Shown here piece by piece: positions 1 through 64,000 of a stretch of DNA of 64,000 bases. Both the position numbers and the translations under genes were made by a program. The DNA comes from Candidatus Arsenophonus triatominarum. Its GTDB lineage: Bacteria; Pseudomonadota; Gammaproteobacteria; Enterobacterales; Enterobacteriaceae. The stretch covers positions 310,001-374,000 of the forward strand of contig NZ_LWMI01000010.1 in assembly GCF_001640365.1 (NCBI RefSeq). Reading direction: 5' to 3'. A model generated the notes under the pieces. That model worked only from the letters and a program-made list of their open reading frames with translations. It was not told where the DNA came from and made no database searches. The first letter of the stretch is position 1; every line of letters starts with the position of its first letter.

Positions 1-108
1 TTTCTCAAACGGAAAAATTGCCCGTTAGTGCTGTTCGCGGACAAGTAAGCCATATTCCGACGACACCGATACTCAATCAACTGCAAACAACACTCTGTTA
101 TCCGGATA

Positions 109-989
109 TAGCTAGGCGACTTAATTTTGATTACAGCATATGTATTAAAAACAGGTCATCGATAGTGCATCCTGTTTCCATCTTTTTACGTTTAGCTTGA
201 GACCATTTATGTTCTATAGGATTTAAATCTGGTGAATACACAGGCAAATATTCTATCTGGTGTCCTGCGTTTATAATTGCCTGTTCAATATTCTTACCTT
301 TGTGAAAGCTAGCGTTGTCCATAAAAATAACAGAATTTTCAGGAAGTTCTGGGAGCAATATTTTTGTGATCCAAACATAAAAAACATCACGATTAATATT
401 GCAATCAAATAATCCGATAGCAAAAAGGGTTGTTCCCAATAAAGCGCCAATAACATTTGTTCTTCCCTTAGCACCCCAGTTTTTCAGGCCAAAACAACGG
501 TGACCTTTTGGGGAATAGCCGTGAGTTCGTGGAGTGTCATGTGAAAAACCACTTTCATCAATAAAAACAACAGATTTATCTTTTTTTTCATACTGTTGTC
601 TTTTTTGCTGATGTGCCAGCCTGTCGCTTTCGTTGGTTTTTGGATGGAATAGAGTTTTTTTTATAGGTTAATCCCAGCTTTTTAAGGGATTGCCAAATAG
701 TCTTTTTACAAACACCGAATCGCTCTGCCCGTTCCTTTTGGTAAGCATCTGGATACTGTTCCACATCTTTTGCTAAAGCATTTTTATCGAGCTTCCTCTT
801 ACGTGGCGTTGAATTTTTTGGCTCTGGTCGTTTAAGCCAACGTACTAAAGACGCTTTTCCAATACGGAATTGTTTCGCAGTTTCTCGAATTGTTAAACCT
901 TCGGCTTTCCTTACAGATATTACTTTACGTCGAAAATCAATTGTATAACTCATAACACACCTTGTAATCAAAATTAAGTCGCCTAGCTA
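109..989 (-). mobile_element. IS630 family element, copy 1 (881 bp)
   Basis: Reference copy. The ends are perfect inverted repeats starting TAGCTAGGCGACTTAATTTT, flanked by TA on both sides (107-108, 990-991). The inserted target is mnmC. The same 881-bp unit recurs across the window with almost no base changes, which indicates very recent spread. Confidence 0.93.
131..953 (-). CDS. IS630 family transposase, two frames joined at an A8 run
   Basis: An N-terminal helix-turn-helix half (588-953, starting [19 protein letters not shown]) and a C-terminal DDE half (reading from about 650 down to the stop at 131) lie in different frames. Catalytic residues are visible as [16 protein letters not shown] and LNPIEHKW. 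The frame change is +1 and falls at eight consecutive A residues after the codons for LTY. A read-through product would be about 273 residues. All full copies have the same break, so it is either programmed (transcript slippage or +1 frameshifting) or inherited from one master copy. The start is ATG at 951-953, because the longer open frame runs into the terminal repeat. Confidence 0.82.
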
Positions 990-1268
990 TATATAACACC
1001 CACTCATCATCAATATCATTGCTTAGGTGCTAGCTATAAACGTCATCAACTCAGGCTAAAATATTCCAAATTGGAGCAACAAGAAAACCACGCTCGCTTA
1101 TTAACCTGTTTGCCAGATGTTGGTTGGACAAAAGAAATTGATATCAACCAAAATACATCACGCCAAAGCATCCGCTGTGTTACACGTGATCATCTACCGA
1201 TGGTCGGTAATGTACCGGATGTTAATCAACTTATCCTTCAATATGCACAGCTAGATAAACAGCTCAAT

Positions 1269-2305
1269 AAGCGTGTTGCTTAATAGTGAAATAAGGGTAT
1301 TTCGGTGATTGAAGTAAATTTTAGGCTGTTCTGAGATGGAAATTCCAAAGACCGGCACTAAGGAGTAAAAAGGTATCATCAATAAAGGGTCTACGATTCC
1401 GTAAAATTTGGGTCATACAACCGAGGCGCTTGATACCCGCGATGGCGTGTTCAACCGTAATACGGATGCCCGAGATTATTTTATTTTCTTGTTTTTGTTC
1501 AGGCGATAAAGGTCTTTTTCGAGTTCCTTTTTTTGGGATTTGTGTATTAGGATGCTGTTTATCTATACCTTGAAAACCGGTATCGGCCCAGATGGTTACC
1601 TCAGGGGGAATATGGCGAATTATATCGACTTTATCGAGTAAGCGTTTATCGTGACGGCGCCCATTTTTGATCATGGGGATAAATCCAATTTTCCTCGTTT
1701 CGTCAGTCATAATAAGCCCTTTTCGAGTGGTCTGTCTTTTCTTTCCCGAATACATTTTTTTTCGCCGACGCAGATTCTTAGGCTTTTGGACAGGTCGCTC
1801 TGTCCCATCAATAAAGACGTCTTTAACTCCAGGAAAGGCGCGAAAAAATTCCTCAGCAGAGCGAATTTGACGAGCGGGCAAAACACATTCTCGCCCCAAG
1901 GTCATCTCTAAAACCGGCAATAATATTTTTACCCAGCGACATACCCGTGTTCTATCTAAACCAAAAAGAAGTCCTTGCAAATCATAGGTCGGATAACATT
2001 TTAAATACAATAAAATAAAAAGCAGTTTATCTAATGGGGTTGGGATAAATCCTTTCTGCCCTGCACCCATCTGCCGCTCGTGATCTTTTCGATTCTTTTT
2101 CCGATAAATCAAATAACAAGCTGAAAATTCAGCGGCTAAATTTTTCAATTCTTCGACTGATAATCCAATGATTGCTTTACATAAACGATTATCTCGTAAC
2201 AACCGCTCTTTGTTGATCATTTCAAACCGTTATTTTCTAAGTTAAACCTCTTTTTATTGTCTATAGCGTGACAAAAAATGCAAGTCTCTATTCAGCAACT
2301 ATTTT
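1269..2305 (-). mobile_element. IS5 family element, copy 1 (1037 bp)
   Basis: Reference copy. One end begins AAGCGTGTTGCTTAATAG, the other AAAATAGTTGCTGAATAG, which are imperfect inverted repeats. A 3-bp duplication AAT (1266-1268 and 2306-2308) marks insertion into mnmC. Five other copies in the window also carry 3-bp duplications, mostly ATT or ATA. Confidence 0.92.
1321..2220 (-). CDS. IS5 family transposase (DDE_Tnp_4 type)
   Basis: Intact 299-residue transposase that would cut and rejoin the IS5 ends. An N-terminal DNA-binding part with GLDRTRVCRWVK near residue 87 is followed by a DDE catalytic domain: FIDGTERP (about 138), WADTGFQG (about 212) and VEHAIAGIKR (about 257). The basic segment RRRKKMYSGKKRQTTRKG follows the first Asp, as in this transposase class. 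No frameshift is needed. Four other copies in the window encode the full 299 residues, nearly identical, so the family is probably still able to move. Confidence 0.92.
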   Translation of the reverse strand: MINKERLLRDNRLCKAIIGLSVEELKNLAAEFSACYLIYRKKNRKDHERQMGAGQKGFIPTPLDKLLFILLYLKCYPTYDLQGLLFGLDRTRVCRWVKILLPVLEMTLGRECVLPARQIRSAEEFFRAFPGVKDVFIDGTERPVQKPKNLRRRKKMYSGKKRQTTRKGLIMTDETRKIGFIPMIKNGRRHDKRLLDKVDIIRHIPPEVTIWADTGFQGIDKQHPNTQIPKKGTRKRPLSPEQKQENKIISGIRITVEHAIAGIKRLGCMTQILRNRRPFIDDTFLLLSAGLWNFHLRTA

Positions 2306-2387
2306 AATGAGCAACAGCATATTTTGCAAGCCCCAATTCATGACAATCTATTTGTTATTGGTGCATTAGGCGCAAGAGGATTATGTA

Positions 2388-3268
2388 TAGCTAGGCGACT
2401 TAATTTTGATTACAGCATATGTATTAAAAACAGGTCATCGATAGTGCATCCTGTTTCCATCTTTTTACGTTTAGCTTGAGACCATTTATGTTCTATAGGA
2501 TTTAAATCTGGTGAATACACAGGCAAATATTCTATCTGGTGTCCTGCGTTTATAATTGCCTGTTCAATATTCTTACCTTTGTGAAAGCTAGCGTTGTCCA
2601 TAAAAATAACAGAATTTTCAGGAAGTTCTGGGAGCAATATTTTTGTGATCCAAACATAAAAAACATCACGATTAATATTGCAATCAAATAATCCGATAGC
2701 AAAAAGGGTTGTTCCCAATAAAGCGCCAATAACATTTGTTCTTCCCTTAGCACCCCAGTTTTTCAGGCCAAAACAACGGTGACCTTTTGGGGAATAGCCG
2801 TGAGTTCGTGGAGTGTCATGTGAAAAACCACTTTCATCAATAAAAACAACAGATTTATCTTTTTTTTCATACTGTTGTCTTTTTTGCTGATGTGCCAGCC
2901 TGTCGCTTTCGTTGGTTTTTGGATGGAATAGAGTTTTTTTTATAGGTTAATCCCAGCTTTTTAAGGGATTGCCAAATAGTCTTTTTACAAACACCGAATC
3001 GCTCTGCCCGTTCCTTTTGGTAAGCATCTGGATACTGTTCCACATCTTTTGCTAAAGCATTTTTATCGAGCTTCCTCTTACGTGGCGTTGAATTTTTTGG
3101 CTCTGGTCGTTTAAGCCAACATACTAAAGACGCTTTTCCAATACGGAATTGTTTCGCAGTTTCTCGAATTGTTAAACCTTCGGCTTTCCTTACAGATATT
3201 ACTTTACGTCGAAAATCAATTGTATAACTCATAACACACCTTGTAATCAAAATTAAGTCGCCTAGCTA
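2388..3268 (-). mobile_element. IS630 family element, copy 2
   Basis: Full 881-bp copy inserted at TA (2386-2387, 3269-3270) in the 3' part of mnmC, within the codon after Cys of GLCSAP. Excision restores the mnmC frame exactly. Confidence 0.93.
2410..3232 (-). CDS. IS630 transposase, copy 2 (A8 frame break)
   Basis: Same two-frame structure as copy 1. One change in the N-terminal half turns SLVRWLKRP into SLVCWLKRP in the helix-turn-helix region, so this copy may be less active. Confidence 0.78.
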
Positions 3269-3526
3269 TAGTGCGCCAATTTGCGCAGAGCTACTTTGCA
3301 GTCAAATTTTTGCTGAACCATTGCCTTTTGACGATGATATATTGGCAAATCTCAATCCTAACCGTTTTTGGATCAGAAAATTATTACAAGGCAGGGCGGT
3401 TAAACTGGACAATTAGCTTTCTAGCAAAAAATTTAATCACCATTAAAGGATGTACTGCATTATACAACGTGAGGATGCAGTAAATCCATAAGCCACTTCT
3501 CTTTTTAACACGAGTTTCGCACAAAA

Positions 3527-4696
3527 CTAATTTGGGTACGCTAATAAAACACGGATGTGCTCAGTAATAGCATTTTTGATTACGTCCCAATTTTGTTGAT
3601 AAAGGGTTATTTTTTCAGATATACGACGTTTATGTTGTTCAAACCAAGCAGAAATAGCGAGAAAAATATGATTTCTTTGCGCTCGGCTCGTGCGAGCCTG
3701 ACAGCGTTCAATACCACAATTTTGTTTAACTTCTCGATGATAAACTTCAACAGACCAACGGGCATCCATGATAGATTTGACGTATTCACGGGTGGGATTG
3801 TCTTTGTTTGTTACTCTGTAATCAATACGGCCGTTTTTGGCTGAAAATTTGAAAACAGTCACCCAACCGTAGCCTCGTAAGTGTATTGGAGTTCCTTCTT
3901 CTGAGATGTCTAACTTGTTCAGTTGTTTGTTATGGTTAACAATCCTGTTTTTCCTCAGCGTGGTTACCCAGACCCAACCATGAGAGCGAATTGATTTCAG
4001 ATTATCCAGGCTAGAATACCAGGCATCCATCACTACCGCTTCTGGTATGATCCCTCTTTTTTTTAGCAAGAGCGAGCATTTCGGAAAAGTGCGTGTTTTT
4101 TGTTTTTCCATCAGAATCTTTATCATAAATACGATAATCAATAGGAATTGAGTCAACAGTTGTTAGATTATGCCAACGTAAATTAACTAAACCTATGCCA
4201 GCAATAACATCATGTTCATTACCTGAATATTGATAATGGACCATCTCTATTTTTTTACTACGTGTTTTGGCAATCAATGTATCATCGGCAATTAGTACCC
4301 AAGGGCTTTTTTTTCTATACACGAGTTTCGTACAGGCATATAAAATTCCAGAAATGGCTTAAAAGCAATGGTTAATTTGCAAGTTACTAAAACGTATAAA
4401 TTTGTTTAAATTACAATAAGTTGCTTTTAATTTATAAGATTTTGTCTATTTATATATTATGCTGAATTAAACTTAAAAATAGAGCGTTTTTTTATTGGTG
4501 CGAAACTCGTGTATAGAAGGTTGAACTAATCGCCATAGGTCTTTAGGTCGAAAACATCTACTTTTAGCCATCGACTAATAGTGTCATGAGATAAAGGCTA
4601 TGGGCTTACTTCTGATAACGCCAAACCAGAGTATCTTACATTGCTTAATTGTAAGAATATTTTATAGATATCTTTAATGCATGGATAAACTGACAA
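3527..4696 (-). pseudogene. IS701/IS4-like DDE transposase, frameshifted and interrupted
   Basis: The reassembled product is a transposase of about 320 residues starting at a TTG (4694-4696). Motifs are LIADDTLIAKT (first Asp), VMDAWYSSLDNLKS (second Asp) and a Y-R-E-K type signature in VEVYHREVKQNCGIERCQ. This copy has eight T where other copies have seven (around 4056-4063), which breaks the frame, and a MITE-1 splits the N-terminal part. The family is assigned from the signature and could be placed elsewhere in the IS4 superfamily. Confidence 0.75.
4320..4511 (+). mobile_element. MITE-1 (IS701-related), copy 1
   Basis: A 192-bp non-coding repeat with ends CACGAGTTTCGCAC. Thirteen copies or pieces occur in the window. 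This one is inside IS701-like copy A, with TATA on both sides. The interior is AT-rich and encodes nothing. Confidence 0.88.
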
Positions 4697-4765
4697 AATA
4701 TAAACACCCTAATTTTTTCTTGTTTTGAACTTTATACTTCTTTTTTGGAGATTGCGAAACTCGTG

Positions 4766-5192
4766 TTGTAGTGACACAGTTAACTTTTCGGCCGGAATAA
4801 TTGTGAAGCACAATTTTTGATAATAAACGCGCCATTCCAAGCAACATCACGAAAAGTGGTTAAAGTAACATGATCACAGTTTAGCTGTTTTGCTTGCATA
4901 ATGACTTTTTGCAGTAAAGCCTTACCAATTCCTCTTCTCTGCCATCGGCTATCAACAGATAATTCCCAAATACGCAAAGCTTGATCCATTACTTCAACCT
5001 CAATGAAACCAACAAGCTGTTGCTGTTCAACCGCCACCCAACAATCGCCATCAACAATAAATTCTAAATGTTGGTTAACGGATTTGCCTTGTGCATCAGC
5101 AGCCCAAGCAAGCGCTGGAATTTGACTGCTGCTGAACGTTCAATATTGACTAACTTTTCTGCTTCATCGGGTACTGCCAATCTTACCAACAT
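4766..5192 (-). pseudogene. GNAT family N-acetyltransferase, decayed
   Basis: Remnant of a GNAT acetyltransferase (acetyl-CoA-dependent, substrate unknown). It begins MLVRLAVPDEAEKLVNIER at the ATG 5190-5192, loses frame near residue 25, continues in another frame as ALAWAADAQGKSVNQHLEF, then GFIEVEVMDQALRIWELSV and RWQRRGIGKALL, the acetyl-CoA binding motif (R-x-x-G-I-G-x-A/G). A second shift falls at the WN motif, after which VYYQKLCFTIIPAEKLTVSL can be read. The C-terminus is cut by the adjacent IS701-like element. It does not belong to this position in E. coli. The fold is certain, the exact member is not. Confidence 0.75.
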
Positions 5193-5471
5193 CGTTACCC
5201 CATTTTAAAAAAGTGCAACAATACGTTGTTTAAATTTACTTGCTTTTTTGCTTATCGAGCGGCATTTTCTAACAACTTCCGCCAAGTATTTAATATCAAT
5301 CGCTGATCAGGGGGATTTAATTCACCCGCCTTAATTGCTTTGTCAATACTCGCTTCGACACGCTCAGAAAGCGCTTCAATATTATTTTTATTTTCAGTTT
5401 CTAATTCAGCAATGGCTAATGTCAAATGTCCACGTAAATAACCGCCAGCAAAAAGTTCATCTTGACTAGTA

Positions 5472-6352
5472 TAGCTAGGCGACTTAATTTTGATTACAGC
5501 ATATGTATTAAAAACAGGTCATCGATAGTGCATCCTGTTTCCATCTTTTTACGTTTAGCTTGAGACCATTTATGTTCTATAGGATTTAAATCTGGTGAAT
5601 ACACAGGCAAATATTCTATCTGGTGTCCTGCGTTTATAATTGCCTGTTCAATATTCTTACCTTTGTGAAAGCTAGCGTTGTCCATAAAAATAACAGAATT
5701 TTCAGGAAGTTCTGGGAGCAATATTTTTGTGATCCAAACATAAAAAACATCACGATTAATATTGCAATCAAATAATCCGATAGCAAAAAGGGTTGTTCCC
5801 AATAAAGCGCCAATAACATTTGTTCTTCCCTTAGCACCCCAGTTTTTCAGGCCAAAACAACGGTGACCTTTTGGGGAATAGCCGTGAGTTCGTGGAGTGT
5901 CATGTGAAAAACCACTTTCATCAATAAAAACAACAGATTTATCTTTTTTTTCATACTGTTGTCTTTTTTGCTGATGTGCCAGCCTGTCGCTTTCGTTGGT
6001 TTTTGGATGGAATAGAGTTTTTTTTATAGGTTAATCCCAGCTTTTTAAGGGATTGCCAAATAGTCTTTTTACAAACACCGAATCGCTCTGCCCGTTCCTT
6101 TTGGTAAGCATCTGGATACTGTTCCACATCTTTTGCTAAAGCATTTTTATCGAGCTTCCTCTTACGTGGCGTTGAATTTTTTGGCTCTGGTCGTTTAAGC
6201 CAACGTACTAAAGACGCTTTTCCAATACGGAATTGTTTCGCAGTTTCTCGAATTGTTAAACCTTCGGCTTTCCTTACAGATATTACTTTACGTCGAAAAT
6301 CAATTGTATAACTCATAACACACCTTGTAATCAAAATTAAGTCGCCTAGCTA
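5472..6352 (-). mobile_element. IS630 family element, copy 3
   Basis: Full 881-bp copy in yfcL, with TA duplicated at 5470-5471 and 6353-6354. Confidence 0.93.
5494..6316 (-). CDS. IS630 transposase, copy 3 (A8 frame break)
   Basis: Product identical to copy 1, including the +1 break at the A8 run. Confidence 0.8.
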
Positions 6353-6440
6353 TATCATCAACATTATTATCAATTTGCGTTAAAATACGTGTTTCCAATT
6401 CCGCAAGCATGGTTTTGTTCCTTTATACTAACTAAATTTT

Positions 6441-6983
6441 TTACAACTTTTCGAGGCAAATGAAATTTTGCTTCACCAAGGGAGGCGTATTATAAAACAA
6501 CTGTAGAGCTTGAATAAATCTCTCAGCTCTGGCTGGAATGCCATTTGTAAAGTAGTTCAGCACCTGCCGATAGACTTTGCGCTGAAAAACATGCCGGTCT
6601 GGCTCAAAATTAGCGGCCAAATTATCGCAACTAACATTAAAGGGAAAGTCTGACGCCACACAAAACATCCATTCAAGTGCTTGCGGTTTGACTTCAATAT
6701 TCTCAAAAGTGCTCTGTGTTTGCTCATTTCGCCCATCTGGATAATACCAATAACCAAAATCTATTTGTTGACGTCTAGTTTCTCCGGCAATACACCAGAG
6801 GGAAATTTCGTGTAAAGCACTAGCATAAAAGCCGCGAGCAAAAATAATTCGATGATACGGTATCTTATCATCTGCAGGCAGATAGATAGGTTCATCATCT
6901 CCTTTAATTAAACGTATGCGATACTCTTTCTCAAAACAAATACTAAAAATGTTAATTAGATGATTATAATTATGTTCTTTCAT
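6441..6983 (-). CDS. epmC: EpmC-like elongation factor P hydroxylase, missing a metal-ligand His
   Basis: 180 residues, close in length and sequence to E. coli EpmC (YfcM), which hydroxylates the lysylated Lys of translation factor EF-P in the cytoplasm. Conserved blocks are LIKGDDEPIYLPADDKIPY (23-41), ARGFYASALHEIS (49-61), DFGYWYYPDGR (75-85), EVKPQALEW (97-105) and FPFNVSCDNLAANFEPDR. The family has HEISHW at this point with a downstream Glu as a metal site; here it reads HEISLW (His58, Glu59, Leu62), a single-base change of CAC to CTC. The Glu (E97) is kept. So the frame is intact but activity is doubtful. It starts 6 bp after the aroC stop on the same strand, whereas E. coli has yfcA and mepA between them, so those two were deleted and aroC-epmC probably share a transcript. 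Confidence 0.88.
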   Translation of the reverse strand: MKEHNYNHLINIFSICFEKEYRIRLIKGDDEPIYLPADDKIPYHRIIFARGFYASALHEISLWCIAGETRRQQIDFGYWYYPDGRNEQTQSTFENIEVKPQALEWMFCVASDFPFNVSCDNLAANFEPDRHVFQRKVYRQVLNYFTNGIPARAERFIQALQLFYNTPPLVKQNFICLEKL

Positions 6984-6989
6984 TAATAT

Positions 6990-8072
6990 TTATATCATAC
7001 GATTAAAAGCTAATTTACCACATTGAGCCTGATGACGTAAAAAATGATCGATAAGCACGATTGCCATCATCGCTTCTGCTATCGGTACCGCTCGGATACC
7101 AACACAGGGATCATGACGTCCTTTTGTAACCACTTCGACCTCATCACCTTGCCGATTAATCGTTCTACCCGGTATACTAATACTCGAAGTTGGCTTTAAG
7201 GCTAAATGGGCAATAATCGGTTGACTACTACTTATGCCACCTAATATGCCACCGGCATGATTACTGACAAATCCATCACGGGTTATTTCATCCCGATTTT
7301 CACTCCCTTTTAATGTGACCACATTAAAACCACCACCAATTTCAACCCCTTTAACTGCATTAATACTCATCATTGCATGGGCAATACCCGCATCTAATCG
7401 ATCAAAAACAGGTTCACCTAATCCAGCCGGAACATGTTCAGCAATGACGGTTACTTTAGCACCAATAGAATTACCTTCTTTTTTCAATGAACGTAATAAG
7501 GTGTCCATTGCCTCCAATTTTGTTGCATCAGGACAAAAGAAAGGATTCTGTTCAACCAAATCCCAATCCTTTAGTTCACAAGAAATATCTCCCATTTGAC
7601 TTAAATAAGCCCGAACGGTTATACCTAGTTTTTGTTGCAAATATTTTTTTGCGATCGCACCCGCAGCAACACGCATCACCGTTTCACGTGCTGAAGATCG
7701 CCCACCACCACGATAGTCACGTAAACCATATTTTTGTTGGTAGGTATAATCTGCATGCCCAGGACGAAAAATATCTTTGATCTCACTATAATCCTGCGAC
7801 CGTTGATCCTGATTTTTAATCAACAAACCAATGGGTGTTCCTGTCGTTATGCCATTAAAAACGCCGGATAAAATTTTAACCTGATCAAGTTCACGCCGTT
7901 GAGTTGTATAACGAGAAGTGCCAGGCCGACGACGATCTAAGTCGGTTTGCAGATCTTTTTCTGATAATGCCATACCAGGCGGAACGCCATCCACAATGCA
8001 GCCTAACGCTAAACCATGCGATTCACCAAATGTGGTAACACGAAAAAGCTGTCCAATCGAATTTCCTGCCAT
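6990..8072 (-). CDS. aroC: chorismate synthase
   Basis: 360 residues, essentially the full family length. It removes phosphate from 5-enolpyruvylshikimate 3-phosphate to give chorismate, the branch point to aromatic amino acids, folate and ubiquinone, using reduced FMN. It starts [20 protein letters not shown], with the family signatures [70 protein letters not shown] and [17 protein letters not shown]. No frame damage. It lies downstream of prmB as in E. coli and likely reads on into epmC. The C-terminal tail differs from E. coli, which is normal for the family. The pathway product feeds folate, fitting the retained folE elsewhere in the window. Confidence 0.97.
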
Positions 8073-8149
8073 CCCCTTTGTTTCCTATTTTTCTCACTCA
8101 TTACAATAATTAATAAATTATTTTATTGTATGAAAAATGTAATTACCCG

Positions 8150-9082
8150 TTAATCGATAAATAATTTAAATTTCTCTTGATGCTCAATAAGTTGTTTCTG
8201 AGTTAGCATAAACACACCATCGCCCCCCTGTTCGAACTTCAACCAAGTAAAAGGAATATCCGGATATTGCTCAATAAGGTGTAACATACTATTACCAACT
8301 TCACAAATAAGCACCCCATTGTCCGTTAGGAAACGGGAAGCATTAGCTAGAATTCTTCTGACAAGTTTTAAACCATCAGAACCCGCTGCAAGCGCTAATT
8401 TAGGCTCTACCAGATATTCAGCTGGTAAATCAGACATATCTTCAGTATCCACATAAGGTGGATTAGTGACGATTAAATCATATTTAATCATAGGCATATT
8501 CAAAAATAAGTCTGAACGAATAGGTACTATCCGTTCAGAGAACCCATGAGCAGTAATATTTTGTTCAGCTACCGCCAATGCATCAGCAGAAATATCAACC
8601 GCATCAATTTGCGCTTGCGGAAATTGATAGGCACAGGCAATAGCAATACATCCACTACCCGTACACATATCTAAAATAGTTACAGGTTCATAATCAATGA
8701 TAACGGCAAAATGCTTATTAATCAGTTCTCCTATAGGAGAACGTGGGATCAAAACTCGTTCATCAACATAAAACTCATGTCCACAAAACCAGGCTTTATT
8801 GGTTAAATAGGCAGCAGGAATATGTTCATTAATACGGCGTAACACCCGTTCAACGATACGATGACGTTCACTTAAAGTCAGACGAGAAACCCATAATTGT
8901 TGAGGGATATCTAAGGGCAAAAAAAGTGATGGCAAAACAAGTTGTAAAGCTTCATCCCAACAATTATCTGTTCCATGACCGTAATAAATATTTGCTGCAT
9001 TAAACCGACTAATTACCCAACGCAACATATCTTGGATGGTATGTAGTTCCGCAACCGCTTCATCAACAAAAATCTTGTCCAA
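8150..9082 (-). CDS. prmB: Ribosomal protein uL3 (L3) glutamine methyltransferase
   Basis: SAM-dependent N5-glutamine methyltransferase that modifies ribosomal protein L3. I choose the TTG at 9080-9082 as start: it gives 310 residues beginning with DKIFVDEAV as in E. coli, and AGGAGG sits four bases upstream; an ATG seven codons earlier would place that ribosome site inside the gene. The N-terminal domain contains [13 protein letters not shown]. The Rossmann methyltransferase core shows [17 protein letters not shown] (SAM binding, about 132-148), [14 protein letters not shown] and the catalytic VTNPPYVD (about 204-211). The C-terminus [15 protein letters not shown] is complete. 77 bp separate it from aroC. 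Confidence 0.95.
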
Positions 9083-9758
9083 AACGCCTCCTAGCCAATA
9101 CAAAGTTCATATATTTAATACAGATAGTCTGCCACGAACTACCCAACAAATCAGCTTATTGTTAAGGAATTTTATAGCAATCTCATTAATTGACATTAGA
9201 ACACAAATTTCGCACAAAACTAATTTGGGTTCGCTAATAAAACACGGATGTGCTCAGTAATAGCATTTTTGATTACGTCCCAATTTGTTGATAAAGGGTT
9301 ATTTTTTCAGATATACGACGTTTATGTTGTTCAAACCACGCAGAAATAGCGAGAAAAATATGATTTCTTTGCGCTCTGTTCGTGCTAGCCTGACAGCGTT
9401 CAATACCACAATTTTGTTTAACTTCTCGATGATAAACTTCAACAGACCAACGAGCATCCATGATAGATTTGACATATTGACGGGTGGGATTGTCTTTGTT
9501 TGTTACTCTGTAATCAATACGGCCGTTTTTGGCTGTAAATTTGAAAATTGTCACCCAACCATAACCTCGTAAGTGTATTAAGGTTCCTTCTTCTAAGATG
9601 TCTAACTTGTTCAATTGTTTGTTATGGTTAACAATCCTGTTTTTCCTCAGCGTGGTTACCCAGACCCAACCATGATAGCGAATTGATTTCAGATTATCCA
9701 GGCTAGAATACCAAGCATCCATCACTACCGCTTCAGGCTTGATCCCTCTTTTTTTAGC

Positions 9759-9950
9759 CACGCGTTTCGCACCAATAAAAAAACGCTCTATTTTTAAGTT
9801 TAATTCAGCATAATATATAAATAGACAAAATCTTATAAATTAAAAGCAACTTATTGTAATTTAAACAAATTTATACGTTTTAGTAACTTGCAAATTAACC
9901 ATTGCTTTTAAGCCATTTCTGGAATTTTATATGCCTGTGCGAAACTCGTG
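9759..9950 (-). mobile_element. MITE-1, copy 2
   Basis: 192 bp, reverse orientation, inside IS701-like copy B, with TTAGC duplicated on both sides (9754-9758, 9951-9955). Confidence 0.9.
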
Positions 9951-10209
9951 TTAGCAAGAGCGAGCATTTCGGAAAAGTGCGTGTTTTTTGTTTTTCCATC
10001 AGAATCTTTATCATAAATACGATAATCAATAGGAATTGATTCAACAGTTGTTAGATTATGCCAAAGTAAATTAACTAAACCTATGCCAGCAATAACATCA
10101 TGTTCATTACCTGAATATTGATAATGGACCATCTCTATTTTTTTACTACGTGTTTTGGCAATTTAGTGTATCGTCAGCTATTAGTACCCAAGGGCTTTTT
10201 TTGTCTATA

Positions 10210-11246
10210 AAAATAGTTGCTGAATAGAGACTTGCATTTTTTGTCACGCTATAGACAATAAAAAGAGGTTTAACTTAGAAAATAACGGTTTGAAATGATC
10301 AACAAAGAGCGGTTGTTACGAGATAATCGTTTATGTAAAGCAATCATTGGATTATCAGTCGAAGAATTGAAAAATTTAGCCGCTGAATTTTCAGCTTGTT
10401 ATTTGATTTATCGGAAAAAGAATCGAAAAGATCACGAGCGGCAGATGGGTGCAGGGCAGAAAGGATTTATCCCAACCCCATTAGATAAACTGCTTTTTAT
10501 TTTATTGTATTTAAAATGTTATCCGACCTATGATTTGCAAGGACTTCTTTTTGGTTTAGATAGAACACGGGTATGTCGCTGGGTAAAAATATTATTGCCG
10601 GTTTTAGAGATGACCTTGGGGCGAGAATGTGTTTTGCCCGCTCGTCAAATTCGCTCTGCTGAGGAATTTTTTCGCGCCTTTCCTGGAGTTAAAGACGTCT
10701 TTATTGATGGGACAGAGCGACCTGTCCAAAAGCCTAAGAATCTGCGTCGGCGAAAAAAAATGTATTCGGGAAAGAAAAGACAGACCACTCGAAAAGGGCT
10801 TATTATGACTGACGAAACGAGGAAAATTGGATTTATCCCCATGATCAAAAATGGGCGCCGTCACGATAAACGCTTACTCGATAAAGTCGATATAATTCGC
10901 CATATTCCCCCTGAGGTAACCATCTGGGCCGATACCGGTTTTCAAGGTATAGATAAACAGCATCCTAATACACAAATCCCAAAAAAAGGAACTCGAAAAA
11001 GACCTTTATCGCCTGAACAAAAACAAGAAAATAAAATAATCTCGGGCATCCGTATTACGGTTGAACACGCCATCGCGGGTATCAAGCGCCTCGGTTGTAT
11101 GACCCAAATTTTACGGAATCGTAGACCCTTTATTGATGATACCTTTTTACTCCTTAGTGCCGGTCTTTGGAATTTCCATCTCAGAACAGCCTAAAATTTA
11201 CTTCAATCACCGAAATACCCTTATTTCACTATTAAGCAACACGCTT
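10210..11246 (+). mobile_element. IS5 family element, copy 2
   Basis: Full 1037 bp with ATA duplicated (10207-10209, 11247-11249), inserted in IS701-like copy B. Confidence 0.93.
10295..11194 (+). CDS. IS5 family transposase, copy 2
   Basis: Intact 299 residues, identical in sequence to copy 1, with all three acidic catalytic residues kept. Confidence 0.92.
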   Translation: MINKERLLRDNRLCKAIIGLSVEELKNLAAEFSACYLIYRKKNRKDHERQMGAGQKGFIPTPLDKLLFILLYLKCYPTYDLQGLLFGLDRTRVCRWVKILLPVLEMTLGRECVLPARQIRSAEEFFRAFPGVKDVFIDGTERPVQKPKNLRRRKKMYSGKKRQTTRKGLIMTDETRKIGFIPMIKNGRRHDKRLLDKVDIIRHIPPEVTIWADTGFQGIDKQHPNTQIPKKGTRKRPLSPEQKQENKIISGIRITVEHAIAGIKRLGCMTQILRNRRPFIDDTFLLLSAGLWNFHLRTA

Positions 11247-11469
11247 ATAGAAGGTTGAACTAATCGCCATAGGTCTTTAGGTCGAAAACACCTGCTTTTT
11301 AGCCATCGACTAATAGTGTCATGAGACAAAGGTGATGGGCTTACTTCTGATAACGCCAAACCAGAGTATCTCACACTGCTTACTTGTAAGAATGTTTTAT
11401 AGATATCTTTAATGCATGGATAAACTGACAAAATATAAACATCCTAATTTTTTCTTGTTTTGAACTTTA

Positions 11470-12350
11470 TAGCTAGGCGACTTAATTTTGATTACAGCAT
11501 ATGTATTAAAAACAGGTCATCGATAGTGCATCCTGTTTCCATCTTTTTACGTTTAGCTTGAGACCATTTATGTTCTATAGGATTTAAATCTGGTGAATAC
11601 ACAGGCAAATATTCTATCTGGTGTCCTGCGTTTATAATTGCCTGTTCAATATTCTTACCTTTGTGAAAGCTAGCGTTGTCCATAAAAATAACAGAATTTT
11701 CAGGAAGTTCTGGGAGCAATATTTTTGTGATCCAAACATAAAAAACATCACGATTAATATTGCAATCAAATAATCCGATAGCAAAAAGGGTTGTTCCCAA
11801 TAAAGCGCCAATAACATTTGTTCTTCCCTTAGCACCCCAGTTTTTCAGGCCAAAACAACGGTGACCTTTTGGGGAATAGCCGTGAGTTCGTGGAGTGTCA
11901 TGTGAAAAACCACTTTCATCAACAAAAACAACAGATTTATCTTTTTTTTCATACTGTTGTCTTTTTTGCTGATGTGCCAGCCTGTCGCTTTCGTTGGTTT
12001 TTGGATGGAATAGAGTTTTTTTTATAGGTTAATCCCAGCTTTTTAAGGGATTGCCAAATAGTCTTTTTACAAACACCGAATCGCTCTGCCCGTTCCTTTT
12101 GGTAAGCATCTGGATACTGTTCCACATCTTTTGCTAAAGCATTTTTATCGAGCTTCCTCTTACGTGGCGTTGAATTTTTTGGCTCTGGTCGTTTAAGCCA
12201 ACGTACTAAAGACGCTTTTCCAATACGGAATTGTTTCGCAGTTTCTCGAATTGTTAAACCTTCGGCTTTCCTTACAGATATTACTTTACGTCGAAAATCA
12301 ATTGTATAACTCATAACACACCTTGTAATCAAAATTAAGTCGCCTAGCTA
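11470..12350 (-). mobile_element. IS630 family element, copy 4
   Basis: Full 881 bp. It landed at a TA inside the TTTAT duplication of the neighbouring MITE-1 (12354-12545), so it is younger than that MITE. Confidence 0.93.
11492..12314 (-). CDS. IS630 transposase, copy 4 (A8 frame break)
   Basis: As copy 1, except that the Ile before the first catalytic Asp (FIDES) is Val. Confidence 0.8.
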
Positions 12351-12353
12351 TAT

Positions 12354-12545
12354 CACGAGTTTCGCACAGGCATATAAAATTCCAGAAATGGCTTAAAAGC
12401 AATGGTTAATTTGCAAGTTACTAAAACGTATAAATTTATTTAAATTACAATAAGTTGCTTTTAATTTATAAGGTTTTTTCTATTTATATATTATGCTGAA
12501 TTAAACTTAAAAATAGAGCGTTTTTTTATTGGTGCGAAACGCGTG
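12354..12545 (+). mobile_element. MITE-1, copy 3
   Basis: 192 bp inside IS701-like copy B. Its 5-bp duplication TTTAT is visible once IS630 copy 4 is removed. Confidence 0.88.
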
Positions 12546-12629
12546 TTTATACTTCTTTTTCGGAGCTTGCGAAACTCGTGTTAAGATAAACTTAACAGAA
12601 TAATTGACTAACTGATTGATAGAATCGCA

Positions 12630-13178
12630 ATGAAAAATAAGTTCAAATTGAGTGCTGAGGAAATTAAACTATTTAAAGAGGCGACTGCAGGGACCAAACC
12701 TTTATTACATGACATTGTTAGTCATCCACCACTACGACATCATCGAATAAAATCACAACTTGTGACAAAACGTTTGCTCCAAGAACAACTCGATGCTAGT
12801 TATTACTTTTCAGATGTGTATCAACCGGTGCTAGAAGCAGATGGACCGATTCGATATTTACGACCCGATATTAATCCTTATGAATTAAAAAAGTTACGTC
12901 GGAATGATTATATTCCCGAACTATTTCTCGATTTACATGGCTTATCCCAACGACAAGCTAAACAAGAAATTGGAGCTCTAATCGCTGCTTGCTACAGAGA
13001 TAATATCCATTGTGCCTGTATTATGCATGGCCACGGAAAACACATTTTAAAACAGCAGATTCCCCTTTGGCTTGCTCAACACCCTAATATCACTGCTTTT
13101 CATCAAGCCCCCAAAGCTTGGGGTGGTAGCGCCTCGTTGCTTATCTTGATCGAAACTGATGAAACTCAGCGCAGATAA
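12630..13178 (+). CDS. smrB: SmrB ribosome rescue endonuclease
   Basis: 182 residues. SmrB (YfcN) binds collided ribosomes and cuts the mRNA between them so that stalled complexes can be rescued. The N-terminal arm runs to about residue 95. The Smr domain follows with [14 protein letters not shown] (about 97-110), the catalytic D-x-H, and [17 protein letters not shown] (about 131-147), then [20 protein letters not shown] at the C-terminus. Length and all motifs fit the E. coli protein. It is divergent from prmB as in E. coli, but an IS701-like nest now fills the gap and ends only 50 bp before the ATG, so the native promoter is probably lost or replaced. Confidence 0.95.
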
Positions 13179-13192
13179 CACGTAAAACAAAA

Positions 13193-13882
13193 CTAGAAAT
13201 GTGCCGCTAGTTTATTAACATTATGCAATATTTGAGAAGGTCCCCGTAGCCATCTATATTCAGCGCGCCGCATTTCCGTATTTATCTCTACATAAAAGTT
13301 GCAAATATAGGAGGGATTTCTTGTGGGCATAAGGCTGATACCAAATAACCGACTAATGGCAAATGAGAAATAATCAATGCTGTTCTTACACCTCCTTCAG
13401 CAAGTAATCGCAAATAATTAGCAATAGATTGCGGATCACCATCAGGATAAGTTCTGATAATACTTCTTGTCCGCCTGAATAGGGCAATAATGGCTGCATT
13501 GCCTGATAAGTTTGTACTGCTCTTACATATGGACTGGTAAACACTCGTTCGAACACTGGATTCTGTTGTGCTAGCCAATTGGCCATTAATTTAGATTCTT
13601 CAATTCCTTTAAGAGTAAGTTCTCTTGCTTCATCATTTACGCGCGTTTCGCACAGACATATAAAATTCCAGAAATGGCTTAAAAGCAATGGTTAATTTGC
13701 AAGTTACTAAAACGTATAAATTTGTTTAAATTACAATAAGTTGCTATTAATTTATAAGATTTTGTTTATTTATATATTATGGTGAATTAAACTTAAAAAT
13801 AGAGCGTTTTTTTATTGGTGCGAAACTCGTGATTTATTGTATTCATCGTTGCGTCACCATTACGCATAATAAAAACTTGCAT
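13193..13882 (-). pseudogene. sixA: SixA phosphohistidine phosphatase, broken
   Basis: SixA removes phosphate from histidine-containing phosphotransfer proteins. The reading starts at ATG 13880-13882 with MQVFIMRNGDATMNTI; the family has RHG, whose His is the catalytic nucleophile, but here it is Asn (AAT). A MITE-1 interrupts codon 16; removing it with one ATTTA joins to NDEARELTLKGIEESKLMANW. A frameshift follows at SELT/YPDGDPQS (about 13448-13455), then ISHLPLVGYLVSALCPQEIPP, and another shift before RRAEYRWLRGPSQI near the C-terminus. Three independent kinds of damage make this a certain pseudogene. Confidence 0.92.
13640..13831 (+). mobile_element. MITE-1, copy 4
   Basis: 192 bp in sixA, with ATTTA on both sides (13635-13639, 13832-13836). 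The left repeat is altered to CGCGCGTTTCGCAC. Confidence 0.9.
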
Positions 13883-14111
13883 AATTCACCATTTAACCCC
13901 CAACATAGGAGCCCTCTCATTACTCGCTAATGTTATTGTCGGAAAATATCCAGGGCAAGGCAACCCGAGATTCTGCACTAAAATCACAAAAAAGGAACCG
14001 CTTTATTTTCATAAAAAACGAAAAAAAAGTTTATTTTATATCAAGTTAAATAGAAATTACGCCTAAGACCATGATATTAATAAGGTTTAAGATACTACTA
14101 ATAATAATCAA

Positions 14112-14497
14112 CTAAGGAACAAAATTGTTACCATATTTCTGTGCTAGTCGATGCATTATGTCAACAATATTTGATATACCTTGTTGATCCATATATCTAA
14201 ATGGTCCACCAGTAAAAGGAGGAAAACCAATTCCAAACACTGCACCAATCTCACCATCACACGAGTTTCGCACAGGCATATAAAATTCCAGAAATGGCTT
14301 AAAAGCAATAGTTTATTTGCAAGTTACTAAAACGTATAAATTTGTTTAAATTACAATAAGTTGCTATTAATTTATAAGATTTTGTCTATTTATATATTAT
14401 GGTGAATTAAACTTAAAAATAGAGCGTTTTTTTATTGGTGCGAAACTCGTGCATCATTTATATGCCGAATAACACCTTCGTCAAGACAACGAGTAGC
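14112..14497 (-). pseudogene. fadJ: FadJ fatty acid oxidation complex alpha subunit, C-terminal remnant
   Basis: About 65 residues from the end of the 3-hydroxyacyl-CoA dehydrogenase part are readable: ATRCLDEGVIRHIND, then after a MITE-1, [19 protein letters not shown] and [20 protein letters not shown], ending NNFVP at an early TAG. The match is to the FadB/FadJ C-terminus; the position beside sixA indicates fadJ. The 5' side is replaced by an IS481 element from 14498. Loss of anaerobic beta-oxidation is typical of host-restricted bacteria. Confidence 0.85.
14260..14451 (+). mobile_element. MITE-1, copy 5
   Basis: 192 bp in fadJ, with CATCA duplicated (14255-14259, 14452-14456). Excision restores the fadJ frame. 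Confidence 0.92.
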
Positions 14498-14642
14498 TGT
14501 ATTAGTCTTAACTTAATCTTACAGTTCTGATTTAAAAAAGAGCGTTACCGGTTTTAATTAACATCATTAGATAATTAAATAAAAGGTAATTCTATGTATC
14601 AAACAAATAATCCTATCATCAAACATAAAGTCGAGTTACTTA

Positions 14643-15523
14643 TAGCTAGGCGACTTAATTTTGATTACAGCATATGTATTAAAAACAGGTCATCGATAGT
14701 GCATCCTGTTTCCATCTTTTTACGTTTAGCTTGAGACCATTTATGTTCTATAGGATTTAAATCTGGTGAATACACAGGCAAATATTCTATCTGGTGTCCT
14801 GCGTTTATAATTGCCTGTTCAATATTCTTACCTTTGTGAAAGCTAGCGTTGTCCATAAAAATAACAGAATTTTCAGGAAGTTCTGGGAGCAATATTTTTG
14901 TGATCCAAACATAAAAAACATCACGATTAATATTGCAATCAAATAATCCGATAGCAAAAAGGGTTGTTCCCAATAAAGCGCCAATAACATTTGTTCTTCC
15001 CTTAGCACCCCAGTTTTTCAGGCCAAAACAACGGTGACCTTTTGGGGAATAGCCGTGAGTTCGTGGAGTGTCATGTGAAAAACCACTTTCATCAATAAAA
15101 ACAACAGATTTATCTTTTTTTTCATACTGTTGTCTTTTTTGCTGATGTGCCAGCCTGTCGCTTTCGTTGGTTTTTGGATGGAATAGAGTTTTTTTTATAG
15201 GTTAATCCCAGCTTTTTAAGGGATTGCCAAATAGTCTTTTTACAAACACCGAATCGCTCTGCCCGTTCCTTTTGGTAAGCATCTGGATACTGTTCCACAT
15301 CTTTTGCTAAAGCATTTTTATCGAGCTTCCTCTTACGTGGCGTTGAATTTTTTGGCTCTGGTCGTTTAAGCCAACGTACTAAAGACGCTTTTCCAATACG
15401 GAATTGTTTCGCAGTTTCTCGAATTGTTAAACCTTCGGCTTTCCTTACAGATATTACTTTACGTCGAAAATCAATTGTATAACTCATAACACACCTTGTA
15501 ATCAAAATTAAGTCGCCTAGCTA
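14643..15523 (-). mobile_element. IS630 family element, copy 5
   Basis: Full 881 bp in the start of IS481 copy a, with TA duplicated at 14641-14642 and 15524-15525. Confidence 0.93.
14665..15487 (-). CDS. IS630 transposase, copy 5 (A8 frame break)
   Basis: Product identical to copy 1. Confidence 0.8.
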
Positions 15524-15998
15524 TAACCTCGCTGAACAGCTTAATAACGTCTCAAAAGCCTGTAAGATTATGGGGGTATCCCGAGATACGTTTTATCGCT
15601 ACCAGGAACTTGTTAACGATGGTGGGATAGACGCTTTAATTAATTAAAATCGACGGGTGCCTAACGTAAAAAATAGAGTAATGTGTAGTGGCATACTAAA
15701 TTTGGCCACCTAAGTTGAGGTGATATGCTTACCTCATAATTTTTATAGGTGCCGAAATGAGTAAAATAATTACTGCTGAATTTAAATGTGAAACCGCCAA
15801 ATTAGTCCTTGACCAAAATTACACCTACCAGGAAGCCGCGAAAGGCATGAAGGTCAGTCTTTCAGCGATTAGCCGGTGGGTAAGAGCCCTTCGTTTAGAA
15901 CGTCAAGGGAAAACATCGCCTGGTCTGCCATTAACACCTGAACAAATTGAGTTCAGAGAAATGAAGAAAAAAATCCACCGGCTGGAAATGGAGAATGA

Positions 15999-16811
<813 letters not shown>

Positions 16812-17682
16812 TAGCTAGGCGACTTAATTTGTGTGTTATGAGTTATACAATTGATTTTCGACGTAAAGTAATATCTGTAAGGAAAGCCGAAGGTTTAACA
16901 ATTCGAGAAACTGCGAAACAATTCCGTATTGGAAAAGCGTCTTTAGTACGTTGGCTTAAACGACCAGAGCCAAAAAATTCAACGCCACGTAAGAGGAAGC
17001 TCGATAAAAATGCTTTAGCAAAAGATGTGGAACAGTATCCAGATGCTTACCAAAAGGAACGGGCAGAGCGATTCGGTGTTTGTAAAAAGACTATTTGGCA
17101 ATCCCTTAAAAAGCTGGGATTAACCTATAAAAAAAACTCTATTCCATCCAAAAACCAACGAAAGCGACAGGCTGGCACATCAGCAAAAAAGACAACAGTA
17201 TGAAAAAAAAGATAAATCTGTTGTTTTTATTGATGAAAGTGGTTTTTCACATGACACTCCACGAACTCACGGCTATTCCCCAAAAGGTCACCGTTGTTTT
17301 GGCCTGAAAAACTGGGGTGCTAAGGGAAGAACAAATGTTATTGGCGCTTTATTGGGAACAACCCTTTTTGCTATCGGATTATTTGATTGCAATATTAATC
17401 GTGATGTTTTTTATGTTTGGATCACAAAAATATTGCTCCCAGAACTTCCTGAAAATTCTGTTATTTTTATGGACAACGCTAGCTTTCACAAAGGTAAGAA
17501 TATTGAACAGGCAATTATAAACGCAGGACACCAGATAGAATATTTGCCTGTGTATTCACCAGATTTAAATCCTATAGAACATAAATGGTCTCAAGCTAAA
17601 CGTAAAAAGATGGAAACAGGATGCACTATCGATGACCTGTTTTTAATACATATGCTGTAATCAAAATTAAGTCGCCTAGCTA
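16812..17682 (+). mobile_element. IS630 family element, copy 6, with a damaged end
   Basis: 871 bp, the only full-span copy in + orientation. Ten bases are missing from its left terminal repeat between ACTTAATT and GTGTGTTATG. TA is duplicated at 16810-16811 and 17683-17684. Confidence 0.92.
16838..17660 (+). CDS. IS630 transposase, copy 6 (A8 frame break)
   Basis: Clear view of the frame break on the plus strand: A8 at 17129-17136, N-terminal frame ending at 17203, C-terminal frame ending at 17660. The shift is +1. Read through, [16 protein letters not shown] and LNPIEHKW all fall in one product. Confidence 0.8.
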
Positions 17683-18692
17683 TAACCCACTACTATAGCG
17701 ATATAAGACCTCACTGGTATAACGGTGGATTAACGCCAAACGAATCAGAGCGACTGTTCCGTGAACAGTCAGGTAGGGTGGCCAATTTTAGTTGACCACT
17801 ACAATGAACAGATTGAAAGCGCTGTAGTTGAGTATGCCATTGAATACCCTGCACACGGTCAACACCGCAGTAGTAATGAACTAAGAAAAAAAGGCATTTT
17901 TGTTTCGGGGAGTGGCGTTCGCTCTATTTGGCTGCACCATAATCTCGAAAATTTTACAAAACGCCTAAAAGCGCTTGAAGATAAAATCGCAACAGAAGGA
18001 ATTATCCTGTCAGAATCACAAATCAGTGCTCTAGAAAAGAAAGCGCAAGATGATGAAGCCTGTGGTGAGATTGAAACAGCGCATCCAGGTTATCCGTGTT
18101 CACAAGATACTTTTTATGTCGGTCATTTAAAAGGCGTTGGTCGTGTTTATTAACAAACTTACATTGATACTTACAGTAAAGTCGTTCATTGTAAGCTTTA
18201 CACAACAAAAAGCGCGATAACGGCGGCAGATTTATTAAATGACAAGGTTCTCCCTTTTTATTCCCAGCATGGGTTACCGGTGTTACGTATACTGACGGAC
18301 AGAGGCAGTGAGTATTGTGGTAAAGTTGAACATCACGATTATCAACTTTATCTCGCTATCAAATTGATCATACAAAAACTAAAGCTCGTTCACCTCAAAC
18401 TAATGGGATTTGTGAACGCTTTCATAAAACTGTATTACAAGAGTTCTATCAGGTGGCTTTTCGTAAGAAAATCTATAGGGCTTTAGATGAATTACAAGCT
18501 GATTTAGATAAATGGTTAGCGGAATATAATAACCAACGCACTCATCAAGGAAAAATGTGTTGCGATCGAACTCCTATGGCAACTTTACACGATGGAAAAC
18601 AACTTTGGAGAGAGAAAGATTTAAATCAAATTTAACCTGACAGGTACTGTATAAATAACCGGTAACTGTCAGATCAAGTCTGAGCTACCACA

Positions 18693-19139
18693 CATCATTT
18701 CAGCCAATGAAAGCTGAGTAGACCGTCTACGACGCTTACTACCGTTATTCAGCAAAATTTCATGCATTTTTGGCTCGAAGTCTTTACAAAAATCATCCAT
18801 CAGGCAATAAGCCTGTTGCTCAATAGCAAAATTAATTATGACTTACAAAAAAACCAGCCTCTGATGATAAAATAATCAATTTTTGCATTAAAAACAACCT
18901 ATGTAAGATTAAAAAATAAACTATTTTTGTATTTTTTAGATGTATCTAACTTGTTTTTATTTTAAGCAACTTTATTTCACTATTGAGCAACATGCTTAAT
19001 AAAGTTCAATAAGATTTTCCATCATTGTTTAACAATGCTCTACGCTTTAACCAGATTGTTAGAGTATTTTAACGATATATGCGCATTCAACTATTTGAAT
19101 AGCAAGACTTTCATTTTATTTCTTATCCCGAACTCAGGT
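18693..19139 (-). mobile_element. IS982 family element, fragment, carrying MITE-2
   Basis: Contains the start of an IS982 transposase (MENLTELYCLMDDFCKDFEP, with one substitution) and the terminal repeat read on the complement as ACCTGAGTTCGGGATAAG, ending at 19139. The other part is cut off by the IS481 end at 18692. A MITE-2 sits within. Confidence 0.85.
18809..18997 (+). mobile_element. MITE-2 (IS5-related), copy 1
   Basis: A 189-bp non-coding repeat with ends AAGCCTGTTGCTCAATAG and AAGCATGTTGCTCAATAG (complement). AAT is duplicated (18806-18808, 18998-19000). The ends resemble those of the resident IS5. Confidence 0.9.
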
Positions 19140-19563
19140 TATAATATAGCTGCCTAGTGTTATTAAAATGAATAAATTTTATTGCCAATAGCCCCGTCAA
19201 AGCATAAGGCAATAGAATATCCCCATTTTATAACCCAATGCCATGCAGCAGACCAATAGTAGCCAACGCAAACAGACGAATTTGATTCCAATATAAACCC
19301 TGCTTAGACAAAAATTCAAAGCTTGAGCTTGCACCAAATAACAAACTAAAAATTGCCAGAAATTTTCCCTGCACAAAGATATTCAAAAATACCAAGCACC
19401 AAATATCCCCGGCTGTTGTGCTAGCAATATAAACTGGATTTACATAAGCTAATTCAGGTAGCGCAAAAGCAAAAATATTAACCAGCAAAATAGCTAAAAT
19501 AGCGCTTGCGCGCAGCAGATCAATTTGTTCAATCCGCTACCGCCTGGCTTTAATAACAAACAT
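19140..19563 (-). pseudogene. yeiB: YeiB-like inner membrane protein, N-terminal remnant
   Basis: Follows folE on the same strand as in E. coli. After MFVIKARR a TAG stop interrupts, then RIEQIDLLRASAILAILLVN, LPELAYVNPVYIASTTAGD, FLNIFVQGKFLAIFSLLFGA and LLHGIGL are readable, matching the YeiB N-terminus (DUF418-type membrane protein, function unknown). A second stop follows, with NGDILLPYALTGLLAIKF after it. The rest is replaced by an IS982 fragment at 19139. Confidence 0.85.
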
Positions 19564-19566
19564 TAA

Positions 19567-20232
19567 TTAGCGGTAACGCAGGCGAGAAATATTGCGTAAA
19601 AACTCCTGACGGGTATTTTGACTAGATTTAAATAAACCACCTAGCGAGGTTGTCATGCTGCTGCTTACATCACGAACGCCTCTGGCTTTCACACAATAAT
19701 GAACAGCATCAATTGAAACCGCGACATTACTTGTACCTAATAAAGTTTGTAGCGCAATTAAAATCTGCTGGGTCAAACGCTCCTGAACTTGTGGCCGTTG
19801 AGAAAAAAATTGAACAATACGATTAATTTTAGATAAACCAATCACTTTATCCTTTGGAATATAGGCCACAGTCGCCTTACCATCGATAGTGACAAAATGA
19901 TGCTCACAGACACTAGTTAACGTAATATCGCGAACCGTTACCATTTCGTCGAAATCCATTTTATTTTCGATCAAAGTAATTTTAGGAAAGTTATTATAAT
20001 CGAGCCCTGAGAAAATTTCGTCAACATACATTTTAGCAACGCGCTTAGGTGTTTCCACTAAGCTATCATCTTTAAGATCGAGATTAAGTAAACGCATAAT
20101 TTCACTAATGTGCCCTTCAATCTGTTGTTTACGCTCATTTGAGGAAAGAGATTGACCGCAAAGAGGGGTTTCAAGACCACGAGCTTCTAGTGCTTCACGA
20201 ACAAGATGCGCTTCTTGACTGAGCGATGACAT
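19567..20232 (-). CDS. folE: GTP cyclohydrolase I
   Basis: 221 residues from ATG 20230-20232, preceded by GGAGAAA; an upstream in-frame start would add five residues without a ribosome site. FolE converts GTP to 7,8-dihydroneopterin triphosphate, the first step of folate and other pterin synthesis; the enzyme is a decamer with a zinc ion. Seen: [20 protein letters not shown] (about 60-79), TSVCEHHF (zinc Cys and catalytic His), [32 protein letters not shown] (second zinc Cys) and [18 protein letters not shown]. Complete and undamaged, while the downstream yeiB has decayed. Confidence 0.97.
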
Positions 20233-20790
20233 GCATTTCTCCAACAATAAAATTCAACATTAATCCAACTACATATTCAATAAATGGATACCATTATCCC
20301 ATTACAATAGTCTATCCTAGCAAAATATTTTTTATATCGCGCTAATTTTCATATCAGAGTCACTATTTATTCTTTGTTTTTTCTGTTCATTTATATAAAA
20401 ACATCAATTTATATTACTATAAATAATCGATTTACTGACTATACCCTCATTTTAAACCCATCGAGTTGCGACTAAATATTTTATCAAAAAAAAATGAGCG
20501 TGTTAGCTAGCAAAATTGATTGCTTTAATATCACAACAAAATAAATAGTTGCCGTCGTTTTTGTATACTTATATTGTTATTCATTGTGAGTGACAGCAAA
20601 GAAATTATTTTAACCATAACGTTCAGATTTTTAATAGCCTATTGTTTTCAGCACATAAAGGTTAAAAAATGTTCGATGAAGATTTTCATGTTATGAAGGA
20701 CAGGCTGATCGATTATTAAGAGCGCAAAATCGATAAGAACGCAAAGAATAGTCGAAATTGAATAATTATTTAAAAAAGATCGGCATTATT
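20233..20790. other. Intergenic stretch upstream of folE, no supported gene
   Basis: Very AT-rich, about 560 bp between folE and an IS481. One 16-codon reading frame on the plus strand (20669-20719, MFDEDFHVMKDRLIDY) has a plausible upstream AAGG and may be the start of a lost gene. It is not recognised. The folE promoter should lie near 20250-20350. Confidence 0.4.
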
Positions 20791-21458
20791 TGCATTAGTC
20801 TTAACTTAATCTGACAATTCTGATTTAAAAAAGAGCGTTACCGGTTTTAATTAAAATCATTAGATAATAAAATAAAAGGTAATTCTATGTATCAAACAAA
20901 TAATCCTATCATCAAACATAAAGTCGGGTTACTTAACTTTGCTGAAGAGCTTCATAACGTATCAAAAGCCTGTAAGATTATGGGTGTATCCCGAGATACT
21001 TTCTATCGCTATCAAGAACTTGTTAACGATGGTGGGATCGATGCCTTAATTAATCAAAATCGACGGGTACCTAACGTAAAAAATAGAGTAGATGAACAGA
21101 TTGAAAGCGCTGTAGTTGAGTATGCGATTGAATACTCTGCACACGGACAACACCGCAGTAGTACACGAGTTTCGCAATCTCCAAAAAAGAAGTATAAATT
21201 TAAAAACAAGAAAAAATTAGGGTGTTCATATTTTGTCCGGTTATCCATGCATTAAAAATATCTACAAAACATTCTTACAAGTAAGCAGTGTAAGATACTC
21301 TGGTTTGGCGTTATCAGAAGTAAGCCCATCACCTTTGTCTCATGACACTATTAGTCGATGGCTAAAAGTAGATGTTTTCGACCTAAAGACCTATGGCGAT
21401 TAGTTCAACCTTCTATAGACAAAAAAAGCCCTTGCGTACTAATTGCCGATGATACATT

Positions 21459-22493
21459 AAAATAGTTGCTGAAGAGACTTGCATTTTTTGTCACGCTATA
21501 GACAATAAAAAGAGATTTAACTTAGAAAATAACGGTTTGAAATGATCAACAAAGAGCGGTTGTTACGAGATAATCGTTTATGTAAAGCAATCATTGGATT
21601 ATCAGTCGAAGAATTGAAAAATTTAGCCGCTAAATTTTCAGCTTGTTATTTGATTTATCGGAAAAAGAATCGAAAAGATCACGAGCGGCAGATGGGTGCA
21701 GGGCAGAAAGGATTTATCCCAACCCCATTAGATAAACTGCTTTTTATTTTATTGTATTTAAAATGTTATCCGACCTATGATTTGCAAGGACTTCTTTTTG
21801 GTTTAGATAGAACACGGGTATGTCGCTGGGTAAAAATATTATTGCCGGTTTTAGAGATGACCTTGGGGCGAGAATGTGTTTTGCACGCTCGTCAAATTCG
21901 CTCTGCTGAGGAATTTTTTCGCGCCTTTCCTGGAGTTAAAGGCGTCTTTATTGATGGGACAGAGCGACCTGTCCAAAAGCCTAAGAATCTGCGTCGGCGA
22001 AAAAAAATGTATTCGGGAAAGAAAAGACAGACCACTCGAAAAGGGCTTATTATGACTGACGAAACGAGGAAAATTGGATTTATCCCCATGATCAAAAATG
22101 GGCGTCGTCACGATAAACGCTCACTCGATAAAGTCGATATAATTCGCCATATTCCCCCTGAGGTAACCATCTGGGCCGATACCGGTTTTCAAGGTATAGA
22201 TAAACAGCATCCTAATACACAAATCCCAAAAAAAGGAACTCGAGAAAGACCTTTATCGCCTGAACAAAAACAAGAAAATAAAATAATCTCGGGCATCCGT
22301 ATTACGGTTGAACACGCCATCGCGGGTATCAAGCGCCTCGGTTGTATGACCCAAATTTTACGGAATCGTAGACCCTTTATTGATGATACCTTTTTACTCC
22401 TTAGTGCCGGTCTTTGGAATTTCCATCTCAGAACAGCCTAAAATTTACTTCAATCACCGAAATACCCTTATTTCACTATTAAGCAACACGCTT
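21459..22493 (+). mobile_element. IS5 family element, copy 3
   Basis: 1035 bp (two bases missing in the left untranslated end), ATT duplicated at 21456-21458 and 22494-22496. Confidence 0.93.
21542..22441 (+). CDS. IS5 family transposase, copy 3
   Basis: Full 299 residues. The most diverged copy, with changes at about five positions (for example AAKFSA, VLHARQ, VKGVFIDG, GTRERPLS). The three catalytic acids remain. Confidence 0.9.
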   Translation: MINKERLLRDNRLCKAIIGLSVEELKNLAAKFSACYLIYRKKNRKDHERQMGAGQKGFIPTPLDKLLFILLYLKCYPTYDLQGLLFGLDRTRVCRWVKILLPVLEMTLGRECVLHARQIRSAEEFFRAFPGVKGVFIDGTERPVQKPKNLRRRKKMYSGKKRQTTRKGLIMTDETRKIGFIPMIKNGRRHDKRSLDKVDIIRHIPPEVTIWADTGFQGIDKQHPNTQIPKKGTRERPLSPEQKQENKIISGIRITVEHAIAGIKRLGCMTQILRNRRPFIDDTFLLLSAGLWNFHLRTA

Positions 22494-24089
22494 ATTGATT
22501 GCCAAAACACGTAGTAAAAAAATAGAGATGGTCCATTATCAATATTCAGGTAATGAACATGATGTTATTGCTGGCATAGGTTTAGTTAATTTACTTTGGC
22601 ATAATCTAACAACTGTTGAATCAATTCCTATTGATTATCGTATTTATGATAAAGATTCTGATGGAAAAACAAAAAACACGCACTTTTCCGAAATACTCGC
22701 TCTTGCTAAAAAAAGAGGGATCATACCAGAAGCGGTAGTGATGGATGCCTGGTATTCTAGCCTGGATAATCTGAAATCAATTCGCTCTCATGGTTGGGTC
22801 TGGGTAACCACGCTGAGGAAAAACAGGATTGTTAACCATAACAAACAACTGAACAAGTTAGACATCTCAGAAGAAGGAACTTCAATACACTTACGAGGCT
22901 ACGGTTGGGTGACTGTTTTCAAATTTACAGCCAAAAACGGCCGTATTGATTACTTAGTAAAAAACAAAGACAATCCCACCCGTCAATACGTCAAATCTAT
23001 CATGGATGCCCGTTGGTCTGTTGAAGTTTATCATCGAGAAGTTAAACAAAATTGTAGTATTGAACGCTGTCAGGCTCGCACGAGCCGAGCGCGAAGAAAT
23101 CATATTTTTCTCGCTATTTCTGCGTGGTTTGAACAACATAAACGTCGTATATCTGAAAAAATAACCCTTTATCAACAAAATTGGGACGTAATCAAAAATG
23201 CTATTACTGAGCACATCCGTGTTTTATTAGCGTACCCAAATTAGTTTTGTGAGAAACTCGTGTAGTAATGAACTAAGAAAAAAAGGAATTTTTGTTTCGG
23301 GAAGTGGTGTTCGTTCTATTTGGCTACGTCATCATCTTGAAAATTTTAAAAAACGTCTAAAGGCGTTAGAAGATAAAATAGCGACAGAAGGGATTATCCT
23401 GTCAGAATCACAAATCAGTGCACTCGAAAAAAAAGCACAGGATGATGAGGCCAATGGTGAGATTGAAACAGCACATCAGGGTTATTTGGGGTCACAGGAC
23501 ACTTTATTATGTCGGTCATTTAAAAGGCGTTGGTCGTGTTTATCAACAGACTTACATTGACACTTACAGTAAAGTCGTTCATTGTAAGCTTTACACAACG
23601 AAAAGCGGGATAACGGCGGTAGATTTATTAAATGACAAGGTTCTGCCTTTTTACACCCAGCATGGATTACCTATTTTACGTATACTGACGGACAGAGGCA
23701 GTGAGTATTGTGGTAAAGTTGAACATCACGATTATCAACTTTATCTATCTATCAACGATATTGATCATACAAAAACTAAAGCTCGTTCACCTCAAACCAA
23801 TGGGATTTGTGAACGCTTTCATAAAACTGTATTACAAGAGTTCTATCAGGTGGCTTTTTGTAAGAAAATCTATAGAGCTTTAGATGAATTACAAGCTGAT
23901 TTAGATAAATGGTTAGCGGAATATAATAACCAACGCACTCATCAAGGAAAAATGTGTTGCGGTCGAACGCCTATGGCAACTTTATACGAGGGAAAACAAC
24001 TTTGGAGAGAAAAAGATTTAAATCAAATTTAACCTGACAGATACTGTATAAATAACCGGTAACTGTCAGATCAAGTCTGAGCTACTACA

Positions 24090-24246
24090 TGTTTGATTGA
24101 TTCCATCCTCTTCCGATAAATATTTCATAATTAATAACTGTTCTGGTGATAAATTAAACGGACTCAGTATCTCTTTTATTATCTTACATGTTTGTAACAG
24201 ATCGGTTTGATGAATAAATTTATAAAAAACATTTCGCTTGATGCAC
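24090..24246 (-). pseudogene. Possible MarR-type regulator, N-terminal scrap
   Basis: On the complement, a 50-residue open stretch runs into the IS481 end: KRNVFYKFIHQTDLLQTCK, IIKEILSPFNLSPEQLLIMK, YLSEEDGINQT. The LSPEQ-hxILxYL-xxxDGINQT pattern resembles the start of MarR-family winged-helix regulators. No start codon is visible and the remainder is gone. The assignment is tentative. From 24247 to 24507 the sequence is AT-rich with nothing else I can name; it should contain the moeA promoter. Confidence 0.35.
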
Positions 24247-24507
24247 CCTTAATATACAAATAATTTGCTGCAGCAAAATTTCTGTGTAATCAGTTTAATA
24301 AAATCCAGATTTAAAAAGAAGTCAGCGGCAAATTTTAATATTAAGCGTGCAATTTCAGTCAGCTCTATTTTTTATCTAATATTTTATTATTTCTTATAGT
24401 AGATAACTTCTTTGTTAATAAGTGAGATTGTTGTCATAATACACTGAAAATATTTGGCAAAATTATGCCAATATCAGTCAAAACGGTAGTATTATTTGGA
24501 GCCAAAT

Positions 24508-25752
24508 ATGGAGCATTATCATACCGACCAATTATTATCGCTGAAGGAAGCATTAAATAATATATTTACCCTAATCACCCCAATTGTAGAAAAAGAAATT
24601 ATCCCACTAACAGAATCAATTAATCGCATTACTGCCAGAGAAATTATATCGCCAATTAATGTCCCTCCATTCGATAATTCAGCCATGGATGGTTATGCAA
24701 TACGCTTTAATGATTGGCATGACGCCGCCCCATTGATTGTTGCGGGTAAAGCTCTAGCTGGTTCTCCTTTTCGTGATCCGCTGCCAGCCAAGTCTTGTAT
24801 TCGCATTATGACAGGAGCGCCGATCCCCTCTGGCGTTGATACGGTCATCATGCAAGAAAACACCCGGTTAGTTGAAAATACCATTAGTTTCACTCAGCCA
24901 ATAAAACCAGGTAGTAATATTCGTTTTGCCGGCGAAGATATTCGACAAGGTGATACGGTATTGACAATAGGCAGCAAACTTTCTGCCACTCAGATATCCC
25001 TTATTGCATCATTGGGAGTAAGTGAGATTGAAGTTTTTCGCCAGTTGAAAGTGGCTATTTTCTCTACTGGCGATGAACTACAAACTATTGGCCAGCCACT
25101 GGCTGCCGGTCAAATCTATGATACCAATCGGCTGGCAATACGCTTGATGTTAGAAAAAATGAACTGCCAAGTGATTGATTTAGGAATTATTGCCGATGAG
25201 CCTGGCAAACTCTATCAAGCGTTTAAACAAGCGGATCAACAAGCCGATCTGGTTATTAGCAGCGGTGGTGTGTCGGTGGGGAAAGCTGATTATACCAAGC
25301 AGATCCTTAATGAAATAGGCAGCATCAATTTTTGGCAACTGGCAATCAAACCAGGTAAACCATTTGCCTTTGGTAAACTAAAATCTGCTTGGTTTTGTGG
25401 TTTACCCGGTAATGCTGTATCCGCTATAGTCACCTTTTATCAACTGGTACAACCCATTATCAATCACCTTTCCGCTTTTAGCCAATGGCAAAGTACACCC
25501 TATTTAAAAGCGCGCACCACCAGCCTGATAAAAACATCACCAGGACGCCGCCTTGAGTTCCAACGAGGGGTTGCCAGGGTAAATTCTCAAGCCGATTTAG
25601 AGGTAACCCCCATGCCACAACAAGGTTCACACATTTTGAGTTCCTTTAACCAAAGTAACTGTTTTATCGTTTTAGAGCAAAATCGTGGCGCGGTTGACGC
25701 AGGTGAATTAGTTGACATTGAGTATTTTAATCATTTATTAATAAGTGAATAA
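24508..25752 (+). CDS. moeA: Molybdopterin molybdenumtransferase
   Basis: 414 residues from ATG 24508, seven bases after a TTGGAG ribosome site; the TTG at 24496 is inside that site. MoeA inserts molybdate into adenylylated molybdopterin to give the finished cofactor. Domains I, II and IV surround the MoCF-like domain III: PPFDNSAMDGYAI (about 50-62), GEDIRQGD, IFSTGDEL (about 184-191), QIYDTNR, SSGGVSVGKADYTK (about 250-263), KPGKPFAFGK and GLPGNAVSA. All are complete. It forms an operon with moeB, with two bases between stop and ATG. Other Moco genes lie at 53-55 kb. Confidence 0.95.
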   Translation: MEHYHTDQLLSLKEALNNIFTLITPIVEKEIIPLTESINRITAREIISPINVPPFDNSAMDGYAIRFNDWHDAAPLIVAGKALAGSPFRDPLPAKSCIRIMTGAPIPSGVDTVIMQENTRLVENTISFTQPIKPGSNIRFAGEDIRQGDTVLTIGSKLSATQISLIASLGVSEIEVFRQLKVAIFSTGDELQTIGQPLAAGQIYDTNRLAIRLMLEKMNCQVIDLGIIADEPGKLYQAFKQADQQADLVISSGGVSVGKADYTKQILNEIGSINFWQLAIKPGKPFAFGKLKSAWFCGLPGNAVSAIVTFYQLVQPIINHLSAFSQWQSTPYLKARTTSLIKTSPGRRLEFQRGVARVNSQADLEVTPMPQQGSHILSSFNQSNCFIVLEQNRGAVDAGELVDIEYFNHLLISE

Positions 25753-25754
25753 GT

Positions 25755-26516
25755 ATGGCTATTGAATTATCTGATCAAGAGTTACTCCGTTATAATCGCC
25801 AAATTATTTTACAAAACTTCGATTTTGACGGACAAGAAAAACTAAAAGCAGCAAAAGTGTTGATTGTCGGAATGGGTGGTTTAGGTTGTGCCGCCGCTCA
25901 ATATTTAGCCGCAGCAGGCATCGGGCAGCTGACATTATTGGATTTTGATACCGTTTCTCTACCAAATTTGCAACGGCAAATCCTATATAACGTCCAATCT
26001 ATCGGTAGCGCAAAAGTTGACTCGGCCAAAACCACATTACATAAAATAAATCCGTACATAGAAATTTCTACGGTTAATAGAAAACTGGCAGAATATGAAC
26101 TGAATACTTTAATCAAACAACAAGATGTAATTGTTGATTGTACCGATAATGTGACTATTCGCGAACAGCTTAATCACCTATGTTTAACGCTAAAGCGCCC
26201 ATTAATATCAGGTGCAGCTATTCGCATGGAAGGACAACTGGTGGTATTAACTTATCAAGATAATACCCCCTGCTATCACTGTTTAAGTCGTTTATTTGGT
26301 GAAAATAATCTCTCTTGCATCGAAACCGGCGTTATGTCTCCACTGGTTGGTATTATTGGTAGCTTGCAAGCGATGGAAACACTAAAATTACTCACTAACT
26401 ATGGTAAAATTATCAGCGGAAAAGTGCTATTTTATGATGCTATGTCAACAGAATTTCGAACGATTAATTTAATGCCTGATCCTAATTGTGAAATCTGTCA
26501 GGCAACCACCATATAG
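25755..26516 (+). CDS. moeB: Molybdopterin-synthase adenylyltransferase
   Basis: 253 residues. MoeB adenylates the C-terminal Gly-Gly of MoaD so that it can be charged with sulfur. It is an E1-like Rossmann enzyme: RYNRQIILQNFDFDGQEKL (arginine finger, about 13-31), VLIVGMGGLGCAAAQYLA (nucleotide binding, about 36-53), LLDFDTVSLPNLQRQ, DCTDNVTIR, and two zinc Cys pairs CYHC (about 172-175) and CEIC (about 246-249). Complete. It relies on MoaD, whose GG tail is intact at 53.46 kb. Confidence 0.95.
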   Translation: MAIELSDQELLRYNRQIILQNFDFDGQEKLKAAKVLIVGMGGLGCAAAQYLAAAGIGQLTLLDFDTVSLPNLQRQILYNVQSIGSAKVDSAKTTLHKINPYIEISTVNRKLAEYELNTLIKQQDVIVDCTDNVTIREQLNHLCLTLKRPLISGAAIRMEGQLVVLTYQDNTPCYHCLSRLFGENNLSCIETGVMSPLVGIIGSLQAMETLKLLTNYGKIISGKVLFYDAMSTEFRTINLMPDPNCEICQATTI

Positions 26517-26524
26517 AGCTAACT

Positions 26525-26611
26525 TTTATAGCTGTGAGACCAATATATCACTTTTTAATTATTTGTTTTGTTAGTACTAACCAAGTGATGAAAAATTAAC
26601 ACAGCTATAAA
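26525..26611. terminator. Nested hairpin between convergent moeB and LOG remnant
   Basis: A 12-bp perfect outer stem pairs TTTATAGCTGTG (26525-26536) with CACAGCTATAAA (26600-26611); a 7-bp inner stem pairs ATCACTT (26547-26553) with AAGTGAT (26583-26589). It lies between convergent genes, where a two-way terminator is expected, but the loops are long and the U tract is weak. The right arm overlaps the stop codon of the neighbouring gene. Confidence 0.4.
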
Positions 26612-26831
26612 TCATCATAAATTTTTACTGAAGGTCCCGTGTAGTGTAAAAAACGATCAAGTAAATTGGCCGCCTTATCTTCAACAATCGCCATATGTCG
26701 ATATTTTTCTTGTAAAAACTTTTCATCAACCATTTTTTCTATCATAGCAACTAACGGTGCCCAATAATTATTAACATTTAATAAGCCGCATGGTTTTGTA
26801 TGTAAGCCAATTTGACCCCAAGTAAAAACTT
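26605..26831 (-). pseudogene. LOG family (TIGR00730) protein, C-terminal remnant
   Basis: About 75 C-terminal residues are open: EVFTWGQIGLHTKPCGLLNV, NNYWAPLVAMIEKMVDEKFL, YRHMAIVEDKAANLLDRF, ending KIYDDL. This matches the LOG family (nucleotide 5'-monophosphate phosphoribohydrolases, the lysine-decarboxylase-like fold), in which the segment follows the PGGxGT motif. That motif and the N-terminal half are gone, replaced by a MITE-1 and an IS481. Confidence 0.8.
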
Positions 26832-27003
26832 CACGAGTTTCGCACCAATAAAAAACGCTCTATTTTTAAGTTTAATTCAGCATAATATATAAATAGACAA
26901 AATCTTATAAATTAAAAGCAACTTATTGTAATTTAAACAAATTTATACGTTTTAGTAACTTGCAAATTAACCATTGCTTTTAAGCCATTTCTGGAATTTT
27001 ATA
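26832..27003 (-). mobile_element. MITE-1, copy 6, truncated
   Basis: 172 bp; the last 20 bp are missing where IS481 copy c begins. Confidence 0.88.
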
Positions 27004-27933
27004 TGTGGTAGCTCAGACTTTATCTGACAGATGCTGGTTATTTATACAGTACCTGTCAGGTTAAATTTGATTTAAATCTTTTTCTCTCCAAAGTTGTTTT
27101 CCATCGCGTAAAGTTGCCATAGGCGTTCGACCGCACACATTTTTCCTTGATGAGTGCGTTGGTTATTATATTCCGCTAACCATTTATCTAAATCAGCTTG
27201 TAATTCATCTAAAGCCCTATAGATTTTCTTACGAAAAGCCACCTGATAGAACTCTTGTAATACAGTTTTATGAAAGCGTTCACAAATCCCATTAGTTTGA
27301 GGTGAACGAACTTTGGTTTTTGTATGATCAATATCATTGATAGCGAGATAAAGTTGATAATCGTGATGTTCAACTTTACCACAATACTCACAGCCTCTGT
27401 CCGTCAGTATACGTAACACCGGTAACCCATGCTGGGAATAAAAAGGGAGAACCTTGTCATTTAATAAATCTGCCGCCGTTATCGCGCTTTTTGTTGTGTA
27501 AAGCTTACAATGAACGACTTTACTGTAAGTATCAATGTAAGTTTGTTGATAAACACGACCAACATAAAAAGTATCTTGTGAACCCAGATAACCTGGATGC
27601 GCTGTTTCAATCTCACCACAGGCTTCATCATCTTGCGCTTTCTTTTCTAGAGCACTGATTTGTGATTCTGACAGGATAATTCCTTCTGTTGCGATTTTAT
27701 CTTCAAGCGCTTTTAGGCGTTTTGTAAAATTTTCGAGATTATGGCGCAGCCAAATAGAGCGAACGCCACTCCCCGAAACAAAAATGCCTTTTTTTCTTAG
27801 TTCATTACTACTGCGGTGTTGACCGTGTGCAGGGTATTCAATCGCATACTCAACTACAGCGCTTTCAATCTGTTCATCTACTCTATATTTTTACGTTAGG
27901 CACCCGTCGATTTTGATTAATTAAAGCGTCTAT
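27004..27933 (-). mobile_element. IS481 family element, copy c, 3' part with broken transposase
   Basis: Right end (TGTGGTAGCTCAG, one base changed) at 27004. The transposase reads backward from 27933 to the stop at 27061-27063. Damage: a lost base near 27137 and an 18-bp in-frame deletion near 27565 between GTCGGTC/GTTGGTC repeats. The N-terminal third is missing, cut at the IS3 end. Confidence 0.87.
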
Positions 27934-29180
<1,247 letters not shown>

Positions 29181-29734
29181 CTTTCGTTGGTTTTTGGATG
29201 GAATAGAGTTTTTTTTATAGGTTAATCCCAGCTTTTTAAGGGATTGCCAAATAGTCTTTTACAAACACCGAATCGCTCTGCCCGTTCCTTTTGGTAAGCA
29301 TCTGGATACTAAGCATGTTGCTCAATAGTGAAATAAAGTTGCTTAAAATAAAAACAAGTTAGATACATCTAAAAAATACAAAAATAGTTTATTTTTTAAT
29401 CTTACATAGGTTATTTTTATTGCAAAAATTGATGATTTTATCATCATCGGCTGGTTTTTTTGTAAGTCATAATTAATTTTGCTATTGAGCAACAGGCTTA
29501 CTGTTCCACATCTTTTGCTAAAGCATTTTTATCGAGCTTCCTCTTACGTGGCGTTGAATTTTTTGGCTCTGGTCGTTTAAGCCAACGTACTAAAGACGCT
29601 TTTCCAATACGGAATTGTTTCGCAGTTTCTCGAATTGTTAAACCTTCGGCTTTCCTTACAGATATTACTTTACGTCGAAAATCAATTGTATAACTCATAA
29701 CACACCTTGTAATCAAAATTAAGTCGCCTAGCTA
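29181..29734 (-). mobile_element. IS630 family element, copy 7, fragment carrying MITE-2
   Basis: Only the end with the HTH half remains; it starts abruptly at the IS3 border. A base is missing near 29260 and a MITE-2 interrupts DVEQYPDAY. It is the only IS630 hit by a MITE, so it is an older copy. Sequence 29737-29751 after its right end is a 15-bp scrap of the IS481 transposase start. Confidence 0.87.
29311..29499 (-). mobile_element. MITE-2, copy 2
   Basis: 189 bp, ACT duplicated (29308-29310, 29500-29502), in IS630 copy 7. Confidence 0.92.
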
Positions 29735-29751
29735 TATTTGTTTGATACATA

Positions 29752-30439
29752 AAAATAGTTGCTGAATAGAGACTTGCATTTTTTGTCACGCTATAGACAA
29801 TAAAAAGAGGTTTAACTTAGAAAATAACGGTTTGAAATGATCAACAAAGAGCGGTTGTTACGAGATAATCGTTTATGTAAAGCAATCATTGGATTATCAG
29901 TCGAAGAATTGAAAAATTTAGCCGCTGAATTTTCAGCTTGTTATTTGATTTATCGGAAAAAGAATCGAAAAGATCACGAGCGGCAGATGGGTGCAGGGCA
30001 GAAAGGATTTATCCCAACCCCATTAGATAAACTGCTTTTTATTTTATTGTATTTAAAATGTTATCCGACCTATGATTTGCAAGGACTTCTTTTTGGTTTA
30101 GATAGAACACGGGTATGTCGCTGGGTAAAAATATTATTGCCGGTTTTAGAGATGACCTTGGGGCGCGAATGTGTTTTGCCCGCTCGTCAAATTCGCTCTG
30201 CTGAGGAATTTTTTCGCGCCTTTCCTGGAGTTAAAGACGTCTTTATTGATGGGACAGAGCGACCTGTCCAAAAGCCTAAGAATCTGCGTCGGCGAAAAAA
30301 AATGTATTCGGGAAAGAAAAGACAGACCACTCGAAAAGGGCTTATTATGACTGACGAAACGAGGAAAATTGGATTTATCCCCATGATCAAAAATGGGCGC
30401 CGTCACGATAAACGCTTACTCGATAAAGTCGATATAATT
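29752..30439 (+). mobile_element. IS5 family element, copy 4, truncated
   Basis: Left end present; the element stops at 30439 where IS481 copy d begins. The last third is missing. Confidence 0.9.
29837..30439 (+). pseudogene. IS5 transposase, copy 4, truncated
   Basis: Identical to copy 1 through DKVDI (about 200 residues), then runs into the IS481 end. It lacks the second Asp and the Glu of the DDE triad, so it cannot be active. Confidence 0.9.
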
Positions 30440-31633
30440 TGTATTAGTCTTAACTTAATCCGACAATTCTGATTTAAAAAAGAGCGTTACCGGTTTTAAT
30501 TAACATCATTAGATAATTAAATAAAAGGTAATTCTATGTATCAAACAAATAATCCTATCATCAAACATAAAGTCGGGTTACTTAACCTCGCTGAAGAGCT
30601 TAATAACGTCTCAAAAGCCTGTAAGATTATGGGGGTATCCCGAGATACGTTTTATCGCTACCAGGAACTTGTTAACGATGGTGGGATAGACGCTTTAATT
30701 AATCAAAATCGACGGGTGCCTAACGTAAAAAATAGAGTAGATGAACAGATTGAAAGCGCTGTAGTCGAGTATGCGATTGAATACCCTGCACACGGTCAAC
30801 ACCGTAGTAGTAATGAACTAAGAAAAAAAGGCATTTTTGTTTCGGGGAGTGGCGTTCGCTCTATTTGGCTGCGCCATAATCTCGAAAATTTTACAAAACG
30901 CCTAAAAGCGCTTGAAGATAAAATCGCAACAGAAGGAATTATCCTGTCAGAATCACAAATCAGTGCTCTAGAAAAGAAAGCGCAAGATGATGAAGCCTGT
31001 GGTGAGATTGAAACAGCGCATCCAGGTTATCTGGGTTCACAAGATACTTTTTATGTCGGTCATTTAAAAGGCGTTGGTCGTGTTTATCAACAAACTTACA
31101 TTGATACTTACAGTAAAGTCGTTCATTGTAAGCTTTACACAACAAAAAGCGCGATAACGGCGGCAGATTTATTAAATGACAAGGTTCTCCCTTTTTATTC
31201 CCAGCATGGGTTACCGGTGTTACGTATACTGACGGACAGAGGCAGTGAGTATTGTGGTAAAGTTGAACATCACGATTATCAACTTTATCTCGCTATCAAT
31301 GATATTGATCATACAAAAACTAAAGCTCGTTCACCTCAAACTAATGGGATTTGTGAACGCTTTCATAAAACTGTATTACAAGAGTTCTATCAGGTGGCTT
31401 TTCGTAAGAAAATCTATAGGGCTTTAAATGAATTACAAGCTGATTTAGATAAATGGTTAGCGGAATATAATAACCAACGCACTCATCAAGGAAAAATGTG
31501 TTGCGGTCGAACGCCTATGGCAACTTTACACGATGGAAAACAACTTTGGAGAGAGAAAGATTTAAATCAAATTTAACCTGACAGGTACTGTATAAATAAC
31601 CGGTAACTGTCAGATTAAGTCTGAGCTACTACA
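30440..31633 (+). mobile_element. IS481 family element, copy d, complete
   Basis: 1194 bp from TGTATTAG to CTACTACA, the only uninterrupted complete IS481 in the window. It abuts a truncated IS5 on the left, so it either inserted there or the junction arose by deletion. Confidence 0.92.
30536..31576 (+). CDS. IS481 family transposase, intact
   Basis: 346 residues. The N-terminal HTH is in LNNVSKACKIMGVSRDTFYRY (about 21-41), followed by a linker with a predicted coiled segment (FTKRLKALEDKIATEGIILS) and an rve-type DDE domain: QQTYIDTYSK (first Asp, about 189), RILTDRGSEY (second Asp, about 233) and QTNGICERFHK (Glu, about 276). It ends ATLHDGKQLWREKDLNQI. This is the only IS481 gene without stops or shifts, so it is the likely source of transposase for the family. 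Confidence 0.93.
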   Translation: MYQTNNPIIKHKVGLLNLAEELNNVSKACKIMGVSRDTFYRYQELVNDGGIDALINQNRRVPNVKNRVDEQIESAVVEYAIEYPAHGQHRSSNELRKKGIFVSGSGVRSIWLRHNLENFTKRLKALEDKIATEGIILSESQISALEKKAQDDEACGEIETAHPGYLGSQDTFYVGHLKGVGRVYQQTYIDTYSKVVHCKLYTTKSAITAADLLNDKVLPFYSQHGLPVLRILTDRGSEYCGKVEHHDYQLYLAINDIDHTKTKARSPQTNGICERFHKTVLQEFYQVAFRKKIYRALNELQADLDKWLAEYNNQRTHQGKMCCGRTPMATLHDGKQLWREKDLNQI

Positions 31634-31873
31634 GCCTTAGCAGACATTAATCAAATCTAACAAACGCATAAATATTTTTCATGTCATTTCTTTTTTAAAA
31701 TTAACAATTATTATAGTGAATATCCTATTTACAATCGGCATTGAAAAGAATATTTGTTTAATTATCTTTTATGTAATAATTACACAATATAATTAAGCAA
31801 ATCTTGCTATTACTGAGTTATTATTTAGTTTCCTAACATTTATTTTGTTCTCTGTTTTTGAGGTTACCTCCAG

Positions 31874-32940
31874 ATGTCATTTGTCTTAAATCAAAAGCGT
31901 AAAACGCTGTTGCCCGTATTGTTGTTGCTATGTGCAATGATATCAATACAAAGTGGAGCTTCATTAGTAAAAAGTCTATTTCCAACTATCGGTGCACTTG
32001 GCGTAACAGCTTTAAGACTATTTTTGGCAACGATTATTCTTTTTATAATTTTTAAGCTTTGGCAAAAAAAGTTACGCGGCCATTCATTAAAACATTTACT
32101 TATTTATGGTATATCCTTAGACTCAATGAATTCGCTAAGCCTGTTGCTCAATAGCAAAATTAATTATGACTTACAAAAAAACCAGCCGATGATGATAAAA
32201 TCATCAATTTTTGCATTAAAAATAACCTATGTAAGATTAAAAAATAAACTATTTTTGCATTTTTTAGATGTATCTAACTTGTTTTTATTTTAAGCAACTT
32301 TATTTCACTATTGAGCAACATGCTTGCTGTTTTATCTATCGCTAGAAAGGATCCCATGGCATTAGAGTTCACCGGCCCTTTAGCCGTAGCAATGTTCTTA
32401 TCTCGCCGCGCGATTGACTTTGTTTGGATATTAATGGTTATTGTTGGATTAGCCTTTCTACTACCTTTTGGAAATAATATTAATAGTTTAGATCCGGTTG
32501 GTATTATTTATGCCTTAGCTGCCGGTATTTGCTGGGGAATGTATATCATCTTTGGTCAGCGGGCTGGGGCGGGTTATGGTACAGCAACAGTGGCTTTAGG
32601 TTCGTTTATCTCGACATTGATTTTTTTCCGGTCAGTCTTCTTACCGTTGGCATTGAACCGCTATTTGATCTGTCAATTCTACCAATTGCACTTGCGGTGG
32701 CTATTTTGTCAACTGCCTTCCCTTACACGCTTGAAATGTTTGCCCTAACATGTATGCCGGCGAAAAAATTTGGTACCTTACATGAGTTTGGAACCGGCAA
32801 TGGGGGCCTTTATGGGCATGATATTTCTTAATGAACACTTAACATTAACCCAGTGGTTCGCTCTATTTTGTATCATTGGCGCATCAATTGGTTCAACATC
32901 TACCATGAAAACAAAAAACGAAATTGTCGAAATCAATTAA
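31874..32940 (+). pseudogene. rhtA: RhtA threonine/homoserine exporter, broken
   Basis: Inner membrane EamA/DMT-family exporter of threonine and homoserine. N-terminal MSFVLNQKRKTLLPVLLLLC and GASLVKSLFPTIGALGVTAL match RhtA, then a MITE-2 splits SLDSMNS/LFYLSLERIP. A deletion follows that puts ALEFTGPLAVAMFLSRRAIDF in another frame, then SFISTLIFF/PVSLLTVG, FPYTLEMFALTCMPAKKFGT and GMIFLNEHLTLTQWFALF in shifting frames to the TAA at 32938-32940. At least three frame changes besides the insertion. Upstream 31634-31873 is AT-rich and probably held the promoter. Confidence 0.9.
32137..32325 (+). mobile_element. MITE-2, copy 3
   Basis: 189 bp in rhtA with GCT duplicated (32134-32136, 32326-32328). 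Confidence 0.93.
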
Positions 32941-33176
32941 GTCGTTTTTCACGCCCAAACAGTGTGAATTCAAGCCTAAATTGACACTGTAACTTGTTGC
33001 TAATTTCCCTTGCATTACTATTTTTTATCACCATATTTATAATTGTAAGTTATAAAATAACGCTTAATCAATATTACCTATCAATTTTAGGATCAAATGA
33101 TAAGACTATTGATTAATAATAAGTTATTGTTTAGATAAAGTATTAATACATTATTTGATATAACGGGAGCGTAATA

Positions 33177-33701
33177 ATGAGCACAGCTAAATTAGTTAAA
33201 GTACCGAAAATTAATTTACTTTATACCCGTAATGATATTAGTGATAGTACTAAAAAACACGCTATTTCTGTTTTAAACCCGCTAGTTGCACAACTTATTA
33301 ATCTGTCATTGATGACAAAACAAGCACATTGGAATCTGCGCGGTAGGAACTTTATTGCTGTTCATGAATTATTAGATGAATTTAATTCCTCTATTTTAGA
33401 ACATCAAGATGAATTAGCGGAACGCGTGGTACAAATGGGTGGTACAGCTATGGGCACAATAGAGAGTGTTTATGGCCATACACCATTAAAAGCATACCCA
33501 ACCAATATTCACGATGTACAAGATCATTTGAAAGCCTTGGCCGATCGTGCTGCGGTGGTTGCCAATAATGTTCGTAAAGCAATTGATGAAGTTGGTGAAG
33601 TGGATGCTGAAGATATTCTCACTGGTGCTTCTCGTGATCTGGATAAATATCTCTGGTTTATCGAAGCCAATATTGAAAATAACCGTTGTATCTCTCGATA
33701 A
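33177..33701 (+). CDS. dps: Dps ferritin-like DNA-binding protein
   Basis: 174 residues. Dps forms a 12-subunit shell that oxidises and stores iron and coats DNA under stress. It starts [20 protein letters not shown] with a Lys-rich DNA-binding tail. Ferroxidase-site residues lie in KQAHWNLRG (about 49-57), [11 protein letters not shown] and HQDELAERV. The C-terminus [17 protein letters not shown] matches E. coli, then seven extra residues NNRCISR follow, probably from a stop-codon change. A GGGAG site precedes the ATG. It has its own terminator. In this lineage it is intact beside a decayed rhtA. Confidence 0.96.
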
Positions 33702-33729
33702 CTATATAAAAACAAAATGTCGTCATTTA

Positions 33730-33753
33730 GCCACACTCCTGTGTGGCTTTTTT
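33730..33753 (+). terminator. Rho-independent terminator after dps
   Basis: Perfect 7-bp stem GCCACAC / GTGTGGC with a 4-base loop, followed by six T. Confidence 0.93.
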
Positions 33754-33799
33754 ATGTTTATTTATCCACTTAATATCAATCAATTTTTTTACTATAATT

Positions 33800-33990
33800 C
33801 ACGAATTTCGCACAGGCATATAAAATTCCAGAAATGGCTTAAAAGCAATGGTTAATTTGCAAGTTACTAAAACGTATAAATTTGTTTAAATTACAATAAG
33901 TTGCTTTTAATTTATAAGATTTTGTCTATTTATATATTATGCTGAATTAAACTTAAAAATAGAGCGTTTTTTATTGGTGCGAAACTCATG
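33800..33990 (+). mobile_element. MITE-1, copy 7
   Basis: 191 bp with two altered end bases (CACGAATTTCGCAC, CTCATG). No clear duplication. Its right side abuts a MITE-3 piece. Confidence 0.87.
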
Positions 33991-34133
33991 TTTAGTAGAG
34001 AAAAATAGCTTCTTTTTTAACCTGCTATCACTAAGAATTTTCATGCTTTTTTATCTTATTGATTTTAAAATATTTTTTTGATAAATCGGCTATTTTTATT
34101 TTCTCGCAACTATCGCTTATCCCGAACTCAGGT
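33991..34133 (+). mobile_element. MITE-3 (IS982-related), right half
   Basis: 143 bp matching the second half of the 243-bp MITE-3 at 47920-48162, ending in the complement of ACCTGAGTTCGGGATAAG. The left half is lost at the MITE-1 border. Confidence 0.8.
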
Positions 34134-34622
34134 TGGAATTAGAGGCTAACTTATTGAAAAATAACCACACTGCAAATATGCAGCCTGCTCATAAAGTAGT
34201 CAATATTGTTAATGGTGGCTCATCACCAGGCACGTTTGCTCATGAGCTTTTAGCCATTGAGTATGCAGGATGGATTGCTCCAAAGTTCAGATTGATGGTT
34301 AACCAAACCTTCCTTGATTACAAAACAGGAAGATTAGCTCCTATCATCCCAATAACAGACTGGTTAGATAATCCCGCACAATTACGAAAAATGCTGATTA
34401 GCTATACCGAGCAAGTAGAAAAAATAAGTAGTGAGCGTGAATGAAGCAATTAGGACAAAATCACAAATCAGTCGCACTCGTGAAGCTTCTGCAATGGGTA
34501 AACTCAGTGTTGCTACACGTAAAAATAGGGAACTCACGGAACGATTAGGAGAAAGTGTTAAACATGCCACCATCACAGCAGTAAAGAATGCTACAGGGAA
34601 AGAATACAAATTTAATTTGTAG
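34134..34622 (+). pseudogene. Phage KilA-N/antirepressor-type protein, fragment
   Basis: Open pieces LLKNNHTANMQPAHKVVNIV, GTFAHELLAIEYAGWIAPKF and LMVNQTFLDYKTGRLAPI match the KilA-N domain of phage antirepressors. A frame change at about 34438 leads to IRTKSQISRTREASAMGKLS and TERLGESVKHATITAVKNAT, a typical antirepressor C-terminal region. The N-terminus is cut by a MITE-3. It marks the left part of a degraded prophage. Family is sure, function lost. Confidence 0.78.
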
Positions 34623-35074
34623 TAGCTGAGACTTGATCTGACAATTACCGGTTATTTATACAGTACCTGTCAGGTTAAATTTGATTTAAATCTTTCTCTC
34701 TCCAAAGTTATTTTCCATCGTGTAAAGTTGCCATAGGCGTTCGACCGCAACACATTTTTCCTTGATGAGTGCGTTGGTTATTATATTCCGCTAACCATTT
34801 ATCTAAATCAGCTTGTAATTCATCTAAAGCCCTATAGATTTTCTTACGAAAAGCCACCTGATAGAACTCTTGTAATACAGTTTTATGAAAGCGTTCACAA
34901 ATCCCATTAATTTGAGGTGAACGAGCTTTAGTTTTTGTATGATCAATATCATTGATAGCGAGATAAAGTTGATAATCGTGATGTTCAACTTTACCACAAT
35001 ACTCACTGCCTCTGTCCGTCAGTATATATACGTAACACCGGTAACCCATGCTGGGAATAAAAAGGGAGAACCTT

Positions 35075-35263
35075 AAGCCTGTTGCTCAATAGCAAAATTA
35101 ATTATGACTTACAAAAAAACCAGCCGATGATGATAAAATCATCAATTTTTGCATTAAAAATAACCTATGCAAGATTAAAAAATAAACTATTTTTGTATTT
35201 TTTAGATGTATCTAACTTGTTTTTATTTTAAGCAACTTTATTTCACTATTGAGCAACATGCTT
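35075..35263 (+). mobile_element. MITE-2, copy 4
   Basis: 189 bp, CTT duplicated (35072-35074, 35264-35266). Confidence 0.92.
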
Positions 35264-35306
35264 CTTGTCATTTAATAAATCTGCCGCCGTTATCGCGCTT
35301 TTTATT

Positions 35307-36342
35307 AAAATAGTTGCTGAATAGAGACTTGCATTTTTTGTCACGCTATAGACAATAAAAAGAGGTTTAACTTAGAAAATAACGGTTTGAAATGATCAAC
35401 AAAGAGCGGTTGTTACGAGATAATCGTTTATGTAAAGCAATCATTGGATTATCAGTCGAAGAATTGAAAAATTTAGCCGCTGAATTTTCAGCTTGTTATT
35501 TGATTTATCGGAAAAAGAATCGAAAAGATCACGAGCGGCAGATGGGTGCAGGGCAGAAAGGATTTATCCCAACCCCATTAGATAAACTGCTTTTTATTTT
35601 ATTGTATTTAAAATGTTATCCGACCTATGATTTGCAAGGACTTCTTTTTGGTTTAGATAGAACACGGGTATGTCGCTGGGTAAAAATATTATTGCCGGTT
35701 TTAGAGATGACCTTGGGGCGAGAATGTGTTTTGCCCGCTCGTCAAATTCGCTCTGCTGAGGAATTTTTTCGCGCCTTTCCTGGAGTTAAAGACGTCTTTA
35801 TTGATGGGACAGAGCGACCTGTCCAAAAGCCTAAGAATCTGCGTCGGCGAAAAAAAATGTATTCGGGAAAGAAAAGACAGACCACTCGAAAAGGGCTTAT
35901 TATGACTGACGAAACGAGGAAAATTGGATTTATCCCCGTGATCAAAAATGGGCGCCGTCACGATAAACGCTTACTCGATAAAGTCGATATAATTCGCCAT
36001 ATTCCCCCTGAGGTAACCATCTGGGCCGATACCGGTTTTCAAGGTATAGATAAACAGCATCCTAATACACAAATCCCAAAAAAAGGAACTCGAAAAAGAC
36101 CTTTATCGCCTGAACAAAAACAAGAAAATAAAATAATCTCGGGCATCCGTATTACGGTTGAACACGCCATCGCGGGTATCAAGCGCCTCGGTTGTATGAC
36201 CCAAATTTTACGGAATCGTAGACCCTTTATTGATGATACCTTTTTACTCCTTAGTGCCGGTCTTTGGAATTTCCATCTCAGAACAGCCTAAAATTTACTT
36301 CAATCACCGAATACCCTTATTTCACTATTAAGCAACACGCTT
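35307..36342 (+). mobile_element. IS5 family element, copy 5
   Basis: 1036 bp (one base lost in the right end), ATT duplicated (35304-35306, 36343-36345). Confidence 0.93.
35392..36291 (+). CDS. IS5 family transposase, copy 5
   Basis: Intact 299 residues; one change from copy 1 (IPVIKNGRR for IPMIKNGRR). Confidence 0.92.
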   Translation: MINKERLLRDNRLCKAIIGLSVEELKNLAAEFSACYLIYRKKNRKDHERQMGAGQKGFIPTPLDKLLFILLYLKCYPTYDLQGLLFGLDRTRVCRWVKILLPVLEMTLGRECVLPARQIRSAEEFFRAFPGVKDVFIDGTERPVQKPKNLRRRKKMYSGKKRQTTRKGLIMTDETRKIGFIPVIKNGRRHDKRLLDKVDIIRHIPPEVTIWADTGFQGIDKQHPNTQIPKKGTRKRPLSPEQKQENKIISGIRITVEHAIAGIKRLGCMTQILRNRRPFIDDTFLLLSAGLWNFHLRTA

Positions 36343-36809
36343 ATTGTGTAAAGCTTACAATGAACGACTTTACTGTAAGTATCAATGTAAGTTTGTTGAT
36401 AAACACGAGCAACGCCTTTTAAATGACCGACATAAAAAGTATCTTGTGAACCCAGATAACCTGGATGCGCTGTTTCAATCTCACCACAGGCTTCATCATC
36501 TTGCGCTTTCTTTTCTAGAGCACTGATTTGTGATTCTGACAGGATAATTCCTTCTGTTGCGATTTTATCTTCAAGCGCTTTTAGGCGTTTTGTAAAATTT
36601 TCGAGATTATGGCGCAGCCAAATAGAGCGAACACCACCCCCCGAAATAAAAATGCCTTTTTTTCTTAGTTCATTACTACTGCGGTGTTGACCGTGTGCAG
36701 GGTATTCAATCGCATACTCAACTACAGCGCTTTCAATCTGTTCATCTACTCTATTTTTTACGTTAGGCACCCGTCGATTTTGATTAATTAAAGCGTCTAT
36801 CTGTAGTGG

Positions 36810-38155
<1,346 letters not shown>

Positions 38156-38467
38156 TTCGGCACCTATAAAAATTATGAGGTAAGCATATCACCTCAACTT
38201 AGGTGGCCAAATTTAGTATGCCACTACAATCCCACCATCGTTAACAAGTTCCTGGTAGCGATAAAACGTATCTCGGGATACCCCCATAATCTTACAGGCT
38301 TTTGAGACGTTATTAAGCTCTTCAGCGGACTTTATGTTTGATGATAGGATTATTTGTTTGATACATAGAATTACCTTTTATTTAATTATCTAATGATGTT
38401 AATTAAAACCGGTAACGCTCTTTTTTAAATCAGAATTGTCAGATTAAGTTAAGACTAATACATTTAA

Positions 38468-38629
38468 TTTGCCCCACTTCGTCAATGGTGTCGTGAGAAC
38501 AAGGTGGAAGCTAAAGAAATACCGGATATCCGTTATGGTCAGGTAAAGTCATGGCCTGCTGAATCATGGCTACAGGTATACGGTATCAATCTGAAATCGT
38601 TATTTGCTAATAGCCAAAGTATTCACTAG
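38468..38629 (+). pseudogene. Small phage-type protein, C-terminal fragment
   Basis: 53 open codons, FAPLRQWCRENKVEAKEIPD, IRYGQVKSWPAESWLQVYGI and NLKSLFANSQSIH, entering from the IS481 border. Coding character is good and the setting is a prophage remnant, but I do not recognise the family. The WC..N.V pattern could belong to an excisionase-like helix-turn-helix protein. Confidence 0.4.
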
Positions 38630-38662
38630 AAATTGACAGCTATTTGGTATTTCCGCATCACT

Positions 38663-38689
38663 AAAAAAAAGACCAGCGCAAGGCTGGCC
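38663..38689 (-). terminator. Rho-independent terminator without an assigned gene
   Basis: On the complement GGCCAGC / GCTGGTC (7 bp with one G-U) around the loop CTTGC, followed by eight T. Confidence 0.8.
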
Positions 38690-38745
38690 AACACCAGGGA
38701 AAATGTTGCTGTTAACTAACACACAACGCCAACAATGCTACCATA
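38663..38745 (-). ncRNA. Candidate prophage small RNA or tiny-peptide transcript
   Basis: Read on the complement: a G/U-rich stretch (38716-38733, complement GTTGGCGTTGTGTGTTAG), an A/U-rich linker, then a strong terminator hairpin and eight U. No protein gene precedes the terminator. A 10-codon frame, MVALLALCVS (38712-38744), lies within, so a leader or toxin peptide is an alternative. No clear promoter was seen. Inference only. Confidence 0.3.
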
Positions 38746-38847
38746 AATAATTCATAAATGATCACTTTTTTATCAACATTTGCATTCATTTAATCAATAA
38801 AGCTAAGAATTTTACACTACTATTTTATCAATAACCGGATAAATATT

Positions 38848-39154
38848 ATGAATAACGTCCATAAATACCGAAAAACGTTACATCACGCGAGTTTCGTATT
38901 CGTACCAATAAAAAAACGCTCTATTTTTAAGTTTAATTCAGCATAATATATAAATAGACAAAATCTTATAAATTAAAAGCAACTTATTGTAATTTAAACA
39001 AATTTATATGTTTTAGTAATTTGCAAATTAACCATTGCTTTTAAGCCATTTCTGGAATTTTATATGCCTGTGCGAAACTCGTGATCATATAAAAGCAGGG
39101 ATGCAGGTTATTTATCATGGTGAGATGATGAAAATAATTTATTGGTATAGATAA
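38848..39154 (+). pseudogene. Unidentified 34-residue reading frame split by MITE-1
   Basis: Codons before and after the MITE join without loss: MNNVHKYRKTLH then HIKAGMQVIYHGEMMKII, ending YWYR. No homologue is known to me. Its exact restoration and prophage location suggest a real small gene, but it is short. Confidence 0.35.
38886..39083 (-). mobile_element. MITE-1, copy 8
   Basis: 198 bp; six extra bases in the left repeat. ATCA on both sides (38882-38885, 39084-39087). Confidence 0.88.
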
Positions 39155-39173
39155 TTAACTTCAAGGTCTTAAA

Positions 39174-39678
39174 GTGAAAGAAGAACATTCGTATGATTTA
39201 TTGTATTTTGTGAAAAACGAGTTTAAATTTGAATCTAATAATATCGACAAGGTTAGAAAGGAACATGGTAAATTCGGTAGAGTCTGCTTCATATCTACTC
39301 AAAAAAGAGATAAGAAAGAATTATTAGAATACTGTGCAGAGACATATTTGTATAATCACAGCGATAATTCTATAAAAACGATATATTTGATTGCTTTTGA
39401 CCTACATGACATTTGCATAGGGTCAGGCTTTGTTTGATTGCAGCGTAGAAATACCAGAACCCAAAATAACCGTTCATTTAAGAGAATTTATAAAATGATA
39501 CCCATGGGAGTACTATAACAGAGCATCAAACGGCGCACCGCAATACTCATACTTTCCCATACTAAATCATATCTATCACCTGACAAAGAACGAATATAAC
39601 CATTCGTACTTAGGCTATATGTTTTTGTGGGGCAATGAACCGCCTGAGAATAGTGTGAGTTTTTCAATGAGGACATAA
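39174..39678 (+). pseudogene. Unidentified phage-region protein, decayed
   Basis: A GTG start after AAGG gives 87 codons (MKEEHSYDLLYFVKNEFKFE to LHDICIGSGFV). Beyond that stop, another frame continues LFDCSVEIPEPKITVHLREF, then after a TGA, YPWEYYNRASNGAPQYSYFP and HSYLGYMFLWGNEPPENSVS to 39678. The pieces look like one protein of about 160 residues with a shift and a nonsense codon. Family unknown. Confidence 0.4.
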
Positions 39679-39697
39679 ACGTGAATAATAATTCTAT

Positions 39698-39886
39698 AAG
39701 CCTGTTGCCAAATAGTGAACTCACGCTGCTTTAAACAAAAACGACTCACATACACTTCAAAAACACGAGAGTGGTTTGTTTTTTAATCTAAAATGGATTA
39801 TTTTCAATTTAAAATGTGATTATTTTATAGTCAACTTTTAATTTTTTGATAAATTCTAATTAATGCCCTTATTTAGCAACAGGCTT
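39698..39886 (+). mobile_element. MITE-2, diverged subfamily
   Basis: 189 bp, the same length as MITE-2, with ends AAGCCTGTTGCCAAATAG and the complement of AAGCCTGTTGCTAAATAA, but a largely different interior. TAT duplicated (39695-39697, 39887-39889). Confidence 0.82.
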
Positions 39887-39887
39887 T

Positions 39888-39987
39888 ATGTTTATTACAG
39901 ATGAACAAATGAAAGAGTTAACAGGCTATCAGAAACCATCCAAACAATGTAAAGTTTTAGAAGAAGCGGGAATCTTTTTCATTAAAG
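39888..39987 (+). pseudogene. DUF4224 phage protein, N-terminal fragment
   Basis: MFITDEQMKELTGYQKPSKQ followed by CKVLEEAGIFFIK fits the DUF4224 family of small phage proteins, usually found just before an integrase gene. Its ATG overlaps the MITE duplication, and the 3' end is replaced by an IS481 at 39988. The integrase remnant lies further on, at 44.7-46.0 kb. Confidence 0.75.
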
Positions 39988-40249
39988 TGTATTAGTCTTA
40001 ACTTAATCTGACAACTCTGATTTAAAAAAGAGCCACGAGTTTCGCACAGGCATATAAAATTCCAGAAATGGCTTAAAAGCAATGGCTAATTTGCAAGTTA
40101 CTAAAACGTATAAATTTGTTTAAATTACAATAAGTTGCTTTTAATTTATAAGATTTTGTCTATTTATATATTATGCTGAATTAAACTTAAAAATAGAGCG
40201 TTTTTTTATTGGTGCGAAACTCGTGAGAGCGTTACCGGTTTTAATTAAC
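39988..40249 (+). mobile_element. IS481 left-end fragment (copy f1) carrying MITE-1
   Basis: About 70 bp of the IS481 leader, starting TGTATTAG, ending before the transposase ATG; a second IS481 left end follows directly. Confidence 0.85.
40034..40225 (+). mobile_element. MITE-1, copy 9
   Basis: 192 bp, AGAGC duplicated (40029-40033, 40226-40230). Confidence 0.93.
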
Positions 40250-40593
40250 TATATTAGTCTTAACTTAATCTGACAATTCTGATTTAAATTAGATAATTAA
40301 ATAAAAGGTAATTCTATGTATCAAACAAATAATCCTATCATCAAACATAAAGTCGGGTTACTTAACCTCGCTGAAGAGCTTAATAACGTCTCAAAAGCCT
40401 GTAAGATTATGGGGGTATCCCGAGATACGTTTTATCGCTACCAGGAACTTGTTAACGATGGTGGGATAGACGCTTTAATTAATCAAAATCGACGGGTGCC
40501 TAACGTAAAAAATAGAGTAGATGAACAGATTGAAAGCGCTGTAGTTGAGTATGCGATTGAATACCCTGCACACGGACAACACCGCAGTAGTAA
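40250..40593 (+). mobile_element. IS481 family element, copy f2, 5' part
   Basis: Leader with about 30 bp deleted, then the first 93 codons of transposase (40316-40593), cut by IS3 copy 4. Confidence 0.87.
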
Positions 40594-40666
40594 TGTAGTG
40601 GCATACTAAATTTGGCCACCTAAGTTGAGGTGATATGCTTACCTCATAATTTTTATAGGTGCCGAA

Positions 40667-42024
<1,358 letters not shown>

Positions 42025-42473
42025 CCACTACAATAGACGCTTTAATTAATCAAAATCGACGGGTGCCTAACGTAAAAAATAGAGTAGATGAACAGATTGA
42101 AAGCGCTGTAGTTGAGTATGCGATTGAATACCCTGCACACGGTCAACACCGCAGTAGTAATGAACTAAGAAAAAAAGGCATTTTTATTTCGGGGGTGGCG
42201 TTCGCTCTATTTGGCTGCGCCATAATCTTGATAATTTTACAAAACACCTAAAAGCGCTTGAAGATAAAATCGCAACAGAAGGAATTATCCTGTCAGAATC
42301 ACAAATCAGTGCTCTAGAAAAGAAAGCGCAAGATGATGAAGCCTGTGGTGAGATTGAAACAGCGCATCCAGGTTATCTGGGTTCACAAGATACTTTTTAT
42401 GTCGGTCATTTAAAAGGCGTTGGTCGTGTTTATCAACAAACTTACATTGATACTTACAGTAAAGTCGTTCATT

Positions 42474-43510
42474 AAAATAGTTGCTGAATAGAGACTTGCA
42501 TTTTTTGTCACGCTATAGACAATAAAAAGAGGTTTAACTTAGAAAATAACGGTTTGAAATGATCAACAAAGAGCGGTTGTTACGAGATAATCGTTTATGT
42601 AAAGCAATCATTGGATTATCAGTCGAAGAATTGAAAAATTTAGCCGCTGAATTTTCAGCTTGTTATTTGATTTATCGGAAAAAGAATCGAAAAGATCACG
42701 AGCGGCAGATGGGTGCAGGGCAGAAAGGATTTATCCCAACCCCATTAGATAAACTGCTTTTTATTTTATTGTATTTAAAATGTTATCCGACCTATGATTT
42801 GCAAGGACTTCTTTTTGGTTTAGATAGAACACGGGTATGTCGCTGGGTAAAAATATTATTGCCGGTTTTAGAGATGACCTTGGGGCGAGAATGTGTTTTG
42901 CCCGCTCGTCAAATTCGCTCTGCTGAGGAATTTTTTCGCGTCTTTCCTGGAGTTAAAGACGTCTTTATTGATGGGACAGAGCGACCTGTCCAAAAGCCTA
43001 AGAATCTGCGTCGGCGAAAAAAAATGTATTCGGGAAAGAAAAGACAGACCACACGAAAAGGGCTTATTATGACTGACGAAACGAGGAAAATTGGATTTAT
43101 CCCCATGATCAAAAATGGGCGCCGTCACGATAAACGCTTACTCGATAAAGTCGATATAATTCGCCATATTCCCCCTGAGGTAACCATCTGGGCCGATACC
43201 GGTTTTCAAGGTATAGATAAACAGCATCCTAATACACAAATCCCAAAAAAAGGAACTCGAAAAAGACCTTTATCGCCTGAACAAAAACAAGAAAATAAAA
43301 TAATCTCGGGCATCCGTATTACGGTTGAACACGCCATCGCGGGTATCAAGCGCCTCGGTTGTATGACCCAAATTTTACGGAATCGTAGACCCTTTATTGA
43401 TGATACCTTTTTACTCCTTAGTGCCGGTCTTTGGAATTTCCATCTCAGAACAGCCTAAAATTTACTTCAATCACCGAAATACCCTTATTTCACTATTAAG
43501 CAACACGCTT
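42474..43510 (+). mobile_element. IS5 family element, copy 6
   Basis: 1037 bp, ATT duplicated (42471-42473, 43511-43513). Confidence 0.93.
42559..43458 (+). CDS. IS5 family transposase, copy 6
   Basis: Intact 299 residues; one change (FFRVFPGVK for FFRAFPGVK). Confidence 0.92.
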   Translation: MINKERLLRDNRLCKAIIGLSVEELKNLAAEFSACYLIYRKKNRKDHERQMGAGQKGFIPTPLDKLLFILLYLKCYPTYDLQGLLFGLDRTRVCRWVKILLPVLEMTLGRECVLPARQIRSAEEFFRVFPGVKDVFIDGTERPVQKPKNLRRRKKMYSGKKRQTTRKGLIMTDETRKIGFIPMIKNGRRHDKRLLDKVDIIRHIPPEVTIWADTGFQGIDKQHPNTQIPKKGTRKRPLSPEQKQENKIISGIRITVEHAIAGIKRLGCMTQILRNRRPFIDDTFLLLSAGLWNFHLRTA

Positions 43511-44019
43511 ATTGTAAGCTTTACACAACAAAAAGCGCGATAACGGCGGCAGATTTATTAAATGACAAGGTTCTCCCTTTTTATTCCCAGCATGGGTTAC
43601 CAGTGTTACGTATACTGACGGACAGAGACAGTGAGTATTGTGGTAAAGTTGAACATCACGATTATCAACTTTATCTCGCTATCAATGATATTGATCATAC
43701 AAAAACTAAAGCTCGTTCACCTCAAACTAATGGGATTTGTGAACGCTTTCATAAAACTGTATTACAAGAGTTCTATCAGGTGGCTTTTCGTAAGAAAATC
43801 TATAGGGCTTTAGATGAATTACAAGCTGACTTAGATAAATGGTTAGCGGAATATAATAACCAACGCACTCATCAAGGAAAAATGTGTTGCGGTCGAACGC
43901 CTATGGCAACTTTACACGATGGAAAACAACTTTGGAGAGAGAAAGATTTAAATCAAATTTAACCTGACAGGTACTGTATAAATAACCGGTAACTGTTAGA
44001 TTAAGTCTGAGCCACTACA

Positions 44020-44333
44020 ACTACAGCGCTTTCAATCTGTTCGTCTACTCTATTTTTTACGTTAGGCACCCGTCGATTTTGATTAATTAAAGCGTCTATC
44101 CCACCATCGTTAACAAGTTCCTGGTAGCGATAAAACGTATCTCGGGATACCCCCATAATCTTACAGGCTTTTGAGACGTTATAAGCTCTTCAGCGAGGTT
44201 AAGTAACCCGACTTTATGTTTGATTTGTTTGATACATAGAATTACCTTTTATTTAATTATCTAATGATGTTAATTAAAACCGATAACGCTCTTTTTTAAA
44301 TCAGAATTGTCAGATTAAGTTAAGACTAATACA
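44020..44333 (-). mobile_element. IS481 family element, copy h, 5' fragment
   Basis: Reverse-oriented leader and first 70 codons (ATG at 44235-44237), directly abutting the right end of copy g. A lost base near 44183 and a 9-base loss near 44222 damage it. Confidence 0.85.
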
Positions 44334-44739
44334 GATTATGCCAAAGTAAATTAACTAAAACTATGCCAGCAATAACATCATGTTCATTACCTGAATATTG
44401 ATAATGGACCATCTCTATTTTTTTACTACGTGTTTTGGCAATCAATGTACCATCGGCAATTAGTACGCAAGGGCTTTTTTTGTCTATAGAAGGTTGAACT
44501 AATCGCTATAGGTCTTTAGGTCGAAAACATCTACTTTTTAGCCATCGGCTAACAGTGTCATGAGATAAAGGCGATGAGCTTATTTCTGATAACGCCAAAC
44601 CAGAGTATCTTACACTGCTTACTTGTAAGAATGTTTTATAGATATTTTTAATGCATGGATAACCGGACAAAATATGAACACCCTAATTTTTTCTTGTTTT
44701 TAAATTTATACTTCTTTTTTGGAGATTGCGAAACTCGTG
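44334..44739 (-). mobile_element. IS701/IS4-like element, copy D, fragment
   Basis: Carries the right terminal repeat and the transposase start (SVRYSGLALSEISSSPLSHD, LIADGTLIAKT); the catalytic half is gone at the IS481 border. The first motif Asp pair is altered to ADGT. It cuts the integrase gene. Confidence 0.85.
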
Positions 44740-44842
44740 TATGATAATAAACTTTGGGTTGTTCAGCAAAAGACAGAAAATAAAATAGCTATCCCATTAA
44801 ATATAGAAATTGAGAATATGAAATTAAATGATGTTTTAAATA

Positions 44843-45723
44843 TAGCTAGGCGACTTAATTTTGATTACAGCATATGTATTAAAAACAGGTCATCGATAGT
44901 GCATCCTGTTTCCATCTTTTTACGTTTAGCTTGAGACCATTTATGTTCTATAGGATTTAAATCTGGTGAATACACAGGCAAATATTCTATCTGGTGTCCT
45001 GCGTTTATAATTGCCTGTTCAATATTCTTACCTTTGTGAAAGCTAGCGTTGTCCATAAAAATAACAGAATTTTCAGGAAGTTCTGGGAGCAATATTTTTG
45101 TGATCCAAACATAAAAAACATCACGATTAATATTGCAATCAAATAATCCGATAGCAAAAAGGGTTGTTCCCAATAAAGCGCCAATAACATTTGTTCTTCC
45201 CTTAGCACCCCAGTTTTTCAGGCCAAAACAACGGTGACCTTTTGGGGAATAGCCGTGAGTTCGTGGAGTGTCATGTGAAAAACCACTTTCATCAATAAAA
45301 ACAACAGATTTATCTTTTTTTTCATACTGTTGTCTTTTTTGCTGATGTGCCAGCCTGTCGCTTTCGTTGGTTTTTGGATGGAATAGAGTTTTTTTTATAG
45401 GTTAATCCCAGCTTTTTAAGGGATTGCCAAATAGTCTTTTTACAAACACCGAATCGCTCTGCCCGTTCCTTTTGGTAAGCATCTGGATACTGTTCCACAT
45501 CTTTTGCTAAAGCATTTTTATCGAGCTTCCTCTTACGTGGCGTTGAATTTTTTGGCTCTGGTCGTTTAAGCCAACGTACTAAAGACGCTTTTCCAATACG
45601 GAATTGTTTCGCAGTTTCTCGAATTGTTAAACCTTCGGCTTTCCTTACAGATATTACTTTACGTCGAAAATCAATTGTATAACTCATAACACACCTTGTA
45701 ATCAAAATTAAGTCGCCTAGCTA
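44843..45723 (-). mobile_element. IS630 family element, copy 8
   Basis: Full 881 bp, TA duplicated (44841-44842, 45724-45725), in the integrase remnant. Confidence 0.93.
44865..45687 (-). CDS. IS630 transposase, copy 8 (A8 frame break)
   Basis: Product identical to copy 1. Confidence 0.8.
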
Positions 45724-46065
45724 TAATATAAATAAAAATTCTCAATTTGTTATTTCAATAAACGGAAAACAACTTACTACTACAAAAATTTCAGTACAAT
45801 TTGCAAAAACAAGAGACAAAACAAATTTGTCGTGGGAGGGAACTGCTCCCTCTTTTCATGAAATCCGTAGTTTATCAGCCAGATTATATACTACAAAAAT
45901 GAGCAGTGAATTAGCTCAAAATTTGCTCGGTCATAAATCAGCGGATATGACAGCAAAATATCAAGATGAAAAAAGTAAAGGATGGAATGAAATAAGTTTA
46001 TCGTGAGTGAATAGTGAGTTATAGTGATAATTGTTTTGTATCTATTTGATAAATAATCATAAAAT

Positions 46066-46099
46066 AAAAACATAACTGCCAGTTTGCAGTTATGTTTTT
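46066..46099. terminator. Two-way terminator between int and yeaQ
   Basis: Perfect 14-bp stem AAAAACATAACTGC / GCAGTTATGTTTTT with a 6-base loop, giving a T run on either strand between convergent genes. Confidence 0.88.
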
Positions 46100-46133
46100 A
46101 TATGAGAAATGCTTATTATCTTTAGATAGTGGG

Positions 46134-46385
46134 CTATGGGCGACCGATCATTCCGGCGATAAAAAGGACAACGATAGCACCAATTACGGCAACAATAAAA
46201 CTGCTTAAATTAAAGTCATCCACTTTGCCTTTACCAAAGAAGGTACTGATATAACCGCCGACAACTGCGCCGACAATACCGAGGATAATGGTCATGATAA
46301 TCCCCATATTGTAAGCACCTGGCATGACCCACTTAGCAATAATACCAGCGATCAAACCAAAAATAACCCAGGACAAAATCCCCAT
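46134..46385 (-). CDS. yeaQ: GlsB/YeaQ/YmgE family small membrane protein
   Basis: 83 residues from ATG 46383-46385, seven bases after GGAGGG; a longer frame upstream would start inside or before that site. It reads MGILSWVIFGLIAGIIAKWV, then TIILGIVGAVVGGYISTFFG and SSFIVAVIGAIVVLFIAGMI, three hydrophobic Gly-rich segments that span the inner membrane. In enterobacteria these proteins are stress-induced and were once called transglycosylase-associated; the biochemical role is unknown. Intact, alone, convergent with the integrase remnant. It could equally be named ymgE by similarity alone. Confidence 0.88.
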   Translation of the reverse strand: MGILSWVIFGLIAGIIAKWVMPGAYNMGIIMTIILGIVGAVVGGYISTFFGKGKVDDFNLSSFIVAVIGAIVVLFIAGMIGRP

Positions 46386-46590
46386 ACACACCCTCCGAAA
46401 TATCCAACATATCAAATAAGTTAAAAAACTAACTTGCTAACATTTCAAATATATGAACACTTTTTAGTAAAGAACCTAACCGCCAGAAATGCAAATAGAT
46501 AAGCTATTTTTTATCAAAAATTTGTGATAATCATTTTATATTAGTCAATTAGGCGCCTTATAATATGTTGTATTTTATACTGTTTTTTAG

Positions 46591-47784
46591 TTCATTAGTC
46601 TTAACTTAATCTGACAATTCTGATTTAAAAAAGAGCGTTACCGGTTTTAATTAACATCATTAGATAATTAAATAAAAGGTAATTCTATGTATCAAACAAA
46701 TAATGCTATCATCAAACATAAAGTCGGGTTACTTAACCTTACTGAAGAGCTTCATAACGTATCAAAAGCCTGTAAGATTATGGGTGTATCCCGAGATACT
46801 TTCTATTGCTATCAAGAACTTGTTAACGATGGTGGGATCGATGCCTTAATTAATCAAAATCGACGGGTACCTAACGTAAAAAATAGAGTAGATGAACAGA
46901 TTGAAAGCGCTGTAGTTGAGTATGCGATTGAATACCCTGCACACGGACAACACCGCGGTAGTAATGAACTAAGAAAAAAAGGAATTTTTGTTTCGGGAAG
47001 TGGTGTTCGTTCTATTTGGCTACGTCATCATCTTGAAAATTTAAAAAAACGTCTAAAGGCGCTAGAAGATAAAATAGCGACAGAAGGGATTATCCTGTCA
47101 GAATCACAAATCAGCGCACTCGAAAAAAAAGTACAGGATATGAGGCCAATGGTGAGATCGAAACAGCACATCAGGGTTATTTGGGGTCACAGGACACTTT
47201 TTATGTCGGTCATTTAAAAGGCGTTGGTCGTGTTTATCAACAGACTTACATTGATACTTACAGTAAAGTCGTTCATTGTAAGCTTTACACAACGAAAAGC
47301 GGGATAACGGTGGCAGATTTATTAAATGACAAGGTTCTGCCTTTTACACCCAGCATGGATTACCGATTTTACGTATACTGACGGACAGAGGCAGTGAGTA
47401 TTGCGGTAAAGTTGAGCATCACGACTATCAACTTTATCTCGCTATCAACGATATTGATCATACAAAAACTAAAGCTCGTTCACCTCAAACCAATGGGATT
47501 TGTGAACGCTTTCATAAAACTGTATTACAAGAGTTCTATCAGGTGGCTTTTCGCAAGAAAATCTTCGGTAATTTAGCCGAATTACAAGCTGATTTAGACA
47601 AATGGTTAGACGAATACAATAACCAACGCACTTATCAAGGAAAAATGTGTTGCGGTCGAACTCCTATGGCAACTTTATATGAGGGAAAACAACTTTGGCG
47701 AGAAAAAGATTTAAATCAAATTTAACCTGACAGATACTGTATAAATAACCGGTAAAACTGTTAGATCAAGTCTGAGCTACTACA
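46591..47784 (+). mobile_element. IS481 family element, copy i
   Basis: Uninterrupted but diverged; the left end is altered to TTCATTAG, the right end is CTACTACA. 1194 bp. Confidence 0.9.
46687..47725 (+). pseudogene. IS481 transposase, copy i
   Basis: No insertions, but bases are lost near 47139 (VQDMRPMV for AQDDEANG) and near 47344 (LPFTPS for LPFYTQ). It shares the HHLEN and EELHN variants with copy b, so these two form an older subgroup. Confidence 0.88.
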
Positions 47785-48390
47785 TCGCATAGGCAATTTC
47801 AAATGCCAGACAACGATCATCCCAACCTAACCTGACTTTTACTGAAGTAGGTAAATTCGTAGGTACTGCTTCCCTGATCGCCTTAGCAGCCTGATATATC
47901 CGCTCAGGATCCTTTAGTAACCTGAGTTCGGGATAAGGATCATAATTTTTTATCACATATTCAAATAGTTAACTAAAAATAATTACATAAAACAGTATTA
48001 ATTTTGTTTTTTTCATGATTTTAGTAGAGAAGAATAGCTTCTTTTTTAACCTGCTATCACTAAGAATTTTCCTGCTTTTTTTATCTTTTTGATTTTAAAA
48101 TATTTTTTGATAAATCGGCTATTTTTATTTTCTCGCAACTATCGCTTATCCCGAACTCAGGTTTTAGTAGTGTCTCCCCACCGCCATGGCCATTAACTGT
48201 CGGAGACGGGCAGCCACTATTGAAATCCATCCCCCAAGAGCCTAACTCTACTGCTCGTGCCGCATTTTCAGCTAACCATTGCAGATGCTGACCCAGTAAT
48301 TGAATACGCACTAATGTACCTGATACAGTTTTACTTGCTTGATATAATTCAGGGCAAATTCGATAAAATGTTTTGGTTGGCAATAAACTA
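47785..48390 (-). pseudogene. dusC: tRNA-dihydrouridine(16) synthase DusC, internal fragment
   Basis: DusC reduces U16 in tRNA using FMN. Readable on the complement: [60 protein letters not shown], then after a MITE-3, [20 protein letters not shown] and [20 protein letters not shown]. The catalytic GCP motif is kept. Both ends are cut, by a MITE-1 (48391) and an IS481 (47784), so about half the protein is missing. Confidence 0.88.
47920..48162 (+). mobile_element. MITE-3 (IS982-related), complete
   Basis: 243-bp non-coding repeat, both ends ACCTGAGTTCGGGATAAG. A 7-bp duplication TTTAGTA lies on both sides (47913-47919, 48163-48169). Inserted in dusC. Confidence 0.9.
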
Positions 48391-48580
48391 CACGAGTTTC
48401 GCACAGGTATATAAAATTCCAGAAATGGCTTAAAAGCAATGGTTAATTTGCAAGTTACTAAAACGTATAAATTTGTTTAAATTACAATAACTTGCTTTTA
48501 ATTTATAAGGTTTTGTCTATTTATATATTATGCTGAATTAAACTTAAAAATAGAGCGTTTTTATTGATGCGAAACTCGTG
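48391..48580 (+). mobile_element. MITE-1, copy 10
   Basis: 190 bp at the join between dusC and an IS701-like fragment; flanks do not match. Confidence 0.88.
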
Positions 48581-48906
48581 CAAAGACTTATGGCGATTAG
48601 TTCAACCTTCTATAGACAAAAAAAGCCCTTGCGTACTAATTGCCGATGATACATTGATTGCCAAAACACGTAGTAAAAAAATAGAGATGGTCCATTATCA
48701 ATATTCAGGTAATGAACATGATGTTATTGCTGGCATAGGTTTAGTTAATTTACTTTGGCATAATCTAACAACTGTTGAATCAATTCCTATTGATTATCGT
48801 ATTTATGATAAAGATTCTGATGGAAAAACAAAAAACACGCACTTTTCCGAAATGCTCGCTCTTGCTAAAAGAAGCGGTAGTGATGGATGCCTGGTATTCT
48901 AGCCTG
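48581..48906 (+). mobile_element. IS701/IS4-like element, copy E, internal fragment
   Basis: Encodes DLWRLVQPSIDKKSPCVLIA, DDTLIAKTRSKKIEMVHYQY and on to LALAK, then a 14-base loss before AVVMDAWYSSL. Bounded on both sides by MITE-1 copies, with no terminal repeats of its own. Confidence 0.85.
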
Positions 48907-49096
48907 CACGAGTTTAGCATCAATAAAAACGCTCTATTTTTAAGTTTAATTCAGCATAATATATAAATAGACAAAACCTTATAAGTTAAAAGCAAGTTAT
49001 TGTAATTTAAACAAATTTATACGTTTTAGTAACTTGCAAATTAACCATTGCTTTTAAGCCATTTCTGGAATTTTATATACCTGTGCGAAACTCGTG
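48907..49096 (-). mobile_element. MITE-1, copy 11
   Basis: 190 bp between an IS701-like and an IS982 fragment; no duplication. Confidence 0.88.
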
Positions 49097-49212
49097 CTTG
49101 ATATTCGTTATAAAGTTAATTCCCATTGTTTTCAGTTGCTGTTTCAGTGAAGCCGATAAATACCCTTTATCCGCATACAAACAACCAGAAAGATCTTTTA
49201 TCAGCTCAGGTA

Positions 49213-50093
49213 TAGCTAGGCGACTTAATTTTGATTACAGCATATGTATTAAAAACAGGTCATCGATAGTGCATCCTGTTTCCATCTTTTTACGTTTAGC
49301 TTGAGACCATTTATGTTCTATAGGATTTAAATCTGGTGAATACACAGGCAAATATTCTATCTGGTGTCCTGCGTTTATAATTGCCTGTTCAATATTCTTA
49401 CCTTTGTGAAAGCTAGCGTTGTCCATAAAAATAACAGAATTTTCAGGAAGTTCTGGGAGCAATATTTTTGTGATCCAAACATAAAAAACATCACGGTTAA
49501 TATTGCAATCAAATAATCCGATAGCAAAAAGGGTTGTTCCCAATAAAGCGCCAATAACATTTGTTCTTCCCTTAGCACCCCAGTTTTTCAGGCCAAAACA
49601 ACGGTGACCTTTTGGGGAATAGCCGTGAGTTCGTGGAGTGTCATGTGAAAAACCACTTTCATCAATAAAAACAACAGATTTATCTTTTTTTTCATACTGT
49701 TGTCTTTTTTGCTGATGTGCCAGCCTGTCGCTTTCGTTGGTTTTTGGATGGAATAGAGTTTTTTTTATAGGTTAATCCCAGCTTTTTAAGGGATTGCCAA
49801 ATAGTCTTTTTACAAACACCGAATCGCTCTGCCCGTTCCTTTTGGTAAGCATCTGGATACTGTTCCACATCTTTTGCTAAAGCATTTTTATCGAGCTTCC
49901 TCTTACGTGGCGTTGAATTTTTTGGCTCTGGTCGTTTAAGCCAACGTACTAAAGACGCTTTTCCAATACGGAATTGTTTCGCAGTTTCTCGAATTGTTAA
50001 ACCTTCGGCTTTCCTTACAGATATTACTTTACGTCGAAAATCAATTGTATAACTCATAACACACCTTGTAATCAAAATTAAGTCGCCTAGCTA
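49213..50093 (-). mobile_element. IS630 family element, copy 9
   Basis: Full 881 bp, TA duplicated (49211-49212, 50094-50095). Confidence 0.93.
49235..50057 (-). CDS. IS630 transposase, copy 9 (A8 frame break)
   Basis: As copy 1; a single silent change in the CNINRD region. Confidence 0.8.
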
Positions 50094-50741
50094 TAATGGT
50101 TTCCGATCATCTGTGTTTCCTGGTGTAAACCGAAAACTGAGTATTTCCCCCAAATGATTGATAATTACATGAAGTTTAAAACCAAAGAACCAACCTGTTG
50201 AGGTTTTTCCTCGTTCAGCTATCCCATAGAAGACTTTATGCCGGCGGATCCGTAAGTTATCACACACAGCTATCGGAGTAGAATCGGCAACCGACAGACC
50301 CGTGCACTTTCCCTTAATTGACACAAACAGTGCCGTTAAAGCTAAGGCACTGCGCGGAAGTAACTCTACGCAGCGTGAATATGATGGCAAGTTAGGAAAT
50401 TCCTTCCTGAGATATAAACGGACATAATAGAGATAAAATACCTTGAATTGGCTGAATCGGAGTTGATGAAACAAAACAACCAGTGTCATCATTTCAGCCA
50501 ATGGAAGCTGAGTAGACCGTCTACGACGCTTACTACCGTTATTCAGCAAAATTTCATGCATTTTTGGCTCGAAGTCTTTACAAAAATCATCCATCAGGCA
50601 ATAAAGTTCAGTAAGATTTTCCATAATTGTTTAACAATGCTCTACTCTTTAACCAGATTGTTAGAGTATTTTAACGAAATATGCGCATTCAACTATTTGA
50701 ATAGCAAGACTTTCACTTTATTTCTTATCCCGAACTCAGGT

Positions 50742-51176
50742 TAACCATAACAAACAACTGAACAAGTTAGACATCTCAGAAGAAGGAACTCCAATACACT
50801 TACGAGGCTACGGTTGGGCGACTGTTTTCAAATTTACAGCCAAAAACGGCCGTATTGATTACTTAGTAACAAACAAAGACAATCCCACCCGTCAATACGT
50901 CAAATCTATCATGGATGCCCGTTGGTCTGTTGAAGTTTATCATCGAGAAGTTAATAAACAAAATTGTGGTATTAAACGCTGTCAGGCTCGCACACGAGCC
51001 GAGCGCAAAGAAATCATATTTTTCTCGCTATTTCTGCGTGGTTTGAACAACATAAACGTCGTATATCTGAAAAAATAACCCTTTATCAACAAAATTGGCA
51101 TGTAATCAAAAATGCTATTACTGAGCACATCCGTGTTTTATTAGCGTACCCAAATTAGTTTTGTGCGAAACTCGTG
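50742..51176 (+). mobile_element. IS701/IS4-like element, copy F, 3' fragment
   Basis: Transposase C-terminal part from NHNKQLNKLDISEEGT to LLAYPN plus the right terminal repeat. Damaged by a 3-base insertion in REVNKQNCGI and extra bases in the RTRAERKEI region. It probably was one element with fragment E before an IS982 inserted between GIV and NHNK. Confidence 0.85.
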
Positions 51177-52042
51177 CAATAGCTATATTTAATGCGGATA
51201 AAGGCCAAGATTCGATTGAATTGACACAACGATTGGTAAAATCGACGACTTTCTCTAAAGTCTTACTACTCAATAATAATCAACAAGTTGCTGAAACAAT
51301 CAATAATCGTAAAGCACTTTTAGTGGTACATTTTCCGCAAAATTTTAGTGCTCAGCTGGCACAAGGAAAATCGACGCCGGTTCAACTAATACTTGATGGT
51401 AGAAACTCTAATAGTGCCCAAATCGCCGCTAACACAGTTAGCCATGTTATTAAAATTATCAACAACAATTAACAAACCAGCAGATAGCGCATAATAATAG
51501 CGAATTAATCATTCATCATTGGTATAACCCTAATCTTGATTACAAATGGTTTATTGTCCCATCCCTGGTAGCATTAATTACTACCATTGGTGTATTAGTC
51601 GTCACTTCATTGTTAATTGCCCGTGAACAAGGAACACTCGATCAGTTACTGGTTTCACCTCTGACTCCCTGACAGATCTTTATTGGTAAAGCAGTGCCAG
51701 CATTACTTATTGCCACCTTTCAGGCAACATTGGTGCTGATTATTGGGATTTTCTGTTACAAAATTTCATTTTCCGGTTCATTGTTTATACTACGATGACG
51801 ATTTATGGTTTGTCATTAGTGCGTTTTGGTTTATTGATCTCCGCTATATGCTCAACTCAGCAACAAGCTTTTATTGGTGTATTTGTCTTTATGATGCCGT
51901 CAGTATTGCTATCAGATTATGTTTCACCAATAGAAAATATGCCGATTTGGCCGGACTATGGCACAACTTGTGGCCATTGCTAATTATTTCATTATGTACC
52001 ACAAGCCTGGCTTATTGGTTATTTCGCCGAAAATTTGCCTAA
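51177..52042 (+). pseudogene. ybhR: YbhR-like ABC-2 transporter permease, broken
   Basis: Permease of the YbhFSR-type ABC exporter. Pieces: AIAIFNADKGQDSIELTQRL, KALLVVHFPQNFSAQLAQGK, VQLILDGRNSNSAQIAANTV, then a stop; [36 protein letters not shown], a second stop; [20 protein letters not shown]; after a frame change [40 protein letters not shown]; then a deletion of about 35 codons before [20 protein letters not shown]. The N-terminus is replaced by the IS701-like element. Neighbouring ybhM-ybhQ of E. coli are absent. Confidence 0.88.
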
Positions 52043-52053
52043 ATGGTAAAATA

Positions 52054-52087
52054 AAAAATCCCGCTAACATTATCAGCAGGATTTTTT
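52054..52087. terminator. Terminator between ybhR remnant and ybhL
   Basis: Stem AAATCC-GCT / AGC-GGATTT with one mismatch, loop AACATTATC, and T or A runs on either side. It serves the convergent genes. Confidence 0.75.
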
Positions 52088-52104
52088 TAAAAAAACAGAT
52101 TAAA

Positions 52105-52815
52105 TTAACGGCGATCGCCTAAAATACGTAACATCATTAAGAACAAGTTAATAAAATCTAAATAGAGTGTCAATGCACCAAGAATAGCATATTTACGCAT
52201 ACCTTCTTGATCACTGCTATCAATTTGGCTGCCCATGTCTTTCAGTTTCTGTGTATCATAAGCCGTCAAACCTGCAAAAATTAATACACCGGCGTAGGTG
52301 ATAACCAACGTTAAGCCAGAACTTTGCAGCCAAATATTGACCAATGAAGCAATAATTAGCCCGATTAGTGCCATAAATAAGAAACTACCCATACCACTTA
52401 AGCTACGTTTGGTTGTATAACCATAAAAACTAAGTGCCCCAAACATAGCAGCAGTGATAAAGAAGGTGCTGGCAACCGAAGCACCAGTGTAGGCAACTAA
52501 TACTAGAGAAATGGTTAAGCCTGTCAGCGCCGAGTAGAGCATAAACATGGCCGTTGCCAGCGCGCCACTCAATTTGGGCAACAGAAATGATAATCCTATG
52601 ACTAATGCAAATTCAGCAACAATGAGGCCTATCAATACCCAACTATGCGTCGCCAGATACATAATAATATTACTATTATTAATCCCATACCAAGCAACAA
52701 ACGCAGTTAATAACAAACCTACCGCCATCCAGCCGTATACTTGCGCCATATAGGTTTGAATACCTGCGCCAGCGCGCTGGACGATCGAATCATTTTGATG
52801 TTCAAATCGATCCAT
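52105..52815 (-). CDS. ybhL: YbhL, BAX inhibitor-1 family membrane protein
   Basis: 236 residues from ATG 52813-52815 after GAGGG; the longer frame adds six unlikely residues. An inner membrane protein of the UPF0005/BI-1 family with seven hydrophobic segments, proposed to be a pH-sensitive Ca2+ leak channel in homologues; role in bacteria not settled. Seen: DSIVQRAGAGIQTYMAQVYG, MLYSALTGLTISLVLVAYTG, FFITAAMFGALSFYGYTTKR, ITYAGVLIFAGLTAYDTQKL (conserved YDTQ) and ALTLYLDFINLFLMMLRILG. Full length and intact. Located between ybhR and moaE as in E. coli. Confidence 0.95.
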   Translation of the reverse strand: MDRFEHQNDSIVQRAGAGIQTYMAQVYGWMAVGLLLTAFVAWYGINNSNIIMYLATHSWVLIGLIVAEFALVIGLSFLLPKLSGALATAMFMLYSALTGLTISLVLVAYTGASVASTFFITAAMFGALSFYGYTTKRSLSGMGSFLFMALIGLIIASLVNIWLQSSGLTLVITYAGVLIFAGLTAYDTQKLKDMGSQIDSSDQEGMRKYAILGALTLYLDFINLFLMMLRILGDRR

Positions 52816-53003
52816 TATGATTACCCTCATCACTTGAGTTAAAAAGATAAAGCTATTTAGTAAACTAAATAACTCAGTAAACTTAAGTTAAGTCTATCAT
52901 AATTTCTGGCTAAAACCATGGTTTGATATGCGCAAATAAGAGAAGGTTTTACATTACTTTTACTTTATTTAGCTAAATTTCAATAAATTCAATAAAAATT
53001 GTG

Positions 53004-53462
53004 TTACCAACGCTGAAATGCGGCTTGATCACTCGGTCTGGCCTCAACCCAACGACTGTTTTGCCCTTGCGCTAAATGCTCTTTTTTCCAAAATGGCACT
53101 TTTGTTTTCATATAATCCATAATAAATTCTGCGGCTAAAAAAGCAGTGTTACGATGGACGCTAGTAACTCCAACAAACACGATTTCCTCACCCGGCTGTA
53201 AAGTACCAATCCGATGAATAATACAGATACGTTGCAATTGCCAACGACCACGCGCTTCATTGGCAATATCCTGTAACGCTTTCTCTGTCATGACAGGATA
53301 ATGTTCAAGAGTGAGGGCGTTAATACTATCACCCAAGTTGTGACTACGCACTTTACCTGTGAAAGTAACCACCGCACCATCATCATGACATCGTGCTAAC
53401 CATTCATATTGTTCACCGACATTAAAATTCGCTTGTTGAATAAGCAATCGTGTATCTGTCAT
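53004..53462 (-). CDS. moaE: Molybdopterin synthase catalytic subunit
   Basis: 152 residues. MoaE, with MoaD, adds two sulfurs to cyclic pyranopterin monophosphate to form molybdopterin. Seen: DDGAVVTFTGKVRSHNLGD (about 27-45), LEHYPVMTEKAL, IHRIGTLQPGEEIVFVGVTS, HRNTAFLAAEFIMDYMKTKV and PFWKKEHL, including the catalytic lysines of the KTKVPFWKKE block. Its ATG directly follows the moaD stop codon, and the ribosome site GGGAGG is built from the codons for the MoaD Gly-Gly tail, so the two genes are tightly coupled. Confidence 0.96.
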   Translation of the reverse strand: MTDTRLLIQQANFNVGEQYEWLARCHDDGAVVTFTGKVRSHNLGDSINALTLEHYPVMTEKALQDIANEARGRWQLQRICIIHRIGTLQPGEEIVFVGVTSVHRNTAFLAAEFIMDYMKTKVPFWKKEHLAQGQNSRWVEARPSDQAAFQRW

Positions 53463-53708
53463 TTATCCTCCCGTTACCGGTGGAAAAAATGCGATTTCAT
53501 CGCCGGCAGTTAATGGATGATCTGACTGTACAAAGGTATGATTGACCGCAAAAAGCAGTTTTTTGTGTTCTAGTGTTAATGCCCAGCGCTCACCGCGTTG
53601 GCTTAATGCATCACGTAATTCTTCTACCGTAGAATAGCGATTTTCTAACTCTAACCTATCAGTGCCTGTCAATTCACGGACTTGGGCAAAAAAAAGCACT
53701 TTAATCAT
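53463..53708 (-). CDS. moaD: Molybdopterin synthase sulfur carrier subunit
   Basis: 81 residues with a ubiquitin-like fold. It starts [20 protein letters not shown] and ends FFPPVTGG; the terminal Gly-Gly is adenylated by MoeB and carries the thiocarboxylate used by MoaE. Length matches E. coli. It overlaps the moaC stop by four bases (ATGA), a sign of translational coupling. Confidence 0.96.
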
Positions 53709-54184
53709 GGTGTTACCTTAAAATCAACGGATTTACCACCCGTTTTTTCCAATAATCTAACCGCACTAATCACCATATCTTTCTGCATCGCTTTACACAT
53801 ATCATAAATGGTTAATGCGGCAATTGATGCAGCGGTCAACGCTTCCATTTCAACGCCAGTTTTACCGGATAACCGACAATATGACTCAATTCGAATGTAA
53901 TTATTGCTTATTTGTGCTTCCAGTAAAACTTCCACTTTACTGAGTAATAGCGGATGGCAAAGCGGGATCAGATCCCACGTCTTTTTGGCGGCCTGAATAC
54001 CAGCAATCCGCGCAGTAGCAAAAACATCACCTTTATGATGACTACCATTGATAATCATATTAAGAGTCTTAGCATTCATTGTTATAAATGCTTCAGCCCG
54101 CGCTTCACGTATGGTTTCCGCTTTAGCAGCCACATCCACCATATGCGCCTCACCCGCTGAGTTGATATGTGTTAATTGAGACAT
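53705..54184 (-). CDS. moaC: Cyclic pyranopterin monophosphate synthase
   Basis: 159 residues. MoaC acts after MoaA to close the cyclic phosphate and form cPMP. Seen: [20 protein letters not shown] (about 6-25), [36 protein letters not shown] (active-site His), [31 protein letters not shown] (catalytic Lys) and [12 protein letters not shown]. Intact. moaB, which lies between moaA and moaC in E. coli, is absent; only about 32 bp separate moaC from moaA. Confidence 0.96.
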
Positions 54185-54216
54185 TTTAAGCTCCTTAAGA
54201 TCGCTAAAAATCGCAT

Positions 54217-55197
54217 TTATCCCCCAATAATTGAAAGATTTGACGTGATACCACTATCTCCTTGATGAAGAAAATGGCTTTCACGTTTTAACTGTAATTC
54301 TGCCTGAATACGTGTTTTTAATGCCTCAGATTGGGATGCATCAACCAATAGATCGCGTAAAATAATACTGCGCTCGCCAAACAGACAGAGATGAAGATGA
54401 CCGATAGGAGAGACCCGTAAGCGATTACAACTTTGACAAAAATTCTTCTCATAAGGCATGATTAAACCAATTTCACCACAGTAATCAGGGTGCTTAAAAA
54501 CCTGGGCCGGTCCATCAGAACGACAGCGTGGTACTTGCTGCCAATTTTGCTCTAATAAGCGCCGCCGGATCTTTTCGCCTGAGACATGGTGACGACGAAA
54601 TATTTTACCACTCTCGCCAGTTTTCATTAATTCAATAAATCGTAGTTGTATTGACCGCAATTTGATCCAGTTTATAAAACTCGCTAAATTACTGTCATTG
54701 ATGTTTTTCATCAACACAACATTGACTTTTATTTTGTCATAACCTGCCTCTAAAGCAGCATCAATCCCTGCCATGACTTGAAAAAATTTATCTTGCCCGG
54801 TAATGGCTAAAAACTGCCGCGGATCAAAACTATCAACACTCACATTAATGTCCGTTAAACCTGCATTTTTCCACTGGCTAACATTTTTGGCCAGCCGATA
54901 ACCATTAGTAGTTACGGCAATTTTTTTGATCGCATGGTTTTGCTTGATGGTAGCAATAATGTCAATAAAATCACGACGCATGGTGGGTTCGCCGCCGGTT
55001 AAGCGAATTTTTTCGGTACCAAGCTCAGCGAAAGCTTTAGTCAGAAAAGCAATTTCCTGCAACGATAAAAAGGCTTGATCACCATTCGATTTATATCCAT
55101 TTGGTAGACAATATGTGCAGCGAAAATTACATACATCCGTTATGGATAGTCTTAAGTAGTAGAATTTACGGGCAAAAGTATCAATAAGTTGAGTCAT
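54217..55197 (-). CDS. moaA: GTP 3',8-cyclase (radical SAM)
   Basis: 326 residues from ATG 55195-55197, preceded at the right distance by GGAAAGG; an earlier in-frame start at 55245 would lie inside the riboswitch. MoaA converts GTP to 3',8-cyclo-7,8-dihydro-GTP, the first Moco step. The radical SAM cluster motif CNFRCTYC has Cys23, Cys27 and Cys30; the C-terminal cluster is [26 protein letters not shown]-like [13 protein letters not shown] and the C-terminal Gly-Gly (NLSIIGG) are present. All required residues are kept, so it should be active. Expression is expected to be controlled by the Moco RNA element just upstream. Confidence 0.96.
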
Positions 55198-55203
55198 AAT
55201 AAC

Positions 55204-55319
55204 GCCTTTCCAAATATGGGAGATGCAGTCATTTCTACCTTGCACCCTGGTGGCTGATAAATGCCACGGCCTTAATACCCTATTTAAATGTTAAGTTCAC
55301 AAACTTAGGTAAAAAGGCT
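55204..55319 (-). promoter_or_regulatory. Molybdenum cofactor (Moco) riboswitch upstream of moaA
   Basis: On the complement the leader contains GGCCGTGGCA, GCCACCAGGGTGCAAGG, AGAAATGACTGC and ATCTCCCATATTTGG in the order known from the E. coli moaA leader. A closing helix pairs GCCTTT (55313-55318) with AAAGGC (55204-55209). The second strand contains the moaA ribosome site, so folding should block translation when cofactor is plentiful. Recognised from memory of the motif; covariance scoring was not possible. Confidence 0.85.
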
Positions 55320-55467
55320 AGGAGTTGATAACACCACATACAATAATAGCGTAATGTGATGGTTGCTATAAATCTTATTGCTAAATATTTAAAAAAGCGA
55401 TTAAGCACTCAAATCTATAGGTTGCAATTCAACAAGTTAATCAATTAGCTGAAAATAATGTAATATA

Positions 55468-55745
55468 ACCTGAGTTCGGGATAAGCATTATCAATTATGC
55501 TTGAAGATATGTTCCTGCCACCGGCATCTTTGGTTTAGATGGAATTAAACAATATGCAACCCGCCCTGCTAATAAATTCACTACAAAGTTAGCACGTGAG
55601 CGGTGCCGCGTATGCTCTCTATCTGACAAAGATTTTTTAACTCATCAAATACCGTTTCAATGACAGAATGATGGCGCGAGATGGCTTTGTCGAAACAAGT
55701 CTGTTCAACAGGCTTCATTTTCTTCTTGATATTCGTTATAAGGTT
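55468..55745 (-). mobile_element. IS982 family element, copy v, fragment
   Basis: Terminal repeat ACCTGAGTTCGGGATAAG at 55468 and the transposase C-terminal region. Cut at 55745 by an IS701-like element. Upstream, 55320-55467 is AT-rich without a gene I can support. Confidence 0.85.
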
Positions 55746-56589
55746 CACGAGTTTCGCAAGCTCCGAAAAAGAAGTATAAAGTTCAAAACCACGAGTTTCG
55801 CACAGGCATATAAAATTCCAGAAATGGCTTAAAAGCAATGGTTAATTTGCAAGTTACTAAAATGTATAAATTTATTTAAATTACAATAAGTTGCTTTTAA
55901 TTTATAAGATTTTGTCTATTTATATATTATGCTGAATCAAACTTAAAAATAGAGCGTTTTTTTATTGGTGCGAAACTCGTGAAAACAAGAAAAAATTAGG
56001 ATGTTTATATTTTGTCAGTTTATCCATGCATTAAATATATCTACAAAACATTCTTACAAGTAAGCAGTGTGAGATACTCTGGTTTGGCGTTATCAGAAGT
56101 AAGCCCATCACCTTTGTCTCATGACACTATTAGTCGATGGCTAAAAAGCAGGTGTTTTCGACCTAAAGACCTGTGGAGATTAGTTGAAACATCTATAGAC
56201 AGACAAAAAAAACTTGTGTACTAATAGCTGACGATACACTAATTGCCAAAACACGTAGTAAAAAAATAGAGATGGTTCATTATCAGTATTCAGGTAACGA
56301 ACATGATGTTATTGCTGGCATAGGTTTAGTTAATTTACTTTGGCATAATCTAACAACTGTTGAATCAATTCTTATTGATTATCGTATTTATGATAAAGAT
56401 TCCGATGGAAAAACAAAAAATACGCATTTTTCCGAAATGCTCGCACTTGCTAAAAAAAGAGGGATCAAGCCTGAAGCGGTAGCGATGGATGCTTGGTATT
56501 CTAGCCTGGATAATCTGAAATCAATTCGATCTCATGGTTGGGTTTGGGTAACTACGTTGAGAAAAAATCGGATTGTTAACCGTAATATA
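55746..56589 (+). mobile_element. IS701/IS4-like element, copy G, left part
   Basis: Starts CACGAGTTTCGCAAGCTCC and carries a MITE-1. The transposase reads from the TTG at 56012: VYPCIKYIYKTFLQVSSVRY, LSHDTISRWLKSRCFRPKDL, a shift near 56200, then MVHYQYSGNEHDVIAGIGLV to TTLRKNRIVNR, where an IS982 end cuts it. Confidence 0.87.
55790..55981 (+). mobile_element. MITE-1, copy 12
   Basis: 192 bp, AAAAC duplicated (55785-55789, 55982-55986). Confidence 0.93.
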
Positions 56590-56821
56590 ACCTGAGTTCG
56601 GAATAAGCATTATCAATTATGCTTGAAGATATGTTCCTGCCACCGGTATCTTTGGTTTAGATGGAATTAAACAATATGCAACCCGCCCGGCTAATAAATT
56701 CACTACAAAGTTAGCAGGAGAGCGGTGCCGCGTATGCGCTATCTGACAAAGATTTTTTAACTCATCAAATACCGTTTCAATGACAGAACGATGACGCAAG
56801 ATGGCTTTGTCGAAACAAGTC

Positions 56822-58113
56822 GGTAGTGTTCAAAAATCTGTGTCATATCTTAAACTCAAAAAAAGAGGTATGACATATGAGAAATCAATCATTTAATTTT
56901 GATGAAGCGTTGAAGCAATTACAATCAGGTAAAAATTTACTCGGTACGGATGGAATACTCACACCACTCATAAAACAGCTGACCGAAGCTGCCCTGCAGG
57001 CAGAAATAGAACACTACCTATCGACAACGTCAATCGATACGCGTAAAAATGGCTATACTCGAAAAACGGTTAAATCGACATCAGGTCAATTTGAACTGAA
57101 AACGCCCAGAGACAGGTCAGGTGCTTTTGAGCCTCAGCTCATTAAGAAAAATCAGACAAAATTATCAGAGGATATTGATAACAAAATCCTATCGTTATTT
57201 GCATTAGGCATGAGTTATCGCGATATTCAAAAACATGTTGCAGAATTATATGGACTGGAAATATCAGATGGAGCTATTACGCATATTACTGACAAATTAC
57301 TCCCTGAATTAAAAGCCTGGCAACAACGCCCTCTGGAGGCGCTCTATCCTTTTGTCTGGCTCGATGCCATTCATTACAAGATAAAACATGATGGTCACTA
57401 TATCAATAAGGCAATCTACACAGTACTTGGACTAACCACCGATGGGCATAAGGAATTGTTAGGACTCTATATGTCTGAAACAGAAGGAGCACATCATTGG
57501 CTGAGCGTTCTGACTGACTTACATAACCGTGGTATACAAGATATTTTAATCGCTTGTGTTGACGGATTAAAAGGGTTTCCAGAAGCGATAGCCAGTATTT
57601 TCCCGCAGACAGAAGTTCAGCTATGCGTAGTTCATCAAATTCGCAATAGCTTACGTTATATTGCCAGTTAAAGACCAAAAAGCCTTTATGGCTGATTTAA
57701 AGCCGGTTTATCGTGCAGATACTAAAGCGGCTGCTGAGCTTGCCCTTGATGAACTGGAAACGAAATGGGGTGAAAAATACCCGATAGTGCTAGAATCCTG
57801 GCGAAGTAAATGGGAGTTGCTCAGTGCTTATTTTCGATACCCTAAAGCCATTAGAAAACCCATTTATACGACCAATGCAGTAGAGGCGGTTCATCGGCAG
57901 TTTAGGAAATTAACTAAAACCAAAGGGGCTTTCCTAATGAAAACAGCTTATTAAAATTACTTTATATTGGCATCAATCAGGTATCCAACAAATGGACTAT
58001 GCCGATTAGTAACTGGGCGTTAACCATTGCTCAATTGTCCATCTATTTTAAAGGGCGCCTAGATGGTATAATCAAAATATAAAATCCCCTGACACAGAAT
58101 TATGAACACCCTC
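56822..58113 (+). mobile_element. IS256 family element (1292 bp)
   Basis: Related ends GTGTTCAAAAATCTGTGTCA and (complement) GTGTTCATAATTCTGTGTCA. An 8-bp duplication AACAAGTC (56814-56821, 58114-58121) proves insertion into the IS982. It is the only IS256 in the window. Confidence 0.93.
56877..58082 (+). pseudogene. IS256 (mutator-like) transposase, two frameshifts
   Basis: Starts MRNQSFNFDEALKQLQSGKN. DDE residues: VWLDAIHYKIKHDG (first Asp), IACVDGLKGFPEAI (second Asp) and TTNAVEAVHRQFRK (Glu). CVVHQIRNSLRYIAS, the hallmark region, is followed by an extra T near 57668, and a base is lost near 57936 before NENSLLKLLYIGINQVSNKW. The gene would otherwise be about 400 residues, the normal length. 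Confidence 0.92.
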
Positions 58114-58906
58114 AACAAGTCTGTTCAACAGGCTTCATTTTCTTCTTGATATTCGTTATAAGGTTAATTCCCATTGTTTTCAGTTGCTGTTTCAGTGAAG
58201 CCGATAAATACCCTTTATCCGCATACAAATAACCAGAAAGATCTTTTATCAGCTCAGGTAATATGGTTTCCGATCATCTGTGTTTCCTGGTGTAAGTCGA
58301 AAACTAAGTATTTCCCCCAAATGATTGATAATTACATGAAGTTTGAAACCAAAGAACCAACCTGTTGAGGTTTTTCCTCGTTCAGCTATCCCATCGAAGA
58401 CTTTATGCCTGCGGATCCGTAAGTTATCACACAGCTATCGGAGTAGAATCGGCAACCGACAGATCCGTGCACTTTCCCTTAATTGACTCAAACAGTGCCG
58501 TTAAAGCTAAGGCACTGCGCGGAAGTAACTCTACGCAGCGTGAATATGATGGCAAGTTAGGAAATTCCTTCCGGAGATATAAACGGACATGATAGAGATA
58601 AAATACCTTGAATTGGCTGAATCGGAGTTGATGAAACAAAACAACCAGTCTCATCATTTCAGCCAATGAAAGCTGAGTAGACCGTCTACGAAGCTTACTA
58701 CCGTTATTCAGCAAAATTTCATGCATTTTTGGCTCGAAGTCTTTACAAAAATCATCCATCAGGCAATAAAGTTCAGTAAGATTTTCCATAATTGTTTAAC
58801 AATGCTCTACTCTTTAACCAGATTGTTAGAGTATTTTAACGAAATATGCGCATTCAACTATTTGAATAGCAAGACTTTCACTTTATTTCTTATCCCGAAC
58901 TCAGGT

Positions 58907-59240
58907 TATATTACGGTTAACAATCCGATTTTTTCTCAACGTAGTTACCCAAACCCAACCATGAGATCGAATTGATTTCAGATTATCCAGGCTAGAATAC
59001 CAAGCATCCATCGCTACCGCTTCAGGCTTGATCCCTCTTTTTTTAGCAAGTGCGAGCATTTCGGAAAAATGCGTATTTTTTGTTTTTCCATCGGAATCTT
59101 TATCATAAATACGATAATCAATAAGAATTGATTCAACAGTTGTTAGATTATGCCAAAGTAAATTAACTAAACCTATGCCAGCAATAACATCATGTTCGTT
59201 ACCTGAATACTGATAATGAACCATCTCTATTTTTTTACTA
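58907..59240 (-). mobile_element. IS701/IS4-like fragment, mirrored copy of G
   Basis: Exact reverse complement of 56256-56589. Its right side is cut by IS630 copy 10. Confidence 0.9.
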
Positions 59241-60121
59241 TAGCTAGGCGACTTAATTTTGATTACAGCATATGTATTAAAAACAGGTCATCGATAGTGC
59301 ATCCTGTTTCCATCTTTTTACGTTTAGCTTGAGACCATTTATGTTCTATAGGATTTAAATCTGGTGAATACACAGGCAAATATTCTATCTGGTGTCCTGC
59401 GTTTATAATTGCCTGTTCAATATTCTTACCTTTGTGAAAGCTAGCGTTGTCCATAAAAATAACAGAATTTTCAGGAAGTTCTGGGAGCAATATTTTTGTG
59501 ATCCAAACATAAAAAACATCACGATTAATATTGCAATCAAATAATCCGATAGCAAAAAGGGTTGTTCCCAATAAAGCGCCAATAACATTTGTTCTTCCCT
59601 TAGCACCCCAGTTTTTCAGGCCAAAACAACGGTGACCTTTTGGGGAATAGCCGTGAGTTCGTGGAGTGTCATGTGAAAAACCACTTTCATCAATAAAAAC
59701 AACAGATTTATCTTTTTTTTCATACTGTTGTCTTTTTTGCTGATGTGCCAGCCTGTCGCTTTCGTTGGTTTTTGGATGGAATAGAGTTTTTTTTATAGGT
59801 TAATCCCAGCTTTTTAAGGGATTGCCAAATAGTCTTTTTACAAACACCGAATCGCTCTGCCCGTTCCTTTTGGTAAGCATCTGGATACTGTTCCACATCT
59901 TTTGCTAAAGCATTTTTATCGAGCTTCCTCTTACGTGGCGTTGAATTTTTTGGCTCTGGTCGTTTAAGCCAACGTACTAAAGACGCTTTTCCAATACGGA
60001 ATTGTTTCGCAGTTTCTCGAATTGTTAAACCTTCGGCTTTCCTTACAGATATTACTTTACGTCGAAAATCAATTGTATAACTCATAACACACCTTGTAAT
60101 CAAAATTAAGTCGCCTAGCTA
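59241..60121 (-). mobile_element. IS630 family element, copy 10
   Basis: Full 881 bp. TA lies on both sides (59239-59240, 60122-60123), but the left flank is IS701-like and the right flank is another IS630, so the site is a rearranged junction. Confidence 0.92.
59263..60085 (-). CDS. IS630 transposase, copy 10 (A8 frame break)
   Basis: Product identical to copy 1. Confidence 0.8.
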
Positions 60122-60466
60122 TATTGGCGCTTTATTGGGAACAACCCTTTTTGCTATCGGATTATTTGATTGCAATATTAATCGTGATGTTTTTTTATGT
60201 TTGGATCACAAAAATATTGCTCCCAGAACTTCCTGAAAATTCTGTTATTTTTATGGACAACGCTAGCTTTCACAAAGGTAAGAATATTGAACAGGCAATT
60301 ATAAACGCAGGACACCAGATAGAATATTTGCCTGTGTATTCACCAGATTTAAATCCTATAGAACATAAATGGTCTCAAGCTAAACGTAAAAAGATGGAAA
60401 CAGGATGCACTATCGATGACCTGTTTTTAATACATATGCTGTAATCAAAATTAAGTCGCCTAGCTA
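60122..60466 (+). mobile_element. IS630 family element, copy 11, 3' fragment
   Basis: Carries the end of the transposase in + orientation from the IGALLGTT region, with an extra T near 60195 (frameshift), and the right terminal repeat. It had inserted in an IS3 at TA. Confidence 0.88.
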
Positions 60467-60508
60467 TATCACCTCAACTTAGGTGGCCAAATTTAGTATG
60501 CCACTACA
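60467..60508 (-). mobile_element. IS3 left-end fragment
   Basis: 42 bp of the IS3 terminal region, ending CCACTACA. Confidence 0.85.
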
Positions 60509-60743
60509 AAATTGACCACCCCATGAGCGAAGTGCCGCAAGCCATAATCTTTACCATGGTTTCCATCACAACAGTTCGGACACTATCAGGGGGTTGGCGA
60601 TTAAGCCAATTGAGCCAGCGTTGACCAAATTGAAAAACATGACTAAAACGCGGTGACATAAAAGGGACCAAAAGATTGAGAAATAGGTATCGGGTTATAC
60701 CAGTACTAACAAGCAATGACAAGTCGTCGCCATAGGCGACCAT
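60509..60743 (-). other. Unidentified open frame, possible membrane protein fragment
   Basis: Open from ATG 60741-60743 to the IS3 end: MVAYGDDLSLLVSTGITRYL, FLNLLVPFMSPRFSHVFQFG, LNRQPPDSVRTVVMETMVKI and MACGTSLMGWSI. Hydrophobic segments suggest a membrane protein cut by the IS3. I do not recognise it. It could be a chance frame. Confidence 0.35.
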
Positions 60744-60776
60744 CTTGGTAAAGAACTAAACCAACCCGCTGCCAAT

Positions 60777-61028
60777 ATGCAACTAACCGAAAAAATTGCA
60801 ATGATTGAAAAACACATTTGCCAACAGAAAATTGATGCGGTTATCGTTGGTCCAGTAACCGATACATCAAGCCTACCAGATCGAATCGTGCTCCAAAGAA
60901 AACTCGCTGACCAAAATGTCTGTTACCGTCATGATCGAGACTTATTGCGCCAGGCTATTGAAGACATGGCACACAAAATTCATCAACTTAAACCTTTTAA
61001 CTTATCTCCTTACCCGAATGCCAGATAG
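60777..61028 (+). other. Unidentified open frame (83 residues)
   Basis: MQLTEKIAMIEKHICQQKID, AVIVGPVTDTSSLPDRIVLQ, LADQNVCYRHDRDLLRQAIE, ending SPYPNAR. The frame is also open upstream to about 60720 (VVAIGDHLGKELNQPAAN), so this may be the C-terminal part of a larger truncated protein. Coding-like composition; family unknown. It is convergent with uvrB. Confidence 0.45.
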
Positions 61029-61101
61029 CGCCTTGCTTGGCACCCACCCCGCCTTAAAGTGCGTGGTTGCGCCGCACTGCGGATAAAAATTGTCTAATGC
61101 T

Positions 61102-63114
61102 TTAAGAATTAGCAATAAACTGTTCACGTAGCAATTGAATTTGATCGCGTAAACTGGCTGCTTGTTCAAATTCAAGATCTTGTGCATAACGATACATTTG
61201 TGCTTCTAACGTCTGAATTTTTAGCTCCAATTCTTTGGCCGAAAGTTTCTGATAATCTTCGATAATCGGTGATACTTGCGGTTGTTTATGTTTACCTTTT
61301 GCCGATACCGGTACACCGACTTGTAAAATATCGCCAACTTTTTTATTTAAACCTTTAGGCACAATACCATGCTGTTGATTAAAGGCGATTTGCTTTTCGC
61401 GACGACGTTCCGTTTCTTTAATCGCTTTTGCCATTGAATCAGTAACCTTATCGCCATATAAAATAGCTTTACCTTTCAGGTTACGCGCTGCACGCCCAAT
61501 CGTTTGAATTAATGAACGCTCTGAACGTAAAAATCCTTCTTTATCTGCGTCTAAGATAGCAACTAGTGATACCTCTGGCATGTCCAACCCTTCACGCAAC
61601 AAGTTGATGCCCACTAAAACATCAAATAAGCCTAATCGTAAATCACGAATAATTTCGACCCGTTCAACGGTATCAATATCTGAATGCAAATAACGAACCT
61701 TTATGTCATGTTCTTGCAGATAATCGGTCAAATCTTCTGCCATTCTTTTGGTTAACGTTGTTACTAGCACTCGTTCATTTACCGCTGTACGCAAATTGAT
61801 TTCAGATAACAGATCATCAACCTGAGTGGCTACCGGACGAACTTCAATTTCGGGATCGAGTAAGCCAGTTGGCCGGACAACTTGCTCAATAATTTCATTC
61901 GCCGATTTTTCCAATTCATACTTACCTGGCGTGGCAGAAATATAAATTGTTTGTGGGGAAAGTGCTTCAAATTCCTCAAAACGTAACGGGCGATTATCCA
62001 ACGCAGAAGGTAAGCGAAAACCATATTCTACCAATGTCTCTTTACGGGAGCGATCACCACGATACATACCGCCAATCTGTGGGATGGTGACATGCGATTC
62101 ATCAATAACTAATAAACCATCTGCGGGTAAATAGTCAAACAACGTTGGTGGTGGTTCATCAGTTGCACGGCCAGAAAGATAACGTGAATAATTTTCAATA
62201 CCAGAACAATAACCCAATTCATTCATCATCTCCAAATCAAACTGGGTACGCTGTGTTAACCGCTGCTCCTCAACTAGTTTACTATTTTCCAGTAGTAATT
62301 TACGTCTTTGTGCCAATTCAGTTTTAATCTGCTCCATGGCTTCAAGGATACGCTCACGTGGAGTTACATAGTGGGTTTTAGGATAAATGGTAAATCGCGG
62401 TACATTATGTTGGATCTGTCCGGTTAAGGGATCAAAAAGCGCTAGCCGTTCTACTTCCTCATCAAATAATTCAACTCGTAACGCATATTGATCTGATTCG
62501 GCAGGAAAAATATCAATCACTTCCCCCCTAACTCTAAATGTACCTCGCTGAAATGCTTGATCATTGCGGCTATATTGCAAATCGGCCAGGCGGCGTAAGA
62601 TAGCTCGCTGATCAATAATCATACCTTTGGTTAAATGAAGCATCATTTTTAGATAGCTATCAGGATCACCTAAACCATAAATCGCTGATACCGAAGCAAC
62701 AACAATAACATCACGTCTTTCAAGCAGTGCTTTAGTGGCAGAGAGTCGCATCTGTTCAATATGTTCGTTAATAGAAGCGTCTTTTTCAATAAAGGTATCG
62801 GAGCTTGGAACATACGCTTCTGGTTGATAATAATCATAATAAGAAACAAAATATTCCACCGCATTGTCAGGAAAAAAAGCCTTCATCTCACTATATAATT
62901 GTGCAGCCAACGTCTTATTGTGAGCCATTACCATTACAGGGCGGTTAACCTGCTCAATAACGTTAGCGATAGTGAATGTTTTACCCGATCCGGTGACACC
63001 AAGTAAGGTTTGATGAGCCAATCCATCATTAAGACCTTCGATTAATTTCTTTATAGCTGCGGGCTGATCACCGGCAGGTTGAAATTCAGCATGTAATTTG
63101 AAGACTTTACTCAT
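61102..63114 (-). CDS. uvrB: Excinuclease ABC subunit B
   Basis: 670 residues, full length. UvrB is the DNA-damage verification helicase of nucleotide excision repair; it receives DNA from UvrA and recruits UvrC. Seen: [18 protein letters not shown] (Walker A, 36-53), [20 protein letters not shown] (beta-hairpin, about 88-107), [20 protein letters not shown] (Walker B, about 337), [52 protein letters not shown] (motif VI) and a C-terminal UVR domain ([20 protein letters not shown]). ATG at 63112-63114, no damage. In E. coli it also lies near moaA. Confidence 0.98.
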
Positions 63115-63408
63115 CTAACCCTCTCCACTAAAAATATATCTTTATCATACTGGATAAAAAAACAGTTTCATCCACAACCAATTATCTACATATATTTATT
63201 ATTTTAATAACTTAGTTATCCCCAAGTTTTTTTTACCTTGAATTATATTTTATGCTAATCAGCCAATGTAAAACTTTATTATATATCATTTCAGACTTGA
63301 TTTTATATAACATATTAATATTTATAAAATTTTACTTTAGAGCCGAGAATGGCATCAACTGCCAGCCAAACCTCATCCCATCTCGGTTAGCATAACTTTT
63401 CTAGATCT
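63115..63408. other. Intergenic region upstream of uvrB
   Basis: AT-rich region that should hold the uvrB promoter; I could not fix a LexA site by eye. On the complement at about 63340-63402 a short frame YANRDGMRFGWQLMPFSALK ends in TAA and may be the tail of a lost upstream gene. Confidence 0.35.
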
Positions 63409-63571
63409 CACGAGTTTCGCACAGGCATATAAAATTCCAGAAATGACTTAAAAGCAATGGTTAATTTGCAAGTTACTAAAACGTATAAATTTGTTTAAAT
63501 TACAATAAGTTGCTTTTAATTTATAAGATTTTGTCTATTTATATTATTATGCTGAATTAAACTTTAAAATA
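63409..63571 (+). mobile_element. MITE-1, copy 13, truncated
   Basis: The last 30 bp are replaced by an IS982 end. Confidence 0.88.
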
Positions 63572-63609
63572 ACCTGAGTTCGGGATAAGAAATAAAGTGA
63601 AAGTCTTGC
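63572..63609 (-). mobile_element. IS982 terminal fragment
   Basis: 38 bp starting ACCTGAGTTCGGGATAAG and continuing as the IS982 leader; cut by IS630 copy 12. Confidence 0.82.
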
Positions 63610-63611
63610 TA

Positions 63612-64000
63612 TAGCTAGGCGACTTAATTTTGATTACAGCATATGTATTAAAAACAGGTCATCGATAGTGCATCCTGTTTCCATCTTTTTACGTTTAGCT
63701 TGAGACCATTTATGTTCTATAGGATTTAAATCTGGTGAATACACAGGCAAATATTCCATCTGGTGTCCTGCGTTTATAATTGCCTGTTCAATATTCTTAC
63801 CTTTGTGAAAGCTAGCGTTGTCCATAAAAATAACAGAATTTTCAGGAAGTTCTGGGAGCAATATTTTTGTGATCCAAACATAAAAAACATCACGATTAAT
63901 ATTGCAATCAAATAATCCGATAGCAAAAAGGGTTGTTCCCAATAAAGCGCCAATAACATTTGTTCTTCCCTTAGCACCCCAGTTTTTCAGGCCAAAACAA
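63612..64000 (-). mobile_element. IS630 family element, copy 12, runs off the window
   Basis: Left end after TA (63610-63611); matches the first 389 bp of copy 1. Confidence 0.92.
63634..64000 (-). CDS. IS630 transposase, copy 12, C-terminal part in window
   Basis: DDE half with one change (GHQMEYLPV for GHQIEYLPV). The start is outside the window. Confidence 0.8.
   Translation of the reverse strand, partial: CFGLKNWGAKGRTNVIGALLGTTLFAIGLFDCNINRDVFYVWITKILLPELPENSVIFMDNASFHKGKNIEQAIINAGHQMEYLPVYSPDLNPIEHKWSQAKRKKMETGCTIDDLFLIHML

Follow-up and report, generated by a model that had tools for sequence, protein, structure and literature searches.

The Moco trait of Candidatus Arsenophonus triatominarum may, with about as much to be said for this reading as against it, have shrunk to a molybdopterin branch that serves YcbX and is controlled by a translational riboswitch of the E. 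coli moaA type. The usual respiratory enzymes are not among the potential users of Moco that we found; the sole candidate is YcbX, an enzyme that detoxifies abnormal bases of DNA. In this proposal, the riboswitch would control the molybdopterin pathway (moaACDE and moeAB, fed by modABC), which would have lost its DMSO-reductase-type clients, and probably its guanylation step (mobA), and would be kept for YcbX, a MOSC enzyme predicted, by analogy with its E. coli counterpart, to use plain Mo-molybdopterin to reduce N-hydroxylated bases.

The riboswitch was located with cmscan, which placed Rfam family RF01055 upstream of moaA on the minus strand, at positions 55187-55336 of the window (the whole 64,000-nucleotide stretch of DNA that was analysed). 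The full model (1-135) matched with 94.2 bits against a cut-off of 36 (E-value 2.5e-23 in 2,501 bases, or 6.3e-22 across the whole window), and this was the only RF01055 match in the 3.86-Mb, 94-contig assembly. An earlier note on this DNA had recognized the moaA leader as the Moco RNA motif, at 55204-55319, which is the inner part of the match; the Rfam Moco_RNA_motif model, which it had suggested running on the leader, scored above its threshold and not below it. When the model structure was mapped to the sequence, 37 of its 42 pairs were standard. The structure was also assessed in an alignment of 30 leaders, comprising this one, four from other Arsenophonus, and 25 from other genera (26 were chosen by hand from 78 non-Arsenophonus loci, and that of Haemophilus sputorum, L066, was dropped with its slice out of register). 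Across the alignment, the RF01055 structure paired 84.3% of cells, versus 36-44% for slid structures, and both-sided change occurred somewhere in 23 of the 42 pairs; neither value was reached in any of 500 shuffles, and the covariation counts retain a misaligned Serratia row (11 of 42 pairs) and three Vibrionaceae rows in which the expected position has no start codon.

The inner P1 helix joins AACUCC (55321-55326) to GGCGUU (55201-55206), both on the minus strand, with five of six pairs standard, and the minimum-energy fold of the leader reproduces it. The moaA ribosome site, GGAAAGG, was read directly at 55205-55211 of the same strand, where its placement matches that in the E. coli leader, as the accessible part of PMC2408646 describes it; the moaA ATG follows at 55197-55195. 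The 3' strand of P1 takes in the last two G of GGAAAGG, and to that extent the claim that the closing helix includes the ribosome site holds. The fold energy of the leader is only mildly below that of shuffled sequences (z -1.84; 9 of 200 shuffles equally good), too weak to serve as evidence by itself, and was set aside. With its score, its covarying pairs, and its position before a Moco gene with the ribosome site in P1, the riboswitch is an ordinary member of the known family, as the earlier note had rightly seen. Further upstream, 132 nt (55337-55468) can be aligned with four relatives. A weak promoter-like sequence directly upstream of the riboswitch (55343-55372, minus strand) was the single match of a promoter scan, no more than the 1.6 expected by chance.

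In the E. coli moaA leader the ribosome site is held by P1, which the available portion of PMC2408646 takes as repression upon ligand binding; the same portion reports that knockouts of moeA, mogA, and modC derepress a riboswitch reporter. By analogy, plentiful Moco would bind the aptamer and stabilize P1, and the stabilized P1 would hold the end of the moaA ribosome site, so that moaACDE would be translated less. When Moco is scarce, P1 would open.

Ten genes of the proposed system (moaACDE, moeAB, modABC, and ycbX) are open and without lesions. moaA (54217-55197, minus strand; 326 aa from its ATG) keeps the CX3CX2C and CX2CX13C motifs and a terminal GG, and scored 342 bits against TIGR02666 (cut-off 284) when scanned as a 342-aa frame. 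On the same strand lie moaC (53705-54184), moaD (53463-53708; GG at its end), and moaE (53004-53462), with no moaB between moaA and moaC. The plus strand carries moeA (24496-25752; the frame of the relative G001 starts four codons downstream, at 24508) and moeB (25755-26516). The molybdate transporter genes modABC lie beyond the window, about 14-17 kb past uvrB (L118:13266-15825). Each of the nine genes for biosynthesis and transport exceeded its NCBIfam equivalog cut-off, and the undamaged state previously ascribed to moaA, moaC, moaD, moaE, moeA, and moeB is thus confirmed. The MoaA protein is 91% identical to that of A. nasoniae DSM 15247 and 92% identical to that of the symbiont of the whitefly Aleurodicus floccissimus (ARAF). 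The biotin genes bioA and bioBFCD are likewise open near the Moco locus (L118:3449-8430); among relatives, bioC is broken in G007, and bioB, bioF, and bioD of G004 contain stops.

The neighbours on both sides had been described as pseudogenes, which is right in part. The genes that we take to be ybhR (51179-52039) and ybhK are broken; all that is left of the latter, 60741-61022 on the plus strand, corresponds to residues 223-316 of the 317 that G001 has, the 5' part of the gene being absent from the block, and insertion-sequence debris separates this remnant from the moaA leader. The presumed ybhL (52105-52833, adjoining moaE) and uvrB (61102-63114), however, are intact. The block that is collinear with G001 has 8 of 8 Moco genes intact, versus 11 of 30 others (Fisher one-sided p 0.0015, a value that flatters the comparison because operon genes are not independent, the set was picked post hoc, and genes scored as absent may sit elsewhere in the genome). 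The other 19 comprise 8 that are broken and 11 that are absent from the five stretches of this genome searched. The count was made by hand, starts at folE, and takes in 38 ORFs of 100 aa or more; the ten ORFs that precede folE in G001, of which nine are absent here and one is partial, are omitted, and moaD falls below the length limit. The window as a whole (1-64000) bears a dense load of insertion sequences, and its ORF lists contain many near-identical copies; seven transposase ORFs that we tested had IS630-type HTH, DDE_Tnp_4, rve, DDE_Tnp_1_3, DDE_Tnp_1, and Mutator-type domains.

Users of the cofactor were sought in the assembly with four Pfam models, for all of which E. coli gave a positive control. 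PF00174 (sulfite-oxidase-type) and PF02738 (xanthine-oxidase-type) had no match in the assembly, and PF03473 (MOSC) matched one protein, YcbX, the sole member of a Moco-enzyme family found. PF00384 (DMSO-reductase-type) matched only NuoG, which was rejected as a molybdoenzyme: it scored 670 bits against TIGR01973 (cut-off 470), and the part of a comparative survey available to us excludes NuoG as Mo-independent (PMC6147048). The earlier note had concluded that at least one molybdoenzyme is needed, and had named a genome with no molybdoenzymes as the finding that would speak against it. The assembly comes close to that state, YcbX being its only Moco-enzyme family member; the conclusion may fairly be drawn from the undamaged state of ten genes, whereas the riboswitch, which can be kept beside a broken moaA, does not warrant it.

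The same note had singled out mogA and mobA for checking, and neither was found in the assembly, whose completeness is 72.79%; the genome itself may still hold mogA and others that the assembly lacks. Among three PF12804 matches in this incomplete assembly, which we take to be of the IspD, KdsB, and GalU types, none is MobA, and PF00994 matched only MoeA. A 3-kb mogA-talB-yaaA stretch of A. nasoniae (G003) had no DNA match in the assembly, in a search run without a positive control; other stretches of G001 and G003 align with this genome at 86-94% identity (blastn), which provides a soft control. Because talB is a core gene and these other stretches do align, the mogA-talB-yaaA region is probably missing from the assembly, and the failure to find mogA does not prove that the gene is lost. 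Should it indeed be lost, the E. coli data predict that no ligand would form and that the switch would stay on, unless MoeA alone suffices.

These gaps suggest another reading, in which mogA, mobA, and perhaps a molybdoenzyme of an ordinary kind, for example formate dehydrogenase, reside in the missing part and the riboswitch serves a Moco economy that is conventional. The low completeness and the unmatched stretch are in its favour, as is the presence in G001 and G003 of DmsA, FdnG, and FdhF types (named from one copy each). We nevertheless regard it as rather unlikely, since three separate enzyme loci, together with mogA and mobA, would all need to fall in gaps, the same kind of search did find NuoG and YcbX, and neither an FdhF nor a DmsA type is seen in G004 and G007, where a broken FdnG type is the only match that is not NuoG-like. 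The FdhF type is itself frame-broken in G001, and the DmsA type holds a TGA in G003. In the window, L135, L136, and L118, the G001 stretch carrying DmsA (L132) had no match longer than 150 bases, a result in which loss and rearrangement are indistinguishable. The formate dehydrogenase types of G003 and G001 (L092, L093, L100, and L101) contain an in-frame TGA, at what we take to be the position expected for selenocysteine, and selenium use may survive in this clade. A pathway that is intact without many clients might also be thought to make molybdopterin or Moco for the insect host; this is the only point in favour of that idea, which is highly improbable given that insects synthesize their own Moco.

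Comparison with relatives limits what the riboswitch can say about function. RF01055 is present in five of nine genus genomes, this one included, and scores 90.0 bits in G001, 92.9 in G004, and 88.5 in G007, a whitefly symbiont. Because moaA is broken in G004 and G007 despite their scores, a high covariance score does not show function, and we rejected riboswitch retention as proof of it. The moa, moe, mod, and ycbX genes of G001 and G003 are undamaged, except that moeB of G001 has a gap of one base close to its end. In G004, the seven genes seen hold six lesions, which hit moaA, moaE, and ycbX (modABC was not in the stretches fetched, and the first 73 bases of moeA were unaligned). In G007, the same ten genes hold 24 lesions, with one more in folE; ycbX has an in-frame 132-nt deletion, the 5' part of moaC is unaligned, and an open frame is kept only in moaD and ycbX. 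A second PF00994 match, named molybdopterin adenylyltransferase in G001 and G007, occurs in G001, G003, G004, and G007. This gene thus persists beside a broken moaA in G004 (L116) and G007 (L130), the reverse of the situation here; the one in G007 scores above the MogA cut-off, although its match extends only to profile position 166 of 193.

The Moco genes and riboswitch of A. triatominarum could likewise be a recently orphaned relic, in which all clients and the ligand-forming step have been lost, YcbX is idle, and the remaining parts have not been orphans long enough for damage to reach them. Such decay is seen in G004 and G007 with their riboswitches still at high scores, and the failure to find mogA in the assembly fits. 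Branch ratios lean the same way without reaching significance. A parsimony count on the terminal branch gave 47 nonsynonymous and 36 synonymous changes in the ten Moco genes (ratio 0.27) and 28 and 35 in eight other genes of this genome (ratios 0.12-0.17), which are not clearly different (Fisher p 0.18); nor is the Moco set clearly different from the largely dead one of G007 (122 and 56; Fisher p 0.07). The corresponding ratios for Moco and other genes are 0.38 versus 0.23-0.28 in G004 and 0.44 versus 0.23-0.36 in G007. Single genes look less constrained, with five nonsynonymous changes and one synonymous in moaA (0.95) and six and two in moaE (0.58).

Other evidence makes a relic distinctly unlikely. 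Scaling the 24 lesions of G007 by synonymous changes gives about 15 expected here had the genes been unselected throughout, a rough figure that assumes equal lesion rates, and none was observed in 10 of 10 genes. Because of this difference from G007, the absence of lesions argues for recent selection on the Moco genes, and does so more strongly than the branch ratios. At 173 strongly conserved columns, MoaA has 9 departures, like G001 (8) and G003 (6), versus 16 in the broken copy of G007. MoaC, MoaD, and MoaE depart at 5 of 101, 3 of 37, and 4 of 62 such columns, compared with 4, 2, and 3 in G001 and 5, 3, and 3 in G003. The riboswitch itself is not clearly slowed, with three private changes in 150 nt, one of which disrupts a pair of P3. 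All three fall at columns that vary among the 25 outgroup leaders (0 of 3 conserved), unlike those of G004 and G007, where 3 of 5 lie at columns conserved in 23, 24, and 25 of the 25 outgroups, a hint, in numbers too small for a test, that changes here avoid conserved columns.

The proposed client, YcbX, is encoded by an intact gene in stretch L087, in an order that we take from the sequence to be pyrD-zapC-ycbX-rlmL. The protein has MOSC_N, MOSC, and Fer2 domains above their Pfam cut-offs, with no NCBIfam model above its cut-off, and its PCSRC stretch (residues 203-207) aligns with the ACSRC stretch of mARC1. Its dN/dS is 0.35 against G008 and 0.15 against G003. CysJ is the electron donor of E. 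coli YcbX. According to the accessible part of PMC3831636, neither YcbX nor YiiM of E. coli requires MobA in order to use Moco. Because E. coli YcbX works without MobA, service to YcbX alone fits a molybdopterin branch for which no mobA was found; the open-access literature that we located does not settle whether YcbX needs MogA. A point that can be raised against this reading is that G008 (1.9 Mb in 330 contigs; L126) keeps a full-length YcbX frame with no riboswitch and no PF00994 match. YcbX can therefore persist without MoeA or MogA, and that of G008 is possibly an orphan MOSC enzyme. That selection has kept uptake, the molybdopterin branch, and the riboswitch only for the supply of YcbX, with no MobA and possibly no MogA, is a tentative proposal, which we place somewhat below an even chance.

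We found no study of Moco in Arsenophonus in the open-access literature, judged by titles and the starts of abstracts. The interest of the case lies in the narrowed client set, and a closed genome is needed before it is claimed. The physiological role of YcbX and its mARC relatives is an open question on which the case bears, and the occurrence of N-hydroxylated bases under physiological conditions has been questioned, as stated in the available part of PMC10637980. If the proposal is true, keeping up Moco synthesis just to serve YcbX would count as evidence from nature that the enzyme's activity repays its cost, and the ability to withstand N-hydroxylated bases would be the Moco-dependent trait that is lost last en route to obligate symbiosis. 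The relatives add a caution, that a high riboswitch covariance score in a decaying genome does not show a working gene.

The system can be set beside several known ones. Its leader resembles that of E. coli moaABCDE (RF01055; Regulski et al. 2008, PMC2408646) in the gene it precedes, its position, its full-length match with P3, the ribosome site within P1, and the start codon at the edge of the motif. It departs from the RF01055 model in a 10-base loop insertion in the second hairpin and in the P3 pair lost to G-A on its own branch. Downstream lie moaA-moaC-moaD-moaE, without the moaB of the E. coli operon. The riboswitch, the Moco genes, and YcbX are alike in A. nasoniae, which additionally has a MogA type, formate dehydrogenase types that contain an in-frame TGA, and a DmsA type, also with a TGA. 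YcbX shares with its E. coli namesake the MOSC_N and MOSC domains, the C-terminal 2Fe-2S ferredoxin domain, and the conserved cysteine stretch; MOSC_N, MOSC, and the conserved cysteine are also those of animal mARC, whereas the ferredoxin part is as in E. coli YcbX and not as in mARC. In E. coli, YcbX is accompanied by YiiM and many DMSO-reductase-type enzymes; in the A. triatominarum assembly it is the sole Moco-enzyme family member found.
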